NCBI RefSeq assembly: GCF_014635185.1
Contig: NZ_BMCM01000001.1
Span: 248,001 to 312,000 of the forward strand
Reading direction: 5' to 3'
DNA length: 64,000 bases
Origin: Microbacterium murale
Lineage (GTDB): Bacteria > Actinomycetota > Actinomycetes > Actinomycetales > Microbacteriaceae
Shown here: positions 1 to 64,000 of the stretch, in pieces
Numbering within the stretch: the stretch's first letter is position 1
Layout of the letters: every line of letters starts with the position of its first letter
Notes under the pieces: model-generated
The model's database searches: none
The model's input: only the letters and a program-made list of their open reading frames with translations
What the model was told of the DNA's origin: nothing
Program-made: the position numbers and the translations under genes

Positions 1-25
1 CTAATCGAGTCACCTCCGGGCTGGA

Positions 26-37
26 TAGGCTGACTCC
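26..37 (+). promoter_or_regulatory. Leaderless-type -10 before the first gene
   Basis: TAGGCT at 26-31 is followed by six bases and then the GTG start at 38. The same TAnnnT-N6/7-start layout occurs before many genes in this window, so a leaderless transcript is inferred. Confidence 0.5.
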
Positions 38-706
38 GTGATCAGAGTGGGGGATGCGGTCGGCAGAGCACGCGGCGCCGTCGTTCGCGTTTCTCGCACC
101 GCCTTCAGCCGGCGAGCCGCACCCGCGTGGATCGCCGGAGCTGCCGTAGTGGCCGGCCTCGTGACGATCGTCGCCTTGGGCGGACTCGGCAGGAGCGAGG
201 CGACGCCGACTCTCCTCACCGCCGGCGATGAAGTGAGGATGCCGCTCTACGCCGTCACTGTGCTCGACGCTGCGCTCACCGACGAGGTCGAAGAAGAATC
301 CTTCAGCGCAGAGCCCGGCGAGACGTTGGTGATCGTCACAGTGCAGCTGGAGAACCTCACCGACCGGCCGATCGGCGTCGGTCTGGCTGCCGACAAGGTG
401 GAATCGCACCTCATCGGCCTGAGCAACCCTCTCCTCAGCCTCACGGGCATGACACCGACCGAAAGACCTCGGGTATGGCGCGGCGACGGCTCCGCGGGGC
501 CCGTCTTCCTTCAGCCGGGAGTGCCGAGCGAGGTCACGCTGGCATGGACCGCACCGGATGCCGTCTTCGCAGACGGCATCGTCGAACTCGACGTGTACGA
601 GGCCGTCGAGTCACACGGTCAGATCCTCATCTCGGCCGACCACATCAACTGGCGGCGCGGCGACCTCACCGCGAGGATCACCGTCGATACGAAGGACGGC
701 CGATGA
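38..706 (+). CDS. Membrane-anchored exported protein of unknown function
   Basis: 222 aa, GTG start placed six bases after a TAGGCT box. A basic N-terminus is followed by one hydrophobic segment at about residues 30-50 (WIAGAAVVAGLVTIVALGG), then a soluble region with alternating beta-type sequence (TLVIVTVQLENLTDRPIGVG) that resembles DUF4352-like extracellular domains. I do not recognise a family with certainty. It is the first of three coupled genes whose products share the same plan of one N-terminal anchor plus a beta-rich outer domain, and the stop overlaps the next start as ATGA. The three probably form one surface or envelope unit. Confidence 0.75.
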   Translation: MIRVGDAVGRARGAVVRVSRTAFSRRAAPAWIAGAAVVAGLVTIVALGGLGRSEATPTLLTAGDEVRMPLYAVTVLDAALTDEVEEESFSAEPGETLVIVTVQLENLTDRPIGVGLAADKVESHLIGLSNPLLSLTGMTPTERPRVWRGDGSAGPVFLQPGVPSEVTLAWTAPDAVFADGIVELDVYEAVESHGQILISADHINWRRGDLTARITVDTKDGR

Positions 707-1263
707 AGCGCGCCCTCCCCTGGCTGCTCGGTGCGGCGCTCGCCCTCACGGCCGGCGTCATCAGTGTCAACACCCCGGGCGACGAGGTGTACCGCGCTCC
801 GTTCCTGATCCAGGGCGCAGGCGGTCAGCATCCGGTGACTTCGCGCACGTTGACCGCGACGGTGCTCGACACGTCATTCGCCGACCGGGTGACGGTCGAC
901 GACGCCGATTGGCATGCCGACGGCAACTGGCTCGTCGTCACCGTCGCAGCGTCGGCACCACGGACCGAGGTCGATGCCCGTATCCAGCTCGCGACACTCG
1001 TGATCGGCGACCGGGTCTTCCGATCGAGCGAGCGTCCGGGCGACTCCATTACGGATGCCGATCTTCGCGTCGGCGTCGACACGGTGGGGATGCTGGCTTT
1101 CGAACTTCCTCCGGACGTGCAGACGGGCAGCGGCGAGCTGCGCCTGACCACCTCTTTCGCCACCCCGGTGCTCGACGACGTCGTCGTGCTGCCGTTGTCG
1201 CTCGATGATCTGCCGCGGGTTGAGAACGTCGATTTCGCCGCCCCGACGCTGGCCGTCTCGTGA
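703..1263 (+). CDS. Exported protein of unknown function (second of three)
   Basis: 186 aa from the ATG that overlaps the preceding stop (ATGA). The N-terminus MKRALPWLLGAALALTAGV looks like a signal peptide or anchor. The rest is a beta-rich domain (TLTATVLDTSFADRV, WLVVTVAASA) similar in style to the preceding protein. An in-frame start further upstream at 475 would lie inside the previous gene and is rejected. No enzyme motif is visible. The stop overlaps the next gene's GTG start, so translation is probably coupled. Confidence 0.72.
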   Translation: MKRALPWLLGAALALTAGVISVNTPGDEVYRAPFLIQGAGGQHPVTSRTLTATVLDTSFADRVTVDDADWHADGNWLVVTVAASAPRTEVDARIQLATLVIGDRVFRSSERPGDSITDADLRVGVDTVGMLAFELPPDVQTGSGELRLTTSFATPVLDDVVVLPLSLDDLPRVENVDFAAPTLAVS

Positions 1264-1769
1264 GGCAGCGCATCGTGACGTGGTGGAAGCGCCGGCGCGT
1301 GGCCGTGGCGGCACTCGCTGTGGCCGCGGTCGCCAGCGTCGGTGTGCACGTGTGGCTGGATGTCATCCCCTCGGTCCAGTCCCAGGCGCAGACCATCACG
1401 AACATCGACGATGGCGACAGCGTCGAGATCGCCGGTCAGACGATGTCTCTGCGCTCGGCACGGTGGGATGAGTTCGAGGCGCCGGAAGGGATGCGAACGG
1501 TCAGCGTGCGGCTGAACGCCGGCGGCGGCGAAGACGCGACCTGGTGTCGTGAGTTCATCCTGGCCGAAGCGCATGGCGATCGGGCGTGGCTGGATGCTCG
1601 CTCCGTCGTCGATGTGCCGTACGACGCGGGCGAGGCCTCGTGCCGCGACGAGTCATTCGCCTACGAGATCCTTGCGGTCTTCCTCGTCCCTGACGATGCC
1701 GTCGGGCCCTTCCACTTCGACATTCCCGGCGAACCCGGTGATGTGACCCGATTCACCGTCGAGGAGTGA
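1260..1769 (+). CDS. Membrane-anchored protein of unknown function (third of three)
   Basis: 169 aa, GTG start overlapping the preceding TGA. WWKRRR is followed by a hydrophobic anchor (VAVAALAVAAVASVGVHVWL) and a soluble domain with two cysteines (TWCREF and ASCRDE), which could form a disulfide outside the cell. The last 117 bp overlap, in antisense, the 3' end of the membrane-protein gene read from the other strand. Function unknown; association with the two preceding genes is inferred from the coupled starts. Confidence 0.72.
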   Translation: MRQRIVTWWKRRRVAVAALAVAAVASVGVHVWLDVIPSVQSQAQTITNIDDGDSVEIAGQTMSLRSARWDEFEAPEGMRTVSVRLNAGGGEDATWCREFILAEAHGDRAWLDARSVVDVPYDAGEASCRDESFAYEILAVFLVPDDAVGPFHFDIPGEPGDVTRFTVEE

Positions 1770-2948
1770 CTCGTCGGCGTCTGCGCCGCCGACCGTCTCC
1801 CTCGAGTCGAGCCCTGCCTCCGGGCGCGCGATGACCGCGTCATACGCCGTGGCCACGATCGCCACGCGCAGCGGCTCGGCGACGGCGGCCACCGCGATGG
1901 TGAGGAGCGGCAGGAAGGCCGACCAGAACCAGGTCTCGTGGCCTCCCACCGTGCGCAGCAGGGCCTGAGTACCGAGTCGTTCGGCGAACGCCCAGAGCGC
2001 GTACGCGAGCACAGCCGCTCCGAAGATGACCGGCCCGCCTCGCCAGACGACGGCGACTGCCGCCCACAGGCTCTCGAAGCGCTGGAGCATCGTCCGTGAC
2101 AGCGTCGCGGCTGTGCCGCGCAGTGCGGCGAGGCCTCGCTCGACCGGCGCCGGTGCAGAGCTGAAGGTCGTGCCGTAGATGACACCGGCGACGGCCAGCC
2201 AGGCGGCGGGGACGAGCAGCACGGCGGCGAACACGCCGAAGATCCACAGCATCCCCTCCCACAGCGCCGCGATCGGAGCGATGTTGAGCGCGAACCAGTC
2301 GCCGATGCCCTGCAGCCAGCCCATGCCGGTCGTCCCGTCGAGCCACTGCCTGGTGTCTCCCCACCACTGGACGACGAGGGTGAAGAGCATGAAGGTCCAC
2401 AGCACCTCGGCGTAGGCGGCGAGCGCCAGCGTCCACGAGGGGAGCCGCGCGCTGTACTTCGAGAATGCGAGACGGGCGGCGAGCGCGATCACCAGCACGG
2501 TGATCGGCAGCACGCCGACTGACACCAGGCCACCTCGATCGCCGAGCTGCTCGGCGTCGAAGTTCGCGTCGTAGAACGCTATTGAGCTCGCGATGTTGAA
2601 GAACTCGTACAGGTCGGTGTTCAGCATCCCCCACGCCGAGTAGAAAGCGAAGAACGGCAGGATCGACACGAGGACCACCCGTCCGAACTCCCGGTATCCC
2701 TCGGTCGCGGGCGCCGCGACGTGCGGCAGCGACCGCCGCACGGTGAGGTACATCGCGACGTACGCGATGAGCTTCGCCGCGACGGCGAGCGGAAGCAGCA
2801 GCAAGCCCCCGAGTGTCGTGTGCCCGCCGACGAAGCCGGCGAGCTGCAGCAGCAGCTGGTGCACGGCCTCTCCCCCGAGGTACCACGCGATCAGCGCCGG
2901 CCAGTGCCGCGCGAGGATGCGCCCGAACGTGCGGAGGGGCTGTGGCAT
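1653..2948 (-). CDS. Polytopic membrane protein at the end of the sulfatase operon
   Basis: 431 aa with about eight to ten hydrophobic helices (for example LLLLPLAVAAKLIAYVAMYL and VVLVSILPFFAFYSAWGML) and a hydrophilic acidic C-terminal tail from about residue 375. The ATG at 2948 is chosen because it lies four bases after the preceding sulfatase stop; an upstream ATG at 2990 would lie inside the sulfatase gene. I do not recognise the family. As last gene of the ROK/ABC/sulfatase operon it could move a substrate, product or released sulfate across the membrane, but this is only positional inference. The tail-coding region overlaps the convergent gene by 117 bp. Confidence 0.75.
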   Translation of the reverse strand: MPQPLRTFGRILARHWPALIAWYLGGEAVHQLLLQLAGFVGGHTTLGGLLLLPLAVAAKLIAYVAMYLTVRRSLPHVAAPATEGYREFGRVVLVSILPFFAFYSAWGMLNTDLYEFFNIASSIAFYDANFDAEQLGDRGGLVSVGVLPITVLVIALAARLAFSKYSARLPSWTLALAAYAEVLWTFMLFTLVVQWWGDTRQWLDGTTGMGWLQGIGDWFALNIAPIAALWEGMLWIFGVFAAVLLVPAAWLAVAGVIYGTTFSSAPAPVERGLAALRGTAATLSRTMLQRFESLWAAVAVVWRGGPVIFGAAVLAYALWAFAERLGTQALLRTVGGHETWFWSAFLPLLTIAVAAVAEPLRVAIVATAYDAVIARPEAGLDSRETVGGADADESLLDGESGHITGFAGNVEVEGPDGIVRDEEDRKDLVGE

Positions 2949-2952
2949 GGAC

Positions 2953-4368
2953 CTAACGTATCGGAGCGGGCTCCGAGGGATGCGGTTCATCGCCGACAGC
3001 CAGCTGCGCTTCGCGCAGCGCCGTTCGCATCCGCCTTAACACGTCTGCGTTGGCCGGGTCGGATGCGACGTTGCGCACCTCGTCCGGATCCGCATCGAGG
3101 TCGTACAACTCCCACTCCCCGGGATAGGTGAACGTCCCTGTCCCGGGGAGGCCAAGCCCGTCGTTGTAGAAGTAGATGAGCTTGTGGCGCGCCGTGCGGT
3201 AGCCGTAGTGCGCAGGCGCGCGATGGAAGATGTCGTCGTGCTCCCAGTAGCGGTAGTAGAAGCCGTCCGGCGCTTCGGAGCCGGCCACACCGCCGAGATC
3301 GCCCAGGAAGCTGCGGCCCTGCATCTGCGGCGACACATCGACGCCCGCGGCATCCAGAATCGTCCGCGCGAAATCCACGTTCGTGACGATGCCCTCATGC
3401 CTGATGCCCGCTGGGATCTGCCGCGGGTACGACATCACCAACGGCATACGAATCGACTCTTCGTACATGAAACGCTTGTCGAACCACCCGTGATCGCCGA
3501 GGAAGAACCCCTGATCGGAGGCGTACATCAGCAAGGTGTCATCGAACTCGCCGCGCGCCCGAAGCCAGTCGCTGACGCGCCCGACGTTCTCGTCGACCGC
3601 GTCGACGCATCGCAGGTAATCCTCCATGAAGCGCTGGTACTTCCACAGCGCCTCGTTCTCGTAAGAGAGCCCGGCCGGAGGATCCGCCTTCAGGTCGTCG
3701 GTGTTGAGGTTCTCGGCGATGCGCATCGCCGCACGCCGCGACGACGACGTGCGTGTGGCATAGTCGTCGCCCCAGGTGCGCGGAACCGGGATTGGCTCGC
3801 GATGACGTTCAGCGTGCCGCTCGGCCGGCTGCCACGGGCGATGCGGTGCCTTGTGCCAGATGAGCACGCACCACGGTTCATCTCCCTCGAGCGATTCGAG
3901 CCAGCGCAGCGCCAGATCGGTGATCAGGTCGGTCGCGTATCCCTTCTCGGTGCGCAGACCGCCAGCACTGAGGAAGGTCGGGTCGATGTACTCGCCCTGC
4001 TCGATCAGCACGTCCCAGTAGTCGAACCCCTCGGGGTCATGCCCCTCACCGTCGCCCATGTGCCATTTGCCGACGATCGCGGTTCGGTAGCCGGCATCCT
4101 TCAGCTGCGACACGAACGACCGCTGCGACGCGTCGATCGGCGTCACCAGAGTCGTCACGCCGTTGATGTGGCTGTAGGTCCCGGTGAGGATCGACGCCCG
4201 GCTCGGAGAGCACAGCGAGTTCGTCGCGAAGCAGTTCTCCACGAGCGCACCAGCCTCCGCGATCTCATCGATCCGCGGTGTCGTGTTGACGACCGAGCCG
4301 TATGCGCCGATGGCGTGCGCGGCGTGGTCGTCTGTGAGGATGAGCACCACATTCGGGCGCCGTGTCAT
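2953..4368 (-). CDS. Sulfatase, type I (formylglycine-dependent), cytoplasmic
   Basis: 471 aa alkaline-phosphatase-superfamily sulfatase. The metal-binding start NVVLILTDDH is at residues 6-15, and the maturation motif CSPSRASILTG begins at Cys53, the residue a formylglycine-generating enzyme oxidises. Later motifs GKWHMG and SDQGFFLGDHGWFDK support the fold. There is no signal peptide, so it should act in the cytoplasm on imported sulfate esters or N-sulfates. Its start overlaps the stop of the other sulfatase (ATGA). The natural substrate is unknown; carbohydrate sulfates are plausible. A formylglycine-generating enzyme gene lies about 8 kb away on the same strand. Confidence 0.93.
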   Translation of the reverse strand: MTRRPNVVLILTDDHAAHAIGAYGSVVNTTPRIDEIAEAGALVENCFATNSLCSPSRASILTGTYSHINGVTTLVTPIDASQRSFVSQLKDAGYRTAIVGKWHMGDGEGHDPEGFDYWDVLIEQGEYIDPTFLSAGGLRTEKGYATDLITDLALRWLESLEGDEPWCVLIWHKAPHRPWQPAERHAERHREPIPVPRTWGDDYATRTSSSRRAAMRIAENLNTDDLKADPPAGLSYENEALWKYQRFMEDYLRCVDAVDENVGRVSDWLRARGEFDDTLLMYASDQGFFLGDHGWFDKRFMYEESIRMPLVMSYPRQIPAGIRHEGIVTNVDFARTILDAAGVDVSPQMQGRSFLGDLGGVAGSEAPDGFYYRYWEHDDIFHRAPAHYGYRTARHKLIYFYNDGLGLPGTGTFTYPGEWELYDLDADPDEVRNVASDPANADVLRRMRTALREAQLAVGDEPHPSEPAPIR

Positions 4369-5882
4369 GCGAGCGATGCCTCATCCCCGCTGACGCGATA
4401 CGTCGTCTCGTCGAGGCCCGACTGGGTCGGATCGTAATCGACCTCCCCCACGTCATACATCGTCGTCATCCAGTGGTAGAAGTTATCGCCGCGCTCGCGC
4501 AGCACGGTGTAGAGCCGTTTCATCATTCGCTGGCGCACCGGCACCATCTCCGGATGGTCGTAAACGTTGAGAAGCTCATCCGGATCGGCGTGCAGATCGT
4601 AGAGCTCGTTCACGGAATCGGGATTCACGACCAGCTTGTGATGGTCATCTCGAAGCATCCGCTGCGGATACGGGAAGTGATGTCCGTGGAACTCGCACAC
4701 GATGTCCTGGGCCCAGTCCGGCTGCTGCTCGCCCCGCGCCATCGGCAGCAGGCTGCGCGAGTCGATCGCCGGCGAAGGGTCGATTCCCGCGAGATCGAGT
4801 ATTGTCGCCGTGGCGTCGAGCAGGCTCACGAACTCGGTGCGCACCTGGCCAGCACGTCCGCCCGGCACCCGCAGAATGCCCGGCGTGCGGTAGATGTCCT
4901 CATACATCGCAGGACCCTTGTCATGCAGCCGATGCGATCCGGTGAACTCACCGTGGTCGCACGTGAAGAACACCGCCGTGTCGTCGACGAGCCCGAGTCG
5001 CTCGAGCGCGTCCATTACGCGACCGATCTGCTCATCGATGAGCGCCACATAGCCCCAGTAGATCGCGATGAGCTTGCGCGTCACCTCGAGAGGCATCGTG
5101 TCGAAGGTCCAATGCGCGCTGTAGTTGCGCTGCACGGGCGGCTTGCCCTCGAACGTCTCGGCGATCGACTTCGGAAGTTCGATCTGCTCCGGATCGAACA
5201 TGTCGAAGTACGCATCGGGAACGATGTACGGCAGATGCGGACCGAAGAAGTTCAACTCGAGGAAGAACGGCTTGCCGTCACGCTCCGTGTCCGCCGCGTA
5301 TTGCTCGAGAAGCTCGATGGTCCGCGTGGCCAGGTAGTACTCGAAAGTCGCCTCCACCGGCTGGTGGAGCCGGGCAGCCAGAAGGTTGCCCGGCCCGCCA
5401 TTGGGCAGCGTGCCTCGGATGCGGTCACTGATCCGGTAGGGCGGAAGGTCGCGCTCGCGCAGGAAGCCGAGGTAGTCCTCGTTCTCGACGGGGTTGTGCC
5501 AGCCGGGAAGATCAGGACCGTCGAAACCGAAGTCCGCGGCGTTCTTCTCGGTGCCGGCGTGCCATTTGCCGACCAGGCCGGTGTTGTATCCGTTCTCTCT
5601 GAGCGCCTCGACGAAGGTGAAAGTGCCTTCGGCGAGGTCTTCGCGATACCCGACGTTGCGCTCGTGGTTGGCGAGCACTCTGTGGCGGAACGGCGCCTGC
5701 CCGGTGAGCAGGCTCGCCCGCGCCGGCGTGCAGATGGCGGTCGGTGTGTACCAGCGATCGAACCGCGTACCGGTGCGCGCCAGCTCATCGAGCACAGGCG
5801 TCGCCGCCAGGGCGTTGCCGTACGCCCCGAGCGTGTCCGCGCGGTGCTGGTCGGTCATGAGGAAGAGGATGTTGCTCGGCAT
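4365..5882 (-). CDS. Sulfatase, type I (formylglycine-dependent), cytoplasmic
   Basis: 505 aa sulfatase with the N-terminal metal motif NILFLMTDQHRAD and the maturation motif CTPARASLLTG, with Cys51 as predicted formylglycine. GKWHAG and TCDHGEFTGSH are further family motifs. As in its neighbour there is no signal peptide. It begins seven bases after the stop of the ABC lipoprotein gene and overlaps the next sulfatase start by ATGA, so uptake and desulfation are encoded together. Sequence divergence between the two sulfatases suggests two different sulfate positions or substrates; the exact specificity cannot be read from sequence. Confidence 0.93.
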   Translation of the reverse strand: MPSNILFLMTDQHRADTLGAYGNALAATPVLDELARTGTRFDRWYTPTAICTPARASLLTGQAPFRHRVLANHERNVGYREDLAEGTFTFVEALRENGYNTGLVGKWHAGTEKNAADFGFDGPDLPGWHNPVENEDYLGFLRERDLPPYRISDRIRGTLPNGGPGNLLAARLHQPVEATFEYYLATRTIELLEQYAADTERDGKPFFLELNFFGPHLPYIVPDAYFDMFDPEQIELPKSIAETFEGKPPVQRNYSAHWTFDTMPLEVTRKLIAIYWGYVALIDEQIGRVMDALERLGLVDDTAVFFTCDHGEFTGSHRLHDKGPAMYEDIYRTPGILRVPGGRAGQVRTEFVSLLDATATILDLAGIDPSPAIDSRSLLPMARGEQQPDWAQDIVCEFHGHHFPYPQRMLRDDHHKLVVNPDSVNELYDLHADPDELLNVYDHPEMVPVRQRMMKRLYTVLRERGDNFYHWMTTMYDVGEVDYDPTQSGLDETTYRVSGDEASLA

Positions 5883-5889
5883 TAGGAAC

Positions 5890-6912
5890 TTACTCGCCAG
5901 CCTTCAGGAACAGGTCACCGGTGTAGAACTCGGACGGGTCGACAGGGGCCTCGAGCTTGCCGGCCTCCACGAAGTAGTCGACCATTCCCGACAGCCACTT
6001 GTTGACAGTGCCGTCCTCGGTCATCGTGTCGATCTCGTCGAGCGACAGAACCTGCACGTTTCCGGCGTCGGCCTTGACCTGCTCCGGGTCGAGTGCCGAG
6101 AACTCTGCGGTGAGCGTGATCGCCTCGTCGAGGTTCTCCGCCCTGAACTCGGTCGCGTCGCGCAGCGCCTTGAGCACGCGGTCCACCTTCTCCGATTCGT
6201 CGGCGACGACGTCATTGCCGGCGACGAACACGGTCGGGAACGACACGGTGTCCTCGAAGTCGCTGTTCTCCGCGAGGGTGACGAGGTCGGGCACCTGCTG
6301 TTCGACTGTGGCGAGCGCGGGGTACCAGAATCCGGCGCCGTCCACCTGCTTCGACGACAGGGCGGCGACGATCGCCGCCGGCTCCATCGCGACAGCGTCG
6401 ATGTCGTCCTTCGTCATCCCCGCTTCCTTCAGTGCGAGCGTCAGGATCATGTCACCGGACGTGCCCTCCGGATAGGCGACGGTCTTGCCCTTGAGGTCTT
6501 CGATCGAGTCGATACCGGCCTGCGCGACCACGCGGTCGGCCTGGCCGAGGGTGTTGATGGCCACGACCTTCGCCTGGCCGGACGCCGGCAGCCACATGGC
6601 GCCGGGACCGATGTAGCCGAAGTCCAGATCGCCGGTGCCGAGCGCCTGGATCTGCAGCGGACCGTTGGTGAAGGTCTGGGCGTTCACCTTGAGTCCGTAC
6701 TTGTCCCAGAGTCCCTGGTCCTCAGCGATGGCCAGCAGGCTCGTGCCGTTGAAGTCGGGGATGTAGCCGAAGTCGACGTCGAGCACGTCGTCGTACTCGC
6801 TCTCGACATCCTCTGATCCCGTGTCGCCGCCAGGCGCGGTGCAACCGGCGGCGAGGAGCAGGACAGCGGCGCCCACGGCTGCGGAGCCGAGGATTTTTCG
6901 GGTGATTCGCAT
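5890..6912 (-). CDS. ABC transporter substrate-binding lipoprotein, NMT1/SsuA/TauA type
   Basis: 340 aa. A lipoprotein signal ends at the lipobox LAAGC (Cys24). The mature part has typical features of the nitrate/sulfonate/taurine-binding group: early DVDFGYIPDFNGTSLLAIAEDQGLW and later DLKGKTVAYPEGTSGDMIL. A Shine-Dalgarno-like AAGGGAAA precedes the ATG. It lies between the ATPase gene and the sulfatases in one operon. By analogy with the AtsR-AtsB-AtsC sulfate-ester transporters described next to arylsulfatases, the ligand may be a sulfate ester or sulfonate; this is inference. Confidence 0.9.
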   Translation of the reverse strand: MRITRKILGSAAVGAAVLLLAAGCTAPGGDTGSEDVESEYDDVLDVDFGYIPDFNGTSLLAIAEDQGLWDKYGLKVNAQTFTNGPLQIQALGTGDLDFGYIGPGAMWLPASGQAKVVAINTLGQADRVVAQAGIDSIEDLKGKTVAYPEGTSGDMILTLALKEAGMTKDDIDAVAMEPAAIVAALSSKQVDGAGFWYPALATVEQQVPDLVTLAENSDFEDTVSFPTVFVAGNDVVADESEKVDRVLKALRDATEFRAENLDEAITLTAEFSALDPEQVKADAGNVQVLSLDEIDTMTEDGTVNKWLSGMVDYFVEAGKLEAPVDPSEFYTGDLFLKAGE

Positions 6913-6939
6913 TGCATTTCCCTTCGGATGGGTAACGCG

Positions 6940-7746
6940 TCAGGACGACGCGGTTCCGGCGACGATGCCGGCTTCTTGGTGGTAGACCGAATGCCATACG
7001 CGGTTGCGCAGTTCGGTGAACTCCGGGCTGAGCCGGACGTCTTCCGCGCGCGGATACGGCAGGTTCACATCGATGACGTCGTAGATGCGCCCAGGGCGAG
7101 CGGCCATCACGATCACGCGGTTTCCGAGGAATACGGCTTCATCGACGTCGTGCGTGATGAACATCACGGTGCGCTTCTCACTGCTCCAGGTCTCGAGCAG
7201 CTGTTCCTGAAGCTTCACGCGGGTGAGTGCGTCGAGAGCCCCGAACGGCTCGTCCATGAGCAGGATCGACGGGTTCACCGCGTACGCACGTGCGATGGCG
7301 CAGCGCTGCTTCATGCCGCCGGAGAGCATCTTCGGCAGCGCGTCGGCGAACTGCTCGAGGCCGACCATCCGGATGAAGTGCTCGGCGCGCTCACGACGCT
7401 CGGCCTTGGGAAGGCCCGCCAGTTTGAGACCGAACTCGACGTTCTTGCGCACGGTCAGCCACGGGAACAGCGCGTACTGCTGGAAGATCACTCCGCGCTC
7501 CGGGCCCGGTCCGTGCACACTCTTGCCGTCGACGAGCGCTTCTCCGGCGGTGGGCTCTTCGAGCCCCGCGAGGATGTTCATCAGTGTCGATTTGCCGCAC
7601 CCGGACGGGCCCACCACGGTGACGAACTCGTTGTCGGCGATGTCGAGATCGACCCGTTCGAGTGCGACGAACTCGGTGTCCTTGAGTTCGAAGGTCTTGC
7701 GGATGCCGCGGACGGAGATCTTCGCGGGGTTCGTTGTGTCGTTCAT
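6940..7746 (-). CDS. ABC transporter ATP-binding protein, nitrate/sulfonate type
   Basis: 268 aa. Walker [11 protein letters not shown]-loop [13 protein letters not shown], signature LSGGMKQR, Walker [13 protein letters not shown] and the switch histidine in [10 protein letters not shown] are all present, with a length typical of SsuB/TauB ATPases. The ATG at 7746 overlaps the permease stop (ATGA), which fixes the start; an in-frame ATG five codons upstream lies inside the permease gene. It powers the transporter formed with the adjacent permease and lipoprotein. Confidence 0.93.
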
Positions 7747-8624
7747 CGGCGTTCCTGCCATGCGGTGAGCTTCGTTTCGGCCAGAAGAAGAAGTCGATCC
7801 ATCGCCAGGCCGAGGATGCCGATGATCACGATGTTGACGAAGATCGTCGCGAGGTCGTAGTAGATCTGGGCCTGCTGCATGCGGAACCCGAGACCGGCCT
7901 GCGCGGCGAGCAGCTCCGCTGCCACGAGCGTCGCCCAGGCGGAGCCCAGCCCGACTCGCATGCCGACGAGGATGAACGGCGTCGAGGCCGGCACGATCAC
8001 CCGTGCGAAGATCGTGCCGTCCTTCGCACCCAGTACTCGCGCCGCGTTGATCAGCGTGCGGTCGACGCTGACGACTCCCTGGTAGGTGGAGATCACACAG
8101 GCGAGGAATGCCGCGAGGAAGATCACGAACACCTTCGGAAGCTCGCCGATACCCATGAGCACGAGCACGAGCGGCAGCAGTGCCAGTGGCGGGATCGTGC
8201 GGAAGAACTGGATCCACGGTTCGAACAGGCCGCGCGCCGCGGTGTACCAGCCCATCAGGAAGCCGACCGGGATCGCTGCAGCCGTGCCGAGCACGAAGCC
8301 GGTGAGCACGCGAGCGAGGCTCGCGACCACGTCCTCCTGGACGATTCCGGCGTTCCACATCTGGATCGCCTTCTGCAGCACCTCGGGTGGCGTGGGCAGC
8401 TGCAGTCCGCTTTCGGCGAGCACCCACCAGATGGCGATGCCGCCGACGATGGACACCGCGTTCAGGATGACCAGCTTCATGCGCTTGGACATCCGTCGCC
8501 GCGGCGCCCTGCGTCCGGTGCCTGGCCCCGGGAGTGCGACACCGGTCGTCGCGGTTCCTCCGGATGCGACGGATCGAGCCGCCGCCTGCTCCATCGAATC
8601 GGTCACTTCGATCACCTGCTCCAT
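7743..8624 (-). CDS. ABC transporter permease, nitrate/sulfonate type
   Basis: About 293 aa. An unstructured basic N-terminus ([12 protein letters not shown]) is followed by about six membrane helices and the inner-membrane ABC coupling motif near [21 protein letters not shown] (EAA loop region). The start is uncertain: the ATG at 8624 has no clear ribosome-binding site, while a 17-codon ORF with a strong AAGGAG site ends a few bases inside this gene, so re-initiation from that leader is likely. A second ATG at 8594 is possible. It partners the downstream ATPase and lipoprotein. Confidence 0.88.
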
Positions 8625-8665
8625 CGGTCGCCCCGTAGGACATCTGCTCTGGGTCGTGCGCTCAT
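8612..8665 (-). CDS. Putative 17-aa leader peptide coupling the ROK gene to the permease
   Basis: The ORF encodes [17 protein letters not shown]. Its ATG overlaps the ROK stop codon as ATGA, it has AAGGAG six bases upstream, and its TGA lies twelve bases beyond the permease ATG at 8624, in a different frame. It is therefore well placed to bring ribosomes to the permease start, which lacks its own site. The alternative is a sequencing or natural frameshift at the permease N-terminus. Confidence 0.45.
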
Positions 8666-9894
8666 CGTGCGCTCCTTCGGTGCTGGGGTGCGGGTTCGGC
8701 CGACTCGGCGTCGGGGTAGCCGGCCAGCAGGGGGGATTGGTGGAAGATCGCGGCGATGGCGCCGAGTGCCCCACCGTCGTCACGCAGTTGCGCGGCGCGC
8801 ACGATCTGGGGCTGATCCGAGGGAATGGAGTACAGCTCGAAACGCAATGCCGCCGCAGCCGCCTCGACGAGCGCGGGCGCGACGTGCACGATCTCGCCCG
8901 CGATGACGACTTCGCGCGGGTTGAGCACCATGGCTGCGGCGCCGAGGACTCGGCCGATGGTCGAGCCGACATCGCGGAGCACCGCGTCGATGTGCGGGTC
9001 ACCCTTCGCCACGGCCGCCTCGAGGTCGTCGAGGCTCTCGATCTGCACCCCGGCTTCGCGGCAGGCGCGCATGATCGCGGGGGCGGATGCGATCGTCTCC
9101 AGGCATCCGCGCTTGCCGCAGCGGCAAGTGGTACCGGTCGGGTCCGCTGTGACGTGACCGAGCTCCCCCGCGAACCCGCGCGATCCGGTGGCGAGACGTC
9201 CGGAGACGACCAGGCCGCCGCCGACGCCGTCGGCGAGGCGAAGGTAGAGGAGGTTGTCGACGGCATCCGGTCGGGCGATCGCCTCGGCGAGCGCCGCGAG
9301 CCTGGTGTTGTTGTCGACCATCACCGGTGCAGCGAAGCGGGCGGCGAAGGCGGCTTCGACGCCTTCGGGTGCGATCCGGCCCTTCCAGTTGACGGCAGGT
9401 CGGGCGGAATGCTCGGCCGTGTACGGACCCGGCACGCCGATCCCGACTGCCTGCAGTGCTCCGAAGTGCACTCCGGTCTCTTCGGAGAGTCGGTCGATGC
9501 GGTCGAATGCCTGGTTGATGCGGTCCGGCCACGCCGTACCGTCGGCATAGCGCGCGACCCCTTGCGCGATCACTTCGTGCGAGGCGTCGGCGACCACGAT
9601 GTTCACTCGGCGGTGGCCGAAGTCGACGCCGAGGTACTGACCCGAACCCGGGTCGAGCGCGAGCCGCTCGGCAGGCCGTCCGCTGCCGGCTCGGGTCGAC
9701 GCGTCGGTGTCTGCCACAACGATCGCTCCGCGCTGAAGAAGCTGCGCAGTGATCTCGGAGAGCGTCGTGCGCGACAGCCCGACGCGTGCCGCGAGGTCGC
9801 CACGGCTGAGTGCTCCGTGTGCGCGCAGTGCAGCCAGCACGCGCTCCTCGTGCGTTCTGCGCACCAGGGCGTGGACTCCGATCGTCATTGACAT
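8662..9894 (-). CDS. ROK-family transcriptional regulator
   Basis: 410 aa from the ATG at 9894. An N-terminal winged-helix domain (about residues 10-75, with [22 protein letters not shown] as recognition region) precedes a sugar-kinase-like ROK domain with the nucleotide motif GVDFGHRRV, the GELGHV signature and a zinc-binding CRCGKRGC motif. It is the first gene of the ABC/sulfatase operon and is likely its sugar-responsive repressor. A TTGACG...GAATCT promoter ends seven bases before this ATG, which favours a leaderless transcript; an ATG at 9933 lies inside the -35 region and is less likely. Confidence 0.88.
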
Positions 9895-9930
9895 GAGAGC
9901 AAGATTCTCAGGGTCGAATTTTTCCGTCAA
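9895..9930 (-). promoter_or_regulatory. Promoter of the ROK/ABC/sulfatase operon
   Basis: On the minus strand TTGACG, a 17-base spacer, then GAATCT, then seven bases and the ATG at 9894. The first eight bases, TTGACGGA, recur in the promoter region of the GH43 gene at about 12033-12040, so the two may share a regulator, possibly the ROK protein. Confidence 0.5.
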
Positions 9931-9979
9931 CACCCCGACAAAAAAATCCTCGTATTTGATCGCACAGCGTCAGAACCAC

Positions 9980-10009
9980 TGCCCCGGCCCACTTCTGCGG
10001 GCCGGGGCA
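9980..10009 (-). terminator. Hairpin terminator after the GH43 gene
   Basis: TGCCCCGGCCC, an eight-base loop, then GGGCCGGGGCA: an 11-bp perfect GC stem just past the GH43 stop. There is no immediate T-run; a T-rich stretch follows about 30 bases later at 9939-9947. Low-U hairpins of this sort are common in actinobacteria. Confidence 0.7.
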
Positions 10010-10015
10010 GCAGCA

Positions 10016-11869
10016 CTATGTGACGGTGACCGTGATCGGCTTGGACGAGGTCTCACCGTGCTCATTGATGAAGACGACGACCAGCGTGTGCGTGCCGGAC
10101 GCGACACCGGCGAGCTCGACGTCGGCGTGCTGTGCGGCCGGCGTCGCAGAGGTCAACGAGCCGGACCCGACCTCCGCACCGTCGAGTTCGAAACGGTACG
10201 CAGTGGCGTTCGTCCCCCACCAGAGGTCGGCAGTGACGGTGAATGCGTCGTCGCGATCCCAGTTGTCGTGCGAGACGATCGGCACTGACGGAGCGGCATC
10301 GCGTACTGTCACCGTCGTCGAGGTCGTGCTCGTCGCGCCGTACGGGTTGATCAACTCGGCGGTGTACTCGTATGTGCCGTTGTCTCTGCCCTCGACGGGA
10401 ACGACGACGTGCTGCGGCGCGCCCGGGGTCACATCGAGGGGCCGCTCGTGCACCAGGTCTCCGTTCTCGTAGACGCGCACCGAACGGCCCGGCGTGCCCC
10501 ACCACAGGTCCACCGCGATCTCGTAGTCGCCGTCGTGAAGTCCGTACTCGTGGCCGCTCGTGTCCGAGAGCGTCGCACGGCCAGGGGCCCGCGATTCGAT
10601 CGACCCCTGCGCGACCGCCAGCAGGTCGCCGTTCGGGCCGGAGTGCTCCAGCCGCACGACACCGGGCAGCGCGGCGTCATCGATCTTCGACGGCTGCGCC
10701 CAGTATCCCGCGTTGGGATTGCGGAAGAACGTCGCCCAGACCGTGCCGTCCTCATCCTCGAACATGTTGTTGTGGCCCGCGCCGATCGCGGCTGTGTATC
10801 GGGGCGAGTACGGCCCCTCGAATGAATCGGAGACGGCGACGATCGCGTCGTACTGGTCCTTGACGCCGCCCGAGTCGGGCAGATATGACCACGTCGGATC
10901 GTCCGGCGTGCCGAACTTCAACGCCCACGCGGCGTGCATCAGGTAGTACTTGTCTCCGACCTTGCTCACCGTCGCTCCCTCGAGGTAGGGCTCAGGATCG
11001 TACGCCTGTTGATCGAAGCGCGGCAGGTCCGTCGGGTTCTCAAGGTTCTCCATGTCCGGCGTCATCTTCGAGTAGAGGTCGTTGTGCAGCACGAGATAGG
11101 TCGCGTCGCCGTCCTGGAAGAGGCCGCCGTCGATGTGGTAGTATTGCGGGTTCGTCGCCTTGACCGGTTCGCCCAGAGGATGCTCGATGCTCGCCTCGAT
11201 ATTGCGGTACGGCCCCTCCGGCCCTCCATCACTGACGAGCATGAACGTGCCGGTGAGTCTGCTCTGGTCGCCCATGGTCGCGGCCAGGTACCACTTCCCG
11301 TTGATGTAGTGCAGCTCGGGCGCCCACACATTGCCCGCCTTGGTGGCCGGGTTGTTCGGGTTCCTGTACGACTGCCAATCCGCCACGACCGTGCGGTCGG
11401 ATGTGTTCTCGCCGACGAACTCGGGCGACCATACCTTGCCCTTGGGCTGGTCCGGGTGGATGCCGGTGGTGTCGACCAGGTTCCACGGCCCTTCCAGGGA
11501 TGGGGCGATCCACACATAGATCCCGTCATTCCACGGCGCGGCCTTGGTGAGGCCCGGCACGCGGGTCGTGCCGGTCGCGACGTACATCGTCGCGCCGTCG
11601 ACCTCGAAGCGGTTCACGTAGGTGTCCCTGATCCACACCTGTCCCCGCTCTTCATCCTGCGGACGGAGCTCGAGTTCGAGGATCATCGAGTTCTGGTCGT
11701 CGGGCATCAGCTCCGGACTGCCGTCGGCCGCGCCGTACGGGGCGTCGGGCATTGCCTGTGTTGCCGCGGCGAGTGCGGAGGAGTCGGTGCCAGCGGCGCC
11801 TCCTCCGCTTCCCACGAGCAGGGCCGCTGTCAAGGCTGCGGCGGTGAGTACAGCTGTCGGGGATCGCAT
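10016..11869 (-). CDS. Secreted GH43-like glycoside hydrolase with two C-terminal Ig-like domains
   Basis: 617 aa. Signal peptide at residues 1-27, five-bladed propeller catalytic domain at about 65-420, and two tandem beta-sandwich domains like those beside chitinase catalytic domains (each with a DLWWGT motif) at about 455-617. Candidate catalytic residues are Asp81 (WIRDTYVNRF), Asp246 (YYHIDGGLF) and Glu296 (EPYLEGATV). The start at 11869 is chosen because AAGGAG lies nine bases upstream; longer frames to 12013 lack a signal-peptide start. It probably trims arabinosyl, xylosyl or galactosyl side chains from extracellular polysaccharide, feeding the neighbouring uptake system. Confidence 0.87.
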   Translation of the reverse strand: MRSPTAVLTAAALTAALLVGSGGGAAGTDSSALAAATQAMPDAPYGAADGSPELMPDDQNSMILELELRPQDEERGQVWIRDTYVNRFEVDGATMYVATGTTRVPGLTKAAPWNDGIYVWIAPSLEGPWNLVDTTGIHPDQPKGKVWSPEFVGENTSDRTVVADWQSYRNPNNPATKAGNVWAPELHYINGKWYLAATMGDQSRLTGTFMLVSDGGPEGPYRNIEASIEHPLGEPVKATNPQYYHIDGGLFQDGDATYLVLHNDLYSKMTPDMENLENPTDLPRFDQQAYDPEPYLEGATVSKVGDKYYLMHAAWALKFGTPDDPTWSYLPDSGGVKDQYDAIVAVSDSFEGPYSPRYTAAIGAGHNNMFEDEDGTVWATFFRNPNAGYWAQPSKIDDAALPGVVRLEHSGPNGDLLAVAQGSIESRAPGRATLSDTSGHEYGLHDGDYEIAVDLWWGTPGRSVRVYENGDLVHERPLDVTPGAPQHVVVPVEGRDNGTYEYTAELINPYGATSTTSTTVTVRDAAPSVPIVSHDNWDRDDAFTVTADLWWGTNATAYRFELDGAEVGSGSLTSATPAAQHADVELAGVASGTHTLVVVFINEHGETSSKPITVTVT

Positions 11870-12085
11870 GGGATGGTTCTCCTTCATCATCGAAGACGCC
11901 GAATGGGTGCGCGTCAGCGCCGTGCCAGTGGCACGACGGGTATCGGATCCTCGTGGGGTTCCGCGGTCGCTCAGACTCGCCGCGCACGAGGATGCTGGGT
12001 GTGTCCGACCCATGAAACGGGCAGCGATTTAATCCGTCAAGAGGCCGGCGGAAAGAGATCCGGCAGCCGTCTCCTCCGCTGCTGC
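11870..12085 (-). promoter_or_regulatory. GH43 promoter and 5' leader region
   Basis: 216 bases without a convincing gene. On the minus strand TTGACG (12040-12035) and TTTCAT (12017-12012) are spaced by 17, giving a leader of about 135 bases. CGTGCCAgTGGCACG at 11921-11935 is a perfect 7-1-7 palindrome inside the leader and could be an operator. Confidence 0.45.
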
Positions 12086-12430
12086 TCAGCCGGAGTGCAG
12101 GGCGGTCAGGATCACGACAGCGAGCGAGACGAGGCCGATGGCGAGGACGAGCGCGGCGAGAACCGCGATAATCGACGCCCCGGGCAGCACCCCGCGATCG
12201 CCGTCGCGGACGAGCACGCTGTTCACGGCACGGTACCGCCGGCGCGCCGCGAGCCAGAGCGTGGCTGCCAATGCCAGTCCGGCGACGCCGCCGAACGCCC
12301 ATGCCGGATGTCCGAACGCGACGGGCAGCAGGCGCAGAGCGATGAGTGAGCCGGCGCCGAGGGCGAGTGCCGTGCGGCGCCACGCCAACTCGGTGCGCTC
12401 CGGCTGCAGCCCAGGGTCGAACAGAGTCAT
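12086..12430 (-). CDS. DUF202-family small membrane protein
   Basis: 114 aa with three predicted membrane helices. The DUF202 hallmark near the N-terminus is ERTELAWRRTALALGAGSL, a conserved E-R-T...R-T-A segment leading into helix one. The ATG overlaps the stop of the other DUF202 gene (ATGA). The biochemical role of DUF202 proteins is not established. Here it is last in an operon that begins with a formylglycine-generating enzyme. Confidence 0.85.
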   Translation of the reverse strand: MTLFDPGLQPERTELAWRRTALALGAGSLIALRLLPVAFGHPAWAFGGVAGLALAATLWLAARRRYRAVNSVLVRDGDRGVLPGASIIAVLAALVLAIGLVSLAVVILTALHSG

Positions 12431-12792
12431 CGCAGCAGGATTGCGAGCAGCAGGAGCAGACCGGCGAGCGAGACGGCGACCCCGAGCACCGCGCCGAGCG
12501 GCGACGACGGCAGCGGCTGCGCGAGGCGCATCGCGCGCTCTGCCCTCCCCCACCCGAACCAGGCCAGTACGGGTGTCACGATGCCGGCGATGACGAGCAC
12601 GAGCGATGCTGCGAGCCGCAACCCTTGGTGCAGTTCCAGTCCGAGGAGCTCGAGCGCGACGCCACCGGCGAGTAAGGCGAGTGCGGTGCGGATCCAGGCG
12701 AGGAAGGTGCGCTCATTCGCGAGGGTGAAGCGCGCGTCTGGCTCTGTCCCATGGCCGTACACCGATGTGGGAAAGCGCGCGCGGCCGCTCAC
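12427..12792 (-). CDS. YidH-like DUF202 membrane protein
   Basis: 121 aa. The sequence ARFTLANERTFLAWIRTALALLAGG is the YidH/DUF202 signature, followed by three membrane helices. The GTG start overlaps the TGA of the formylglycine-generating enzyme gene (GTGA), so the three genes form a tightly coupled unit. Function unknown; the coupling suggests a role linked to the enzyme or its cofactor, which is only inference. Confidence 0.85.
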   Translation of the reverse strand: MSGRARFPTSVYGHGTEPDARFTLANERTFLAWIRTALALLAGGVALELLGLELHQGLRLAASLVLVIAGIVTPVLAWFGWGRAERAMRLAQPLPSSPLGAVLGVAVSLAGLLLLLAILLR

Positions 12793-13754
12793 AGGGCCAC
12801 CGTCCGGAACCCGGCGTTGCCCATGGACGAGTCCGGCGTGTTCTGCGAACGTGCCGAGTTGCGGTAGCGGTTGCAGTACGAGATGTGGCACAGGTAACTG
12901 CCCCCGCGCAGCACCCGCGCGTCGCCACCGGCAGGGCCGGTCGGGTCGGATGCCGGCGATGAAAGGTAGTACGAGGCATCGAAGCGGTCGGCGCACCACT
13001 CCCACACGTTGCCTACGGGCTGCCACAGCCCGTAGGCGTTGGGAGTGAAGGTGCGCACCGGGGCCGTCGTCGACCAGCCGTCCTCCTCGGTGTTACGCGT
13101 CGGGAACTCTCCCTGGAAGATGTTCGCGCGCCAGCCACCGGCATCCACCTCGTCGTCGCCCCATGGATACTTGGCGCCCTCGATACCGCCGCGCGCGGCG
13201 TACTCCCACTCGGCCTCGGTGGGCAACCGGCGCCCCGCCCACTCGCAGTACGCGACGGCGTCATTCCAGCTCACGTGCACTGCCGGGTGGTCGCCGAGTT
13301 CGTCGACGCTCGACCCTTCCCCGCCTGGGCGGCGCCAGTCCGCGCCACGCACTCCGCGCCACCACGGGGTCTGCGGCGGTACGCCAAGGATGTCGTCCTC
13401 CGGAGCCGTCACCGCGAGGTGGAAGACCGCCGAATAACCGAATTGCTCGGCCTCGGTGCGATACCCCGTGGCATCGATGAACGCCGCGAACGCTTCGTTG
13501 GTGACCGTGGTCGCGTCGATCGAGAAGGTTGAGAGCGAGACCGGATGCCGCGGCACCTCACCGTCCGCGACGTTGCGATCGCCGGAGGAATCGCCCATCA
13601 CGAAGGTGCCGGCGGGTATGACGACCTGCTCGATCCTGTGGGTCCCACTTCTCCCCTGCGCCGTGGTGCGTTCCGAGCGCGCGCCGATCGAGAGGAGGGC
13701 CGAGCGCGCCGGAGCACCGCATCCGCAATCGCAACCCGCTGAATCGTCAGCCAT
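12789..13754 (-). CDS. Formylglycine-generating enzyme (sulfatase maturase, SUMF1 type)
   Basis: 321 aa, ATG at 13754 with GGAGG upstream; the open frame extends 1 kb further but without homologous sequence. The FGE-sulfatase domain begins at IPAGTFVMGDSSGD (residues 47-60), with RLPTEAEWEYAARGG and GNVWEWC inside. The C-terminal SYLCHISYCNRYRNSAR carries the two active-site cysteines (about Cys289 and Cys294) used with copper to oxidise the sulfatase cysteine to formylglycine. No signal peptide, so it can act on the two cytoplasmic sulfatases encoded in this region. It heads a trio with two DUF202 genes. Confidence 0.95.
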   Translation of the reverse strand: MADDSAGCDCGCGAPARSALLSIGARSERTTAQGRSGTHRIEQVVIPAGTFVMGDSSGDRNVADGEVPRHPVSLSTFSIDATTVTNEAFAAFIDATGYRTEAEQFGYSAVFHLAVTAPEDDILGVPPQTPWWRGVRGADWRRPGGEGSSVDELGDHPAVHVSWNDAVAYCEWAGRRLPTEAEWEYAARGGIEGAKYPWGDDEVDAGGWRANIFQGEFPTRNTEEDGWSTTAPVRTFTPNAYGLWQPVGNVWEWCADRFDASYYLSSPASDPTGPAGGDARVLRGGSYLCHISYCNRYRNSARSQNTPDSSMGNAGFRTVAL

Positions 13755-13913
13755 TTCCGTCCTCCGTATCGACGCCGTTTCGATGGTACCCACGCTGCGA
13801 CGGCTCGCCGACTCGCGAGAGCTTTCGCAGCGCCGCAGGGTGCGCTCGCGCTGATACTGTGACGTCGGTGGACGCTGTGTCCCTGGGGCCGGCCGAGCTG
13901 GAGAGAACTCGAC
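13755..13913 (+). promoter_or_regulatory. Divergent intergenic region, FGE / M23 gene
   Basis: On the plus strand TACTGT at 13855-13860 is a plausible -10 for the peptidase gene, giving a leader of about 50 bases that carries a GGAGAG ribosome site. On the minus strand the FGE gene has GGAGG close to its ATG; no convincing -35 is visible. Confidence 0.35.
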
Positions 13914-15236
13914 ATGAAGCGAATGCCACGATGGCGTCTGGCGCGGTTCGCGATGCTGGCCGCGGTGGCGGTGCTCGTCGGGACGATCGCCCCTTCTCTC
14001 ACGTCGAGCGCTCCCGCGACGGCTGCGACGGACGGCCAGATGGTGTACCCGGCATCGGGATCGATCGTGTCCAAGGTGGGTGACGGATGCCGCTCGAACT
14101 ACCGCGATCATGACGGCATCGACATCTCGGGTCAGGGCGGTACACCCATCCTCGCCGCATACGACGGCGTCATCAAGACGCGCGGCTTCAGCAACAGCTA
14201 CGGGTACTACGTCGACATCCAACACACGTCCGGGTACGTCACGCGCTACGCCCACATGGTCGCGCAGGGATCGGTCGCCCCTGGTGCGCAGGTCGTGCGC
14301 GGCCAGCAGATCGGCATAGTCGGCAACACCGGCGCGTCGACGGGCGCGCACCTGCACTTCGAGGTGTGGCGGAACGGATCCGTGTACACCGCGATCAACC
14401 AGGGCTTCGTCTGCCTGTCCACCGTCACGCGGGGCGGAACAATCCCGCTGGTCTTTCCCGGGCTCGGCACGGCTGCGCCCGCACCGGTGATGACGGGCGA
14501 TTACAACGGCGACGGAAAGGCCGACCTCCTCGGCGTCGCCGGAGACAGCGATCTTCATTTCCTCGCGGGCAACGGGAGCGGCGGGTTCCTCAAGGGATCG
14601 ATCATCACCAGTGCGTGGGGAATCCACCGGCACCTGACCCACACGGATCTCAATGGCGACGGCCGCTCCGACATGCTCGTCGCGCGCAGCGACGGAGTGC
14701 TCGAGTACTACGCGGGGAACACCAGCGGCGGGTTCGGTGCGTACGGCACGCCGGGCTCCGGGTGGTACGGGATGCTGCATGTGACGTCGGGCGCCGACTT
14801 CACGGGTGACAGTCATCAGGATGTCCTCGGCGTCTCAGCAGCCGGTGTTCTCACGATCTATCGCGGAAACGGCACCGGGGCGCTCCCGGGACCGCATACG
14901 GTGGCCGGGAGCGGCTGGAACACCATCCGGTTCATTGCCGGCGGCGACTTCAACGGCGATCGGCTCGGCGACATCATGGCCGTCGGCAATGACGGCAACC
15001 TCTACTTCTATCCCGGGCTCGGCGGCCGATTCGGCACCAGGGTCACGATCGGCAGTGGTTGGGGCGCGATGACGGCGTTCACCGGGGGCGTCGACTACAA
15101 CGGGGACAAGAATGCGGACCTGATCGCGCGCACCTCGTCGGGTGAGCTCTACCTGTACCCGGGAGACGGGACGGGAAGGGTCAGGGGCGGAACACTCATC
15201 GGCTCCGGGTGGGGCGGGTACCTGCAGATCGAGTGA
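13914..15236 (+). CDS. Secreted M23-family (LytM) peptidase fused to FG-GAP/VCBS repeats
   Basis: 440 aa. Signal peptide at about residues 1-38; M23 domain at about 45-160 with the zinc motifs H-D-G-I-D (RDHDGIDISG) and HLHFE; then about five FG-GAP repeats, each with a calcium-loop-like D-x-N-G-D-x-x-x-D (DYNGDGKADLL, DLNGDGRSDML, DFNGDRLGDIM, DYNGDKNADLI). The metal ligands are intact, so peptidoglycan endopeptidase activity is expected, with the beta-propeller repeats used for binding to the wall or another surface. Related repeat proteins are common in Microbacteriaceae. Confidence 0.9.
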   Translation: MKRMPRWRLARFAMLAAVAVLVGTIAPSLTSSAPATAATDGQMVYPASGSIVSKVGDGCRSNYRDHDGIDISGQGGTPILAAYDGVIKTRGFSNSYGYYVDIQHTSGYVTRYAHMVAQGSVAPGAQVVRGQQIGIVGNTGASTGAHLHFEVWRNGSVYTAINQGFVCLSTVTRGGTIPLVFPGLGTAAPAPVMTGDYNGDGKADLLGVAGDSDLHFLAGNGSGGFLKGSIITSAWGIHRHLTHTDLNGDGRSDMLVARSDGVLEYYAGNTSGGFGAYGTPGSGWYGMLHVTSGADFTGDSHQDVLGVSAAGVLTIYRGNGTGALPGPHTVAGSGWNTIRFIAGGDFNGDRLGDIMAVGNDGNLYFYPGLGGRFGTRVTIGSGWGAMTAFTGGVDYNGDKNADLIARTSSGELYLYPGDGTGRVRGGTLIGSGWGGYLQIE

Positions 15237-15292
15237 CGCGCCGGGGTCGAGACCGGACATCGGTGTCTGCGTGCACTCTCTACGATGAGACC

Positions 15293-15781
15293 ATGACCTC
15301 AGCTCCGAAGGCCTCGACCATTGCTGTCGTTCTCCTGCTTCTCGGAGGGGCGCTCAGCGGCTGCGCGCCGGAGGCGTCGGAAACGAAGCCGACGCCCATG
15401 GCTGGGGAGACGTCGACAGCCGCCTCCCCATCCCCGACGCCTGGTCCTGTTTCACCGACCGCTTCGCCGGAGCAACCAGAGACTCCCCCGGCGTTCACCG
15501 AGAGTGAACTGGTGCAGATCTGCATCGACGCGACGACGTCCGCGTACGACCCCGGTGTCGTATTCGATGCCCAGGGCGCGCGGATCGAGAAGCGCACGGT
15601 GCCGCCGGAATGGCTCGTGCTGGTGCCCGCTCAGACCAACGGCTACGACGGGGAGTCCGTGTGCACGATCGGCGGCTCGCCGGCGGATCCGGACATCGAG
15701 ATGGCGTCGGGATCCATTCAGCCGCTACCGGAGGAGCAGATCCAGCGGCTCATCCGCGGCGAGAACGAGGGTGGGGAGTGA
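15293..15781 (+). CDS. Small lipoprotein of unknown function
   Basis: 162 aa. Lipoprotein signal with lipobox LSGC (Cys24), then a Pro/Ser/Thr-rich spacer to about residue 68 and a small globular domain with two cysteines (IC-IDATTS and VCTIGG). A TACGAT box at 15281-15286 sits six bases before the ATG, fitting a leaderless transcript. The last 32 bp overlap the 3' end of the convergent oxidoreductase gene. No family recognised. Confidence 0.75.
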   Translation: MTSAPKASTIAVVLLLLGGALSGCAPEASETKPTPMAGETSTAASPSPTPGPVSPTASPEQPETPPAFTESELVQICIDATTSAYDPGVVFDAQGARIEKRTVPPEWLVLVPAQTNGYDGESVCTIGGSPADPDIEMASGSIQPLPEEQIQRLIRGENEGGE

Positions 15782-18134
15782 CCAGCCGATCGCTGGAGCG
15801 CGTCACGCGCACGTGGATGCTCTTCATCAGCGGCTGATCGCTCTGCGCACTGAAGTCGGCGTTGCCGACCAGGACGTTCATCTCCGGCATGTAGCCCGCA
15901 GCGCTTCCCCGAGGGGTGTCGTACGCCACCGCGCGGTACTCGCGCAGTTCGCGCTGCGAACCGTCCTTCGATGTCGAGACGATGTCGACGAGGTCACCCT
16001 GCCAGATACCCCGGTCGCGCATGTCGGCCTCGTTCAGGAAGATGAGCTCGCGCAGGTTCTTCACGCCGCGGTAGCGGTCGCTGGCGGAGTAGATCGTCGT
16101 GTTCCACTGGTCGTGCGAGCGCATCGTCTGCAACACCAGCATGTCCTCCGCCGCCGGCCGTACGTCGTGCAGGGCGGGAGCAGAGAAGTCCGCCTTGCCT
16201 GATGGCGTGCGGAAGTCGCGCTCGCGAGCCGGCTGCGGGATGCGGAAGCCGTTCGGATGCGAGACGAGCTCGTTGAAACCCTCGAAGCCGGGCAGCACCT
16301 TCGCCATCACGTCGCGGATCAGGGCGTAGTCCCGCCCATACGACTCCCAGGGCGTCGCACTGCCGGGCATGGTCGCCCGCGCCATGCGCGCGATGATGTC
16401 CGGCTCGGAGAGCAGGTGCTCGGATGCCGGCTTCTTCTTGCCGACCGACAGGTGCACCATGCTCATGGCGTCCTCGACGGTCTGGCCCTGCAATCCGCTG
16501 GCCTGCTCGTCGCGTTCGGTGCGTCCGAGGCACGGGAGGATGAGGGCCTTCTCACCGTGCACGAGATGGCTGCGGTTGAGTTTCGTGCTGACCTGCACGG
16601 TCAACGCGCACTGGCTCAGCGCCTCCGCCGTGTACGTGGTGTCGGGCGCCGCGAGCACGAAGTTGCCGCCCAGACTGACGAAGACCTTGACGGCGCCCTC
16701 GTGCATCTTGTGGATGCTGGCGACGGTGTCGAGCCCCGGCTCGCGCGGCGATGTGATCCCGCAGACCTCGTCGAGCTTGTCCAGCAGCCAGGCCGGCGAA
16801 TGGTGGTTGATGCCGCAGGTACGGTTGCCCTGCACGTTGCTGTGACCGCGGACCGGCGCCGGCCCTGCACCAGGGCGCCCGATGTTGCCGCGGAGCAGCA
16901 ACACGTTCGTGAACTCGCGGACCATGTCGACCGCGTGCTCCTGCTGGCTCACCCCGAGACACCAGCTGATGATCGTCTTGTCGGCCTTCAGGTAGATCGC
17001 ACCCGCCGCCCTGATCTGCTCCTCTGTGAGGCCGGACTGCTGCACGAGCTCAGCCCACGGCGTCGCCTCGACGACGGCGCGATACTGCTCGATCCCCTGG
17101 GTGTGCTCGGCGATGAATTCGGTGTCGAGCGCGTTCGGGTCGGTCTCGGCCGCCTCGAAGACGACCTTCGCGATGCCGCGCATCAGCGCCATGTCTCCGC
17201 CGATGCGCACCTGCAGGTCGAGCGTGCCGGTCTCGTGCGTCTTGAAGAGCGCCATGTCGACGAAGTCGTGCGGCACGATGGTGCGGCGGGATGCGGCTTC
17301 GATGAGCGGGTTGACGTGCACGACCTGCGCGCCGTTCTTCACAGCATCCGACAGTGCGGTCAGCATGCGCGGAGCGTTCGAGGCGGCGTTCACGCCGAGC
17401 AGGAAGAGGGCGTCGGTCTGCTCCCAGTCCTCGACCGTCGTGGTGCCCTTGCCGGAACCGATCGATGCGGTCAGTGCGCGGCCGGAGGCCTCGTGGCACA
17501 TGTTCGAGCAGTCCGGCATGTTGTTCGTGCCGTACTCGCGGATCATCAGCTGATAGAGGAAGGATGCTTCGTTGCTGAGCCGTCCGGAGGTGTAGAAGGT
17601 GGCCTCGTCGGGGCTGTCCAGAGCGCGCAGCTCCTCGCCGATGAGCCTGAAGGCATCGTCCCAGCTGATCGGCGCGTAGCGGTCGGTCTCGGGGTCGTAG
17701 ACCATCGGCTCGGTCAGTCGGCCGGCGTTCTCCAACTCGTGGTCGGTCCACTGCGAGAGCTCGGTGACGGTGTGCTGCGAGAAGAAGCCGCTGCCCACGC
17801 GCTTGTGCGTCATCTCCCACGTGACGTGCTTCATGCCGTTCTCGCAGATGTCGAGCTTCAGCCCCTTCTGGTCGTCCGGCCATGCGCATCCAGGGCAGTC
17901 GAAGCCCTTGATGGGATGGTTCATGGTGAACATCGCCAGCGCGCCGCTCACCGGCCGCTTCGATTCCAGCAGCACCTCGCCGACCGACAGCGCCGCGCCC
18001 CATCCTGCCGCGGCGTGCTCGTAGTCCTCCTGCGACCACGGCCGCGTGGTGACGGGCCCGTATCCGCCCTGCCTGGGTTCGGACGACATCAGTCCGAGCG
18101 CTGCGCCGTGCTTGCGGTCGTCATCGATGGTCAT
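15750..18134 (-). CDS. FdhF/YdeP-family molybdopterin oxidoreductase (formate dehydrogenase-like)
   Basis: 794 aa, similar in length to YdeP/CbbBc-type enzymes. N-terminal region with CPGC (DCPGCAWPD) but without a full four-cysteine cluster motif; [11 protein letters not shown] near the Mo site; C-terminal molybdopterin dinucleotide-binding domain starting near [13 protein letters not shown]. The ATG at 18134 lies 14 bases inside the fdhD end. Its neighbours are fdhD and the Mo-cofactor genes moeA-mobA. The YdeP group is formate-dehydrogenase-like, but formate as substrate is not proven. There is a convergent 32-bp overlap with the lipoprotein gene. Confidence 0.88.
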
Positions 18135-19011
18135 GTCCTGCACCTTCCGTCACGAGCAGATCGTCGGATGCCGCCTGCTCCACCCGCACGCGGTGCGGAT
18201 GCGAGTACACGTTCATGCTCCGCCCCCGGAGGAATCCCACCAGGGTCAGACCCGACTTCTCTGCGAGCTCGGCGGCGAGCGACGAGGGTGCGGACACTGC
18301 GGCGAGGACCGGGATGCCGGCCATCACGGCCTTCTGCACGAGCTCGAAGCTGGCCCGGCCCGACACCTGCAGCACGGTCCCGCGCAGGGGCAGCCGGTCG
18401 TTCAGCAGCGCCCAGCCGATGACCTTGTCGACGGCGTTGTGACGGCCGACGTCTTCACGCAGCACGAGGAGTTCGCCGGTGGCCGCGCTGAACAACGCCG
18501 CCGCGTGCAGTCCGCCGGTCTTCTCGAAGACGTCCTGTCTCTCACGCAGCCGCACCGGGTACGTGACGAGATCCGCGGCATCGACGACCACGTCATCGCC
18601 TGCGACGTCGTAACGGGAGACGGTCTCCACCGCGTCGATGCTGGCCTTTCCGCACACACCGCAGGAGCTGGTCGTGTAGAACGCCCGAGCGACGTCGGGT
18701 GCGGGCGGCGGCACACCGGGAGCGAGCGTGACATCCAGCACGTTGTACGTGTTCTCCACGCCGCCCGTACCAGGCCCACCGCAGTGGATCGCCGAATGGA
18801 ATTCCTCACCAGCGCCGATCACGCCCTCGGAGACGAGGAAGCCGGCGGCGAGCTCTACATCAGCACCAGGGGTGCGCATCGTCACGGCCAGCGGTGTTCC
18901 GCCGACGCGGATCTCGAGCGGCTCCTCGACGGCGAGCGTGTCGACTCGACGGACGACACCGTCGTCCAGTGCGATCCTCATCACCGACCGCCGTGTCGTG
19001 ATCCGGCCCAT
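18121..19011 (-). CDS. fdhD: Formate dehydrogenase accessory sulfurtransferase FdhD
   Basis: 296 aa. The redox motif [12 protein letters not shown] holds the two sulfur-carrying cysteines, and [14 protein letters not shown] is the family hallmark. FdhD transfers sulfur from a cysteine desulfurase to the molybdenum cofactor before insertion into formate dehydrogenase, which fits the overlapping oxidoreductase gene downstream. A TACGCT box seven bases before the ATG suggests a leaderless transcript. Confidence 0.96.
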
Positions 19012-19064
19012 GCCTTCGAGCGTACCCCCGGCTGCGGCTCAGGGACGGGCTAGCGTTGGATCCG
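19012..19064. promoter_or_regulatory. Compact divergent leaderless promoters, fdhD / moeA
   Basis: A 53-base gap. Minus strand: TACGCT (19024-19019), seven bases, ATG of fdhD. Plus strand: TAGCGT (19051-19056), eight bases, ATG of moeA. The two -10 boxes are only 26 bases apart, so one regulator could act on both directions. Confidence 0.5.
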
Positions 19065-20267
19065 ATGATCACGATCGACGAGCACCGCGCGCGCATCCTC
19101 CACGCCGCCGGCCGCCTGCCCGCAGTGGAGAGCGCCCTCACGGATGCGCAGGGCCTGGTGCTCGCGAGCGACGTGGTCAGCCGCTGGCCCACACCGCTCT
19201 TCGACAACTCGGCGATGGACGGCTACGCCGTCCGCGCGGCGGATGCCGTGGCCGGCGCAACGTTGAGGATCGTCGCCGACGTGGCTGCCGGGTCGGACGA
19301 GGATCCCGTGCTCGGGCAGGGCGAAGCGGCGCGCATCATGACGGGCGCCGCGATCCCTTCCGACGCGGATGCCGTCGTGCCGCTGGAGCACACGGATCTG
19401 GGCACCGCGATCCGTGCCGTGGCGCCCGAACAGATCACGATGCTCGTCGCGCCGGAACGCGGCGCGCACATCCGCCGCCGCGGCGAGGATGCGCCGAGCG
19501 GGGCGCTGGCCGTGGCATCCGGAACACCACTGAGCCCGTGGCAGCTCTCCGCCATCGCCTCGGCGGGATTCGAGCAGGTGGCTGTACGCCCCGCCGCCCG
19601 AGTCGCGATCATCTCGACGGGCAGTGAGCTCATCGCGCCGTCCGGTACGCCCGCGCGCGGGCAGATCCCCGAGTCGAACTCCGTGCTGCTGGGTTCGGCC
19701 GTGCGGAATGCGGGCGCCGTCATCACCAGCATCCGCGTCGTCTCCGACGACCCCACCGAGCTTCGAAACGCGCTCGACGATGTGGATGCCGACGTCGTCA
19801 TCCTCTCCGGCGGGGCGAGCGTCGGGGCCTTCGACGTCGTCAAGGCGGTGCTCGGCGGTGAGCACGGTGTGCGATTCGATCAGGTCGCGATGCAGCCGGG
19901 CAGGCCGCAGGGTTTCGGCGTGCTCGATTCGGGGCTGATCGCGTTCTGCCTTCCGGGGAATCCGGTGAGCGTCGCCGCATCATTCGAGATGCTCGTGCGC
20001 CCCGCACTGCGGCAGATGGCCGGGTTCACCGTCGTCGACCGGCCTCGCGTCGTCCGTGCGGCCGGATCTGCGTGGGCCAGTCCCGAGGGGCGAGTCCAGA
20101 TCCTGCCCGCAGTGTTCGACGACGAGACCGTCCGGCCGGCGACGCGAGGTGGGAGCGGCTCTCACATGGTGACCTCGCTCGCCGCCGCCACCGCGTTCGC
20201 CATCGTCCCCGCAGAGGCCGCACGCGTGGAAGAGGGAGACGCCGTGACGGTGCTGGTCTTGTCATGA
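19065..20267 (+). CDS. moeA: Molybdopterin molybdenumtransferase MoeA
   Basis: 400 aa. It inserts molybdate into adenylylated molybdopterin. DNSAMDGYA (the usual DxSAMDGYA), the MTGAAIPSDADAVVPLE segment, ISTGSEL, and the GGASVG...PGKP-like loop (QPGRPQGFG) and GNPVS motif are present. ATG at 19065 is preferred over an in-frame TTG at 19056, which overlaps the -10. It is coupled to mobA by ATGA and divergent from fdhD. Confidence 0.95.
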   Translation: MITIDEHRARILHAAGRLPAVESALTDAQGLVLASDVVSRWPTPLFDNSAMDGYAVRAADAVAGATLRIVADVAAGSDEDPVLGQGEAARIMTGAAIPSDADAVVPLEHTDLGTAIRAVAPEQITMLVAPERGAHIRRRGEDAPSGALAVASGTPLSPWQLSAIASAGFEQVAVRPAARVAIISTGSELIAPSGTPARGQIPESNSVLLGSAVRNAGAVITSIRVVSDDPTELRNALDDVDADVVILSGGASVGAFDVVKAVLGGEHGVRFDQVAMQPGRPQGFGVLDSGLIAFCLPGNPVSVAASFEMLVRPALRQMAGFTVVDRPRVVRAAGSAWASPEGRVQILPAVFDDETVRPATRGGSGSHMVTSLAAATAFAIVPAEAARVEEGDAVTVLVLS

Positions 20268-20854
20268 ACGTGCCTGCCACTGCGGCGCTCGTGCTGGCCG
20301 GTGGGCGGTCGTCTCGGCTGGACGGCGTGGCGAAGGCGACGGTCGAGGTCGACGGCATCCCGCTGATCGATCACGTGTACGCCGCGGTCCGTGCGTGCAC
20401 ACCGATCATCGCGGTCGGACCGGACGATATCGGACGCTCCGGCATCCGTGTCGTGCGCGAAGACCCTCCGTTCAGTGGACCGGCAGCGGCCGTCGCTGCC
20501 GGTGTCGTTGCTCTCGATGGTTCGGATGCCGTCGAGGCGTGGCTGCTCGCCTGCGATCTCCCCCGCGCGACCGAGCTCGTCGCGCGGCTCTCGGAGGTGC
20601 CGATCCCCCACGGTGCCGACGCCGTCGTCGCCATGGACGGCGAGGGTCGGATGCAGTGGCTCGCCGGCCGCTACCGCGTCTCCGCGTTGAGGGACGCCGT
20701 AGCGCAGCATCCGGAAACCGCCGGAGTGTCGATGCGGAAGCTCTTCGAAGACCTCCGCCTTCACCCCGTCGATGACGACGGCACTGCGGTCGATCTTGAT
20801 ACCTGGGCGGCCGTCGAGGACTATCGAAGCACGCGAAAGGACGACCATGCCTGA
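20264..20854 (+). CDS. mobA: Molybdenum cofactor guanylyl/nucleotidyltransferase MobA
   Basis: 196 aa. N-terminal nucleotide-binding signature LVLAGGRSSRLDGVAKATVEVDG (GGxSxRxG...K) and LLACDLPRA with the metal aspartate. It attaches GMP to molybdopterin to form the dinucleotide cofactor that FdhF-type enzymes use. The start overlaps the moeA stop (ATGA) and the end overlaps the next small gene. Confidence 0.93.
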   Translation: MNVPATAALVLAGGRSSRLDGVAKATVEVDGIPLIDHVYAAVRACTPIIAVGPDDIGRSGIRVVREDPPFSGPAAAVAAGVVALDGSDAVEAWLLACDLPRATELVARLSEVPIPHGADAVVAMDGEGRMQWLAGRYRVSALRDAVAQHPETAGVSMRKLFEDLRLHPVDDDGTAVDLDTWAAVEDYRSTRKDDHA

Positions 20855-21107
20855 TGCTCCCGAAGACCTCGACGCCTGGGTCACGGCGCTCGCCGAATCC
20901 CTCGGACTCCCTGCCAACCAGCATCCGATCGGCCTGCTGCTCGACCTCACCCGCGATGCCGCGCACGGGGTCGTGCGTCCGGCCGGCCCGTTGACGACGT
21001 ACCTCGTGGGACTCGCGGTCGCGCAGGGCATGACGGTCGAGGATGCTGTCGCCCGCGCCCGCTCGTCGATCGACGAGTGGAGGACCGACCCGCCGGAACC
21101 GGCCTGA
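20847..21107 (+). CDS. DUF6457 small protein in the molybdenum-cofactor operon
   Basis: 86 aa, start inside the last codons of mobA. LDAWVTALAESLGL and LLDLTRDAAHGVVRPAGPLTTYL are typical of the small DUF6457 family that accompanies mobA or molybdate genes in actinobacteria. Function not known; helical, soluble. Position suggests a role in cofactor delivery. Confidence 0.85.
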   Translation: MPDAPEDLDAWVTALAESLGLPANQHPIGLLLDLTRDAAHGVVRPAGPLTTYLVGLAVAQGMTVEDAVARARSSIDEWRTDPPEPA

Positions 21108-21118
21108 ACGGGCCGCAA

Positions 21119-21136
21119 CCTACCTGATCGGGTAGG
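21119..21136. promoter_or_regulatory. 18-bp palindromic operator candidate before the formaldehyde dehydrogenase gene
   Basis: CCTACCTGATCGGGTAGG: arms CCTACC/GGTAGG plus central GATC, with only one symmetric pair (positions 7 and 12) off. A further half-site (GTAGGTA) lies at about 21163. TACC-containing half-sites are typical of NarL/LuxR-type HTH proteins, and a LuxR-type regulator is encoded 1.8 kb downstream. TATCTT at 21168-21173 may be the -10. Confidence 0.5.
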
Positions 21137-21225
21137 GGCAAACGGTTCGAGAGTAGGTATCTTCCTCGGCGCGACTGGGACAGTCTGGATGTGCGGAGAT
21201 CCTCCGCCCACGAGGAAGGACGAAG

Positions 21226-22452
21226 ATGTCTGGAAACAGAGCGGTCGCGTACGAGGGCCCCGGGGTCGTGAAGGTGATCGACACCGCCTACCCCGACTTC
21301 GAGCTTCACGACGGACCAGGAGTGAACCCCGCGAACGTCGGTCGCAAGATTCCGCACGGCGTCATCCTCCGCACGGTCGCGACCAACATCTGCGGGTCGG
21401 ATCAGCACATGGTGCGCGGTCGCACGACGGCCCCTGAGGGGCTCGTGCTCGGTCATGAGATCACCGGCGAGGTGGTCGAGGCCGGCCCGGATGTCGAGTT
21501 CATCAAGGTCGGCGATATCGTCTCGGTGCCGTTCAACATCAGTTGCGGACGCTGTCGCAACTGCAAGGAGGGCAAGACCGGCATCTGCCTGAACGTCAAT
21601 CCTGACCGCCCGGGCAGCGCGTACGGCTACGTCGACATGGGCGGATGGGTCGGCGGGCAGGCCGAGTACGTGCTCGTGCCGTACGCGGACTGGAACCTGC
21701 TGAAGTTCCCGGACCGCGACCAGGCGCTGGAGAAGATCCTCGACCTCACGATGCTGTCCGACATCTTCCCCACCGGTTTCCACGGTGCTGTCACCGCCGG
21801 AGTCGGCGTGGGCTCGACCGTGTACATCGCCGGCGCCGGACCCGTGGGTCTCGCGGCGGCGGTCGGTGCGCAGCTGCTGGGTGCCGCCGTCGTGGTCGTC
21901 GGTGACATGAACGAGGATCGCCTTGCGCAGGCGCGCAGCTTCGGCTGCGAGACCATCAACGTCGGCGAGGGCTCGGTGCCCGACCAGCTCGATCAACTGC
22001 TGGGGGTGCCGGAGGTGGATGCTGCGGTCGATGCCGTCGGCTTCGAAGCGCGCAGCGAGGGCCACGGGGCGAAGGCCAAGGAGGCCCCGGCTACCGTGCT
22101 CAATTCGCTCATGGATGTGACGGGCGCGGGCGGCGCTATCGGCATCCCCGGTCTTTACGTAACGGGAGATCCCGGCGCGGTCGACGATGCAGCCAAGGTC
22201 GGATCGCTCTCGATCAGTCTCGGCACCGGCTGGGCGAAGTCGCTCTCCTTCACCACCGGACAGTGCCCGGTCATGAAGTACAACCGGCAGCTCATGATGG
22301 CGATCCTGCACGACAAGGCGCATATCGCCACCGCGGTCAACGCCAAGGCGATCACGCTGGACGAGGCGCCGCAGGGCTACGCCGAGTTCGACGCGGGCGC
22401 CGCCACGAAATACGTCCTGAACCCCAACGGATACATCAAGGAGCAATCATGA
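21226..22452 (+). CDS. Glutathione-independent formaldehyde dehydrogenase (zinc alcohol dehydrogenase family)
   Basis: 408 aa. Catalytic zinc region NICGSDQHM and GHEITGEV, structural zinc motif CGRCRNCKEGKTGIC, and the NAD-binding motif GAGPVGLAAA. The long insert before the C-terminus (ARSEGHGAKAKEAPATVLNSLM) is diagnostic of the FdhA formaldehyde dismutase/dehydrogenase subgroup. GAGGAAGG precedes the ATG. It oxidises formaldehyde to formate; a formate dehydrogenase-like gene lies 3 kb away. The stop is coupled to the HbpS-like gene by ATGA. Confidence 0.92.
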   Translation: MSGNRAVAYEGPGVVKVIDTAYPDFELHDGPGVNPANVGRKIPHGVILRTVATNICGSDQHMVRGRTTAPEGLVLGHEITGEVVEAGPDVEFIKVGDIVSVPFNISCGRCRNCKEGKTGICLNVNPDRPGSAYGYVDMGGWVGGQAEYVLVPYADWNLLKFPDRDQALEKILDLTMLSDIFPTGFHGAVTAGVGVGSTVYIAGAGPVGLAAAVGAQLLGAAVVVVGDMNEDRLAQARSFGCETINVGEGSVPDQLDQLLGVPEVDAAVDAVGFEARSEGHGAKAKEAPATVLNSLMDVTGAGGAIGIPGLYVTGDPGAVDDAAKVGSLSISLGTGWAKSLSFTTGQCPVMKYNRQLMMAILHDKAHIATAVNAKAITLDEAPQGYAEFDAGAATKYVLNPNGYIKEQS

Positions 22453-22850
22453 CCACCGTCAACCTCGAAGACGCACGTCGCGTCATCGCCGCCGCCGAGA
22501 AGAAGGCCACCGAGATCGGCCAGCCCATGAACATCGCCGTCGTCGACTCCGGCGGCAACCTCGTCGCGCACGTGCGACAGGACGGCGCATGGATCGGCAG
22601 CGTCAACATCTCGATCAACAAGGCGTGGACCTCGAAGGCCTTCGACATCTCGACGAAGGATCTGGGCGACAACTCGCAGCCGACGCAGCAGTTCTTCGGC
22701 ATCCAGAACACGAACGGCGGCAAGGTCGCGATCTTCGCCGGCGGCATCCCGCTCGTGCGCGAAGGCGTGGTCGTGGGCGCAGTGGGCGTCAGCGGCGGCT
22801 CCGGCGAGCAGGACCACTCTGTCGCAGAAGCCGGAGCGGCAGCGCTCTAG
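22449..22850 (+). CDS. GlcG/HbpS-family heme-binding-like protein
   Basis: 133 aa, full-length single domain. AVVDSGGNLVAHVRQDGAW and GGIPLVREGVVVGAVGVSGGS are the hallmark segments of this family. HbpS from Streptomyces binds heme and modulates a two-component system; other members have unknown roles. Overlap with the formaldehyde dehydrogenase gene suggests a sensing or protective role in the same response. A strong hairpin terminator follows. Confidence 0.9.
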   Translation: MTTVNLEDARRVIAAAEKKATEIGQPMNIAVVDSGGNLVAHVRQDGAWIGSVNISINKAWTSKAFDISTKDLGDNSQPTQQFFGIQNTNGGKVAIFAGGIPLVREGVVVGAVGVSGGSGEQDHSVAEAGAAAL

Positions 22851-22858
22851 GCATTCAC

Positions 22859-22892
22859 GAGAGCTCCCCGCCCAGACGGGTGGGGAGCTCTC
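22859..22892 (+). terminator. Hairpin terminator after the HbpS-like gene
   Basis: GAGAGCTCCCC, a twelve-base loop, then GGGGAGCTCTC: an 11-bp perfect stem. No U-tract follows. It separates the dehydrogenase pair from the regulator gene, whose -10 (TAGGTT, 22896-22901) starts just after it. Confidence 0.8.
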
Positions 22893-22895
22893 GGG

Positions 22896-22907
22896 TAGGT
22901 TGGCGTC
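22896..22907 (+). promoter_or_regulatory. Leaderless-type -10 of the ATPase-LuxR gene
   Basis: TAGGTT followed by six bases and ATG at 22908, immediately downstream of the preceding terminator. Confidence 0.5.
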
Positions 22908-23735
22908 ATGTACAGCGAGGATGCTTCTCCGGGAACACGCCGGCTCCTGGTCGATCTGGACCGCACCGTCGCGGATCAGGCCGATCGCCACGCGCTGGAA
23001 CTCGAGTCTCTGCTGGCGATCCTGAGGTCGCCACGGCTCGACGACCGATCGGCGAGATCGTCCGCGATCGACACGGCGGCGTCGGCGCTCGTGCGACTGA
23101 GGACCGAAGCCGACGAGCAGCGCAGCTCGATACTCGAGCCGGTCGTCGGAGCGTTCGCGCGACTGAGAAACGATCTGCGCCCGCTGGAGCGGTTCGGTTC
23201 TCTCGAGATCCAGTTCGTCGAGCCGCCCGCCACCGGACGGGCTCTGCCCAGCGAGGTCGCCCACGCCGCACGGGCGATCGTCCGCAACACCATCCTCGGC
23301 CTGGTCGACGGCGGCGAGGTCAATCGCGTTCGCGTGCAATGGGACTGCGACGGGCTGAACCTTCTCGTCAGCATCCGGGACGACGGGCGCGGCAATCTGA
23401 CCGTGCACGACGAATCGCTGCGTCCGATCGCCGAGCGCGTCAGCTCCCTCGACGGCGTGCTGAGCGTGGATGCGACGCCGGGGTGGGGTTCCTCTGTGGA
23501 TGTGCGGCTGCCCCTGGATCCGCGGTCCGACACCAAGCCGCTTGCGAGCGGAGTGCTGCTGACCGTGCGCGAGCACGATGTGCTGCGCCTCGTCACGGCC
23601 GGAGAGCGCAACCAGGCGATCGCCGCTCAGCTCGGGATCAGCGCCAACACGGTCAAATTCCACGTATCGAACCTGCTGCGGAAGGTCGGCGCCAGCACGC
23701 GGGCGGAGCTGACGGCGCTTGCGCTGGCACGGTAG
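22908..23735 (+). CDS. Histidine-kinase-like ATPase domain fused to a LuxR-type HTH
   Basis: 275 aa. Residues 1-110 are helical with no recognised sensor; about 120-205 resemble a GHKL/HATPase domain (HAARAIVRNTILGL as N-box, RDDGRGNL as G1 box, GWGSSVDVRLPL as closing strand); about 210-275 form a LuxR/NarL HTH (LTVREHDVLRLVTAGERNQ, GISANTVKFHVSNLLRKVG). There is no receiver domain and no obvious phospho-accepting His box, so it is neither an ordinary kinase nor an ordinary response regulator. It probably controls the adjacent formaldehyde dehydrogenase operon. Confidence 0.82.
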   Translation: MYSEDASPGTRRLLVDLDRTVADQADRHALELESLLAILRSPRLDDRSARSSAIDTAASALVRLRTEADEQRSSILEPVVGAFARLRNDLRPLERFGSLEIQFVEPPATGRALPSEVAHAARAIVRNTILGLVDGGEVNRVRVQWDCDGLNLLVSIRDDGRGNLTVHDESLRPIAERVSSLDGVLSVDATPGWGSSVDVRLPLDPRSDTKPLASGVLLTVREHDVLRLVTAGERNQAIAAQLGISANTVKFHVSNLLRKVGASTRAELTALALAR

Positions 23736-23737
23736 GA

Positions 23738-24115
23738 CTACGCTTCGGGCTCCTCCTGCAGAGCACGGACCTCGATACGGCACTGCAGCGCGGCGGACGC
23801 CATGGTCGCCCATTCGACTGCGGCATCCGTATCGGCAGCCTCGATCACCCAGAAGCCGCCGACGTATGAGGCCGCCTCCACGAACGGCTCGTCGAGCACC
23901 TGCGTCTGGCCAGAGGAGACATCGACGGTCTTCGCGCTCGAAGGCGGGTACAGGCCACCGGCGAAGACGAAAGCACCGGAATCCTTCAGCGCGGTGTTGA
24001 ACTCGTCGACGGCTGCCATGACCGCGGCGAGCTCCGCCGGGTCGAACTCCTGCATCGACTCCATCGTCGGCTCGGTCGCCGAGTCGTGCGGCACGGTCAA
24101 GAAGTACTGAGTCAT
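23738..24115 (-). CDS. YciI/YCII-related (DGPF-type) protein
   Basis: 125 aa. MTQYFLTVPHD at the start and GGFWVIEAADTDAAVEWA toward the end are typical of the small ferredoxin-like YCII-related proteins encoded near ECF sigma factors in actinobacteria. GAGAGGATC is a ribosome site for the ATG at 24115. Catalytic function not established. Convergent with the regulator gene with two bases between stops. Confidence 0.85.
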   Translation of the reverse strand: MTQYFLTVPHDSATEPTMESMQEFDPAELAAVMAAVDEFNTALKDSGAFVFAGGLYPPSSAKTVDVSSGQTQVLDEPFVEAASYVGGFWVIEAADTDAAVEWATMASAALQCRIEVRALQEEPEA

Positions 24116-24241
24116 GATTGATCCTCTCGGTTCTGGGCCACCGGATGTCGCCCTCTCACTACTACGTCGAACGAAACAAGCACGGATCGACATCGTCCGA
24201 AAGCAATTCCCGAAAGACGGCGTTCCGGGCAGGATGGAACC

Positions 24242-25936
24242 ATGACCATCCACCCTCTCGAATCCCGACCGTGGCTCGATTCCTATGCGGAGGGCGTCCC
24301 TGCGGAGATCGAGAAACCGACGCAGACGCTGCCGAAGATGATGTCGGCGAGTGTGAAGGCATTCGGAAGGCGCCCAGCGCTTGAGTTCTTCGGTGCTGTC
24401 ACGACATATCGGGATCTCGGAGAACAGATCGAACGCGCGGCGGAGGGGTTGCGGCGACTCGGAGTCGGCAAGGGAGATCGAGTCGCCCTGGTGTTGCCCA
24501 ACTGCCCGCAGCATGTCGTGGCCTTCTACGCGGCGCTCCGCCTCGGTGCGATCGTGGTCGAGCACAATCCGCTCTACACGCCACGCGAGCTGAGGCACCA
24601 GTTCGAGGACCACGGTGCGCGCGTCGTGGTCGTCTGGGACAAGGCCGTGGACGTGGTCGACGGCCTTCCCGCAGACCTCAAGGTCGAGCACATCGTGAGC
24701 GTCGATATCACGGCCGCGATGCCCTTCTCGAAGCGTCTGGCGCTTCGCCTTCCCGTGTCGAAGGCTCGTGCGTCCAGAGCGAAGTTGACCGGCACTCCCA
24801 AAGCACGGCACCTCGTCGCCTGGAAGCAGTTGGTCAGTCACAAGCGGCTCTCCCGGCGCGTGGCCGGGCCGACGCTGAGCGACACGGCTCTATTGCAATA
24901 CACGAGCGGGACCACGGGCACTCCGAAGGGCGCGATCCTCACCCACTCGAACCTCCGCGCCAATGCGATGCAGGGGCGGGCTTGGGTGCCAGGACTCGTC
25001 GATGGCGAGGAGACGTTCTACGCCGTGCTGCCCCTGTTCCACGCGTACGGCATGACGCTCTGCCTGACCTTCGCGATGAGCATCGGGGCGAAGCTCGTCC
25101 TCTTCCCGACCTTCGATCTGGGTCTGGTCACCGAGGCCTCGCGGTCGAGCCCGCCCACCTTCCTCCCGGCCGTGCCGCCGATCTACGACGCGCTGGCCCG
25201 TGCGGCTTCCCGCGGAACCATCGATCTCTCGACGGTCAGGTTCGCGATATCCGGAGCGATGAGCCTGCCCGTCGCCACAGTGCAGCGTTGGGAGGAGGCG
25301 ACCGGAGGTCTACTCGTCGAGGGCTACGGCATGACCGAGAGCTCACCGGTCGCGCTCGGCAATCCGATAGGACCGACCCGCCGTCCCGGCACTGTCGGCG
25401 TGCCGTTTCCCAGTACGGAGATCCGGGTCGTGGATCCCGGCGATCCCGCCGTCGATATGCCGGCCGGCGAGCGCGGCGAGCTCCTCATCCGAGGCCCGCA
25501 GGTCTTCCAGGGGTACTGGGAACGGCCGGGCGACACCGCGGATGCCCTGCTGGCGGACGGCTGGCTCCGCACCGGGGACATCGCCGAAGTCTCCCCCGAT
25601 GGGTTCGTGACCATCGTCGATCGCCTCAAGGAGCTCATCATCACGGGCGGGTTCAACGTGTCGCCCAGCGAAGTGGAGAACGCTCTGGAGGCGCATCCCG
25701 ATGTCGTCGGTGCCGCCGTTGTGGGTCTTCCGCGGTCCAGCGGAGGTGAGGAGGTCGCCGCTGCCGTCGTGCTCCGAGAGGGCGCTGCGCTCAATGCGGA
25801 TGCCCTGCGAGATTTCTGCCGCACCCGGCTCACACCGTACAAGGTGCCTCGCCGCATCGTCGTCATCGACGACCTGCCTCGGTCGCTCATCGGCAAGGTT
25901 CTGCGTCGCCAGGTGCGGGAGCGGATGCTCGCTTAG
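24242..25936 (+). CDS. Long-chain acyl-CoA ligase (AMP-binding, FadD-like)
   Basis: 564 aa ANL-superfamily enzyme. P-loop YTSGTTGTPKGA, A5 motif EGYGMTESSP, A7 motif WLRTGDIAEV, A8 RLKELIITGGFNVSP and the catalytic C-terminal lysine in LPRSLIGKVLRR are present. It should activate a fatty or other carboxylic acid to acyl-CoA. CAGGAT six bases before the ATG may be a weak leaderless -10. The stop overlaps that of the convergent Fic gene. Confidence 0.92.
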   Translation: MTIHPLESRPWLDSYAEGVPAEIEKPTQTLPKMMSASVKAFGRRPALEFFGAVTTYRDLGEQIERAAEGLRRLGVGKGDRVALVLPNCPQHVVAFYAALRLGAIVVEHNPLYTPRELRHQFEDHGARVVVVWDKAVDVVDGLPADLKVEHIVSVDITAAMPFSKRLALRLPVSKARASRAKLTGTPKARHLVAWKQLVSHKRLSRRVAGPTLSDTALLQYTSGTTGTPKGAILTHSNLRANAMQGRAWVPGLVDGEETFYAVLPLFHAYGMTLCLTFAMSIGAKLVLFPTFDLGLVTEASRSSPPTFLPAVPPIYDALARAASRGTIDLSTVRFAISGAMSLPVATVQRWEEATGGLLVEGYGMTESSPVALGNPIGPTRRPGTVGVPFPSTEIRVVDPGDPAVDMPAGERGELLIRGPQVFQGYWERPGDTADALLADGWLRTGDIAEVSPDGFVTIVDRLKELIITGGFNVSPSEVENALEAHPDVVGAAVVGLPRSSGGEEVAAAVVLREGAALNADALRDFCRTRLTPYKVPRRIVVIDDLPRSLIGKVLRRQVRERMLA

Positions 25937-27144
25937 GTCGTCATCGCGACCTGGATGCGGCGGTCGAGATCATCGAGCTCGGCGAGCAGCTCAGCGGCCA
26001 CCCAGACACGATCGCGCTTGCGGCCGGTGATCTCCTGAATGAACCCGGCGTCGGCGAGCTGTTCTATCGCCAGGTAGGTGGCCTGCGCCGACGCCCCTGA
26101 TCGCGTTTCGGTCTCCGCTGCGGTCATGACCGGGTGGTCATAGAACGCGGGGATGAGGGCCGCGGCCGCGGAACCGTTCCGAGGTCGCAGCTCCTCCATC
26201 CATTCGGCGGGAAAAGCCTTGATACGTGCGATGGATTCTCGTGAGCAGATCGCGGCAGACTTCGTCGATCGTGCGAACAGGTCGATCACCGGCGACGGCT
26301 CACCCTTGCGATATTCGCCGAGCGCGGCGAAGTAGTCGTCGCGCTTCGCGAGCAGGCCACTGGCGAGAGGGACTACGGCGTTGCGAGTCACACCTCGGCG
26401 GCGGAGCACGGCCGACACCATGGCGCGACCGATGCGACCGTTGCCGTCGGTGAAGGCGTGGATCGACTCGAACTGGGCGTGCCCGATCGCCGCCTGCGTC
26501 AGCACGGGGACATCGTCACGGTTGAGGTAGGAGATCAGATCGTGGATCAATGCGGGCACCCGCTCGGGGGCGGGCGGCACGTGCAGGGCGTCTCGAGGAG
26601 AGTAGTCGCTTCCGCCGATCCAGTTCTGCATGTCCCGCAGACGCCCGGCGTAGGACGCTTCCGTCGGATCGTCCTGCATCAGCGCGCGGTGCGCCACCAG
26701 GAGATCGTCGAGCTCGAAGCGTCCGCGGTCACCGACGACCGTGACCAGGCTGTGCAGCGCGGTGCTCGCGGCCACCATACTGGTCGCCGAGGTGTTCGAG
26801 CGGTTGCCGGCGAGAGCCTTGGCGTAGTCAACCGCATCAGCGGTGATGCGTTCGATCTTCGACGACGCGACCGACTCCGTGCGCATCATGAAACGGCTCA
26901 TCGCCGCCGAGTGACCCTCGGCATCCGTGTCCGCCTGGGCCACGGCGAGCAGAGCCTCCTCAGAGGTGACGACCGTCTTGACGGGCGGGAGGTAGTCCAG
27001 CTCCGCGATCATCGGAGGGATCGTCGCGTCGACGAAGCTCAGCATCCGATCTGCTCGTGTGCCTCCGCGCATCTGTTGCCGCCATGGCAGCACTTCGACG
27101 TCATGCGCAGGCCATGGCGTACCGAGCCGCTCAGGTGATCCCAT
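25933..27144 (-). CDS. Fic-domain protein (probable AMP transferase) with winged-helix tail
   Basis: 403 aa. Fic core motif HAFTDGNGRIGR with catalytic His229. An N-terminal inhibitory helix fits class II Fic proteins: SVASSKIE at residues 91-98, with Glu98 expected to block ATP. A Fic N-terminal domain precedes the core and a winged-helix-like C-terminus (SAQATYLAIEQLADAGFIQEI) follows. It may AMPylate cellular targets and bind its own promoter, where palindromes lie directly upstream of the ATG. No antitoxin partner gene is visible nearby. Confidence 0.88.
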   Translation of the reverse strand: MGSPERLGTPWPAHDVEVLPWRQQMRGGTRADRMLSFVDATIPPMIAELDYLPPVKTVVTSEEALLAVAQADTDAEGHSAAMSRFMMRTESVASSKIERITADAVDYAKALAGNRSNTSATSMVAASTALHSLVTVVGDRGRFELDDLLVAHRALMQDDPTEASYAGRLRDMQNWIGGSDYSPRDALHVPPAPERVPALIHDLISYLNRDDVPVLTQAAIGHAQFESIHAFTDGNGRIGRAMVSAVLRRRGVTRNAVVPLASGLLAKRDDYFAALGEYRKGEPSPVIDLFARSTKSAAICSRESIARIKAFPAEWMEELRPRNGSAAAALIPAFYDHPVMTAAETETRSGASAQATYLAIEQLADAGFIQEITGRKRDRVWVAAELLAELDDLDRRIQVAMTT

Positions 27145-27202
27145 ACTTGATTATCTCACACGATAATCAAGGTTTGCCGGTGCAACCTTGATTAATTGCA
27201 CC
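27145..27202 (-). promoter_or_regulatory. Palindromic operator cluster upstream of the Fic gene
   Basis: CTTGATTATC (27146-27155), six bases, GATAATCAAG (27162-27171): a perfect 10-bp inverted repeat ending two bases before the ATG. CTTGATTA recurs at 27187-27194, itself framed by GGTGCAA/TTGCACC (27179-27185, 27196-27202). On the minus strand GATAAT within the repeat is a good -10 five bases before the ATG, so binding there would shut the promoter. Confidence 0.6.
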
Positions 27203-27233
27203 ACTGTTCAAGGTGGCCACGCCACACATGAAG

Positions 27234-27258
27234 AAACCCCCGATTTCTCGGGGGTTTC
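27234..27258 (-). terminator. Intrinsic terminator after tRNA-Ser
   Basis: On the minus strand AAACCCCCGA, GAAA tetraloop, TCGGGGGTTT, then CTT: a 10-bp perfect stem directly after the tRNA 3' end. Confidence 0.88.
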
Positions 27259-27260
27259 CA

Positions 27261-27350
27261 TGGCGGTGACGGTGGGATTTGAACCCACGGTAGGGGTGAA
27301 CCTACACAACATTTCGAGTGTTGCACCTTCGGCCGCTCGGACACGTCACC
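27261..27350 (-). tRNA. tRNA-Ser (anticodon CGA)
   Basis: Read from the minus strand: acceptor GGTGACG/CGTCACC, a D-arm with GGCC, anticodon stem CAACA/TGTTG around loop CTCGAAA (anticodon CGA, reading UCG), a long variable arm typical of tRNA-Ser, T-arm GTGGG-TTCAAAT-CCCAC, discriminator G and an encoded CCA at 27261-27263. It stands alone, followed by a terminator. Confidence 0.96.
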
Positions 27351-27405
27351 GCGGAAGAGTTTACGCGACCCCGGCCCCTCGCGCGAATCGGCGAGTGGCG
27401 GGCTC

Positions 27406-28452
27406 TCACCAGGCTGCAGCGACCTCGGCGTGCGTGCGCAGAATCCCCTCGGTGGTGCCCTCGGGCGCCCGCCCGATACCGCACTCGGTCGCAACGCCGA
27501 ACGCCTCGGCGACAGCGGATGCCGCAGCGATCCGCCGCAGCGCCCCCTCGACGCCGTCCTCCCGGTGCACGAGCCCCAAGTAGAGCTCGGCGACCGGAGC
27601 AAGCGAGGCGAGCGGCGTGAAGTACTCCGCGTCATCGCGCGCGATCGGCACCGGCAGATGCAGCCACGTCAGCTCGCGACCCGATGCCGCGATGACGGCG
27701 TTCGCGTAGCGGACGAGAGTGCCGGCATCCGTCGGTTCGAAGAAGTGCTTCTCACCCGCATCGCCGTAGCAGAGGTGCACCCCGGCCTCGACGTCCGCGG
27801 GCACGGCGTCGACGAGCACGGCGAGCCGTGCGACCAGCCCGACGAAGGGGTCGCCCTCCCACCAGGCATCCATCACCTTGCCGTATCCCGCGGCATGTTC
27901 GATGATCCCCATCTCGCTCGCGACGTCCCACTGCACCGCAAGATCCTCGTGCGGCACCGCAGCCAGGATCTCATCCAGTTCTCGCAGCATCGCCGCCGTG
28001 TACACCGGCTCGAACGCCGCACGGTCCTCGCCCGAGAAGAACGACGAGATGATCGCCACCGGCGTCGGCAGCGACACCTGGAAGCGGATGCCGGCCGGCA
28101 CAGCCCCTTCGTCGCGCAACCGCCTGAACACCGCATATGACTCGATCGCAGCATCCGCATAGCCCAGCGGCGGCGGCACGATATCCGCCGCATCCACACC
28201 GTCGGCGATGCGGAGAGGACGCGCATCCAGCCCCGCCTTGAAGGGGATCGGCTGATCGCCCACCCGCTCGATGCCGTCGGCCTGGCCCAGCACGTCGGGC
28301 TGGAACATGATCCAGTGGAACCTCTTACCCACCTCGCCGTCGGGGATGCGCTTGAGCCGATCGTCCAGCAGCGCCGCCGCCGTACGCATCGTCGTCTCGG
28401 CATCATCGAAATTCACACTGCCCACGAGGAGGGCGCCCTGCGGCTGAGTCAT
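27406..28452 (-). CDS. MetE/UROD-superfamily protein (methionine synthase II-like)
   Basis: 348 aa, about the size of one MetE catalytic barrel. It keeps zinc-ligand-like residues: His and Cys in AGVHLCYGD and a late Cys in ATECGIGRAPEG, matching the H-x-C...C pattern of cobalamin-independent methyltransferases. The N-terminal MetE half is absent, so it is not a full methionine synthase; a methyltransferase with another substrate is likely. TAGCCT lies six bases before the ATG, indicating leaderless expression. Confidence 0.78.
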   Translation of the reverse strand: MTQPQGALLVGSVNFDDAETTMRTAAALLDDRLKRIPDGEVGKRFHWIMFQPDVLGQADGIERVGDQPIPFKAGLDARPLRIADGVDAADIVPPPLGYADAAIESYAVFRRLRDEGAVPAGIRFQVSLPTPVAIISSFFSGEDRAAFEPVYTAAMLRELDEILAAVPHEDLAVQWDVASEMGIIEHAAGYGKVMDAWWEGDPFVGLVARLAVLVDAVPADVEAGVHLCYGDAGEKHFFEPTDAGTLVRYANAVIAASGRELTWLHLPVPIARDDAEYFTPLASLAPVAELYLGLVHREDGVEGALRRIAAASAVAEAFGVATECGIGRAPEGTTEGILRTHAEVAAAW

Positions 28453-28464
28453 GCCTCCAGGCTA
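28453..28464 (-). promoter_or_regulatory. Leaderless-type -10 of the MetE-like gene
   Basis: On the minus strand TAGCCT (28464-28459), six bases, ATG at 28452. Confidence 0.5.
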
Positions 28465-28567
28465 TCCGCCCGGGCGGTGCCGGTCGCGGCATCCTGCTTT
28501 GTCGGCACCCGCTGGTTAGGATGGCCTTACGAGCGGACGGAGACGCCGGCCCGGAAAGGTTCACCAC

Positions 28568-29344
28568 ATGAGCTTCATCACGTCATCGGCGTTGCAGGCG
28601 ACGGGATACGTCACCCTCGACCGATACGACCAGGCGGCCGACCCTGCAGAGTGGCTGGACCTCGAGTACGTGGGCTGGCGATCTTCCGGCATCACACGAT
28701 TCGCGCCTCTCGCAAGCTACGCGGGCGACATCGAGTGCAACGGCTTCTGGAACCACACGCCCCCGCGTACCGACAAGGATGGCGTCTGGATCCCGTCGCA
28801 GGTCGAGAAGGCGCCGAACCTCGCCCGACGAGCGCAGGAGCCGGGTGCGAACGTCGGCCGGTGCCGCGTGATCGAGCTGCAGCCCAACACGTATGCCGAT
28901 GCGATCTACAACCTGCACCAGGACGACAACAACCGCATGAACGAGGAAGGCGACGGCTGGGTCGTCCGCGCCTGGTTCAACCTCACCGATGACCCGGACT
29001 CGCTTCTCATCCTGCGCGAGGATCGCTTCGACCCGAGCACCGAGGTGCGACTTCCGCTGCCCGCCGGCAGCCGCATCATCGTCGACACACAGCGCTTCTG
29101 GCACGCCGTCTGGCATCGTGGCCCCTCGCCGCGCTATTCGCTCATCACGTCATGGACTTCGGGGCCGGAGCTCGACGCGTACATCGAGGCGAACCATGGC
29201 GAACAGCATCCGCAGACCGTCGCACTCGATCCGCAGATCATCGACGCGGCTCAGGTCGAGATGCACCGGCGCATCGAGGAACGCCGCAAGGCGTTCGAGG
29301 CGCAGGGCATCGTGATGGAGCCGCCCGCCGACCTGTACAGCTGA
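28568..29344 (+). CDS. Probable 2-oxoglutarate/Fe(II)-type oxygenase-like protein
   Basis: 258 aa, no signal peptide. NLHQDDNNRM gives an H-x-D pair, followed about 70 residues later by FWHAVWHRG (His) and SPRYSLITSW (Arg that could bind 2-oxoglutarate), all within a beta-rich region; this is the HxD...H...R layout of cupin-fold oxygenases. The family is not one I recognise and the assignment rests on this pattern. GGAAAGG precedes the ATG; TAGGAT at 28518-28523 is a plausible -10 about 45 bases upstream. Confidence 0.6.
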   Translation: MSFITSSALQATGYVTLDRYDQAADPAEWLDLEYVGWRSSGITRFAPLASYAGDIECNGFWNHTPPRTDKDGVWIPSQVEKAPNLARRAQEPGANVGRCRVIELQPNTYADAIYNLHQDDNNRMNEEGDGWVVRAWFNLTDDPDSLLILREDRFDPSTEVRLPLPAGSRIIVDTQRFWHAVWHRGPSPRYSLITSWTSGPELDAYIEANHGEQHPQTVALDPQIIDAAQVEMHRRIEERRKAFEAQGIVMEPPADLYS

Positions 29345-29371
29345 GGGGCGGCGCCTCGCCGAGCGGGCTGC

Positions 29372-29426
29372 GAGGTGGCTCCTTTGGCCGCACCGACGCG
29401 CGGGATGCGGCATATCGCGACACCTC
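29372..29426. repeat. 55-bp repeat unit, copy 1
   Basis: The unit begins GAGGTGG and ends ATATCGCGACACCTC. Its ends are inverted (GAGGTG/CACCTC), with a second inner inverted pair (GCCGCA/TGCGGC), so each copy can fold. A second copy lies 84 bp further on. Confidence 0.8.
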
Positions 29427-29455
29427 CCCACGCGCGACAGCCGCGCCGCCCGCCC

Positions 29456-29510
29456 GAGGTGGTCCCTTTGGCCGCATCCGCACGAGCGATGCGGCATATC
29501 GCGACACCTC
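29456..29510. repeat. 55-bp repeat unit, copy 2
   Basis: Same layout as copy 1, identical at both ends and differing mainly in the middle (positions 8-9 and about 22-33). The pair lies between the oxygenase-like gene and the cydC 3' end, where a transcription stop or a regulatory function is possible. Confidence 0.8.
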
Positions 29511-29527
29511 ACGGGACGAACAGGCGC

Positions 29528-31165
29528 TCAGACCGTGCGGCCCCCTTCGATCCGCACGACCCGGTCCACTGTCCCCTCCGGCGGCTCGACGTGCGAGATG
29601 AGCAGCACCGACTGCTCGCCCGCGGCGCCCAGCAGATCACGCAGCAGGGCATCGGATGCGTCGGGATCGACCCCTGCGGTCGGCTCATCCAGCACGAGCA
29701 CGGGGAATCCGCGCAACAGGGCTCTGGCGAGCGCGATGCGCTGCGCCTGACCGCCAGATACCAGAGCGCCGCGGTCGCCGACGCGCGCATCCAGTCCGCC
29801 GCGTTCCCGCACCCACGCGCCGAGGCCGACTCGGTCCAGCACGTCGAGCAGCTCCTCGTCGGTCGCGGTGTCGCGGGCGAACAGCAGATTCTGACGGATG
29901 TCCTCGTCGAACAGCTGCGGGCTCTGCTCGCACAGTCCGACGGTACGTCGAAGAGCAGAGCCCGATAGCACCGCGGCATCCGTCCCGCCGATCGCGTACT
30001 CGCCCACTGAACGCAGGAAGCCGACCAGCACCGCCGCCAGCGAGCTCTTGCCCGCGCCGCTCGGCCCAGACACGAGCACGCGCTCACCCACAGCGAGATC
30101 GAGCGATACTCCGCGCAGCGCCGGTGCGCCACCTGGCCAGGACGCACGTACGTCGCGCAGGTGCAGCGCCGTTCCGGCCGGAACGTCGTCGGTGCCGGCA
30201 TCCGGTCGGAGCTCCTCCGGCACCGACGACGGCAGCACGTCGACGATCCGCTGGGCGCTCGCCCGCACGCTGCGCCATGACGACGCCGCGATCGGCACGG
30301 CGCCGAACACCTCGAAGACCACCATCGGCACGAGAACGACGACCGCGAGCCACGGTCCGTCGATCGCGCCGGTCACCAGGCCTGGTGCTGTGACGGCGAG
30401 CGCCCACACCGACGCCACCCCGGCGAGCACCGACACGACACCGGCAGCGACCGCCTGCGCCAGCGACCCGCGGGTGACCGCCCGGCGAAGAGCGCCATCG
30501 GCCCGCTCGACGCGCATGCGGGCCTCGGGCTCGGCGCCGTACGCGAGCAGCACGTCGAGACTGCCGAAGTAGTCGACGACGGATGCTGAGAGCTCGGCCC
30601 GCAGCGACGAGATCTGCAGCTCGGCCCGCGAACCGAACAGCCAGCCGAGTCCGACCGCGACCAGCGCCGCCACCACGAGGCATACTGCGAGCGTGAGTGC
30701 TGCGGGCGGCGACACGAACGCGACGAAGCCGACCGCACCGACGGCGACGACAGCCGTCACGGCAAGCGGCTGCACCACGCGCAGCGGCAGATTCTGCAGG
30801 TTCTCGACATCGTCGACGAGCGCGGAGAGCACCTGTCCGCGGTCCGTCTTCCCAAGGCCCGCAGGCGAAAGCGGAATGAGCCTGCGCACCATGTCGGAGC
30901 GGGTCGCGGCGAGTTGGCGCAGCGCCGCATCGTGACCCGAGAGCCGCTCCAGGTAGCGGAAGACGGCACGCGAGACCGCGAAGAAGCGCACGCCGACCAC
31001 CGCGACCGACAGCGGCACCAGGGAATCGACGATCGAGGCGCTGATGATCAGCCAGCCGCTCACCGCGAGCAGTGACACGGCTGCGGCCGCCGACAGCACG
31101 CCCCAGATCAGCCCGGGCAGGAATCGCCGCACGGGCGGCTGGGCGAGACGCAGGATGTTCTTCAC
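29528..31165 (-). CDS. cydC: Thiol reductant ABC exporter subunit CydC
   Basis: 545 aa: six-helix ABC exporter domain at about residues 1-300, then a nucleotide-binding domain with GPSGAGKSS, signature VSGGQAQR and VLVLDEPTAG. CydDC exports glutathione or cysteine and is needed for cytochrome bd assembly. The GTG start at 31165 overlaps the cydD stop (GTGA). It is last in the cydABDC operon. Confidence 0.92.
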   Translation of the reverse strand: MKNILRLAQPPVRRFLPGLIWGVLSAAAAVSLLAVSGWLIISASIVDSLVPLSVAVVGVRFFAVSRAVFRYLERLSGHDAALRQLAATRSDMVRRLIPLSPAGLGKTDRGQVLSALVDDVENLQNLPLRVVQPLAVTAVVAVGAVGFVAFVSPPAALTLAVCLVVAALVAVGLGWLFGSRAELQISSLRAELSASVVDYFGSLDVLLAYGAEPEARMRVERADGALRRAVTRGSLAQAVAAGVVSVLAGVASVWALAVTAPGLVTGAIDGPWLAVVVLVPMVVFEVFGAVPIAASSWRSVRASAQRIVDVLPSSVPEELRPDAGTDDVPAGTALHLRDVRASWPGGAPALRGVSLDLAVGERVLVSGPSGAGKSSLAAVLVGFLRSVGEYAIGGTDAAVLSGSALRRTVGLCEQSPQLFDEDIRQNLLFARDTATDEELLDVLDRVGLGAWVRERGGLDARVGDRGALVSGGQAQRIALARALLRGFPVLVLDEPTAGVDPDASDALLRDLLGAAGEQSVLLISHVEPPEGTVDRVVRIEGGRTV

Positions 31166-32910
31166 ACGACCACCCCCAGCGCCACGACCTGATCGGCGAT
31201 TGCGCGCGCGGTGCGGCGGTGTGAGACGAACAGGACCGTGGCGCCGGCATCCGCCCGCTCTCGGAGCGCAGCCCACAGGCGAGCCTCGGTACCGGCATCC
31301 AACGCACTCGACGGCTCGTCGAGCGTGAGCACGCGCGCGGGGTCGGCGGCATGCCGATACAGCGCCCGCGCGACGGCGACGCGCTGCGCCTGCCCGCCGG
31401 ACAGCCCGCTCCCCTGCACTCCGAGTTCCTGGGCCGGGTCAAGATCGGCTGCGCACGCGTCATCGAGGGCTTGGCGGATGCCGTCGGCATCCGGGTCCGG
31501 ATCGCCCAGCGCCACGCTCGAGGCGATCGTGCCCTGCATGAGTCCCGGCGCCTGGCCGGCCCAGGCGAGCCAGTCGGAGGGGGCGAGGGTGCGGACGTCG
31601 CCGCCGGCGAACACCGCGTCGCCCTCGAAGTCCGTCGCACCCCGCAGCGCAGCGAGCAGGCTGGACTTTCCTGAGCCGCTCGGGCCCTCGATCAGCGTGA
31701 TCGTGCCGGGGCGTGCGGTGAACGAGACCGGCGGGAGGTCGCGGACTCGGAGGTCGGCCACGTGCAGGGTGGCGGCTTCGACCGGGGCGGATTCGACCGG
31801 GGTAGCGGCTTCGACTCGCTCCGCTCGCTCACCCCGTTTCGTCTCGCTGCGCTCGCTCAACGACCCGCGGCCGAACCCCTGCGGGTCGTTGAGCGACGGA
31901 GCGGAGCGACGGAGACGAAACGGGTTGAGCGAACGAGCCGAAGGCGAGGGAGTCGAAACCTGGCTCCCGCCAGCATCCAGCACATCGAACACGTCTTCGG
32001 TCGCCGCCACGCCCTCGGCCGCGGCGTGGAACTGCACCCCGACCTGGCGGATCGGCAGGAACGCCTCGGGCGCGAGCAGCAGCACGAACAGTCCGACCTC
32101 GAGCGGCATATCTCCGGCCAGCAACCGGAACCCCACTGTCACGGCGATGAGGGCGACCGCGAGCGATGCGAGCAGCTCCATCGCGAAGCCGGAGAGGAAC
32201 GAGAACCGCAGCACCTTCATCGTCTCGCGGCGGTACTGATCGGCTGTGGCCTCGATCTGCGTCGCGGCCCGTCGATCGCGGCCGAACAGCCGCAGCGTCG
32301 CCAGCCCCTGCACCGTGTCGGCGAAGCGTGCGGCGAGATGCTGCAGCGTCTGCCACTGCTTGCGCTGGACGGTGCGAGTGGCGATGCCGATGAGGATGAG
32401 GAACAACGGGATCAGTGGCAGAGTGATTGTCGCCGTCAGCCCGCTCGGCCAGTCCTGCCACCACATCACGAGCACGATCACCGGCGTAGCGATCACGGTC
32501 AGTACGAGCTGCGGCAGATACCGCGAGAAGTAGGTGTCCAGCGCCTCCAGCCCATGGCCGGCCGTCACCGCGAGCGAGGCCTGATTGCGCCCGGCCAGCC
32601 ACCCCGGTCCGAGCCGCCCGACGGCTCTGATCAACCCCGACCGCAGCTGCATGCCGGTGCGCGCCGCGGCGGCCGTGCCTGCGGCATCGGATGCGGCGAT
32701 CAGCGCCCCCCGCAGCAGCGCGAGCCCGAGCAGCCAGACGAGCGACGCCACAACTGAGCGGCCGGCAAGAACCCCGGTGACGGCATCCGTCAGGAACCAC
32801 GCGAACGCGATGACGACCACGGTCTGCAGCACGCCGATCACTGCGGCGAGGACGAAGAATCCTCGCGCGGCACCGGCGTACCGCAGCAGCCTCGGATCTA
32901 CAGGTTTCAC
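31162..32910 (-). CDS. cydD: Thiol reductant ABC exporter subunit CydD with an inserted palindromic-repeat peptide
   Basis: 582 aa from a GTG overlapping the cydB stop. Membrane domain at about residues 1-310; nucleotide-binding domain from about 380 with GPSGSGKSS, LSGGQAQR and VLTLDEPSSAL. Between them, about residues 317-368 are encoded by a 153-bp palindromic repeat (31808-31960) and read ...SLSERSETKRGERAERVE..., a hydrophilic charged linker unlike the rest. All ABC motifs are intact and the frame is kept, so the protein is probably functional despite the insertion. Confidence 0.92.
   Translation of the reverse strand: MKPVDPRLLRYAGAARGFFVLAAVIGVLQTVVVIAFAWFLTDAVTGVLAGRSVVASLVWLLGLALLRGALIAASDAAGTAAAARTGMQLRSGLIRAVGRLGPGWLAGRNQASLAVTAGHGLEALDTYFSRYLPQLVLTVIATPVIVLVMWWQDWPSGLTATITLPLIPLFLILIGIATRTVQRKQWQTLQHLAARFADTVQGLATLRLFGRDRRAATQIEATADQYRRETMKVLRFSFLSGFAMELLASLAVALIAVTVGFRLLAGDMPLEVGLFVLLLAPEAFLPIRQVGVQFHAAAEGVAATEDVFDVLDAGGSQVSTPSPSARSLNPFRLRRSAPSLNDPQGFGRGSLSERSETKRGERAERVEAATPVESAPVEAATLHVADLRVRDLPPVSFTARPGTITLIEGPSGSGKSSLLAALRGATDFEGDAVFAGGDVRTLAPSDWLAWAGQAPGLMQGTIASSVALGDPDPDADGIRQALDDACAADLDPAQELGVQGSGLSGGQAQRVAVARALYRHAADPARVLTLDEPSSALDAGTEARLWAALRERADAGATVLFVSHRRTARAIADQVVALGVVV
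31808..31960. repeat. Palindromic repeat element inserted in frame within cydD
   Basis: Left arm runs from GCTTCGACTC to CTCAACGACCCGC (31868), a twelve-base loop follows (31869-31880), and the right arm runs from GCGGGTCGTTGAGCGA to GAGTCGAAACC (31960). Arms are imperfect complements. The length is 153 bp, a multiple of three. A related half-element lies at 61952-62009 inside another gene and a degenerate one at 57723-57755. Confidence 0.85.
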
Positions 32911-33932
32911 GCGTGCGCCGGCGCCCCCTCGATCGATGCGCGAGTGACGCGCTTGCGGAACACCCAGTATGTCCAGCCCTGGTACAGCAGCACCAGGGGC
33001 AGTGCCACCAGGGCCGTCCAGCTCATGATCGTCAGCGTGTACGGAGTGCTCGATGCGTTCTCGATCGTGAGGCTGTAGGCCGGGTCGATCGTGGACGGCA
33101 TCACGTTCGGGAACAGCGCCGCGAACAGCATCACAACCGCGAACAGCGTGGTGGCCGCGCCGAATCCGAACGCCCACCCCTCGCGTCCGCGAAGGTTCGA
33201 CGCGATCGACAGCACCAACGACAGTGCGGCGAGCGCGGCCAGCACGAGCACCGCGATCGAGAAGTGCGCGGTCACCGTCCACACCAGGAAGACCGCCGCG
33301 ACGACCAGCGTCACCAGACCTGCGCGGAAGGCGAGGCGCCTGGCATCCGCGCGCAACTGCCCATCGGTCTTGAGCGCGACGAACGTGACGCCGTGCGTGA
33401 AAAACAGCAGCAGCGTCACGGCGCCGCCGAGCAGTCCGTACGGGTTCAGCAGATCGAACACCGTGCCGATGTACACGTGCCGCTCGTCCAGTGCGACGCC
33501 CTGCACGATGTTCGCGAATGCGACGCCCCAGAGGAACGCCGGCACGGCCGAGCCGATGACGATCATTCGGTCGAAGCCCTGCTTCCACTTCAGCCCGTCG
33601 CGCTGGTGCCGGTACTCGAACGAGACGCCGCGCAGGATCAGCGTGAGCAGGATCAGCAGCAGTGGCAGGTAGAAGCCGCTGAACAGCGTGGCGTACCACT
33701 CGGGGAACGACGCGAACAGGCAGGCTCCGGCGACGATCAGCCAGGTCTCGTTGAGATCCCACACGGGACCGATCGTGTTGATGATCTGTCGGCGGGTCAC
33801 GTCGTCGCTGTTCTTACCCACGCCGCCGAGAAACGGCAGCGACATCCCGACGCCGAAGTCGAAGCCGTCGAGCACGAAGTATCCGACGAAGAGGAAGGCG
33901 ATGATGCCGAACCAGAGTGTTGCAAGATCCAT
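32907..33932 (-). CDS. cydB: Cytochrome bd ubiquinol/menaquinol oxidase subunit II
   Basis: 341 aa with about eight to nine helices. The N-terminus MDLATLWFGIIAFLFVGYFVLDGFDFG and INTIGPVWDLNETWLI are strongly conserved CydB segments. It partners CydA in the respiratory bd oxidase in the membrane. Fifteen bases separate it from cydA, and the stop overlaps the cydD start. Confidence 0.96.
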   Translation of the reverse strand: MDLATLWFGIIAFLFVGYFVLDGFDFGVGMSLPFLGGVGKNSDDVTRRQIINTIGPVWDLNETWLIVAGACLFASFPEWYATLFSGFYLPLLLILLTLILRGVSFEYRHQRDGLKWKQGFDRMIVIGSAVPAFLWGVAFANIVQGVALDERHVYIGTVFDLLNPYGLLGGAVTLLLFFTHGVTFVALKTDGQLRADARRLAFRAGLVTLVVAAVFLVWTVTAHFSIAVLVLAALAALSLVLSIASNLRGREGWAFGFGAATTLFAVVMLFAALFPNVMPSTIDPAYSLTIENASSTPYTLTIMSWTALVALPLVLLYQGWTYWVFRKRVTRASIEGAPAHA

Positions 33933-33947
33933 TTCGCATCCTTCCGA

Positions 33948-35360
33948 TCAGTACACGGCCGACGGCGCTGGCGCCGCCTCGTCATGGGTCTCGGTCGTGT
34001 CCGGGCCCTTCTGGGCTGCCCGGATGATCAGCTTGACCTCGACGACGGCGAGCGCGGCGTAGATCACGGTGAACGCGATGAGCGAGATCAGCACCTCAAG
34101 CCCGGATGTACCGGGAGAGACGCCGTCGCGGGTACTCATGAGCCCGAACACGATCCAGGGCTGGCGCCCCATCTCGGTGAAGACCCAGCCGACGATGTTC
34201 GCGAGCAGGGCGAGCGGGTACGACCAGATCGCGAGCTTCCACATCCACTTCGCCGGCGGCTTCTTCGCACCCTTGCGCGTGACCCAGAGTCCGACGAGGG
34301 CGATGAACGCGTGCAGCATCCCCAGGCCGATCATCCAGCGGAACGCCCAGTAGGTGATCCAGAGAACCGGTGCGAAGTTGTCGATCCCGAGGTCCGCGTA
34401 CTGCACGGCATACTCGGCGTTGAGATCGTTGATGCCGTGCACGCAGGCGTCGAGCGTATGCGTCGACAGCAGCGACAGCAGGTACGGCACCCGGATCGAG
34501 AACAGCTCCGAACTGCCGTCCGGCGTGCCGAGCGTGAACAGGCTGAACGAGGCGTCCGCACCGCAGACGGTGTCGAAGGTCGCCTCGGCCGCCGCCATCT
34601 TCATGGGCTGCGCCGCGTACATGGCGAGCCCCAGCTGGTCGCCGGTGAGCGCCACACCGGCGGTGGACACCAGCATCCCCCACAGGCCGAATTTCAGCGA
34701 GATGCGCATGGTGTCGGTGTGCTGGCCGCGCATGAGGTGCCAGGCCGAGACCGAGATGATGACTCCGGCGGCGAACATGAATGCGCCGAAGATCGTGTGC
34801 GGGAACGCGGCGAGCGCGACCGGGTTGGTCAGCAGCGCCCAGATGTCGACGAGTTCGGCACGGTTGGTCACCGGGTTGTACTCGTAGCCGACGGGGTTCT
34901 GCATGAATGCGTTGGCGGCGATGATGAAGTACGCCGACAGGATGCTGCCGATCGAGACGCACCAGATGGTCGCGAGGTGCAGCTTCTGCGGCAGCTTGTC
35001 CCAGCCGAAGATCCACAGTCCGATGAAGGTCGCCTCGAAGAAGAAGGCCAGCAGTCCTTCGAACGCCAGCGGTGCGCCGAAGACATCGCCGACGAAGCGC
35101 GAGTAGTCCGACCAGTTCATGCCGAACTGGAACTCCTGCACGATTCCGGTCACGACGCCCATGGCGAAGTTGATGAGGAAGATCTTCCCGAAGAATCGCG
35201 TCAGGTGCAGATAGTGGATCTTGCCGGAACGCACCCATGCCGTCTGGAAGATCGCTGCTGCCAGCGCCATGCCGATCGTGAGGGGCACGAACAGGTAGTG
35301 GTAGATGGTCGTGAGACCGAACTGCCATCGGGACAGCACCAGTGGATCAAGCCACTCCAT
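33948..35360 (-). CDS. cydA: Cytochrome bd ubiquinol/menaquinol oxidase subunit I
   Basis: 470 aa, the short Q-loop form. RWQFGLTTIYHYLFVPLTIG contains His21, the b595 ligand equivalent; GRQPWIVFGLM near the C-terminus is the conserved GRQPW motif. The ATG at 35360 has AAGGAG eight bases upstream; the open frame runs further but without homologous sequence. First gene of cydABDC, an oxygen-scavenging terminal oxidase expressed at low oxygen or under stress. Confidence 0.96.
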   Translation of the reverse strand: MEWLDPLVLSRWQFGLTTIYHYLFVPLTIGMALAAAIFQTAWVRSGKIHYLHLTRFFGKIFLINFAMGVVTGIVQEFQFGMNWSDYSRFVGDVFGAPLAFEGLLAFFFEATFIGLWIFGWDKLPQKLHLATIWCVSIGSILSAYFIIAANAFMQNPVGYEYNPVTNRAELVDIWALLTNPVALAAFPHTIFGAFMFAAGVIISVSAWHLMRGQHTDTMRISLKFGLWGMLVSTAGVALTGDQLGLAMYAAQPMKMAAAEATFDTVCGADASFSLFTLGTPDGSSELFSIRVPYLLSLLSTHTLDACVHGINDLNAEYAVQYADLGIDNFAPVLWITYWAFRWMIGLGMLHAFIALVGLWVTRKGAKKPPAKWMWKLAIWSYPLALLANIVGWVFTEMGRQPWIVFGLMSTRDGVSPGTSGLEVLISLIAFTVIYAALAVVEVKLIIRAAQKGPDTTETHDEAAPAPSAVY

Positions 35361-35585
35361 CAGAGGACTCCTTCTCTCGAAGGTGCATTGCCTGCACCCG
35401 GGAGTGGGCCGGAATCGGCCCGCAGACGAGACGTCGTTGGCGTTGATTCCAGTATCCCGCGCGCCCCATCCCGGCATGGCCGAAAAGGGCCTCAGGGCGA
35501 TAGGGATGTCGGATGCCGTCGATAGCGGCGAGACATGGCCGACGGCGCGGGCGTCGGTGTCGGATGCCGCGGCTAGCCTGTAGGC
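35361..35585. promoter_or_regulatory. Divergent region cydA / radA
   Basis: 225 bases. Plus strand: TAGCCT (35574-35579), six bases, ATG of radA, leaderless type. Minus strand: GATACT at about 35456 could be the cydA -10, giving a leader near 90 bases; no clear -35 or known operator is seen. Confidence 0.4.
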
Positions 35586-36968
35586 ATGGCAACCCGTCGT
35601 CCCGCTCCTGCTGCTTTCGTGTGCACCGAATGCGGATGGACGACCTCGAAGTGGGTCGGCCGCTGTGGCGAGTGTCAGCAATGGGGCACCGTGCAGGAAC
35701 AGGCGGCGAAGACCGGCATCCTGCGCCAGATGACACCGCTCGCGCCGGGAGCGGATCGCGCTGCGCGCCCCATCACCCAGATCAGCACGGTCGACACGCC
35801 TCGTCGCTCGAGCGGCGTGGGAGAGTTCGACCGGGTTCTCGGCGGCGGCATCGTTCCAGGTGCGGCGATCCTGCTGAGCGGCGAGCCCGGAGTCGGCAAG
35901 TCCACTCTGCTGCTCGAGGTCGCGGCCCAGGCTGCGCGCGGCGGTCGCCGGGTGCTCTATGCGAGCGCCGAGGAGTCCCAGGCACAGGTGCGACTGCGCG
36001 CCGAGCGCACCGGGGCGCTGCACGACGAGTTGTACCTCGCGAGTGAGACCGACCTCGCCACGATCCTCGGCCACATCGACGAGGTGAAGCCGCAGCTCGT
36101 GATCATCGACTCGGTGCAGACCGTGTCATCGTCGCTCTCAGACGGCGCGGCGGGCCAGCCCAGTCAGGTGCGCGAGGTGGCGGCCACCCTGATCCGGGTG
36201 GCGAAGGAGCGGAGCCTCCCGATCATCATCGTCGGGCACGTGACCAAGGATGGGCAGGTCGCCGGCCCGCGCATCCTCGAGCACCTCGTCGACGTCGTCT
36301 GCCACTTCGAGGGTGATCGGCAGACCGCGCTGCGGTTCATCCGCGCGCTCAAGAACCGCTTCGGCCCCACCGATGAGGTCGGCTGCTTCGAGATGACCGG
36401 CGACGGCATCGCCGAGGTGCCAGACCCGAGCGGGCTGTTCCTCGGACATGGTTCGACCGAGCCTGGCACCTGTGTCGCGATCTCGATGGAGGGTCGCCGA
36501 GCCCTGCCCGTCGAGGTGCAGGCACTCACGGTCGAATCCACCGCACCCAATCCCCGTCGCGTGGTGTCTGGGCTGGATTCGGCACGTGTGGCGATGGTGC
36601 TGGCGATCGTCGAGAAGCGCGGTCGCATCCCCACCGGAAAGCTCGACGTCTACGTGTCCACCGTCGGCGGCGTGCGGTTCACAGAGCCCGCGGCAGACCT
36701 CGCGATCGCGATCGCTGTGGCAGGTTCGATCCAGCAGTTCTCGGTGCCGCGCACGATCGCGGCGGTCGGTGAACTCAGCCTCGCCGGCGAGGTGCGCGCG
36801 GTGACCCAGGCGGCGCAGCGGCGCTCCGAGGCGAAGAGACTCGGATACGACCAGGTCTTCGATGAGCGCTCGAAATCGCTGGATGCCGCGCTGAATGACG
36901 TGAAGTCACGCAGTCGGTCGTCGCATCCCGCGAAGCCGCGCCGCGAAGTCGACGCCCCGCCGTTCTGA
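35586..36968 (+). CDS. radA: DNA repair protein RadA
   Basis: 460 aa. N-terminal zinc finger CTECGWTTSKWVGRCGEC, RecA-like ATPase with GEPGVGKST and the RadA-specific KNRFG motif, and a C-terminal Lon-protease-like domain (VSTVGGVRFTEPAADLAIAIA). It drives branch migration in recombinational repair. Leaderless-type start. Confidence 0.97.
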   Translation: MATRRPAPAAFVCTECGWTTSKWVGRCGECQQWGTVQEQAAKTGILRQMTPLAPGADRAARPITQISTVDTPRRSSGVGEFDRVLGGGIVPGAAILLSGEPGVGKSTLLLEVAAQAARGGRRVLYASAEESQAQVRLRAERTGALHDELYLASETDLATILGHIDEVKPQLVIIDSVQTVSSSLSDGAAGQPSQVREVAATLIRVAKERSLPIIIVGHVTKDGQVAGPRILEHLVDVVCHFEGDRQTALRFIRALKNRFGPTDEVGCFEMTGDGIAEVPDPSGLFLGHGSTEPGTCVAISMEGRRALPVEVQALTVESTAPNPRRVVSGLDSARVAMVLAIVEKRGRIPTGKLDVYVSTVGGVRFTEPAADLAIAIAVAGSIQQFSVPRTIAAVGELSLAGEVRAVTQAAQRRSEAKRLGYDQVFDERSKSLDAALNDVKSRSRSSHPAKPRREVDAPPF

Positions 36969-36988
36969 GTCGAGGCTTCGATGCCCTG

Positions 36989-37405
36989 TCAGGCGTCGAG
37001 TGCGGCCAGCAGCTCGTCCGGCGACGCCTGCATCGGATGCGGCCCCGCGATGTCCAGGAACACCGTGGTGATCGTGTCGCGGTGCGTGGTCAAGAATCCG
37101 TGCAGCCACTGCGGCGAGTAGATGCCGACGCCAGGAGGCAGATTCGCTGGCTTGTTCTTGGCGTCGCTGAACAGCAGAAGCGCGACGTCCCCGGTAGTCG
37201 CATCGCGGTAGGTCCAGACCTCGCCACCGTCGAGCGGGTTGTCACGGTCGCCTGACCTCAGCAACGGCACGACCGTCGTACCGTGGCGCAGCGCAAGCGC
37301 CACGGCTGCCATGTCCTGCTTCTCGAGCGCCTGCGCGAGCGCTTCGGAGCGGAACTCCTCCGGCGCGGGCTTCCTGCCCGCACCCTTCGACTTCTTCGCT
37401 GCCAT
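36989..37405 (-). CDS. SseB-like small protein of unknown function
   Basis: 138 aa, lysine-rich N-terminus (MAAKKSKGAGRKPAP) and a domain with ALALRHGTTVVPLLRSGD and DVALLLFSDAKNKPANLP that resembles the SseB N-terminal domain; weak assignment. TAGGCT six bases before the ATG supports this start. Convergent with radA, 20 bases between stops. Confidence 0.65.
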   Translation of the reverse strand: MAAKKSKGAGRKPAPEEFRSEALAQALEKQDMAAVALALRHGTTVVPLLRSGDRDNPLDGGEVWTYRDATTGDVALLLFSDAKNKPANLPPGVGIYSPQWLHGFLTTHRDTITTVFLDIAGPHPMQASPDELLAALDA

Positions 37406-37417
37406 GCATCCAGCCTA
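37406..37417 (-). promoter_or_regulatory. Leaderless-type -10 of the SseB-like gene
   Basis: On the minus strand TAGGCT (37417-37412), six bases, ATG at 37405. Confidence 0.5.
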
Positions 37418-37462
37418 GAGACTGATCACGATGGGCCGAGTCGGAAGCGAGGGAAACGATTG

Positions 37463-37510
37463 GGGCCCTCTCGAGTAGTCCAGTGGGGACTGGAGTACTC
37501 GAAAGGGCCC
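37463..37510. repeat. 48-bp near-perfect inverted repeat
   Basis: Arms of 22 bases (37463-37484 and 37489-37510), pairing at 20 of 22 positions around a GGGG loop, with ends GGGCCCT/AGGGCCC and an inner CCAGT/ACTGG. It sits in a 285-base stretch (37406-37690) with no convincing gene. No U-run on either side, so it is not a classic terminator; it may stop transcription, extrude as a cruciform, or be a remnant of a mobile repeat. Confidence 0.7.
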
Positions 37511-37690
37511 TCGAACTCTCGAACGGTGAAATGTCGAAGCGCTGGGGACGCTGTGAACGACGCCACTGGGGATGGCTTGCACCGAAGATCTCGAGAGCTG
37601 TTCCAATGGTATCCCAAAGTCACGCGGTCTGTCTGCATGGGTTGCGCGAAACGCGGTCAGCGCCGCCGCGTCCCAAGTCGACACGCGTAC

Positions 37691-38344
37691 TCAATAGAGC
37701 AGGATCTGGCGTGTCTCGACGCCCTCGAAGCCGCCGATCGACACCGCCACGTGATACGAGGCTCCGCCACCCGGCGCGCGCGGACGGTTCTCCTGATCGC
37801 ACGTCGCGACGTCGGAGCGCGTGCGGTCCCACTGCACCGGCGTGGCGCTCGTCACCGTCTGCCCCGCCGCGAGCGTGACGACCATGCTGCTGGGGCTCTC
37901 CTGGCAATCCGTGGAGCGCCACCACGTGTCGCTGCCGCTGGCCACGGTGAACACCTGAGTCGTCGAGCCGACATCGATCGTGCAGTCCGCATCCCCCTTG
38001 TTCGTCAGCGAGATCGAGAGCTGAGGGAGCACGCCCGAGGGATAGGTGTCGGCATCCGTGACCGCTTCGACGGTGACATCGCGCGCTTGGCACGGCGCTG
38101 CGGTCGCAGGCTCGTCGGAGGTCGGTTCCGGCGAGGGGGTGTCCGTCGCCGTCGGTGTCGAGGTCGGGGTGGATGCCGGCGTGGACGTGGACGTGGGCGC
38201 AGGTTCTGCCCCGGCATCCGCCCACGGCTGTGCGATGGCGAGCCAGACGCCGGCAGCGATCGCCGCGACCAGCAGGATCAGGCCACCGAAGAAGACGAGT
38301 CGCCGCCGCCGGTAGACGGCCGCTGTCCTGGGGCGCCCGCTCAT
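37691..38344 (-). CDS. Membrane-anchored extracellular protein with Thr/Pro-rich spacer
   Basis: 217 aa. Basic start, one membrane anchor (LVFFGGLILLVAAIAAGVWL, residues 17-36), a Ser/Thr/Pro spacer (about 45-80), then a beta-sandwich with four cysteines (APCQARD, DADCTIDVG, TDCQES, ATCDQENR). The outer part resembles DUF4232/DUF4352-like domains. The ATG shares a base with the stop of the GNAT gene (TGATG), so the two are co-translated. Function unknown. Confidence 0.78.
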   Translation of the reverse strand: MSGRPRTAAVYRRRRLVFFGGLILLVAAIAAGVWLAIAQPWADAGAEPAPTSTSTPASTPTSTPTATDTPSPEPTSDEPATAAPCQARDVTVEAVTDADTYPSGVLPQLSISLTNKGDADCTIDVGSTTQVFTVASGSDTWWRSTDCQESPSSMVVTLAAGQTVTSATPVQWDRTRSDVATCDQENRPRAPGGGASYHVAVSIGGFEGVETRQILLY

Positions 38345-38844
38345 CACAGGTTCTTCAGCATGCGCGTGTTGCCGAGGGTGTTCGGCTTCACGTGCGCGAG
38401 ATCGAGGAACTCCGCGACACCCTCGTCGGGGCTGCGCAGCAGTTGCGAATAGACATCCGGATCGACGACCTGCTCGCCGATCTGCGAGAACCCGCGGCGG
38501 GTGAAGAAGTCGACCTCGAACGTGAGGCAGAACAGTCGCCGCAGGCCCAGCGCGATCGCGCGCTCCTCGAGCCCCTCGACCAGGGCACGCCCGACGCCGT
38601 GGTGCAGCCAGTCGTCGCGCACGATCAGGGTGCGCACCTCGCCGAGGTCCTCCCACATGACGTGCAGCGCACCGCATCCGATGAGTTCGCCGTCACGCTC
38701 GGCGACGACGAACTCCTGTACGTATCCGTAGAGCACCGCGAGATCCTTGCCGAGCAGGATGCGTCGCTCGACCAGCGGCTCCAGCAATCGATGGATGCCG
38801 AGGATGTCGGCGCTGCGCGCCGGGCGGACGGTGTACTCGCTCAC
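38344..38844 (-). CDS. GNAT amino-acid N-acetyltransferase (short N-acetylglutamate synthase type)
   Basis: 166 aa. Acetyl-CoA loop VRDDWLHHGVGRALVEGLEERA, and DFFTRRGFSQIGEQVVDPDVY as in the short ArgA-type enzymes of actinobacteria, which make N-acetylglutamate at the start of arginine synthesis. GTG start six bases after TAGGCT (38856-38851). Substrate assignment is moderate. Confidence 0.82.
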   Translation of the reverse strand: MSEYTVRPARSADILGIHRLLEPLVERRILLGKDLAVLYGYVQEFVVAERDGELIGCGALHVMWEDLGEVRTLIVRDDWLHHGVGRALVEGLEERAIALGLRRLFCLTFEVDFFTRRGFSQIGEQVVDPDVYSQLLRSPDEGVAEFLDLAHVKPNTLGNTRMLKNL

Positions 38845-38856
38845 GTGTCCAGCCTA
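38845..38856 (-). promoter_or_regulatory. Leaderless-type -10 of the GNAT gene
   Basis: On the minus strand TAGGCT, GGACAC, then the GTG start. Confidence 0.5.
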
Positions 38857-38892
38857 AGCTCGCGGCGCCTCATGCCCTGTATTCGCATACTG

Positions 38893-38921
38893 GTTGCCGC
38901 AGGCAACTATCGGAGTAGAAT
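38893..38921 (+). promoter_or_regulatory. Promoter and palindromic operator of the MarR gene
   Basis: TTGCCG (38894-38899), 16 bases, TAGAAT (38916-38921), then six bases to GTG at 38928. GTTGCC-GCA-GGCAAC (38893-38907) is a perfect inverted repeat over the -35, the expected position and style of a MarR autorepression site. Confidence 0.7.
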
Positions 38922-38927
38922 GAGGTC

Positions 38928-39455
38928 GTGCCCACTGATCCGAAGTCTCCGTCCGCAGCGCTGCTGGCGTCTCTCACGCACCTCATGACCAACTGGGCAT
39001 CCACTCGCACTCAGGCTGCGGTCGCCGAGGCGGCGGGCGTCGAAATGGATCCGATCGACCTTCCCCCGCTGTACGTGCTCGGACTTCTCGGGCCGTCCCG
39101 CGCAGGAGATCTCGCCGCTGCGATGCACGTGACCCGGCCGACGATGAGCAAACAGCTCGCGCGCCTCGAGCGTGCGGGTCTCATCGAGCGACACGTCGAT
39201 TCAACCGACGGCAGAGTGACCATCATCGATCTCTCCTCGAGCGGCGCCGCCGCACACGAACTTCTCGTCGCACGCGGCGTCGAGATGCTCGACGAGGCGA
39301 TCGCGGACTGGGACGATGCCGACGCCGCCCGGTTCGCCACCCAACTCAGTCGATTCGTCGATGCGCTGAGCACCAGCACCGACCCAGCCGTTCACACACC
39401 CGTGGACGCAACCATGCGGCCGTCACAACGGCCGCGAAACGGAGGAACCCCATGA
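38928..39455 (+). CDS. MarR-family transcriptional regulator
   Basis: 175 aa. Winged helix with PSRAGDLAAAMHVTRPTMSKQLARLERAGLIERHVDSTDGRVTIIDLS, the typical recognition helix and DxRxx wing. GTG start fixed by the -10 box. The stop overlaps the downstream dehydrogenase start (ATGA), so it probably represses its own operon in response to a small molecule. Confidence 0.93.
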   Translation: MPTDPKSPSAALLASLTHLMTNWASTRTQAAVAEAAGVEMDPIDLPPLYVLGLLGPSRAGDLAAAMHVTRPTMSKQLARLERAGLIERHVDSTDGRVTIIDLSSSGAAAHELLVARGVEMLDEAIADWDDADAARFATQLSRFVDALSTSTDPAVHTPVDATMRPSQRPRNGGTP

Positions 39456-40252
39456 CCCGCACCTATGTCGTGACCGGATCCGCTTCCGGCATCGGAGCGA
39501 CCACCGCTCAGCTGCTGCGCGACCGCGGCGAGCGAGTGATCGGCATCGATCTGAACAACGCCGATGTCGAGGCAGACCTGTCCGCTCCCGAAGGACGCAC
39601 CGCCGCAGCAGCGAAGGCGATCGAGATCGCAGACGGCATCATCGACGGCGTGATCGCGTGCGCCGGAATCTCGGCTCCCATCCCGAAGACGATCTCGGTC
39701 AATTACTTCGGCGTCACCGAGCTGCTCGAGCAGTTGCGCCCGGCACTGGCGAAATCCGAAGCGCCGCGCGCGGCGGTCGTCTCCTCCATGGCGTCGTTGC
39801 AGCGCCACTCGGCCGAGATGGTCGACGCCGCCCTCGACGGCGATGAGGCGAAGGCTCTCGAGATCGGTGCGGAGCTGTCCGCACAGGGACCTCAGGTCGG
39901 ATACCTCGTGTACCCGTCGTCGAAGCGTGCTCTGTCGCGCTGGGTGCGCCGCCAGTCGATCTCTCCCGAATGGGCCGGTAACGGCATCCCACTGAACGCC
40001 GTCGCCCCCGGCACCGTGCTGACGCCGATGACCCAGAAACTTCTCGAGACCGAAGAGAGCCGCGCGATGGTCGACGCGAACGTTCCGATGCCGCTGAACT
40101 ACCACCAGCCGCCGGAGTCGATCGCGAACCTGCTCATCTGGCTGACGAGCGTAGAGAACACCCACATGGCCGGCCAGGTCATCTACGACGACGGCGGCGC
40201 CGAGGTGTCGTTGCGCGGAGACGACGTCTGGTCGTGGGCTGACAAGAAGTAG
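39452..40252 (+). CDS. Short-chain dehydrogenase/reductase (SDR)
   Basis: 266 aa Rossmann enzyme: TGSASGIG cofactor motif, catalytic SSMASL serine, YPSSKRAL Tyr-Lys pair, and PGTV after it. Acidic residue DL after strand two suggests NAD. It resembles bile-acid/3-alpha-hydroxysteroid-type SDRs in layout, but the substrate is unknown. Co-expressed with the MarR gene. Confidence 0.92.
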   Translation: MTRTYVVTGSASGIGATTAQLLRDRGERVIGIDLNNADVEADLSAPEGRTAAAAKAIEIADGIIDGVIACAGISAPIPKTISVNYFGVTELLEQLRPALAKSEAPRAAVVSSMASLQRHSAEMVDAALDGDEAKALEIGAELSAQGPQVGYLVYPSSKRALSRWVRRQSISPEWAGNGIPLNAVAPGTVLTPMTQKLLETEESRAMVDANVPMPLNYHQPPESIANLLIWLTSVENTHMAGQVIYDDGGAEVSLRGDDVWSWADKK

Positions 40253-40264
40253 TCGCAGATACGA

Positions 40265-40296
40265 GAACGGGCGGATGCCGAAGCATCCGCCCGTTC
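40265..40296. terminator. Bidirectional hairpin terminator, SDR / clpC
   Basis: GAACGGGCGGATGC, CGAA tetraloop, GCATCCGCCCGTTC: a 14-bp perfect stem between two convergent genes. No strong U-run. Confidence 0.85.
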
Positions 40297-40311
40297 GTCG
40301 TCTATGGGGGC

Positions 40312-42840
<2,529 letters not shown>

Positions 42841-42854
42841 TGTCAACTCCTTGG

Positions 42855-42869
42855 TTCGCACGGGGCGAA
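42855..42869 (-). promoter_or_regulatory. ClgR-type operator upstream of clpC
   Basis: TTCGC-ACGGG-GCGAA, a perfect palindrome 15 bases before the clpC ATG. It fits the described actinobacterial ClgR site pattern (CGC-N5-GCG core); ClgR activates clp genes in several actinobacteria. Confidence 0.65.
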
Positions 42870-42973
42870 TGCACTGACGCCAGACGGCTCTTCAGCGCCT
42901 GTATATCGAGAGTAACGACCGCGCCGGTCGGGCAAGGCCGTGTTCGCCGTCGGCATAGCGCGCCGCTGCGTAC

Positions 42974-43291
42974 TCACGCCGAGCTGAGCAGCACGACCGC
43001 GACGCCCGCTGCAGCGAGCCCGACGGCGCGACGGAGGGTGAGGCACTCGTGCAGCACGAAGATGCCGAGCAGCACCGGAATCGCCGGGTACAGAGAGGCC
43101 AATGTCACGGCGATGGCGAGCAGCTGCTCCCTGGTCGCCAACAGGTAGAGGGTGAGCCCGAGCGCTGCGCCGGCGCCGATGAGTGCAGCCTTCGCCGTGT
43201 CCGCGGCTCTGACGGGGCCGACATTCTTGGCCATGACCAGCACCGGCGTGAGTACGAGGGCGGCGGCGACGGCTGAAGCGAGCGCGAGCAC
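42974..43291 (-). pseudogene. EamA/DMT-family transporter remnant (C-terminal half)
   Basis: About 105 codons encode the second EamA repeat with four to five helices; LAIAVTLASLYPAIPVLLGIF and LRRAVGLAAAGVAVVLLSS match the end of DMT transporters. Full-length members have about 290 aa and ten helices; here the frame is closed about 90 bases upstream and no N-terminal half exists. The apparent GTG start lacks a ribosome site. Likely a decayed gene. Confidence 0.6.
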
Positions 43292-43381
43292 TCGTCGACT
43301 CTCCCTCGCCCGCGACTTCTCGAACAGGGCGTGTCGCCGGAAGCGCCGGTGGACTAATGTTCCCGCCCGGGGTTGACGGCA

Positions 43382-43431
43382 TTATCGACAGTCGTTATGT
43401 TAACGGAAGTCGATAACAACGATATTCGATA
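43382..43431 (+). promoter_or_regulatory. Nested palindromes before the membrane-protein/XRE cassette
   Basis: TTATCGAC (43382-43389) pairs with GTCGATAA (43409-43416); inside lies CGTTA-TGT-TAACG (43393-43405); TATTCGATA follows at 43423-43431. AT-rich for this genome. Likely promoter and binding site for the XRE protein encoded by the third gene. Confidence 0.55.
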
Positions 43432-43442
43432 TGGAGGATCAC

Positions 43443-44063
43443 ATGGACACGCGCAATGGACGCCCATCGATGGTCGAAGGCGTGACTCTCGGACTGGTCG
43501 CGACTGGCGCCGTGAGCATCGGAGTCGCATCCGTCGTCGGCGCAGTGGGCGCGGGGATCGAGATCTTCGGGTCGCCGGTTCCGGTGAGCCTGCCGGTCGA
43601 CGGCGCGGAGATGACTTCGCTCTCAGATGCCGACGGCATCGCCGCTGCGGAGTACACGCAGTCGCTGGTGTCGTTCGAGACGCTGGATGCGGGAACCCGC
43701 TGGCTGCTGCTCGCAGAGATCGCGCTGCCGGCGCTCGCGACGGTCATCGTGTGCGCGGCGCTGTGGTGGCTGGGGCTGTCGTTGATCCGGCAGCGGGCGT
43801 TCCGCAAGTCGATGGTTCCTGTTCTGGCGACGGCGGCGTTCGCACTCGTCGTGACGGGCATGATCGGTCCGCTGTTCGGTGCGATTGCTCGTGCTCAGGT
43901 GGTCGACCAGCTCACGGCATCCGGCGCCGACACGGGTGGATTCTGGATGTTCCTGTTCGAGTTGAACCCGGCCTCGATCGGCTGGGGCATCGCTCTGGCA
44001 CTCGTGGCGACCGCGTTCGAAGTCGGTCAGCGGATGCAGCGCGACACGGCAGGGTTGGTGTGA
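43443..44063 (+). CDS. Membrane protein of a DUF2975/XRE-type cassette
   Basis: 206 aa, four predicted helices: an N-terminal one near residues 15-40, then three after residue 85. ATG at 43443 is chosen because GGAGG lies six bases upstream. It is related in layout to the next gene's product. No catalytic motif. Two bases separate its stop from the next start region; the three genes are one operon. Function unknown. Confidence 0.75.
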   Translation: MDTRNGRPSMVEGVTLGLVATGAVSIGVASVVGAVGAGIEIFGSPVPVSLPVDGAEMTSLSDADGIAAAEYTQSLVSFETLDAGTRWLLLAEIALPALATVIVCAALWWLGLSLIRQRAFRKSMVPVLATAAFALVVTGMIGPLFGAIARAQVVDQLTASGADTGGFWMFLFELNPASIGWGIALALVATAFEVGQRMQRDTAGLV

Positions 44064-44065
44064 CG

Positions 44066-44674
44066 ATGGCTCGCACTCCCGAACTCCAGGCTCGGCGCGA
44101 CCGCAGCGACCTCGTGACCGGCATCATCGTCGGCGCACTCGTGATCGCATTCCTGCTGTTCCGCGGCGCGAACGCCGTCGCATCCCTCTTCGCAACGCCG
44201 GGCGCCGTCACCGTCGACGCCCCCATTCCAGCTCAGGTGATCTCGACCGGGCTGGGCGAGGGGGCGGAGGCGACGATCACGAGCGGCACCCTCGTCGTCG
44301 CTGATGTCAGCACCATCAGCGTGGTCTGTCTCGTGCTCGCCATCGTGCTCAGCACTTTGGGGCTCGTCGCGGCAGCTGCTCTCGGTGTGTGGAGCTGCAT
44401 CCGGATGCTGCGCGGGAGGGTCTTCGACCAGGTGAACGTGCGGCTGCTGTTCGGCTTGTCGATGAGTCTTCTGATCGCCTGGGCGGGAGAGTACTGGTTC
44501 CGAAACATGGGACTCAACGGCGTCTTCGCCGCGCTGGACGATGAGTTCCGCGGCCAGACCGCACTCAACCTTGCGGGCATCTCGCTCGCGGTCGCGGCGG
44601 TCGCCGTCGGTGTGCTGGTGCTCGTCTTCCGTCGAGGCGCGGCGCTGCAAAAGGATGCGGAGGGGCTCGTATGA
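44066..44674 (+). CDS. DUF2975-like membrane protein
   Basis: 202 aa, four predicted helices with layout like DUF2975: helix near residues 18-36, long outer loop, helix pair at about 88-115, then RMLRGRVFDQVNVRLLFGLSM and two final helices. DUF2975 proteins are usually encoded directly before a small XRE-type regulator, as here (ATGA overlap). Role unknown; perhaps a membrane signal sensor. Confidence 0.78.
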   Translation: MARTPELQARRDRSDLVTGIIVGALVIAFLLFRGANAVASLFATPGAVTVDAPIPAQVISTGLGEGAEATITSGTLVVADVSTISVVCLVLAIVLSTLGLVAAAALGVWSCIRMLRGRVFDQVNVRLLFGLSMSLLIAWAGEYWFRNMGLNGVFAALDDEFRGQTALNLAGISLAVAAVAVGVLVLVFRRGAALQKDAEGLV

Positions 44675-44910
44675 CTCCGGCGACCTCCGAAGAGGAGGAC
44701 ACCGGCATCCACTGCCGGCTCGATGAGTTGCTCGCGGAACGTGGGATGACGCTGACCGAGTTGAGCGCGAGGGTCGGGGTGAGCATCGTGAACCTCTCTG
44801 TTCTGAAGAACGACCGGGCGCGGGCGATCAGGTACTCCACGTTGCGGGCGATCTGCGACGTGCTCGGGTGCGAGGTCGGCGAGCTGCTGGTGCTCGCTGA
44901 ACAGCGATAG
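44671..44910 (+). CDS. Small XRE/YozG-type helix-turn-helix regulator
   Basis: 79 aa. LDELLAERGMTLTELSARVGVSIVNLSVLKNDRARAIRYSTLRAICDVLGCEVGELL is a complete HTH_26 domain. Coupled to the DUF2975-like gene by ATGA. It probably regulates the operon through the palindromes upstream. The stop codon is part of a hairpin that may end transcription. Confidence 0.92.
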   Translation: MTPATSEEEDTGIHCRLDELLAERGMTLTELSARVGVSIVNLSVLKNDRARAIRYSTLRAICDVLGCEVGELLVLAEQR

Positions 44911-44925
44911 GGACGCACTATCGCT
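44903..44925 (+). terminator. Hairpin overlapping the XRE stop codon
   Basis: AGCGATAG, seven bases, CTATCGCT, then ATTTC: an 8-bp perfect stem containing the TAG. Weak terminator or operator; its GCGATA core resembles the upstream GTCGATAA element. Confidence 0.5.
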
Positions 44926-45008
44926 ATTTCGCGATGGCACACCACAGAAGCGTTGGCCGCGCATTCGACCGGGCTCTTCGGAATAGCTCTGCGAGCGATC
45001 CGCCCGCC

Positions 45009-46571
45009 TCAGGCGGCGGGCCAGAATCGCTTCTCGGGTGGGTCGATCCCGCCCCAGGCATAGGACAGCGCCGCTCGTCGATGCAGCACGAATTGCTCTC
45101 CGTCGCGGTGATGCAGGAGGAAGTCACCTCTGCCGTTGCGGGTGATCCGCCACCGGCCGTGATGCAGGTTCATGTGGTGAAAACGACATAGCAGGATGCC
45201 GCGGTCGATGTCGGTGCGCCCCGCATCCGCTTCCCACTCGTCGATGTGGTGCGCTTCGCAGTATGACGCGGGCCGATCACAGCCCTTCCAGCGGCACCCG
45301 CCGTCGCGAAGTGCGAGCGCGATGCGCTGCTTCGGTGTGAACAGGCGCTGCTCACGCCCGACGTCGAGGGGATTGCCGCAAGAGTCGACGGTCACTGGAG
45401 TGACCCCGCTCTCGCACATGCGCTGCGCGACCGCGCCGTTGGGCATCGCGAGGAGTCCATCCTCGGTGTGCGCGACCGGCGCGAATGCTCCACCTGCTCC
45501 GACGACCTGGACGAGTCGCACTCCCGCCTGGCGCGTGCCGAACACACTCTCGGCATCGGCGAGGACACCGGCACGGAGCACGTCCATGAGCAAGTCGTAC
45601 GCGAGTTGGTCATTGGTGCGCGGGTCATCAGCGAGATCTGCAGCGCGAGCCTTCTCCTCAGAGTCGACGAATCGCGGGCCACCGCGCCGAGGGCGCAGAG
45701 CGGCGTCGAACATCGCCGCGAGGAACGCACCACCCTCGTCGTCGCACGCCATGCTCGCGCGCAGCACGCCGTCGGCATCGCGGTACGTGCGGAACATCCG
45801 CTTCTCGTGCCTGGCCAGGAATCGCGCCTCGGCTCCTTCGGCGTCGAGCAGATCGCGGATCATGCGGGCCGCCGCGCCCAGTTCTTCAACAGTGCGTTCT
45901 GTCGCCTCCGCGATGAGCTGTTCGCAAGCCTGCGACCAAGCCTCGCGGTTCGCCGCTTCGACCGCAGCGAGCTCCGCGGTTGGCAACGCGTCGTCAGGTG
46001 CCGGTGGCGCCCCCAGGCCGCGCCGGATCGCGTCGTACTGTGCCGTCGTCAGCGCCCCGGTCTGCAGTGCGATGCGCAGCGGCTCATGCCAAGGCGCGGG
46101 CTTTCCCGCATCACAACCGGCATCCTCACCATTGCGACCGGCGTCCGCGTCAGCATCCGCTTCGTCGGCCTCACCGGCGCCTCCCGAATCGCCCTCGGCA
46201 CCCGTTCCTCCGGCGCCAGAGGCCCCCGCGCCCTCGAGCAATCCCTGCCCCACGCGAACGTCGCGCGCGGCCTCACCCTTCGTCGACCCGGTGAGTTCTT
46301 GCACAAGGCTCGCGGACGATCGATGCCCTTGCGACTGCGCCAATCCGGAGTGCCCAGAGGCACGCGTCGACCTGTCTCCGATGATGCCCGCAGCCACGAC
46401 TCGGATCTGGTCCGCTGCTCGTGACACTTTCGCTGATTCCCGCAGGACGGCGAGGATCTCGGCATCCGCCATCTCCACCATCCGTGTTGTCGCCTGCTCG
46501 AGGTCGGCACCCTCGCCGAGCCGCTCACCCAGCGTGGGGATGAGCGATGCAACGTCGGTGAAAACTGCCAT
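45009..46571 (-). CDS. DUF222 / HNH endonuclease-domain protein
   Basis: 520 aa. DUF222 region at about residues 30-330, interrupted by a low-complexity Gly/Ala/Asp insert near 115-155; C-terminal HNH nuclease with zinc cysteines (GGCRWKGCDRPASYCEAHHID) and LLCRFHHMNLHH. This family (including the mycobacterial 13E12 repeats) is multi-copy in many actinobacteria and may relate to mobile introns or DNA homing. Function of the family is not established. Confidence 0.92.
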   Translation of the reverse strand: MAVFTDVASLIPTLGERLGEGADLEQATTRMVEMADAEILAVLRESAKVSRAADQIRVVAAGIIGDRSTRASGHSGLAQSQGHRSSASLVQELTGSTKGEAARDVRVGQGLLEGAGASGAGGTGAEGDSGGAGEADEADADADAGRNGEDAGCDAGKPAPWHEPLRIALQTGALTTAQYDAIRRGLGAPPAPDDALPTAELAAVEAANREAWSQACEQLIAEATERTVEELGAAARMIRDLLDAEGAEARFLARHEKRMFRTYRDADGVLRASMACDDEGGAFLAAMFDAALRPRRGGPRFVDSEEKARAADLADDPRTNDQLAYDLLMDVLRAGVLADAESVFGTRQAGVRLVQVVGAGGAFAPVAHTEDGLLAMPNGAVAQRMCESGVTPVTVDSCGNPLDVGREQRLFTPKQRIALALRDGGCRWKGCDRPASYCEAHHIDEWEADAGRTDIDRGILLCRFHHMNLHHGRWRITRNGRGDFLLHHRDGEQFVLHRRAALSYAWGGIDPPEKRFWPAA

Positions 46572-46927
46572 AGTTCATACTCTCAGTGACTACTGACATT
46601 CGAAACTAAATACGCACTTCTGTGGATAACTCGCTCCAGATCCGCCTGAACCGCGACGCGAGGTGAGCGTGATGGCGGCATCGATCCGCTCAGGGAACCA
46701 GCCTCGAACCATACGAAGCACCACTCTGTGCCAAATAACGCAAGCGCCCGGCGAAAGAGTGAACACCGCACTTTCGGTCGACATCGGACATGTTCAACCC
46801 GGAATCACAAGCCGCTCAGCGACAAACCGGTTAGCGCCTCGCGACAGCGGAGTTCGCCGGCGCCACGGGCATCCCTCCCCATCGGGACGGCCCTCCCGAT
46901 AACACTCGACTGCGTAGGCTCGAGATC
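46572..46927. other. 356-base gap with no convincing gene
   Basis: Short frames of 60-100 codons exist on both strands but show no ribosome site or family signature. The only recognisable signal is TAGGCT (46915-46920), seven bases before the ATG of the lipoprotein gene, a leaderless-type -10. Confidence 0.5.
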
Positions 46928-47287
46928 ATGAACATCGACCGGAACCTGCGCTCCCGCATCCTCATGACCCTCCCGATCGCGGCCGTGGCACTCTCGCTCG
47001 CGGCCTGCGCCGGCGGGCCGGGCGGCGGCTCCGGCGGATCGGACCGCCCCTCAGCCGACGAACTCAGCACCGGCATCACGAAGATCCTCGAAGACAGCGG
47101 GCAGAGCGACCTGCTCACCGCGGACCAGGTCGACTGCATCGCCGGAGAGTTCCTCGACTCCGAAGTCTCCGATCAGGACCTCAAGAACATGGCCGGCGGA
47201 GAAGATCTGCAGACTTCCGAGGAGGCGAAGCAGCTCGTGACGACGACCATGCAGGAGGCCGTCACCACCTGCGCGGCCACCGAGTGA
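46928..47287 (+). CDS. Small lipoprotein of unknown function
   Basis: 119 aa. Signal with lipobox LAAC (Cys27), Gly/Ser-rich spacer, then a helical domain with DQVDCIAGEFL and TTCAATE, the two cysteines likely disulfide-bonded. The outer domain resembles small actinobacterial DUF-type lipoproteins but I cannot name one. A very strong hairpin terminator follows. Confidence 0.8.
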   Translation: MNIDRNLRSRILMTLPIAAVALSLAACAGGPGGGSGGSDRPSADELSTGITKILEDSGQSDLLTADQVDCIAGEFLDSEVSDQDLKNMAGGEDLQTSEEAKQLVTTTMQEAVTTCAATE

Positions 47288-47311
47288 CCTCGCGCGGCTG
47301 AAACAGCTTTC

Positions 47312-47345
47312 AAGGATGACGGATGCTTCGGCATCCGTCATCCTT
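47312..47345 (+). terminator. Hairpin terminator after the lipoprotein gene
   Basis: AAGGATGACGGATGC, TTCG tetraloop, GCATCCGTCATCCTT: a 15-bp perfect stem. Confidence 0.9.
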
Positions 47346-47429
47346 CGTCATCTCCGCACCGAGAACGCACAGCGGCTCCTAACGTTGATGGGCACGGCGC
47401 ACATCCAGCGCCCTTCGACTTGGAGTCTC

Positions 47430-48845
47430 ATGAGCAGCACTACCCGCGCCCAGAAAGCGCCTGACAACCGCAGCCCCGCCCGCAAGCTCCTGACATCGTT
47501 CGGGTTCCAGATCCTTGCGGCCCTCGTCCTCGGCATCGCCGCCGGGCTCATCGCCGTACAGCTCGGCGCCAGCAAGGAGAACCCGACCGTCCTGTCGGAC
47601 ACCCTCGGCACGATCGGCAGCTCCTACGTCACCCTGCTGCGCACCGCAGTCGTTCCGCTCGTCTTCGCCGCGATCGTCGCGAGCATCTCGAACCTCCGCC
47701 GAGTGCAGAACGCCGCGCGCCTCGCCGGCCAGACCCTGCTCTGGTTCGCGATCACCGCCTTCATCGCGGTGACCATCGGCATCGTGCTCGGACTCGTCCT
47801 CCAGCCCGGTGCGCGTGCCGGCGAGGGCCTCGAGACCGGCGAGCCGCACAACGTCGGCTCCTGGTGGAACTTCCTGATCGGTCTCATCCCGCAGAACTTC
47901 CTCGGCATCGAGGTCGGAACGTCCCTGGACGCGACCACCGGCGAGGCGACGTCAAGCGTCGACTTCAACATCCTCCAGATCATCGTGATCTCCGCCGTCG
48001 TCGGCATCGCCGCGCTCAAGGCCGGACGCAAGGCCGAGCCGTTCCTCGCCTTCACCGAATCATTCCTCAAGGTCATCCAACGAGTGCTGTGGTGGATCAT
48101 CCGCATCGCGCCCATCGGCACCTTCGGCCTGATCGGAAACGCCGTCGTCCAGTACGGATGGGACAAGCTCACGTCGCTCATCTGGTTCGTGGCCGCCGTG
48201 TACATCGGCCTCGCACTGGTGCTGTTCGTGGTGTATCCGATCCTCGTGAAGACCCACGGGCTATCGATCAAGCAGTACTTCTCGGGCGTGTGGCCCGCAG
48301 TGCAGTTGGGCTTCGTCAGCCGTTCATCGCTGGGCACGCTCCCGCTCACGCAGCGCGTCACCGAGCGCAACCTCGGAGTGCCCAGCTCGTACGCGTCCTT
48401 CGCCGTGCCCTTCGGATCGACGACCAAGATGGACGGATGCGCGGCCATCTACCCCGCGATCGCCGCGATCTTCGTCGCGCAGTTCTTCGGCCTCGAACTG
48501 AACTTCATCCAGTATCTGCTGATCGTCCTGGTCTCGGTCGTCGGCTCCGCCGCCACCGCCGGCACCACCGGCGCGACCGTGATGCTCACCCTCACCCTGT
48601 CGACGCTCGGCCTGCCCCTCGAGGGCGTCGGACTGCTGCTCGCGATCGACCCGATCCTCGACATGGGCCGCACCGCGGTGAACGTCGCCGGCCAGGCGCT
48701 GGTGCCCACGATCGTCGCGAAGCGCGAGGGCATCCTCGACGAGGAGCTCTACAACGCTCCCCGCGAGGGCCTGCCGTTCGCCGACGATTCGGACGAGGAT
48801 GCCGTGTACGAGGCCGCTGCGGAAGCGGAGCCCGCGAACCGCTGA
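47430..48845 (+). CDS. Dicarboxylate/amino acid:cation symporter (DAACS family)
   Basis: 471 aa. Family motifs: SRSSLGTLPLTQRV (hairpin 1 serine-rich tip), FAVPFGSTTKMDGCA, AGTTGATVMLTLTL (hairpin 2) and AIDPILDMGRTAVNVAG (helix 8). ATG at 47430 with GGAG upstream; the frame extends back into the terminator and is rejected. It imports C4-dicarboxylates, glutamate or aspartate with Na+ or H+; the substrate is not decided by sequence. Confidence 0.94.
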   Translation: MSSTTRAQKAPDNRSPARKLLTSFGFQILAALVLGIAAGLIAVQLGASKENPTVLSDTLGTIGSSYVTLLRTAVVPLVFAAIVASISNLRRVQNAARLAGQTLLWFAITAFIAVTIGIVLGLVLQPGARAGEGLETGEPHNVGSWWNFLIGLIPQNFLGIEVGTSLDATTGEATSSVDFNILQIIVISAVVGIAALKAGRKAEPFLAFTESFLKVIQRVLWWIIRIAPIGTFGLIGNAVVQYGWDKLTSLIWFVAAVYIGLALVLFVVYPILVKTHGLSIKQYFSGVWPAVQLGFVSRSSLGTLPLTQRVTERNLGVPSSYASFAVPFGSTTKMDGCAAIYPAIAAIFVAQFFGLELNFIQYLLIVLVSVVGSAATAGTTGATVMLTLTLSTLGLPLEGVGLLLAIDPILDMGRTAVNVAGQALVPTIVAKREGILDEELYNAPREGLPFADDSDEDAVYEAAAEAEPANR

Positions 48846-48853
48846 CGCTTCCC

Positions 48854-48922
48854 GCGAGACCGAGTCTGCGGCGCGAGACTTCCGTTCCCACGGCAGGTTT
48901 CGTGCCGCAAACTCGGTTTCGC
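48854..48922. repeat. 69-bp palindromic element between convergent genes
   Basis: 26-base arms (48854-48879 and 48897-48922) with four mismatches, three of them G-U capable on the plus strand. Each arm carries an internal direct repeat (GCGAGAC twice on the left, GTTTCG twice on the right). It lies after the symporter gene and before the antiporter 3' end, so it may serve as a two-way terminator and may be a dispersed repeat. Confidence 0.65.
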
Positions 48923-48943
48923 CCCACGAAAAGGAGGGCGCCG

Positions 48944-50677
48944 CTAGGCGCGCCCCGGAAGCCGCATCGCCCCTCGCGTGTCCAGCGCCAGCTCCTCAGC
49001 ATCCATCGCCGTGATCAGCTCGCGCATCACTTCGTCATCCAGGTTCCCGGCATCGCGTTCCTCCAGCAGAACCTCGCGCCGCACCTGCAGCCAGCCGCGG
49101 GAAAGCGCGACCATGTCCTCTGCGGACGGCCGCGCAGCCGCTTCCTCCGTCTCCTGCGCATGATCGGTGTCGGCCTCGACCCTGGTCATGCGGTTCGCGA
49201 ACGCGTCGAACATCGCGACCTGTTCCGGTCCGTACTTCGCCGCCCATTCTTCGCGCTTGCCCGTGAGAAACGCCTTGCCCGCCTCGCGGCTGCGCGCGCG
49301 CACCGAGGCGAGGGCGCGCTCGTCCGCCTCGTGATCGACGTCGCTCGCCACTCCGAGACGACGGATCAGCAGCGGCAACGTGAGACCCTGCAGCAGCAGC
49401 GTGCCGACGGTGACGATGAACGCGACGATGACGATCGCATGCGAGGGTCCGGTTGGCAGCTCCGCAATATCGGCCGCGGCCAGCGCGGTCGCCAGAGTCA
49501 CGACCCCGCGCATGCCGGCCCAGGAGATCACCGCGTTGTCCTTCCACGTCAGCTGCAGCCCGGCCATCCGCTCTCTGACGATGTGCGTACGCAGTTCCTC
49601 CGCGCTGTACGATCCCCACCGCTTCGACTTCTGGCGCCGCGCATCGAAGGCGCCGGACGCGACCGTTCGATCCCATCGGGCCAGGCGCCGACGGTCCTGG
49701 AAACTCGCCCACGCATGCGCGGGATAGATGAACAGCGGTCGTACCACCAGCACGACCAGCAGCACGGCCGCCGAGAGCCACAGGATGTGCTCGACCGACT
49801 CATCGCCGAGGTCATTCAGCACGCGCCGGAACTGCAGCCCGATGTACGCGAACACGAAGCTCTCCAGCAGCAGATCCGCCGACAGCCACAACGGGGCCTC
49901 CTGCTGCCTGGTCGTGTAGTCGGTGCGAGGAGCGTTGTATCCGACGTACAGCCCCATCGCGACGACGGCGAGCACGCCGGATCCGCCGAGGTGCTCGGCG
50001 ATCGCATACGCCCCGAACGGCACGAGCAGCCCGAAGGTGCCGATCACGACAGGGTCTGCGACCCGCATGCGCAGCTGATGCAGGAGGATGCCGAACACGA
50101 GGCCGATCACGACGCCGATCACGACCGCGAGAATGAACTGCCAGATGCCGTCCCACACGGTGATGGCCGCACCACCGATGATCGTCGCCGCGAACACCCG
50201 GTAGAGCGTCAACGAGGTGGCGTCGTTGATGAGGCTCTCCCCCGAGAGCACCGTCATGACGCGCCTCGGCAGTCCGAGCTTTCGACCGATGGCGGCAGCG
50301 GACACGGCATCCGGAGGTGCGACGATCGCACCGAGCAGCAGTGCACCCGGAAGCGTGAGCGCAGGGAAGATGAGCCAGGCGACGAGACCGGCCGCGGCCG
50401 CGGTGAGCAGCACCAGCCAGATCCCGAGCCTGCGGATCTGCGGAAGGCTGCGCTTGAATCCGACGAACGACACATCCAGCGCCGCGGAGTACAGCAGCGG
50501 AGGCAGCACGAGATTGAGCAGCACGTGCCCGTCGATCGTCATCTCCGGCATGAAGGGCAGGAAGGATGCTGCGAGCGCGACAACCGTGACGAGCAGAGGT
50601 GCCGGCCAGCCTCGCCATCTGGCGATCGCCGCCACGATGACGGCTCCGACAAGCACGTAGAAGATCTCGGCATCCAT
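48944..50677 (-). CDS. Na+/H+ antiporter, CPA1 family
   Basis: 577 aa: about twelve helices at residues 1-410, with the ion-site motif VLSGESLINDATSL and the GAIVAPPDAVSAAAI segment (PPDA at the usual unwound helix), then a hydrophilic C-terminus of about 150 residues (GKREEWAAKYGPEQVAMFDAF). It exports Na+ against H+. TAACAT six bases before the ATG suggests leaderless expression. Confidence 0.93.
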   Translation of the reverse strand: MDAEIFYVLVGAVIVAAIARWRGWPAPLLVTVVALAASFLPFMPEMTIDGHVLLNLVLPPLLYSAALDVSFVGFKRSLPQIRRLGIWLVLLTAAAAGLVAWLIFPALTLPGALLLGAIVAPPDAVSAAAIGRKLGLPRRVMTVLSGESLINDATSLTLYRVFAATIIGGAAITVWDGIWQFILAVVIGVVIGLVFGILLHQLRMRVADPVVIGTFGLLVPFGAYAIAEHLGGSGVLAVVAMGLYVGYNAPRTDYTTRQQEAPLWLSADLLLESFVFAYIGLQFRRVLNDLGDESVEHILWLSAAVLLVVLVVRPLFIYPAHAWASFQDRRRLARWDRTVASGAFDARRQKSKRWGSYSAEELRTHIVRERMAGLQLTWKDNAVISWAGMRGVVTLATALAAADIAELPTGPSHAIVIVAFIVTVGTLLLQGLTLPLLIRRLGVASDVDHEADERALASVRARSREAGKAFLTGKREEWAAKYGPEQVAMFDAFANRMTRVEADTDHAQETEEAAARPSAEDMVALSRGWLQVRREVLLEERDAGNLDDEVMRELITAMDAEELALDTRGAMRLPGRA

Positions 50678-50689
50678 GTGTGAATGTTA
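50678..50689 (-). promoter_or_regulatory. Leaderless-type -10 of the antiporter gene
   Basis: On the minus strand TAACAT (50689-50684), six bases, ATG at 50677. Confidence 0.5.
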
Positions 50690-50749
50690 GCGATGCTGAC
50701 AATGGGCCAGGACGGAATGCCGGCGCGATGCCCGAGGTTGCACCTCACG

Positions 50750-51796
50750 ATGACTTCTGCAGCCCCCGCCCTCTCCGTCCTTGACCTCGTCCCGGTTCGC
50801 ACCGGCCAGACCAGTGCGGAGGCTATCGCGGCATCCCTCGGTCTCGCCGAGATCGCCGACCGTCTCGGCTATCGCCGCTACTGGTTCGCCGAGCACCACA
50901 ACATGCCCGCCGTGGCATCCACGACTCCCCCGGTACTGATCGCCGCCGCAGCCTCGCGGACCGAGCGGATGCGACTGGGTTCGGGTGGCGTCATGCTCCC
51001 GAACCACGCGCCGCTGATCGTCGCCGAGCAGTTCGCCGCCCTCGAGGCGATCGCGCCTGGTCGCATCGATCTCGGTCTCGGTCGCGCCCCCGGCAGCGAC
51101 CCCGTGATCACCCAGCTGCTGCGCACGACGGGCACCACCAGCGACGTCGAGCAGTTCCCGCGCTACGTGCAGGACATCTCACTGCTGCTCTCGGGCGAGG
51201 GCGCGACCGTGCGCTTCACCTCCGGCGGCGAGTACACCGTGCACTCCACGCCGGCGGCGACCGGCGCGCCCGTCGTCTGGCTGCTCGGCTCGAGCGACTA
51301 CTCGGCCCAGCTCGCAGCATCCCAGGGCCTTCCGTATGTCTTCGCGAACCACTTCTCCGGCCAGGGCCTCGAGCGCGCGCTCGATCTCTACCGCTCCGGC
51401 TACCAGCCCAGCGAGGCGCATCCGGAGCCGCGCACCTTCCTCACCGTCAACGCGGTCGCCTCGCCGACGGTCGATGAGGCCGAGGCCCGTGCCCTGCCGC
51501 AGCTGCGCATGATGTCGCGCCTGCGTCTGAACAAGCCCCTCACGGCCCTCGAGACGGTCGAGGAAGCACTCGCCGCCGAAGCGGATGCCGCGACCGAGCA
51601 GGTCGTGCAGGCGGCACGGGAGCGGTGGTTCGTCGGCACCGGAGAGTCGGTCGCCGCAGAGGTGCGCGCGTTCGCCGAGACCTACGGTGTCGACGAGGTC
51701 ATGCTCTCCCCCGTGGCGGGCGCGTACAACGCCGAGGCGATGGATTCCGCCGCAGGTCGGGCGCACACGCTGGAGCTCATCGCCGCCGCGCTGTAG
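50750..51796 (+). CDS. LLM-class flavin-dependent oxidoreductase
   Basis: 348 aa. RYWFAEHHNMPAVASTTPPVLI is the hallmark of the MsnO8-type luciferase-like subgroup; RIDLGLGRAPGSDP and the TIM-barrel pattern support it. It should use F420 or FMN; the substrate is unknown. ATG at 50750 gives the usual N-terminus (LSVLDLVPV); an ATG at 50684 adds 22 unrelated residues. Confidence 0.9.
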   Translation: MTSAAPALSVLDLVPVRTGQTSAEAIAASLGLAEIADRLGYRRYWFAEHHNMPAVASTTPPVLIAAAASRTERMRLGSGGVMLPNHAPLIVAEQFAALEAIAPGRIDLGLGRAPGSDPVITQLLRTTGTTSDVEQFPRYVQDISLLLSGEGATVRFTSGGEYTVHSTPAATGAPVVWLLGSSDYSAQLAASQGLPYVFANHFSGQGLERALDLYRSGYQPSEAHPEPRTFLTVNAVASPTVDEAEARALPQLRMMSRLRLNKPLTALETVEEALAAEADAATEQVVQAARERWFVGTGESVAAEVRAFAETYGVDEVMLSPVAGAYNAEAMDSAAGRAHTLELIAAAL

Positions 51797-51888
51797 CGGC
51801 GGCTGGGTCGGGGTCTGGCCTTATCCGCGGCCCGGGGGTACCGTCGGCAGTGCCGGCATTGTCGGCCATGTCGGAAGGGAGTTCGATG

Positions 51889-52113
51889 ATGAGCACCACT
51901 GCGTCTGTGAACAGCAAGACCCGAGGACTCTGGGTCGCATACGGAACCAACGGAGTCGTCGGCAGCATCCGCCATTCAGACGACGGATATGTCGTCGTCA
52001 TGAGCGCAGCGGATGCCGCGACCGGCACCTACCCGTCGCTCGAAGTGGCCAAGGGTGCGCTGTACTCGCACATGATCCCCGGCAGCGGCTGGCCGCGCTA
52101 CCAGGAGCACTGA
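51889..52113 (+). CDS. Small conserved-looking protein of unknown function
   Basis: 74 aa (75 if the ATG at 51886 is used); GGAAGGGAG lies seven bases before the chosen ATG. GLWVAYGTNGVVGSIRHSDDGYVVVM and SLEVAKGALYSHMIPG form a compact alpha/beta unit. Proteins of this shape are sometimes labelled methyltransferase without basis. No function assigned. Confidence 0.75.
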   Translation: MSTTASVNSKTRGLWVAYGTNGVVGSIRHSDDGYVVVMSAADAATGTYPSLEVAKGALYSHMIPGSGWPRYQEH

Positions 52114-52119
52114 GGGCGG

Positions 52120-53061
52120 TTACTCCTCAGGGGCGCCGGAGAGCAGGTCGCGCAGCCAGTCGCGCGCCTCGACGAACACGTCGTCGGCGTAGCGGTCGGG
52201 ATAGTGCACGATCTGCCGATCGGCGCGCGGGTACGAGCCGAGGAACACCACGCGCGGACTGAAACGACGGATGCCGAGCAGGGCGTCGGCCATCCGCTCG
52301 TCATGCACGTGTCCGTCGGCGTCGAGCACGAACCGGTATCGGCCCAGCTCGTCGCCGATCGGGCGCGACTCGATCAGCGACAGGTTGATGCCGCGAGTCG
52401 AGAACTGCTCGAGCATCTCGAGCAGCGAACCGGGGCGGTCATTGGGCAGCTCGACGATCAGCGACGTCTTGTCGGCGCCGGTCGGCATCGGCGGAGTCGC
52501 CGTGCGCGTCACGAGCACGAAGCGCGTGACGGCAGAGGTGTTGTCGCCGATCTCCGAGGCGAGCACATCGACGTCGTAGTGCTCCGCGATCCCTGGAGGA
52601 GCGATCGCCGCCTGAGCCGGCAGCGTGCCGTCGAGCACGCCGATCGCGGATGCCACGTTGCTGGCGGCAGGTACGTGGGAGTGCCGCGGCAGATGCTCGC
52701 CGAGCCATCCGTGGCACTGCGCGTACGCCACCGGATGCGCGGCGATCGAGGTCACATCCTCGAGCTTCGTGCCCGGCGCTGCGACGAGGACGAAGTTCAC
52801 CTTGACCAGGTACTCGCCGATGATGCGAAGGCCCGGCAGCGTCGCGAGGGCATCCTGAGTGGTGGAGACGCCGCCCTCGATGGAGTTCTCGATCGCGATC
52901 ATCGCCGCGAAGCTGCGGCCCTCGAGCACGTCGGCGAGCGCCTCGCCGACGTTGAGCACGGGCCGCCGCTCCTGACCCCACGCCTCTGCCACCTGGTCGA
53001 GTGCGGCTTCCGTGAAGGTCCCCGCTGGTCCGAGGTAGCTGTAGGTGCGCCGTTCAGTCAC
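52120..53061 (-). CDS. pheA: Prephenate dehydratase
   Basis: 313 aa. N-terminal type-II periplasmic-binding-like catalytic domain with NVASAIGVLDG and the SAVTRFVLV motif (essential Thr-Arg-Phe), then an ACT domain with GSLLEML and SLIESRP for phenylalanine feedback. It makes phenylpyruvate from prephenate. The GTG at 53061 is preferred because TAGGGT lies seven bases upstream; the GTG at 53070 overlaps that box. Confidence 0.93.
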   Translation of the reverse strand: MTERRTYSYLGPAGTFTEAALDQVAEAWGQERRPVLNVGEALADVLEGRSFAAMIAIENSIEGGVSTTQDALATLPGLRIIGEYLVKVNFVLVAAPGTKLEDVTSIAAHPVAYAQCHGWLGEHLPRHSHVPAASNVASAIGVLDGTLPAQAAIAPPGIAEHYDVDVLASEIGDNTSAVTRFVLVTRTATPPMPTGADKTSLIVELPNDRPGSLLEMLEQFSTRGINLSLIESRPIGDELGRYRFVLDADGHVHDERMADALLGIRRFSPRVVFLGSYPRADRQIVHYPDRYADDVFVEARDWLRDLLSGAPEE

Positions 53062-53074
53062 GCGTTTCACCCTA
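53062..53074 (-). promoter_or_regulatory. Leaderless-type -10 deciding the pheA start
   Basis: On the minus strand TAGGGT (53074-53069), seven bases, GTG at 53061. Confidence 0.45.
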
Positions 53075-53144
53075 GCCCTTCCATCGGCTGTGAGAACCGG
53101 GTGGCGATGATGCGCGCAGAGCGAGATCGGGGCAGACTGAACTC

Positions 53145-54788
53145 ATGACGAGCCGTGCCGGCCTCCCCGCGGAGGAAAGTGACCTCATCGATGTCGACGA
53201 ACTGATCGCCGCGTACTACGACCGCGTGCCGGATCCGTCGGTTCCGGCACAGCGAGTGGTGTTCGGCACCAGCGGGCACCGCGGCTCATCGCTGTCGAAG
53301 AGCTTCAACGAGCAGCACATCCTCGCCACCACCCAGGCGATCGTCGACTACCGCCGTTCGCAGGGGATCACCGGCCCGCTGTTCCTGGGCCGCGACACGC
53401 ACGCGCTGTCACTGCCGGCGGAGCGCAGCGCGATCGAGGTGCTGATCGCCAACGATGTCGACCTGCGTGTCGACTCCCGTGATTCGTACGTGCCGACTCC
53501 CGCACTGAGCCACGCCATCCTCACGCACAACCGAGCCCTGGCTCCGGATGCTGCGGGTCGGGCTGACGGCATCGTGGTGACCCCGTCACACAATCCGCCA
53601 CGCGACGGCGGATTCAAGTACAACCCTCCGCACGGCGGCCCGGCCGACACCGATGCGACCGGCTGGATCGCCGACAGGGCGAACACGCTGATCGAGGGCG
53701 GTCTGGAGGAAGTGAAGCGCAAGAGCTTCGCCGACATCGATTGGGATTCGCTGCCCAACTACGACTTCCGAGGCGCCTACGTGCGCGATCTGTCGACGAT
53801 CATCGACATCGACGCGATCAAGAAGGCGGGCGTTCGGATCGGCGCGGACCCACTGGGCGGAGCGTCCGTCGAGTACTGGCAGCTGATCAAGGAGCTGCAC
53901 GGTCTCGACCTCACCGTCGTGAATCCCGAGGTCGATCCGACGTGGCGTTTCATGACGCTGGACTGGGACGAGAAGATCCGGATGGATCCGTCGTCCCCGA
54001 ACGCGATGGCCTCGCTGGTCGCTCGGCGCGGGGACTTCGATGTGCTCACCGGTAACGACGCCGACGCCGACCGGCACGGGATCGTCACCCCGGATGCCGG
54101 CCTCATGAACCCCAACCACTACCTCGCCGTCGCGATCGACTACCTCTTCTCGCACCGGGCGGAGTGGCCGAGGGATGCCGCGATCGGCAAGACCCTCGTC
54201 TCGTCGATGATCATCGACCGCGTCGCCGAGTCGCTGGGGCGTCGGCTGCTCGAGGTACCGGTGGGTTTCAAGTGGTTCGTGCCAGGGCTGCTCGACGGCA
54301 CCGTCGCGTTCGGCGGCGAGGAGTCGGCCGGGGCATCGTTCCTGCGGCGCGACGGGAGCGTGTGGTCGACCGACAAGGACGGCATCCTGCTCTGCCTGCT
54401 CGCCGCCGAGATCATTGCCGTGACCGGCAAGAGCCCGTCTGAGCGCTACGCCGAACTCGAGCAGGCGTTCGGATCATCCGCGTATCAGCGCGTCGACGCC
54501 CCGGCAACTCCGGAGCAGAAGGCCACGCTCGGAAAGCTCGCGCCGGATGCCGTGACCGCCACGACCCTCGCGGGCGAGAAGATCACGGCGAAACTGTCAC
54601 ATGCACCGGGCAACGGCGCCGCGATCGGCGGGCTAAAGGTGCAGACCGAGCATGCGTGGTTCGCCGCACGGCCGTCCGGCACGGAGGACGTCTACAAGCT
54701 GTACGCCGAGAGCCTGCTCGGCGCCGAGCACCTCGCCGAAGTTCAGGAAGAGGCTCGCGCGGTCGTGTCGGCCGCGCTGGGCGGCTGA
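53145..54788 (+). CDS. pgm: Alpha-D-glucose phosphate-specific phosphoglucomutase
   Basis: 547 aa. Catalytic phosphoserine loop TPSHNPPRDGG, metal-binding DADADRHG, sugar-binding GEESAGASF, and the phosphate-binding RPSGTEDVYK near the C-terminus, all in order for E. coli Pgm-type enzymes. It interconverts glucose-1- and glucose-6-phosphate for glycogen and trehalose metabolism. CAGACT six bases before the ATG may be a weak leaderless -10. Confidence 0.96.
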   Translation: MTSRAGLPAEESDLIDVDELIAAYYDRVPDPSVPAQRVVFGTSGHRGSSLSKSFNEQHILATTQAIVDYRRSQGITGPLFLGRDTHALSLPAERSAIEVLIANDVDLRVDSRDSYVPTPALSHAILTHNRALAPDAAGRADGIVVTPSHNPPRDGGFKYNPPHGGPADTDATGWIADRANTLIEGGLEEVKRKSFADIDWDSLPNYDFRGAYVRDLSTIIDIDAIKKAGVRIGADPLGGASVEYWQLIKELHGLDLTVVNPEVDPTWRFMTLDWDEKIRMDPSSPNAMASLVARRGDFDVLTGNDADADRHGIVTPDAGLMNPNHYLAVAIDYLFSHRAEWPRDAAIGKTLVSSMIIDRVAESLGRRLLEVPVGFKWFVPGLLDGTVAFGGEESAGASFLRRDGSVWSTDKDGILLCLLAAEIIAVTGKSPSERYAELEQAFGSSAYQRVDAPATPEQKATLGKLAPDAVTATTLAGEKITAKLSHAPGNGAAIGGLKVQTEHAWFAARPSGTEDVYKLYAESLLGAEHLAEVQEEARAVVSAALGG

Positions 54789-54803
54789 CACGACCGCAGC
54801 GGG

Positions 54804-55595
54804 TCAGTCCGCGACGGCAGGGGCGCCGAGCAGCTCGCGCACGCGGCTGGAGACCCGGTGGAACTCCGGCGTCTCCAGCACCGTCGCATAGTCGCGCTCA
54901 GCCGGCAGGTCGACACGGTGCTCCTCGAGGATGCGCCCTGGCCGCGGGCTCATGACGACGACACGGGTGGCGAGGTAGACGGCCTCGGCCACCGAGTGCG
55001 TCACGAGCAGCACGGTCGTACCGGTCTGGCTCGTGATCCGGTTGAGTTCGACGTTCATCCGCTCGCGCGTCAGCGCGTCCAGCGCACCGAACGGCTCGTC
55101 CATCAGCAGTACACCCGGCTCATGCAGCAGCGCGCGGCACAGCGACACACGCTGCTGCATGCCTCCGGACAGCTCGTGCGGAAGCGCCTTCTCGAAGCCG
55201 GTCAGCCCTGTCATCTCGATGAGCTCGTCCGCGCGGGCCTGCGCCTTGCGCATGTTCATGCCGCGCATCTCCGCCTGCAGCAGGATGTTGCCCCGCACGC
55301 TCCGCCACTCCAGCAGAGCGGCCCGCTGGAACACGAACCCGATGTCCTGCCTCGGCCCGCGGACCTCGTCTCCCTTGAGCTTGATCGATCCGCCGCTGGG
55401 AGTGGTGAGACCGGCGACGGCCTTCAGGAGCGTCGACTTACCGCATCCGGACGGTCCGGCGATCGTGATGAACTCCCCCGCCTTCACATCGAGGTCGACG
55501 CCTTCGAGCGCCGTGACCTGTCCGCGCTTGGACGCGAATGTGATCGCGAGGTCCTTGATCTCCAGCACGGATTCGCCGCTGGGTGTCGCCGTCAT
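54804..55595 (-). CDS. ABC transporter ATP-binding protein, nitrate/sulfonate/thiamine-precursor type
   Basis: 263 aa. Walker [11 protein letters not shown]-loop VFQRAALLEWRSV, signature [19 protein letters not shown], and VTHSVAEAV. Last gene of the second three-gene NMT1-type transporter in this window. The ATG at 55595 follows GGAAAGAG. Confidence 0.93.
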   Translation of the reverse strand: MTATPSGESVLEIKDLAITFASKRGQVTALEGVDLDVKAGEFITIAGPSGCGKSTLLKAVAGLTTPSGGSIKLKGDEVRGPRQDIGFVFQRAALLEWRSVRGNILLQAEMRGMNMRKAQARADELIEMTGLTGFEKALPHELSGGMQQRVSLCRALLHEPGVLLMDEPFGALDALTRERMNVELNRITSQTGTTVLLVTHSVAEAVYLATRVVVMSPRPGRILEEHRVDLPAERDYATVLETPEFHRVSSRVRELLGAPAVAD

Positions 55596-55639
55596 GTCTG
55601 CTCTTTCCTGAATCTGCGTCGTCGGCATCCGAGGACTCG

Positions 55640-56677
55640 CTACTCGCCTGGCGCGAAGGACGCGTCGAAGTACGTGTCGACGTCGCCGTCACCGGAGATG
55701 AGTCCGGCATCCGTCAGCACGGTGAGGGTCGCCTCCCAGTCTTCGGTGGCGTTCACGCCGGGCGCCTTGCCCTCGGTGGCATCCGTGGTCAGAAGCTTGA
55801 TCGTCTCTTCCCACTGGTCGAGCAGAACATCCTTCTCGGGCATCTGCGGGTCCTTGCCGTCCATCGCGGCGACAGCCGCCTCCGGGTCTTCCTGTGCGGC
55901 GGCGAACGACTCACTCGTCGCGGCGACGAGCTCCTTGACGAGTTCGGGATCGCCCTCGATCGTCGAGACGGGTGCGATGAGACCGTTGCTGAAGAAGTTG
56001 AGTCCCGCGTCCGAGTAGCGCAGGTAGGTCATGTCCTTGCCGCTCTTCGCGGCGATCGTCGGACCCTGGTCGTGCGCGAATCCGATCAGACCGTCGACCT
56101 GTCCGGAAAGGACTGCTGCGATCTTGCCTGCGGCATCGAGGTTCTGCTGGGTGACGTCGGATTCGCTCAGCCCGACGGCCTCGAGGTAGGCGGGGAACGT
56201 CGTGGTCGGTGCATCGCCGGCAGAGACCGCGATCGTCTTTCCCTTGAGATCTTCCGGCTCCTCGATGCCGGAGTCTGCGAACACCTGCACGGCGGAAGGA
56301 GTCGTCTGCAGGAAGACACCGACGCTCTTGATCGCGACGCCCTTGTCGATGTTGGCGAGCACAGCCGGGGTGTCGGCCCAGCCGAAGTCGACCTGTCCCT
56401 GACCGACCGCCTGTGCGGTCTTGGTCGAGCCCTGACCGGCCTTGATGGTGAGGTTGATGCCGTGCTCCTCGAAGATGCCCTGCTCGACGCCGTAGTAGAA
56501 CGCGGCGTGCTCGCCATAGGGGTACCAGTTGAGCATGAGGGTCACATCGGTCATCTCACCCGACGCCTCACCTCCGTCTCCGGCCGGGGCCTCGTTCGCG
56601 CCACCGCATCCGGTGAGGGCGAGCGCGGATGCCGCGATCAGAGCGATCGAGCTGAGGACGGTTCCTGACTTCTTCAT
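55640..56677 (-). CDS. ABC transporter substrate-binding lipoprotein, NMT1/ThiY type
   Basis: 345 aa. Lipobox ALTGC (Cys24). LMLNWYPYGEHAAFYYGVEQGIFEEHG is the classic NMT1/ThiY opening and VDFGWADTPAVLANIDKG continues it. The family binds HMP or formylaminopyrimidine, riboflavin-like or other small ring compounds as well as sulfonates, so the ligand here is open. It lies in the operon beside the LacI/glycerate kinase genes. Confidence 0.9.
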   Translation of the reverse strand: MKKSGTVLSSIALIAASALALTGCGGANEAPAGDGGEASGEMTDVTLMLNWYPYGEHAAFYYGVEQGIFEEHGINLTIKAGQGSTKTAQAVGQGQVDFGWADTPAVLANIDKGVAIKSVGVFLQTTPSAVQVFADSGIEEPEDLKGKTIAVSAGDAPTTTFPAYLEAVGLSESDVTQQNLDAAGKIAAVLSGQVDGLIGFAHDQGPTIAAKSGKDMTYLRYSDAGLNFFSNGLIAPVSTIEGDPELVKELVAATSESFAAAQEDPEAAVAAMDGKDPQMPEKDVLLDQWEETIKLLTTDATEGKAPGVNATEDWEATLTVLTDAGLISGDGDVDTYFDASFAPGE

Positions 56678-56737
56678 CAGTTTTCCTGCTTTCCTTGGGG
56701 TGCAGTCGGTGCTTCTGGGGCTGGATATTGTGCGCGG

Positions 56738-57601
56738 TCAGAGCCGCACGGTGGCCGAAGCGACATCGCGCTTGGACGCGTGCCACGGGATGAGGAACTT
56801 CTCGGCGATCTGGATGATGCCGAAGAGGATGACGCCCATGAGCGACATGATGATCAGTGCCGCGAAGAGCATCGCGGTGTCGAGGTTGCCGTTGGCCTGG
56901 AGGATGACGTAGCCGAGACCCTCGTTCGCGCCGACGAACTCGCCGACGACCGCACCGGTGACGGCGAGGGTCGCAGCCACCTTCAGCCCGGAGAGCAGTT
57001 CCGGCAGAGATGCCGGGAGTCGCACCTTGAGGAAGGTCTTGAACTTTCCCGCGCCCATGGTCGAGGCGAGCTGCAGGATCTCCGGATCGACGGTGCGGAG
57101 CCCGGCGAGACCGGAGATGACGACCGGGAAGAACGCCATCAGGACGGCGACGAGGATCTTCGGCTCCGCGCCGAACCCGAGCCACACGACGAACAGCGGG
57201 GCGATCGCGATCTTGGGGATGACCTGGGCGAACAGGATCACGGGATAGAGCGTCTGCTCCAGCCCCTTCGAGTAGACCATGACGACGGCGACGAAGAGTC
57301 CGACGACGACGGCGATGATGAAGCCGATGACCGTCTCGTAGGTCGTCACCCAGGTGTGCTGCATCAGGTACGCGAAGTTGTCGGCGAACGCGTTCCAGGT
57401 GTCGGCCGGGGACGGGATGATGAACGGCTGCACCCACTTCAGCCCGGTGGCGATCCACCACAGTGCGAGCACCGCGATGACGAAAACGACCGGGTGCCAG
57501 TTGCGTGACAACCAGCCGGCGATCGCGTTCGGCTCGCGGTGATCGCGGTCCTTGCCCTGCGCGACGGCGAGCGTCATGGTGGCGTTCTCGGGTGACGACA
57601 T
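56738..57601 (-). CDS. ABC transporter permease, NMT1-associated type
   Basis: 287 aa with six helices; ASTMGAGKFKTFLKVRLPASLP is the EAA coupling loop. First gene of the transporter operon, ahead of the binding protein and ATPase. A near-consensus promoter and a LacI-like palindrome lie directly upstream. Confidence 0.92.
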   Translation of the reverse strand: MSSPENATMTLAVAQGKDRDHREPNAIAGWLSRNWHPVVFVIAVLALWWIATGLKWVQPFIIPSPADTWNAFADNFAYLMQHTWVTTYETVIGFIIAVVVGLFVAVVMVYSKGLEQTLYPVILFAQVIPKIAIAPLFVVWLGFGAEPKILVAVLMAFFPVVISGLAGLRTVDPEILQLASTMGAGKFKTFLKVRLPASLPELLSGLKVAATLAVTGAVVGEFVGANEGLGYVILQANGNLDTAMLFAALIIMSLMGVILFGIIQIAEKFLIPWHASKRDVASATVRL

Positions 57602-57641
57602 GGAATCCTCGACATCTTCGTCTGTGGGTGCGGGGTAAATC

Positions 57642-57702
57642 TGGGAAAGCGTATTCCCATCGGCGTTGGTGCGAGTTTATGTCTCCGATCGGGCCGTGTC
57701 AA
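57642..57702 (-). promoter_or_regulatory. Strong promoter and LacI-type operator of the second ABC operon
   Basis: On the minus strand TTGACA (57702-57697), 17 bases, TAAACT (57679-57674): the best -35/-10 pair in the window. An 18-bp palindrome with a central CG, TGGGAAAGCGTATTCCCA (57642-57659, plus strand), lies just past the expected start point. LacI-family operators have this shape, and a LacI regulator is encoded 1.2 kb upstream. The -35 overlaps the glycerate kinase stop codon. Confidence 0.7.
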
Positions 57703-58847
57703 TCTGCCCGGAAATCGACACTCCGACTCGCTCGCGCTCGCTCAGTGCGGGTCTCCGCGAGAACCGTGCCGGCGGCGGTCAACCAGCGCGCAGGATCGGC
57801 GAGGGCCGCGTCAGCCGAGCCAGCGAGCTCGGTCAGTGAAGCGGATGCCGCGAACAGAGCGCGATCGGCATCATCGGTGATGCGTCCGGCGACGATCAGC
57901 GCCGGCACATCGGCATCCGCGGCGAGCGCGGCGACGAAAGATGGCACCTTGCCGTCACCCGACTGACCGTCGTAGGAGCCCTCACCGGTGATCACGACGT
58001 CGGCAGCACTCACCTCCGAGGCCAGAGAGATGAGTCGCGCGACCTCTCCTGCGCCGGGCACGAGTCGCGCTCCCCAGGCCACGAGCGCCCCGCCCACCCC
58101 GCCGGCAGCGCCCGCACCGCTGGTGGACGCATCCAGTTCGAGCAGTTCGGCGAGACGGACGAGCGCGGCATCGACGCCGTCGCGATCGGCGGCATCCACC
58201 AGGCCCTTCTGCGGGCCGAACACGTGGGCGGCACCGCGCGGGCCGGTGAACGGGTTCGTCACGTCGGAGAGCACCAGAATCTCGGGGGCGGCACGCAGCT
58301 CCGACAGATCGGCGTGTGCGACTCGCAGCAGACCGCGTGCGCCGGACTCGACTTCGATGCCTTCGACATCAAGGAATCGTGCCCCCAATGCCGACAGCAT
58401 CCCGATGCCGCCGTCCGTCGACGCGCTCGAGCCGATCCCGAGCACGAGGCGCGAGACGCCGTGGTCGAGCGCGGCGGCGATCGCCTGGCCGAATCCGCGG
58501 GAGTGCGCCCCGAACGGGCGCAGCTCGTCGAGCAGCTCGATCCCGGACGTCGAGGCGAGGTCGATCACCGCAGTGCCGTTCGGCGCGTCGTCGGATGCCG
58601 GAAGCAGCAGCCAGTCCGTCGCAACCGGCACGCCGGCCGGGCCGTCGACCGTGAGCGGCATCCTCCGCGAGCCCGTGACCGCGGCGGCGAACGCCGACAC
58701 CGTCCCTTCTCCCCCATCGGCCATGGGTCGCAGCACGATGTCGGCTGTGGAGTCGGCCGTGAGCCAACCGCGCGCGATCGCCGCCGCGGCATCCGCTGCC
58801 GTGATCGTGCCCTTGAAGCTGTCCGGGGCGATGACGACGCGGGTCAT
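57699..58847 (-). CDS. Glycerate kinase (type GlxK/GarK)
   Basis: 382 aa. N-terminal VIAPDSFKGTITAADAAAAIARGW and PMADGGEGT, central GIGSSASTDGGIGM, and later GEGSYDGQSGDGKVP are diagnostic. It phosphorylates D-glycerate, linking a catabolic route to glycolysis. The ATG overlaps the LacI stop (ATGA). The last about 15 residues (ETRTERARASRSV) are encoded by what looks like a degenerate copy of the palindromic repeat found in cydD. Confidence 0.93.
   Translation of the reverse strand: MTRVVIAPDSFKGTITAADAAAAIARGWLTADSTADIVLRPMADGGEGTVSAFAAAVTGSRRMPLTVDGPAGVPVATDWLLLPASDDAPNGTAVIDLASTSGIELLDELRPFGAHSRGFGQAIAAALDHGVSRLVLGIGSSASTDGGIGMLSALGARFLDVEGIEVESGARGLLRVAHADLSELRAAPEILVLSDVTNPFTGPRGAAHVFGPQKGLVDAADRDGVDAALVRLAELLELDASTSGAGAAGGVGGALVAWGARLVPGAGEVARLISLASEVSAADVVITGEGSYDGQSGDGKVPSFVAALAADADVPALIVAGRITDDADRALFAASASLTELAGSADAALADPARWLTAAGTVLAETRTERARASRSVDFRAD
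57723..57755. repeat. Possible degenerate palindromic-repeat arm at the glycerate kinase 3' end
   Basis: CGACTCGCTCGCGCTCGCTCA resembles the arm in cydD (CGACTCGCTCCGCTCGCTCA) with one extra base, and GGGTCTC follows where the element has GTTTCGTCTC. Short and diverged. Confidence 0.45.
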
Positions 58848-59890
58848 CGTCCGACCGCCTGGGCGGTCGTCGAGAGGGCCGGCGTGCTCGCACGCACGAG
58901 CACCTCGAGAGGAGCGTCGGTCTGCTGCCACTCGTCGTCGACCGTCGCTCTGAACGCCTGATAGCCGAAGTCGCTCAGCGGCACGCGGACGGTGGTGAGC
59001 TGAGGGGTGACGTCGCGGCTCGCCGGGGTGTCGTCGAACCCGCACATCGCGATGTCGTCGCCGACCGATCGTCCCGCCTCGCGGATGGCGGTCATCGCCC
59101 CGATCGCGATCACGTCGCTGAGCGCGAAGACGAGCGTGCCCGGTTCCACACCGTCGGCGAGTGCGGCCGCCATTGAGGACACACCCGATTCTCGGGCGAA
59201 GCTGCCGCGGTACTCCCGCAAGACCGTGCCGCCGCCGGCTTCGAATCCGGCGTGGAATCCACCAAGGCGATCATCGGATGTGCGCACGCCCTCCGCCGCT
59301 CCGATCGCGATCGCCCGACGGTAACCGAGGCGCGCCATCTCGCTGCCCAGGCGTTCAGCGCCTCCGTGGTTGTCGATCCGGATGCTGCGATCCCCGCCCG
59401 GCCCGAATGTGACGGTGCGCGCGCCGAGCGAACGGAACACCTCGAGCTCCTCGGCGGTGGAGCCACCGCCGTCGTCGGTGCGCGATGCGGCCAGTATCAC
59501 ACCGCGGGGATGCTGGCCACGCAGCGCCCGCAGGATCTTCCTCTCCCGCGCGTCGTCGCGCTCGGTGATGGCGACCGTGACGATCAGGCCTTCCTCGTCT
59601 GCGCCGCGCGCGACGCCGGAGGCGATCAGTCCGAAGAACGGGTCGGCGATGTCGGCGACGAGCAGTGCGATCACCGCGGAGGTCCCCCGCGCCGTGGCTT
59701 GAGCCGAGGCGTTCGCGGTGTAGCCGAGCCGATCGGCGGCCTCCTCGACGCGCTCACGGAACGACTCGGCGACCTTGCGCGTCGAACCGTTCAGCACGCG
59801 GGAGGCCGTCGCGAGAGACACCCCGGCCTCACGTGCGACATCGTGCAGCGTCGGCGTCTCGGAGCGCGGACGCGATTCACGGGGTGTCAT
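58844..59890 (-). CDS. LacI-family transcriptional regulator
   Basis: 348 aa. HTH with hinge: TLHDVAREAGVSLATASRVLNGS...VAESFRERVEEAADRLGYTANASAQ; effector domain of periplasmic-binding type ends with CGFDDTPASRDVTPQLTTVRVPLSDFGYQA. Probably responds to a sugar or its phosphate and acts on the surrounding catabolic genes and on the palindrome before the ABC operon. It has its own leaderless-type promoter. Confidence 0.94.
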   Translation of the reverse strand: MTPRESRPRSETPTLHDVAREAGVSLATASRVLNGSTRKVAESFRERVEEAADRLGYTANASAQATARGTSAVIALLVADIADPFFGLIASGVARGADEEGLIVTVAITERDDARERKILRALRGQHPRGVILAASRTDDGGGSTAEELEVFRSLGARTVTFGPGGDRSIRIDNHGGAERLGSEMARLGYRRAIAIGAAEGVRTSDDRLGGFHAGFEAGGGTVLREYRGSFARESGVSSMAAALADGVEPGTLVFALSDVIAIGAMTAIREAGRSVGDDIAMCGFDDTPASRDVTPQLTTVRVPLSDFGYQAFRATVDDEWQQTDAPLEVLVRASTPALSTTAQAVGR

Positions 59891-59902
59891 GCGTTGATCC
59901 TA
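59891..59902 (-). promoter_or_regulatory. Leaderless-type -10 of the LacI gene
   Basis: On the minus strand TAGGAT (59902-59897), six bases, ATG at 59890. The TAG of the box is also the stop codon of the isomerase gene. Confidence 0.5.
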
Positions 59903-60670
59903 ACGAGCGGCTGCGGAGCGAATGGCGCCGCGCAGCGTCGCGGTTTCGGCGGCGAGAAGGTCGGGGTCATCGCCCGGTACGAACTCCAGCAGCGCGTCGC
60001 GCGGAGTGGGGCTGCTGTCGGCTGCGGCCGCGAAGATCCGACGCCACAGCTCGCCGCGGTCGTGCAGGCGCAGCCGCTGGGTCTCCGGCCACCACGAGAA
60101 GACGTGCATCGCGCTGACGTGCGGCGCGATCGCCTCGTACTCCGAGACCGCGAGGTCATCGGACGCGGCGACCGTCGGCTGCCAGTACGTGCTGAGCGCC
60201 GCACTGTCGACCTCGTCGAGCACGCGCAGCGTGGCGGATGCATCGTCGGCGAGCGTGCCGGAGTGGAACTCGAGCGCGAGGCCGATGCCGCGCCGTTCGG
60301 CTTCGGATGCCGCGGACCGCAGCCGCGCGATGGTCACGGCCCTCTCGCCGGGCGTCGCGTCGGCGGAGCCCACGCGCCCCGCCCATACGCGTACGCGGTC
60401 GGCGCCGAGTGCTTCAGCGCTGTCGAGGATCGGAGTGATCTCCTCCCCTTCCTGTGCGCGGAAGTACGAGCCGTAGGAGGCGACGGCGAGCCCGGCATCC
60501 GATGTCGCCTTCGACACCTGCTCCGCACGAGCGGTGTCGCCCGGAGGAACGTGCACGTCGCCGCCCCACTCGATCGCCTCCAGCCCGGCATCGGCCGCGA
60601 GAGCGACGATGCGCTCGGGGGCGAGTGCGCGGAAGGTCACCGAGCACAGGCCAGGACGGATCGTCGTCAT
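59900..60670 (-). CDS. Sugar phosphate isomerase/epimerase family protein (TIM barrel)
   Basis: 256 aa AP-endonuclease-2-like barrel. GLEAIEWGGDVHV, LALEFHSGTL (metal Glu/His), STYWQPTV and AMHVFSW are at the expected strand ends for xylose-isomerase-like enzymes. Preceded by GAGAGG. With the next gene it makes two different isomerase-like proteins in one operon. Substrate unknown. Confidence 0.88.
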   Translation of the reverse strand: MTTIRPGLCSVTFRALAPERIVALAADAGLEAIEWGGDVHVPPGDTARAEQVSKATSDAGLAVASYGSYFRAQEGEEITPILDSAEALGADRVRVWAGRVGSADATPGERAVTIARLRSAASEAERRGIGLALEFHSGTLADDASATLRVLDEVDSAALSTYWQPTVAASDDLAVSEYEAIAPHVSAMHVFSWWPETQRLRLHDRGELWRRIFAAAADSSPTPRDALLEFVPGDDPDLLAAETATLRGAIRSAAAR

Positions 60671-60700
60671 GGAGTCATCCTCTCAACCCGCGCCGCGTGA

Positions 60701-61567
60701 TCACCTCAGGTGAGGGCTCACCGTCGCGGTGAACGCCTCGGCCGTGCGCCGCACCACGTTCTGGGCGCTGTCGGCCCAGATGTCGGCGTTGAAGATCTCC
60801 ACCTCGATGTCGCGGTCATAGCCGGTCGCGACCACTGCCTCGGTGAGCGAGGCGAAGTCGATCACACCGTCGCCCATGTAGTGCCGCCCGAGCAGCACAT
60901 CGACGGGCAGCGGGGTCTTCCAGTCGCACACCTGATACGTCGCGATACGACCCTCGCGGCCCGCACGGGCGATCTGTTCGAGCACCTGCGGATCCCACCA
61001 GATGTGGAACGTGTCGACGGCCGCCCCCACGACATGTGCGTCGAAGTCCGCGGCGATGTCGAGCGCCTCGCCGAGCGTCGAGACGACAGCACGGTCGGAC
61101 GCGTACATCGGATGCAGCGGCTCGATCGCCAGCGTCACACCGGCCGCCTTCGCGTCCTCAGCAAGCGCACCGATCGCATCGCGCACGCGCTCTCGCGCAC
61201 CGACGAGGTCGCGGTCGCCTTCGGGCAGTCCGCCGGCGACGAGCACGAGCACGGCCGTCGATCCTTCCGCGCCGGCCGCGGCGAGCGTCGCGGTCTCCTC
61301 GATCGCCCGGCGGTTGTCGTCGAGCGCTGCGATCCGTTCGGCACCTTCCGGGAGCGTGAAGAACCCGCCACGGCAGTGCGTGGAGAATCGCAGCCCTGAG
61401 TCGGACAGCATCCGCGCCGCCACGTCCAGCCCGACCTCGTTCACCGGCTCGCGCCAGAGACCGATCGCCTGGATGCCGGCGCCGGCCGTAACCTTCAACG
61501 CCTCTTCGAGGTTCGCGTACTTGATCGTGGCCTGGTTGATCGACAGGCGCGGATCTGCGGCGCTCAT
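60701..61567 (-). CDS. Sugar phosphate isomerase/epimerase family protein (TIM barrel, IolE-like)
   Basis: 288 aa. LSINQATIKYANLEEAL at the start, GIQAIGLWRE, LAIEPLHPMYA (metal Glu and His), GAAVDTFHIWWDP (Asp, His) and VEIFNADIWA complete the metal site. It overlaps the DUF993 gene by ATGA. Related enzymes isomerise or dehydrate keto-sugars and inositol derivatives. Confidence 0.9.
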   Translation of the reverse strand: MSAADPRLSINQATIKYANLEEALKVTAGAGIQAIGLWREPVNEVGLDVAARMLSDSGLRFSTHCRGGFFTLPEGAERIAALDDNRRAIEETATLAAAGAEGSTAVLVLVAGGLPEGDRDLVGARERVRDAIGALAEDAKAAGVTLAIEPLHPMYASDRAVVSTLGEALDIAADFDAHVVGAAVDTFHIWWDPQVLEQIARAGREGRIATYQVCDWKTPLPVDVLLGRHYMGDGVIDFASLTEAVVATGYDRDIEVEIFNADIWADSAQNVVRRTAEAFTATVSPHLR

Positions 61568-62808
61568 GCGACGGTCCTTCCTGCATCGATGCCGTTCAGC
61601 CGCAGCATCCCGTGCCAGCGTTCTCGGGCCAGTTCGGGGTTCTCGAGGGCGAGCGAGGTGTTCGCGAGCTCGATGATGCGGCTGAGGTGCGGCAGGCTTC
61701 TGGCCGAGTGGAGTCCCCCGACCATCTGGAACGCGGGCTGGTGACCGTTGAGCCAGGAGAGGAACGCGACGCCGGTCTTGTAGTAGAACGTCGGCGCGGC
61801 GAACACCTGGCGGCTGAGTTCCTCGGTGGGGCCGAGGATGCGCCGGTACGCCTCGGGGTCGCCCGCGTCGAGCGCTTGGATCGCGGCGGATGCCACGGGC
61901 GTGATCGCCGCGAATGCTCCCAGCAGTGCGTCGGAGTGCGTGCGCGTGGTCGTTTCGACGCGCTCCGCTTGCTCAACGCGTTTCGTCTCGCTGCGCTCGC
62001 TCAACGACCCGATGTCACCGCCGATCAGGCCGACGTAGTTGAAGTCGTCGCCGGTGAACATGCGCACGCCCTCGGGAAGGCGCTCGCGCACGGAGATCTC
62101 GGACTCCGCGTTGAGCAGACTCATCTTGACGCCGGCGATCTTGTCCTGGTTCTCGGCGATGATCTGCAGGAGCACTTCGGATGCCGTCTGCCAGTCCTTC
62201 GCGCCGAAATAGCCCTCAAGCGCAGGGTCGAACGCGGTTCCGAGCCAGTGCAGCACGACCGGCACGGTCGCGGATTGCAGCACCTCGCGGTACACGCGGC
62301 GGTAGTCCTCGGCATCCTTCGCCACCCGCGCGAGGTGGCGGGACGCCATCAGCACAGGGCCGGCGCCGGCTTGCTCTTCCGTGAAGTGCAGCTGCTCCTT
62401 GTACGCGTCGATCACCTGGTCGAGCGTGATGTGCGCCTCTTCGACGTGGTCGGTGTTGACTCCGACGACGACCGATCCGCCCTCTTCCCGCGCGACCTGC
62501 GCGCTGCGGGCGATGAGCTCGCGGGTCGCCGCGGCATCCAGCCCCATGTTCCGCTGGGCGGTGTCCATGGCATCGGCGACCCCGAGGCCCCAGGAGTAGA
62601 CATTGCGGCGGAACGCGAGCGTCGCGTCCCAGTCGATGTCGGCCGGCTGCCCCGGCGTGTTGTCGGCGTGCACCTTGGGCACGACATGCGCCGCGGCGTA
62701 GGCGACGCGGCTTCGCAGCGGAGCGGTCGGACGTGTGTAGATCCCGGACTCGTTCAGCGCAGCATCCGATGTGCTGCCGTCAGGAGAGAGAAGCCTCAGC
62801 GTGTTCAT
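61564..62808 (-). CDS. DUF993 / dihydrodipicolinate-synthase-like aldolase with an inserted repeat peptide
   Basis: 414 aa TIM-barrel protein. VVVGVNTDHVEEAHITLDQV, PVVLHWLGTAFDPALEGYFG, IAGVKMSLLNAESE (candidate Schiff-base Lys) and MFTGDDFNY are typical of DUF993. About residues 267-286 (SLSERSETKRVEQAERVETT) come from a palindromic-repeat half-element inserted just after FNYVGLIGGD and before SDALLGAF, where relatives continue directly. The frame is kept. Start shares a base with the upstream stop (TGATG). Likely a retro-aldol step in a sugar pathway. Confidence 0.88.
   Translation of the reverse strand: MNTLRLLSPDGSTSDAALNESGIYTRPTAPLRSRVAYAAAHVVPKVHADNTPGQPADIDWDATLAFRRNVYSWGLGVADAMDTAQRNMGLDAAATRELIARSAQVAREEGGSVVVGVNTDHVEEAHITLDQVIDAYKEQLHFTEEQAGAGPVLMASRHLARVAKDAEDYRRVYREVLQSATVPVVLHWLGTAFDPALEGYFGAKDWQTASEVLLQIIAENQDKIAGVKMSLLNAESEISVRERLPEGVRMFTGDDFNYVGLIGGDIGSLSERSETKRVEQAERVETTTRTHSDALLGAFAAITPVASAAIQALDAGDPEAYRRILGPTEELSRQVFAAPTFYYKTGVAFLSWLNGHQPAFQMVGGLHSARSLPHLSRIIELANTSLALENPELARERWHGMLRLNGIDAGRTVA
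61952..62009. repeat. Half of a palindromic repeat inserted in frame in the DUF993 gene
   Basis: It runs from GTTTCGACGCGCTCCGCTTG to CTCGCTCAACGACCC. About nine in ten bases match the left arm of the cydD element at 31808-31866, in the same orientation and reading frame relative to the host gene. The partner arm is absent. Confidence 0.85.
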
Positions 62809-63968
62809 CAGAGGGACAGCTTCTCGATGGCGATCTTGCGGCCCTCGGCGCTCGAGGTCAGCCCTGCCTCGGCGAACTGCACGCCCTTGGCGCCGGCGAG
62901 CAGATCGAAGGGGTAGTCGGTGCCTTCGACGAACGAGGTCAGATATTCCTCCCACTGCTGCCGGAAGCCGTTGAGGAACACGTCGTTGGTCGGAACGCTC
63001 TGCCAGTCGGCGTCGTAGTCGCGGGTGTCCTCGAGGTCGGGGTTCCACACCGGCTTGGGGGTGGCATTGCGCGGCTGGATCTTCGCCCCGAACAGTCCGA
63101 CCACGGCCGAGCCATGCGTACCGTCGACCTGGAACTCGACGAGCTCGTCGCGGTTCACACGAACGGTCCAGCTGGAGTTGATCTCGGCGACGATGCCGCC
63201 CTCGAGCTCGAAGATGCCGTAGGCGGCGTCTTCCGCCGTCGCGACGTACTTCTCGCCGTTCTCGTCCCAACGCTCCGGGATGTGGACCGCCGCCTGCGCG
63301 TAGACGCTCTTGACCTCGCCGAACAGGTTCTCGAGCACGTAGTTCCAGTGCGGGAACATGTCGGTGATGATGCCGCCGCCGTCTTCCGTGCGGTAGTTCC
63401 AGCTCGGGCGCTGCGCCGGCTGCCAGTCGCCCTCGAACACCCAGTAGCCGAACTCGCCGCGCACCGAGAGGATGCGGCCGAAGAAGCCGGAGTCGATCAG
63501 GCGCTTGAGCTTCTGCAGGCCTGGGAGGTAGAGCTTGTCGTGCACGACGCCGGTCTTGACTCCGGCATCCTTCGCGAGGCGTGCGAGCTCGAGGGCCTCC
63601 TCCAACGACTCGGCGGTGGGCTTCTCGGTGTAGATCGCCTTGCCTGCCGCGATCGCCTTGCGGATGGCGGACGCGCGCGCCTTCGTCACGAGGAAGTCGG
63701 CGTAGATCTCCCACTTCGGATCGGCGAGGGCCGCGTCGAGATCGGTCGTGTAGTCATCGATGCCGTGCAGGGCGGCGAGTTCGGCGAGCTTGGCCTCGTT
63801 GCGTCCGACCAGGATCGGCTTGACCGTGACCTTCGTGCCGTCGGCGAGCTCGATGCCGCCCTGATCACGGATGGCGAGGATGCTGCGCACCAGGTGCTGC
63901 CGGTAGCCCATGCGCCCGGAGACGCCGTTCATGATGATGCCGATCTCGCGGGTCGTCGCCTGTGACAT
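62808..63968 (-). CDS. Gfo/Idh/MocA-family oxidoreductase
   Basis: 386 aa. N-terminal Rossmann region (GIIMNGVSGRMGYRQHLVRSI, a variant of the usual G-x-G-x-x-G) and YTEKPTAESLEEALELARLA, the EKP motif of the family; GGGIITDMFPHWNYVLENLFG holds the D...H pair. It probably oxidises a sugar or polyol hydroxyl with NAD(P). First visible gene of the catabolic operon; the promoter lies at or beyond the window end. Confidence 0.92.
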   Translation of the reverse strand: MSQATTREIGIIMNGVSGRMGYRQHLVRSILAIRDQGGIELADGTKVTVKPILVGRNEAKLAELAALHGIDDYTTDLDAALADPKWEIYADFLVTKARASAIRKAIAAGKAIYTEKPTAESLEEALELARLAKDAGVKTGVVHDKLYLPGLQKLKRLIDSGFFGRILSVRGEFGYWVFEGDWQPAQRPSWNYRTEDGGGIITDMFPHWNYVLENLFGEVKSVYAQAAVHIPERWDENGEKYVATAEDAAYGIFELEGGIVAEINSSWTVRVNRDELVEFQVDGTHGSAVVGLFGAKIQPRNATPKPVWNPDLEDTRDYDADWQSVPTNDVFLNGFRQQWEEYLTSFVEGTDYPFDLLAGAKGVQFAEAGLTSSAEGRKIAIEKLSL

Positions 63969-64000
63969 GTGTGATCCGTTCTGTGGGAAGCCGCTGTGCC

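Follow-up and report, generated by a model that had tools for sequence, protein, structure and literature searches.

A REP-like dispersed repeat family of Microbacterium, present in frame in conserved genes and linked to a GIY-YIG nuclease gene

Comparison within and across genomes of the genus establishes an in-frame insert in the cydD gene of Microbacterium murale as a member of a family of REP-like, apparently non-autonomous elements that are dispersed in Microbacterium. This mobile family appears to be paired with a nuclease of the GIY-YIG type; the linkage of the repeats to the nuclease gene is supported by their association across the genus, and from it we infer that the nuclease probably mobilises the elements.

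Results

An inverted pair of repeat units in CydD and a single unit in a DUF993 protein

The window, that is, the whole 64-kb stretch of M. murale DNA analysed here, contains a cydD gene that carries two inverted repeat units (Table 1). The insert spans 153 bp (51 codons), the minus-strand frame of cydD runs unbroken through it on translation, and the Walker A motif (GPSGSGKSS), the signature motif (LSGGQAQR) and DEPSSALD are all present downstream. The Pfam ABC_membrane domain ends at residue 277 of the translated stretch and ABC_tran begins at residue 399, so that the insert lies in the inter-domain linker; translation and Pfam agree here with the sequence-only reading, which had placed an in-frame insert between the membrane and ATPase domains and considered the ABC motifs intact. 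That reading had further described the insert as an imperfect palindrome, and it does contain three sets of inverted arms, of 24, 16 and 15 nt (complementarity 92%, 100% and 87%, respectively), with folding z-scores of -10.1 as single-strand DNA (31810-31957) and -9.4 as RNA (31800-31968, minus strand), 0 of 200 shuffles being as good in either case. Known RNA families at gathering score were absent from 31500-32300. An alignment of CydD orthologues, which had been proposed as a check, shows that the nearest relative, G096, lacks the insert. The inverted pair adds a charged, probably disordered linker to CydD.

Table 1 Repeat units and their host genes in the 64-kb window.
Feature	Coordinates	Strand	Evidence and remarks
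Composite insert, in frame in cydD: inverted pair of units with a 14-bp spacer	31808..31960	.	About 51 CydD linker residues
Unit 1, 58 bp, model positions 1-58	31810..31867	+	nhmmer E 1.2e-16
Unit 2, 76-bp variant, model positions 1-58	31882..31957	-	nhmmer E 2.7e-10
cydD, ABC transporter CydD with insert	31162..32910	-	Pfam ABC_membrane and ABC_tran, translation; GTG start inferred from relatives
Single unit, in frame in DUF993 gene	61954..62011	+	nhmmer E 1.7e-16, orthologue alignments; minus-strand reading encodes GSLSERSETKRVEQAERVE
DUF993 gene carrying the second copy	61564..62808	-	PF06187 E 6.9e-160 spans the insert; start at 62808 inferred

A related sequence with a shared peptide, agreeing at about 16 of 19 positions, had been reported in a second gene, and this was borne out: the profile, which was trained on those same loci, matches at 61954-62011, and the CydD and DUF993 insert peptides, SLSERSETKRGERAERVE and SLSERSETKRVEQAERVE, are identical at 16 of 18 positions. 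The structural model of the DUF993 protein is weak (mean pLDDT 57.7, from 17 sequences), and its block means of about 24-28 across the insert region are consistent with disorder. Elsewhere in the window, positions 57724-57750 give a weak partial unit match (E 0.0038), possibly a remnant.

The repeat unit and its distribution

The 58-bp unit (profile consensus TTCGACTCGCTCCGCTCGCTCAACGCGTTTCGTCTCGCTCCGCTCGCTCAACGACCCG) is a tandem of two half-units of about 28 bp; a half-unit, about 28-35 bp long, begins with GTTTCGTCTCG, continues with a variable core and ends with CGCTCAACGACC. The GTTGAGC/GCTCAAC sequences may resemble integron attC. Units are arranged singly, in tandem or as inverted pairs, the CydD insert being such a pair (31810-31867 plus, 31957-31882 minus); inverted pairs fold, and a single unit does not, as indicated by z-scores at 61952-62009 of +2.0 on one strand and +1.5 on the other.

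Searched at the DNA level, the own genome (3.9 Mb) yielded 108 match rows, and the core pattern, with up to two mismatches, matches there 52 times compared to 3 times for the reversed control, so that the repeat family cannot be attributed to chance. The 58-bp profile, built from 37 stretches around the matches together with the window and then run against these same stretches, gives 64 matches in the stretches and the window, with one copy counted twice. The search of related genomes, also proposed in the sequence-only reading, detected the half-unit pattern in 58 of 99 Microbacterium genomes (0 to 115 copies each, with 0 control matches). Close CydD relatives whose organism has a name all belong to Microbacterium, and the CydD of several of these genomes is identical to that of a named species, as for G078 and M. 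aerolatum. Within an order-wide sample of 297 genomes, the seven with the pattern are all among the 13 Microbacterium genomes, and none of the 284 sampled genomes from other genera has it. The exact 28-base pattern was found in 0 stretches of viral contigs, and a blastn comparison of the unit with plasmid and phage sequences gave no match. In the relative G049, the copies are mainly arranged as inverted pairs; an array of roughly a dozen units, alternating in orientation, lies near a GIY-YIG gene in this genome (L235:1792-2565).

Copies within and between genes

In the own genome, 8 of the 41 loci examined hold in-frame copies that are flanked on both sides, or spanned, by Pfam domains. The eight hosts are CydD, the DUF993 protein, the glycine dehydrogenase GcvP, an SdhA-like flavoprotein, the serine dehydratase SdaA (assigned from the second of its two Pfam stretches), a carboxyltransferase fusion and a pair of proteins that each have two ABC domains; one-sided or unproven gene copies (L010, L011, L014, L015, L017, L020, L027, L030, L033 and L043) were left out of this verified set. 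At L042:2484-2677 (C8:76983-77179 of the own genome), partial units in tandem with a spacing of about 27 bp lie between two ABC domains and encode, in frame, a repeated GTLSER peptide.

By a crude, codon-usage-based gene caller, no gene extends across 22 of the 40 clusters located outside cydD, some of these 22, for example, L016 and L038, overlapping a gene's end; the other 18 are gene-spanned, one being the DUF993 copy. The same crude calls place the 22 unspanned clusters between convergent (11), co-directional (8) and divergent (2) gene pairs, with one pair undetermined. In G049, 0 of 10 spanning ORFs tested have Pfam domains on both sides of the copy.

The consensus unit can be read through in four of the six frames because its pyrimidine strand has no stop in any frame and its purine strand has one open frame. 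Most of the unpaired gene copies are in the purine-strand SLSERSETKR frame, a post hoc observation on a small set with counter-examples in L047, L101 and L110. The sequence-only reading had proposed a protein-coding palindromic element; what stands of this proposal is the in-frame, dispersed element with its shared peptide and its likeness to the Rickettsia palindromic elements (RPEs), but the element is not primarily a coding palindrome because the single unit does not fold, over half of the clusters outside cydD are unspanned by called genes and the tested spanning ORFs of G049 lack two-sided domains.

Separate gains in the same loops and an empty site

The CydD linker varies greatly in sequence and also in length, from 34 to 94 residues among the 68 loci (of 99) for which its limits could be set. 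The profile matches the linker in 5 of the 99 loci, namely, in the own genome, in G005 and in three members of a four-member clade, the fourth of which has a remnant. On a 96-row tree built without the linker, this distribution requires four changes, which can be read as three gains and one loss. The linkers of L095, L101, L104 and L139 have both arms in two species, the first arm alone in one and a second-arm remnant in one, all in frame, and this pattern looks like decay or remodelling of an old insert. With a G049-derived model run on 12 chosen loci, the CydD of M. yannicii (L110) is matched at E 1.6e-4, in a further reading frame, and its sister L058 weakly (E 0.079). The CydD linkers of L111 and L072 contain PELVEG and APEPVEG peptides that derive from another type of repeat (GAGC..GTCGAAGG), and further repeat families may thus insert into the CydD loop as well.

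Copies are present in the DUF993 loop at 3 of 30 loci (L185, the own copy, and L197 by profile; L186 by sequence, its copy being rearranged and under the profile threshold) and in the GcvP loop at 2 of 30. For CydD, DUF993 and GcvP alike, the most similar proteins are devoid of the copy, and these comparisons show separate gains by other Microbacterium species in the same loops of all three proteins.

The only clean empty site that we found involves Microbacterium sp. TPD7012 (L107), which has 59 extra bases, including about 15 bp outside the unit, at the overlapping cydB/cydD junction compared with six aligned relatives. The insert is bordered by a 5-bp direct repeat, CATGA, and leaves the stop of cydB and the start of cydD intact. 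At random cuts, a 5-bp direct repeat is expected by chance in 0.8% of cases at 59-bp spacing and in 2.0% at 54 bp; the CATGA repeat suggests staggered cutting with a 5-bp target duplication. As for the features of MITEs that we looked for, namely, a target-site duplication and terminal inverted repeats in common with an autonomous transposon, a 5-bp direct repeat is seen at this one site (0.8% by chance at 59 bp), no transposon was found, and a nuclease gene lies among inverted copies.

A GIY-YIG nuclease gene linked to the repeat

The nuclease gene, located outside the 64-kb window, was missed by the sequence-only reading. Among 20 copy-flanking ORFs examined in the own genome, one at L032, lying between inverted copies, encodes a 102-aa GIY-YIG protein (PF01541). 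A search of 99 genomes of the genus identified a GIY-YIG homologue in 40 at E<=1e-5 and in 24 at E<1e-30. All 22 members compared with PF01541 match it; Y15, G17, H29 and E62 are invariant in these proteins and Y5 and R25 nearly so, and we take these six to be the catalytic positions of GIY-YIG enzymes.

The evidence for a tight linkage between the repeat family and this gene for a predicted nuclease of about 100 aa is strong. In the best 25 of the 30 returned GIY-YIG loci, the element is within 700 bp in all 25, within 200 bp in 21 and on both sides in 20; in the weakest 5, it was not detected within 700 bp. Among control loci, the element is present in 2 of 30 for GcvP (both in-gene), 3 of 30 for DUF993 (two in-gene and one flank copy, L198) and 2 of 30 for CydD, and a wider control, taking 3-kb flanks around 69 named CydD loci, found it somewhere in 15. 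When flanking repeats were sought de novo (E<1e-5, 700 bp per side), they were found at 25 of the 25 best and 5 of the 5 weak GIY-YIG loci of the genus, compared to 8 of 30 GcvP loci, 2 of 30 DUF993 loci and 9 of 28 GIY-YIG loci from other genera, 3 of these 9 belonging to the repeat-linked clade. At the weak loci, the repeats take another form, GGTCTCGATACG...CTACTCGACCACC, which is clear in L273, L274 and L276.

With cut-offs for close homologues (E<1e-30) and copy number (at least three) that were chosen, like the end-type labels below, after inspection of the data, at least three copies are present in all 24 of the genomes that have a close homologue (median 28) versus 20 of 75 others (median 0). 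The difference in copy number gives a Mann-Whitney p of 4e-11, uncorrected for kinship. Part of the co-occurrence reflects phylogeny; a CydD tree built for 30 genomes provides about five independent pairs, with 4.2 on average agreeing and none opposing, which is not significant alone. A profile search of 18 of the 20 genomes with at least three copies but no close nuclease detected none in 14. Eight of these 14 have 10-40 copies without the nuclease, so that it is not needed for persistence, and the elements can outlive it or move otherwise, given that nuclease-free genomes hold many copies.

Nuclease clades and repeat end-types

By inspection, three end-types of the flanking repeats can be distinguished: I (GCTCAACGACC), II (GCTCAGGGACC) and III (CTACTCGACCACC). 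Among 41 GIY-YIG proteins placed in a tree, the 33 that are linked to repeats form one clade (99/99) apart from eight distant, unlabelled rows; 6 of the 33 rows in the repeat clade are also unlabelled, having too few motifs. Repeat-linked proteins share a YxGST motif versus YTG[YW][TA] in the eight distant rows. End-type II corresponds to one sub-clade (97/90). The end-type III rows, which include three from other genera, two of them in other families of the class, fall outside the I+II clade (95/95) and are not supported as a single clade. The GIY-YIG clades thus seem to match different repeat end-types, sorting by position in the tree.

Beyond the class, six plasmid GIY-YIG loci from other phyla were taken from 12 + 7 records. 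At both Methylobacterium loci (L316, at 1420-1910, and L318), inverted copies of CCTTCGAGG...CTCAGGATGAGG flank the GIY-YIG gene; at one of the two, the GIY-YIG match is split in two and the gene may be disrupted. At a Sphingomonas plasmid locus (L315), an inverted pair lies upstream of the gene, not on both sides. Plasmid loci L314 and L319 have no flanking repeats, and L317 has one repeat that is unlike these families. Three viral GIY-YIG relatives show no flanking repeats, the sequence examined for L311 and L312 being short on one side.

Discussion

The reading that we prefer, and consider probable, is that the GIY-YIG nuclease mobilises the repeats. The nuclease would recognise either the ends of the element or the hairpin that an inverted pair forms, and then cut; with the help of host repair enzymes, a copy of the element would be made in trans at a new site, staggered cutting giving the 5-bp target duplication. 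To our knowledge, GIY-YIG enzymes have no strand-joining or strand-transfer activity, so insertion would have to use other enzymes. About half of the copies persist between genes. A copy inside a gene persists if it falls in a tolerant loop of the host protein and does not shift the frame, as the inverted pair in CydD did, giving a new linker segment.

A different possibility, rather unlikely in our judgement but the most substantial of the alternatives, is that the GIY-YIG gene is a passenger, or depends on the repeats for repair or regulation at them, and that another enzyme spreads the elements. The genomes with at least ten copies and no GIY-YIG homologue of the type fit such a role, as does the apparent lack of strand transfer in this enzyme class. 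It accounts poorly for the linkage in the best 25 of 30 genus loci and for the sorting of clades with end-types; moreover, five weaker genus loci and three loci from other genera are flanked by other repeats, and the de novo test separates the genus GIY-YIG loci (25/25 and 5/5) from those of GcvP (8/30), DUF993 (2/30) and GIY-YIG in other genera (9/28). Less likely still is that these are host-functional REP-like elements, such as terminators, mRNA stabilisers or gyrase sites, amplified by recombination, with the coding copies being tolerated accidents. The excess of convergent (11) and co-directional (8) over divergent (2) neighbours among the unspanned clusters is a placement like that of REPs as described in section 15 of PMC3733652, but the single unit does not fold, and the patchy presence among species, the exact empty site and the separate insertions in the same loops require a spreading process.

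The charge and the open frame of the encoded peptide, together with the repeated gains at the linker site, could indicate that the insert gives CydD an adaptive new linker and alters CydDC function. We regard this as very improbable given that the linker is highly variable in length (34 to 94 residues, 68 loci), that frames and orientation differ between lineages and that the same peptide occurs in unrelated proteins. The architecture and inverted pairing of the elements resemble REPINs, where a RAYT (Y1/HUH tyrosine transposase) is the mover. Such an enzyme is the least credible agent here and is contradicted by the search for PF01797, which is absent from the own genome (0/1) and present in 1 of 99 genomes of the genus, the control search being positive in 5 of 14 named genomes.

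According to PMC2817692 and PMC3116915, RAYT-REP systems comprise short, mostly intergenic repeats in inverted pairs and a nuclease-type gene flanked by inverted repeats, with co-evolution of gene and repeat. The Microbacterium family is similar in that its inverted pairs form hairpins and a nuclease gene lies amid inverted repeats, but its enzyme is GIY-YIG rather than Y1/HUH, a single unit forms no stable hairpin, the unit consensus lacks the GTAG head of REPINs and in-frame gene copies are frequent in the own genome. Like the Microbacterium copies, GTAG/CGTC-tagged REPs can be intragenic and encode residues (inserts of 20-82 residues; PMC3733652, section 15); a search of its passages turned up no mention of actinobacteri, Micrococc or Microbacter. 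RPEs, as described in PMC10969869 and PMC6649704, have entered numerous unrelated genes without loss of frame and encode a recurring peptide. Compared by description, the Microbacterium family shares in-frame copies in several unrelated conserved genes and a recurring peptide with RPEs but differs in the host, in the non-palindromic base unit, from which palindromes arise by inverted pairing, and in the linked nuclease. The repeat-linked proteins have the same Pfam domain as UPF0213-type single-domain GIY-YIG proteins, a type to which the solved structures closest in sequence belong (1zg2, E 2.5e-20; 1ywl, E 6.1e-15), but form a separate clade (99/99) with the YxGST motif. By titles and abstract starts, and with subscription papers and preprints outside the scope, our literature search found, among the papers listed, no work linking GIY-YIG with REP-type repeats; within the same scope, none on such palindromic repeats in Microbacterium was on point by title and none on RAYT in Actinobacteria was found.

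A broader proposition, on which we consider the balance even, is that GIY-YIG nucleases constitute a second, unrelated class of REP-mobilising enzymes, present in at least two phyla (Actinomycetota and Pseudomonadota), with each sub-clade having its own repeat type and with in-frame segments written into conserved proteins of Microbacterium. The linked GIY-YIG nuclease is a concrete candidate for REP-type orphans. The in-frame copies in CydD, GcvP, the SdhA-like protein and others offer a free-living, cultivable counterpart to the coding palindromes of Rickettsia, and because filled and empty versions of the same genes exist in close species, whether an insert is harmful, helpful or neutral is directly testable.
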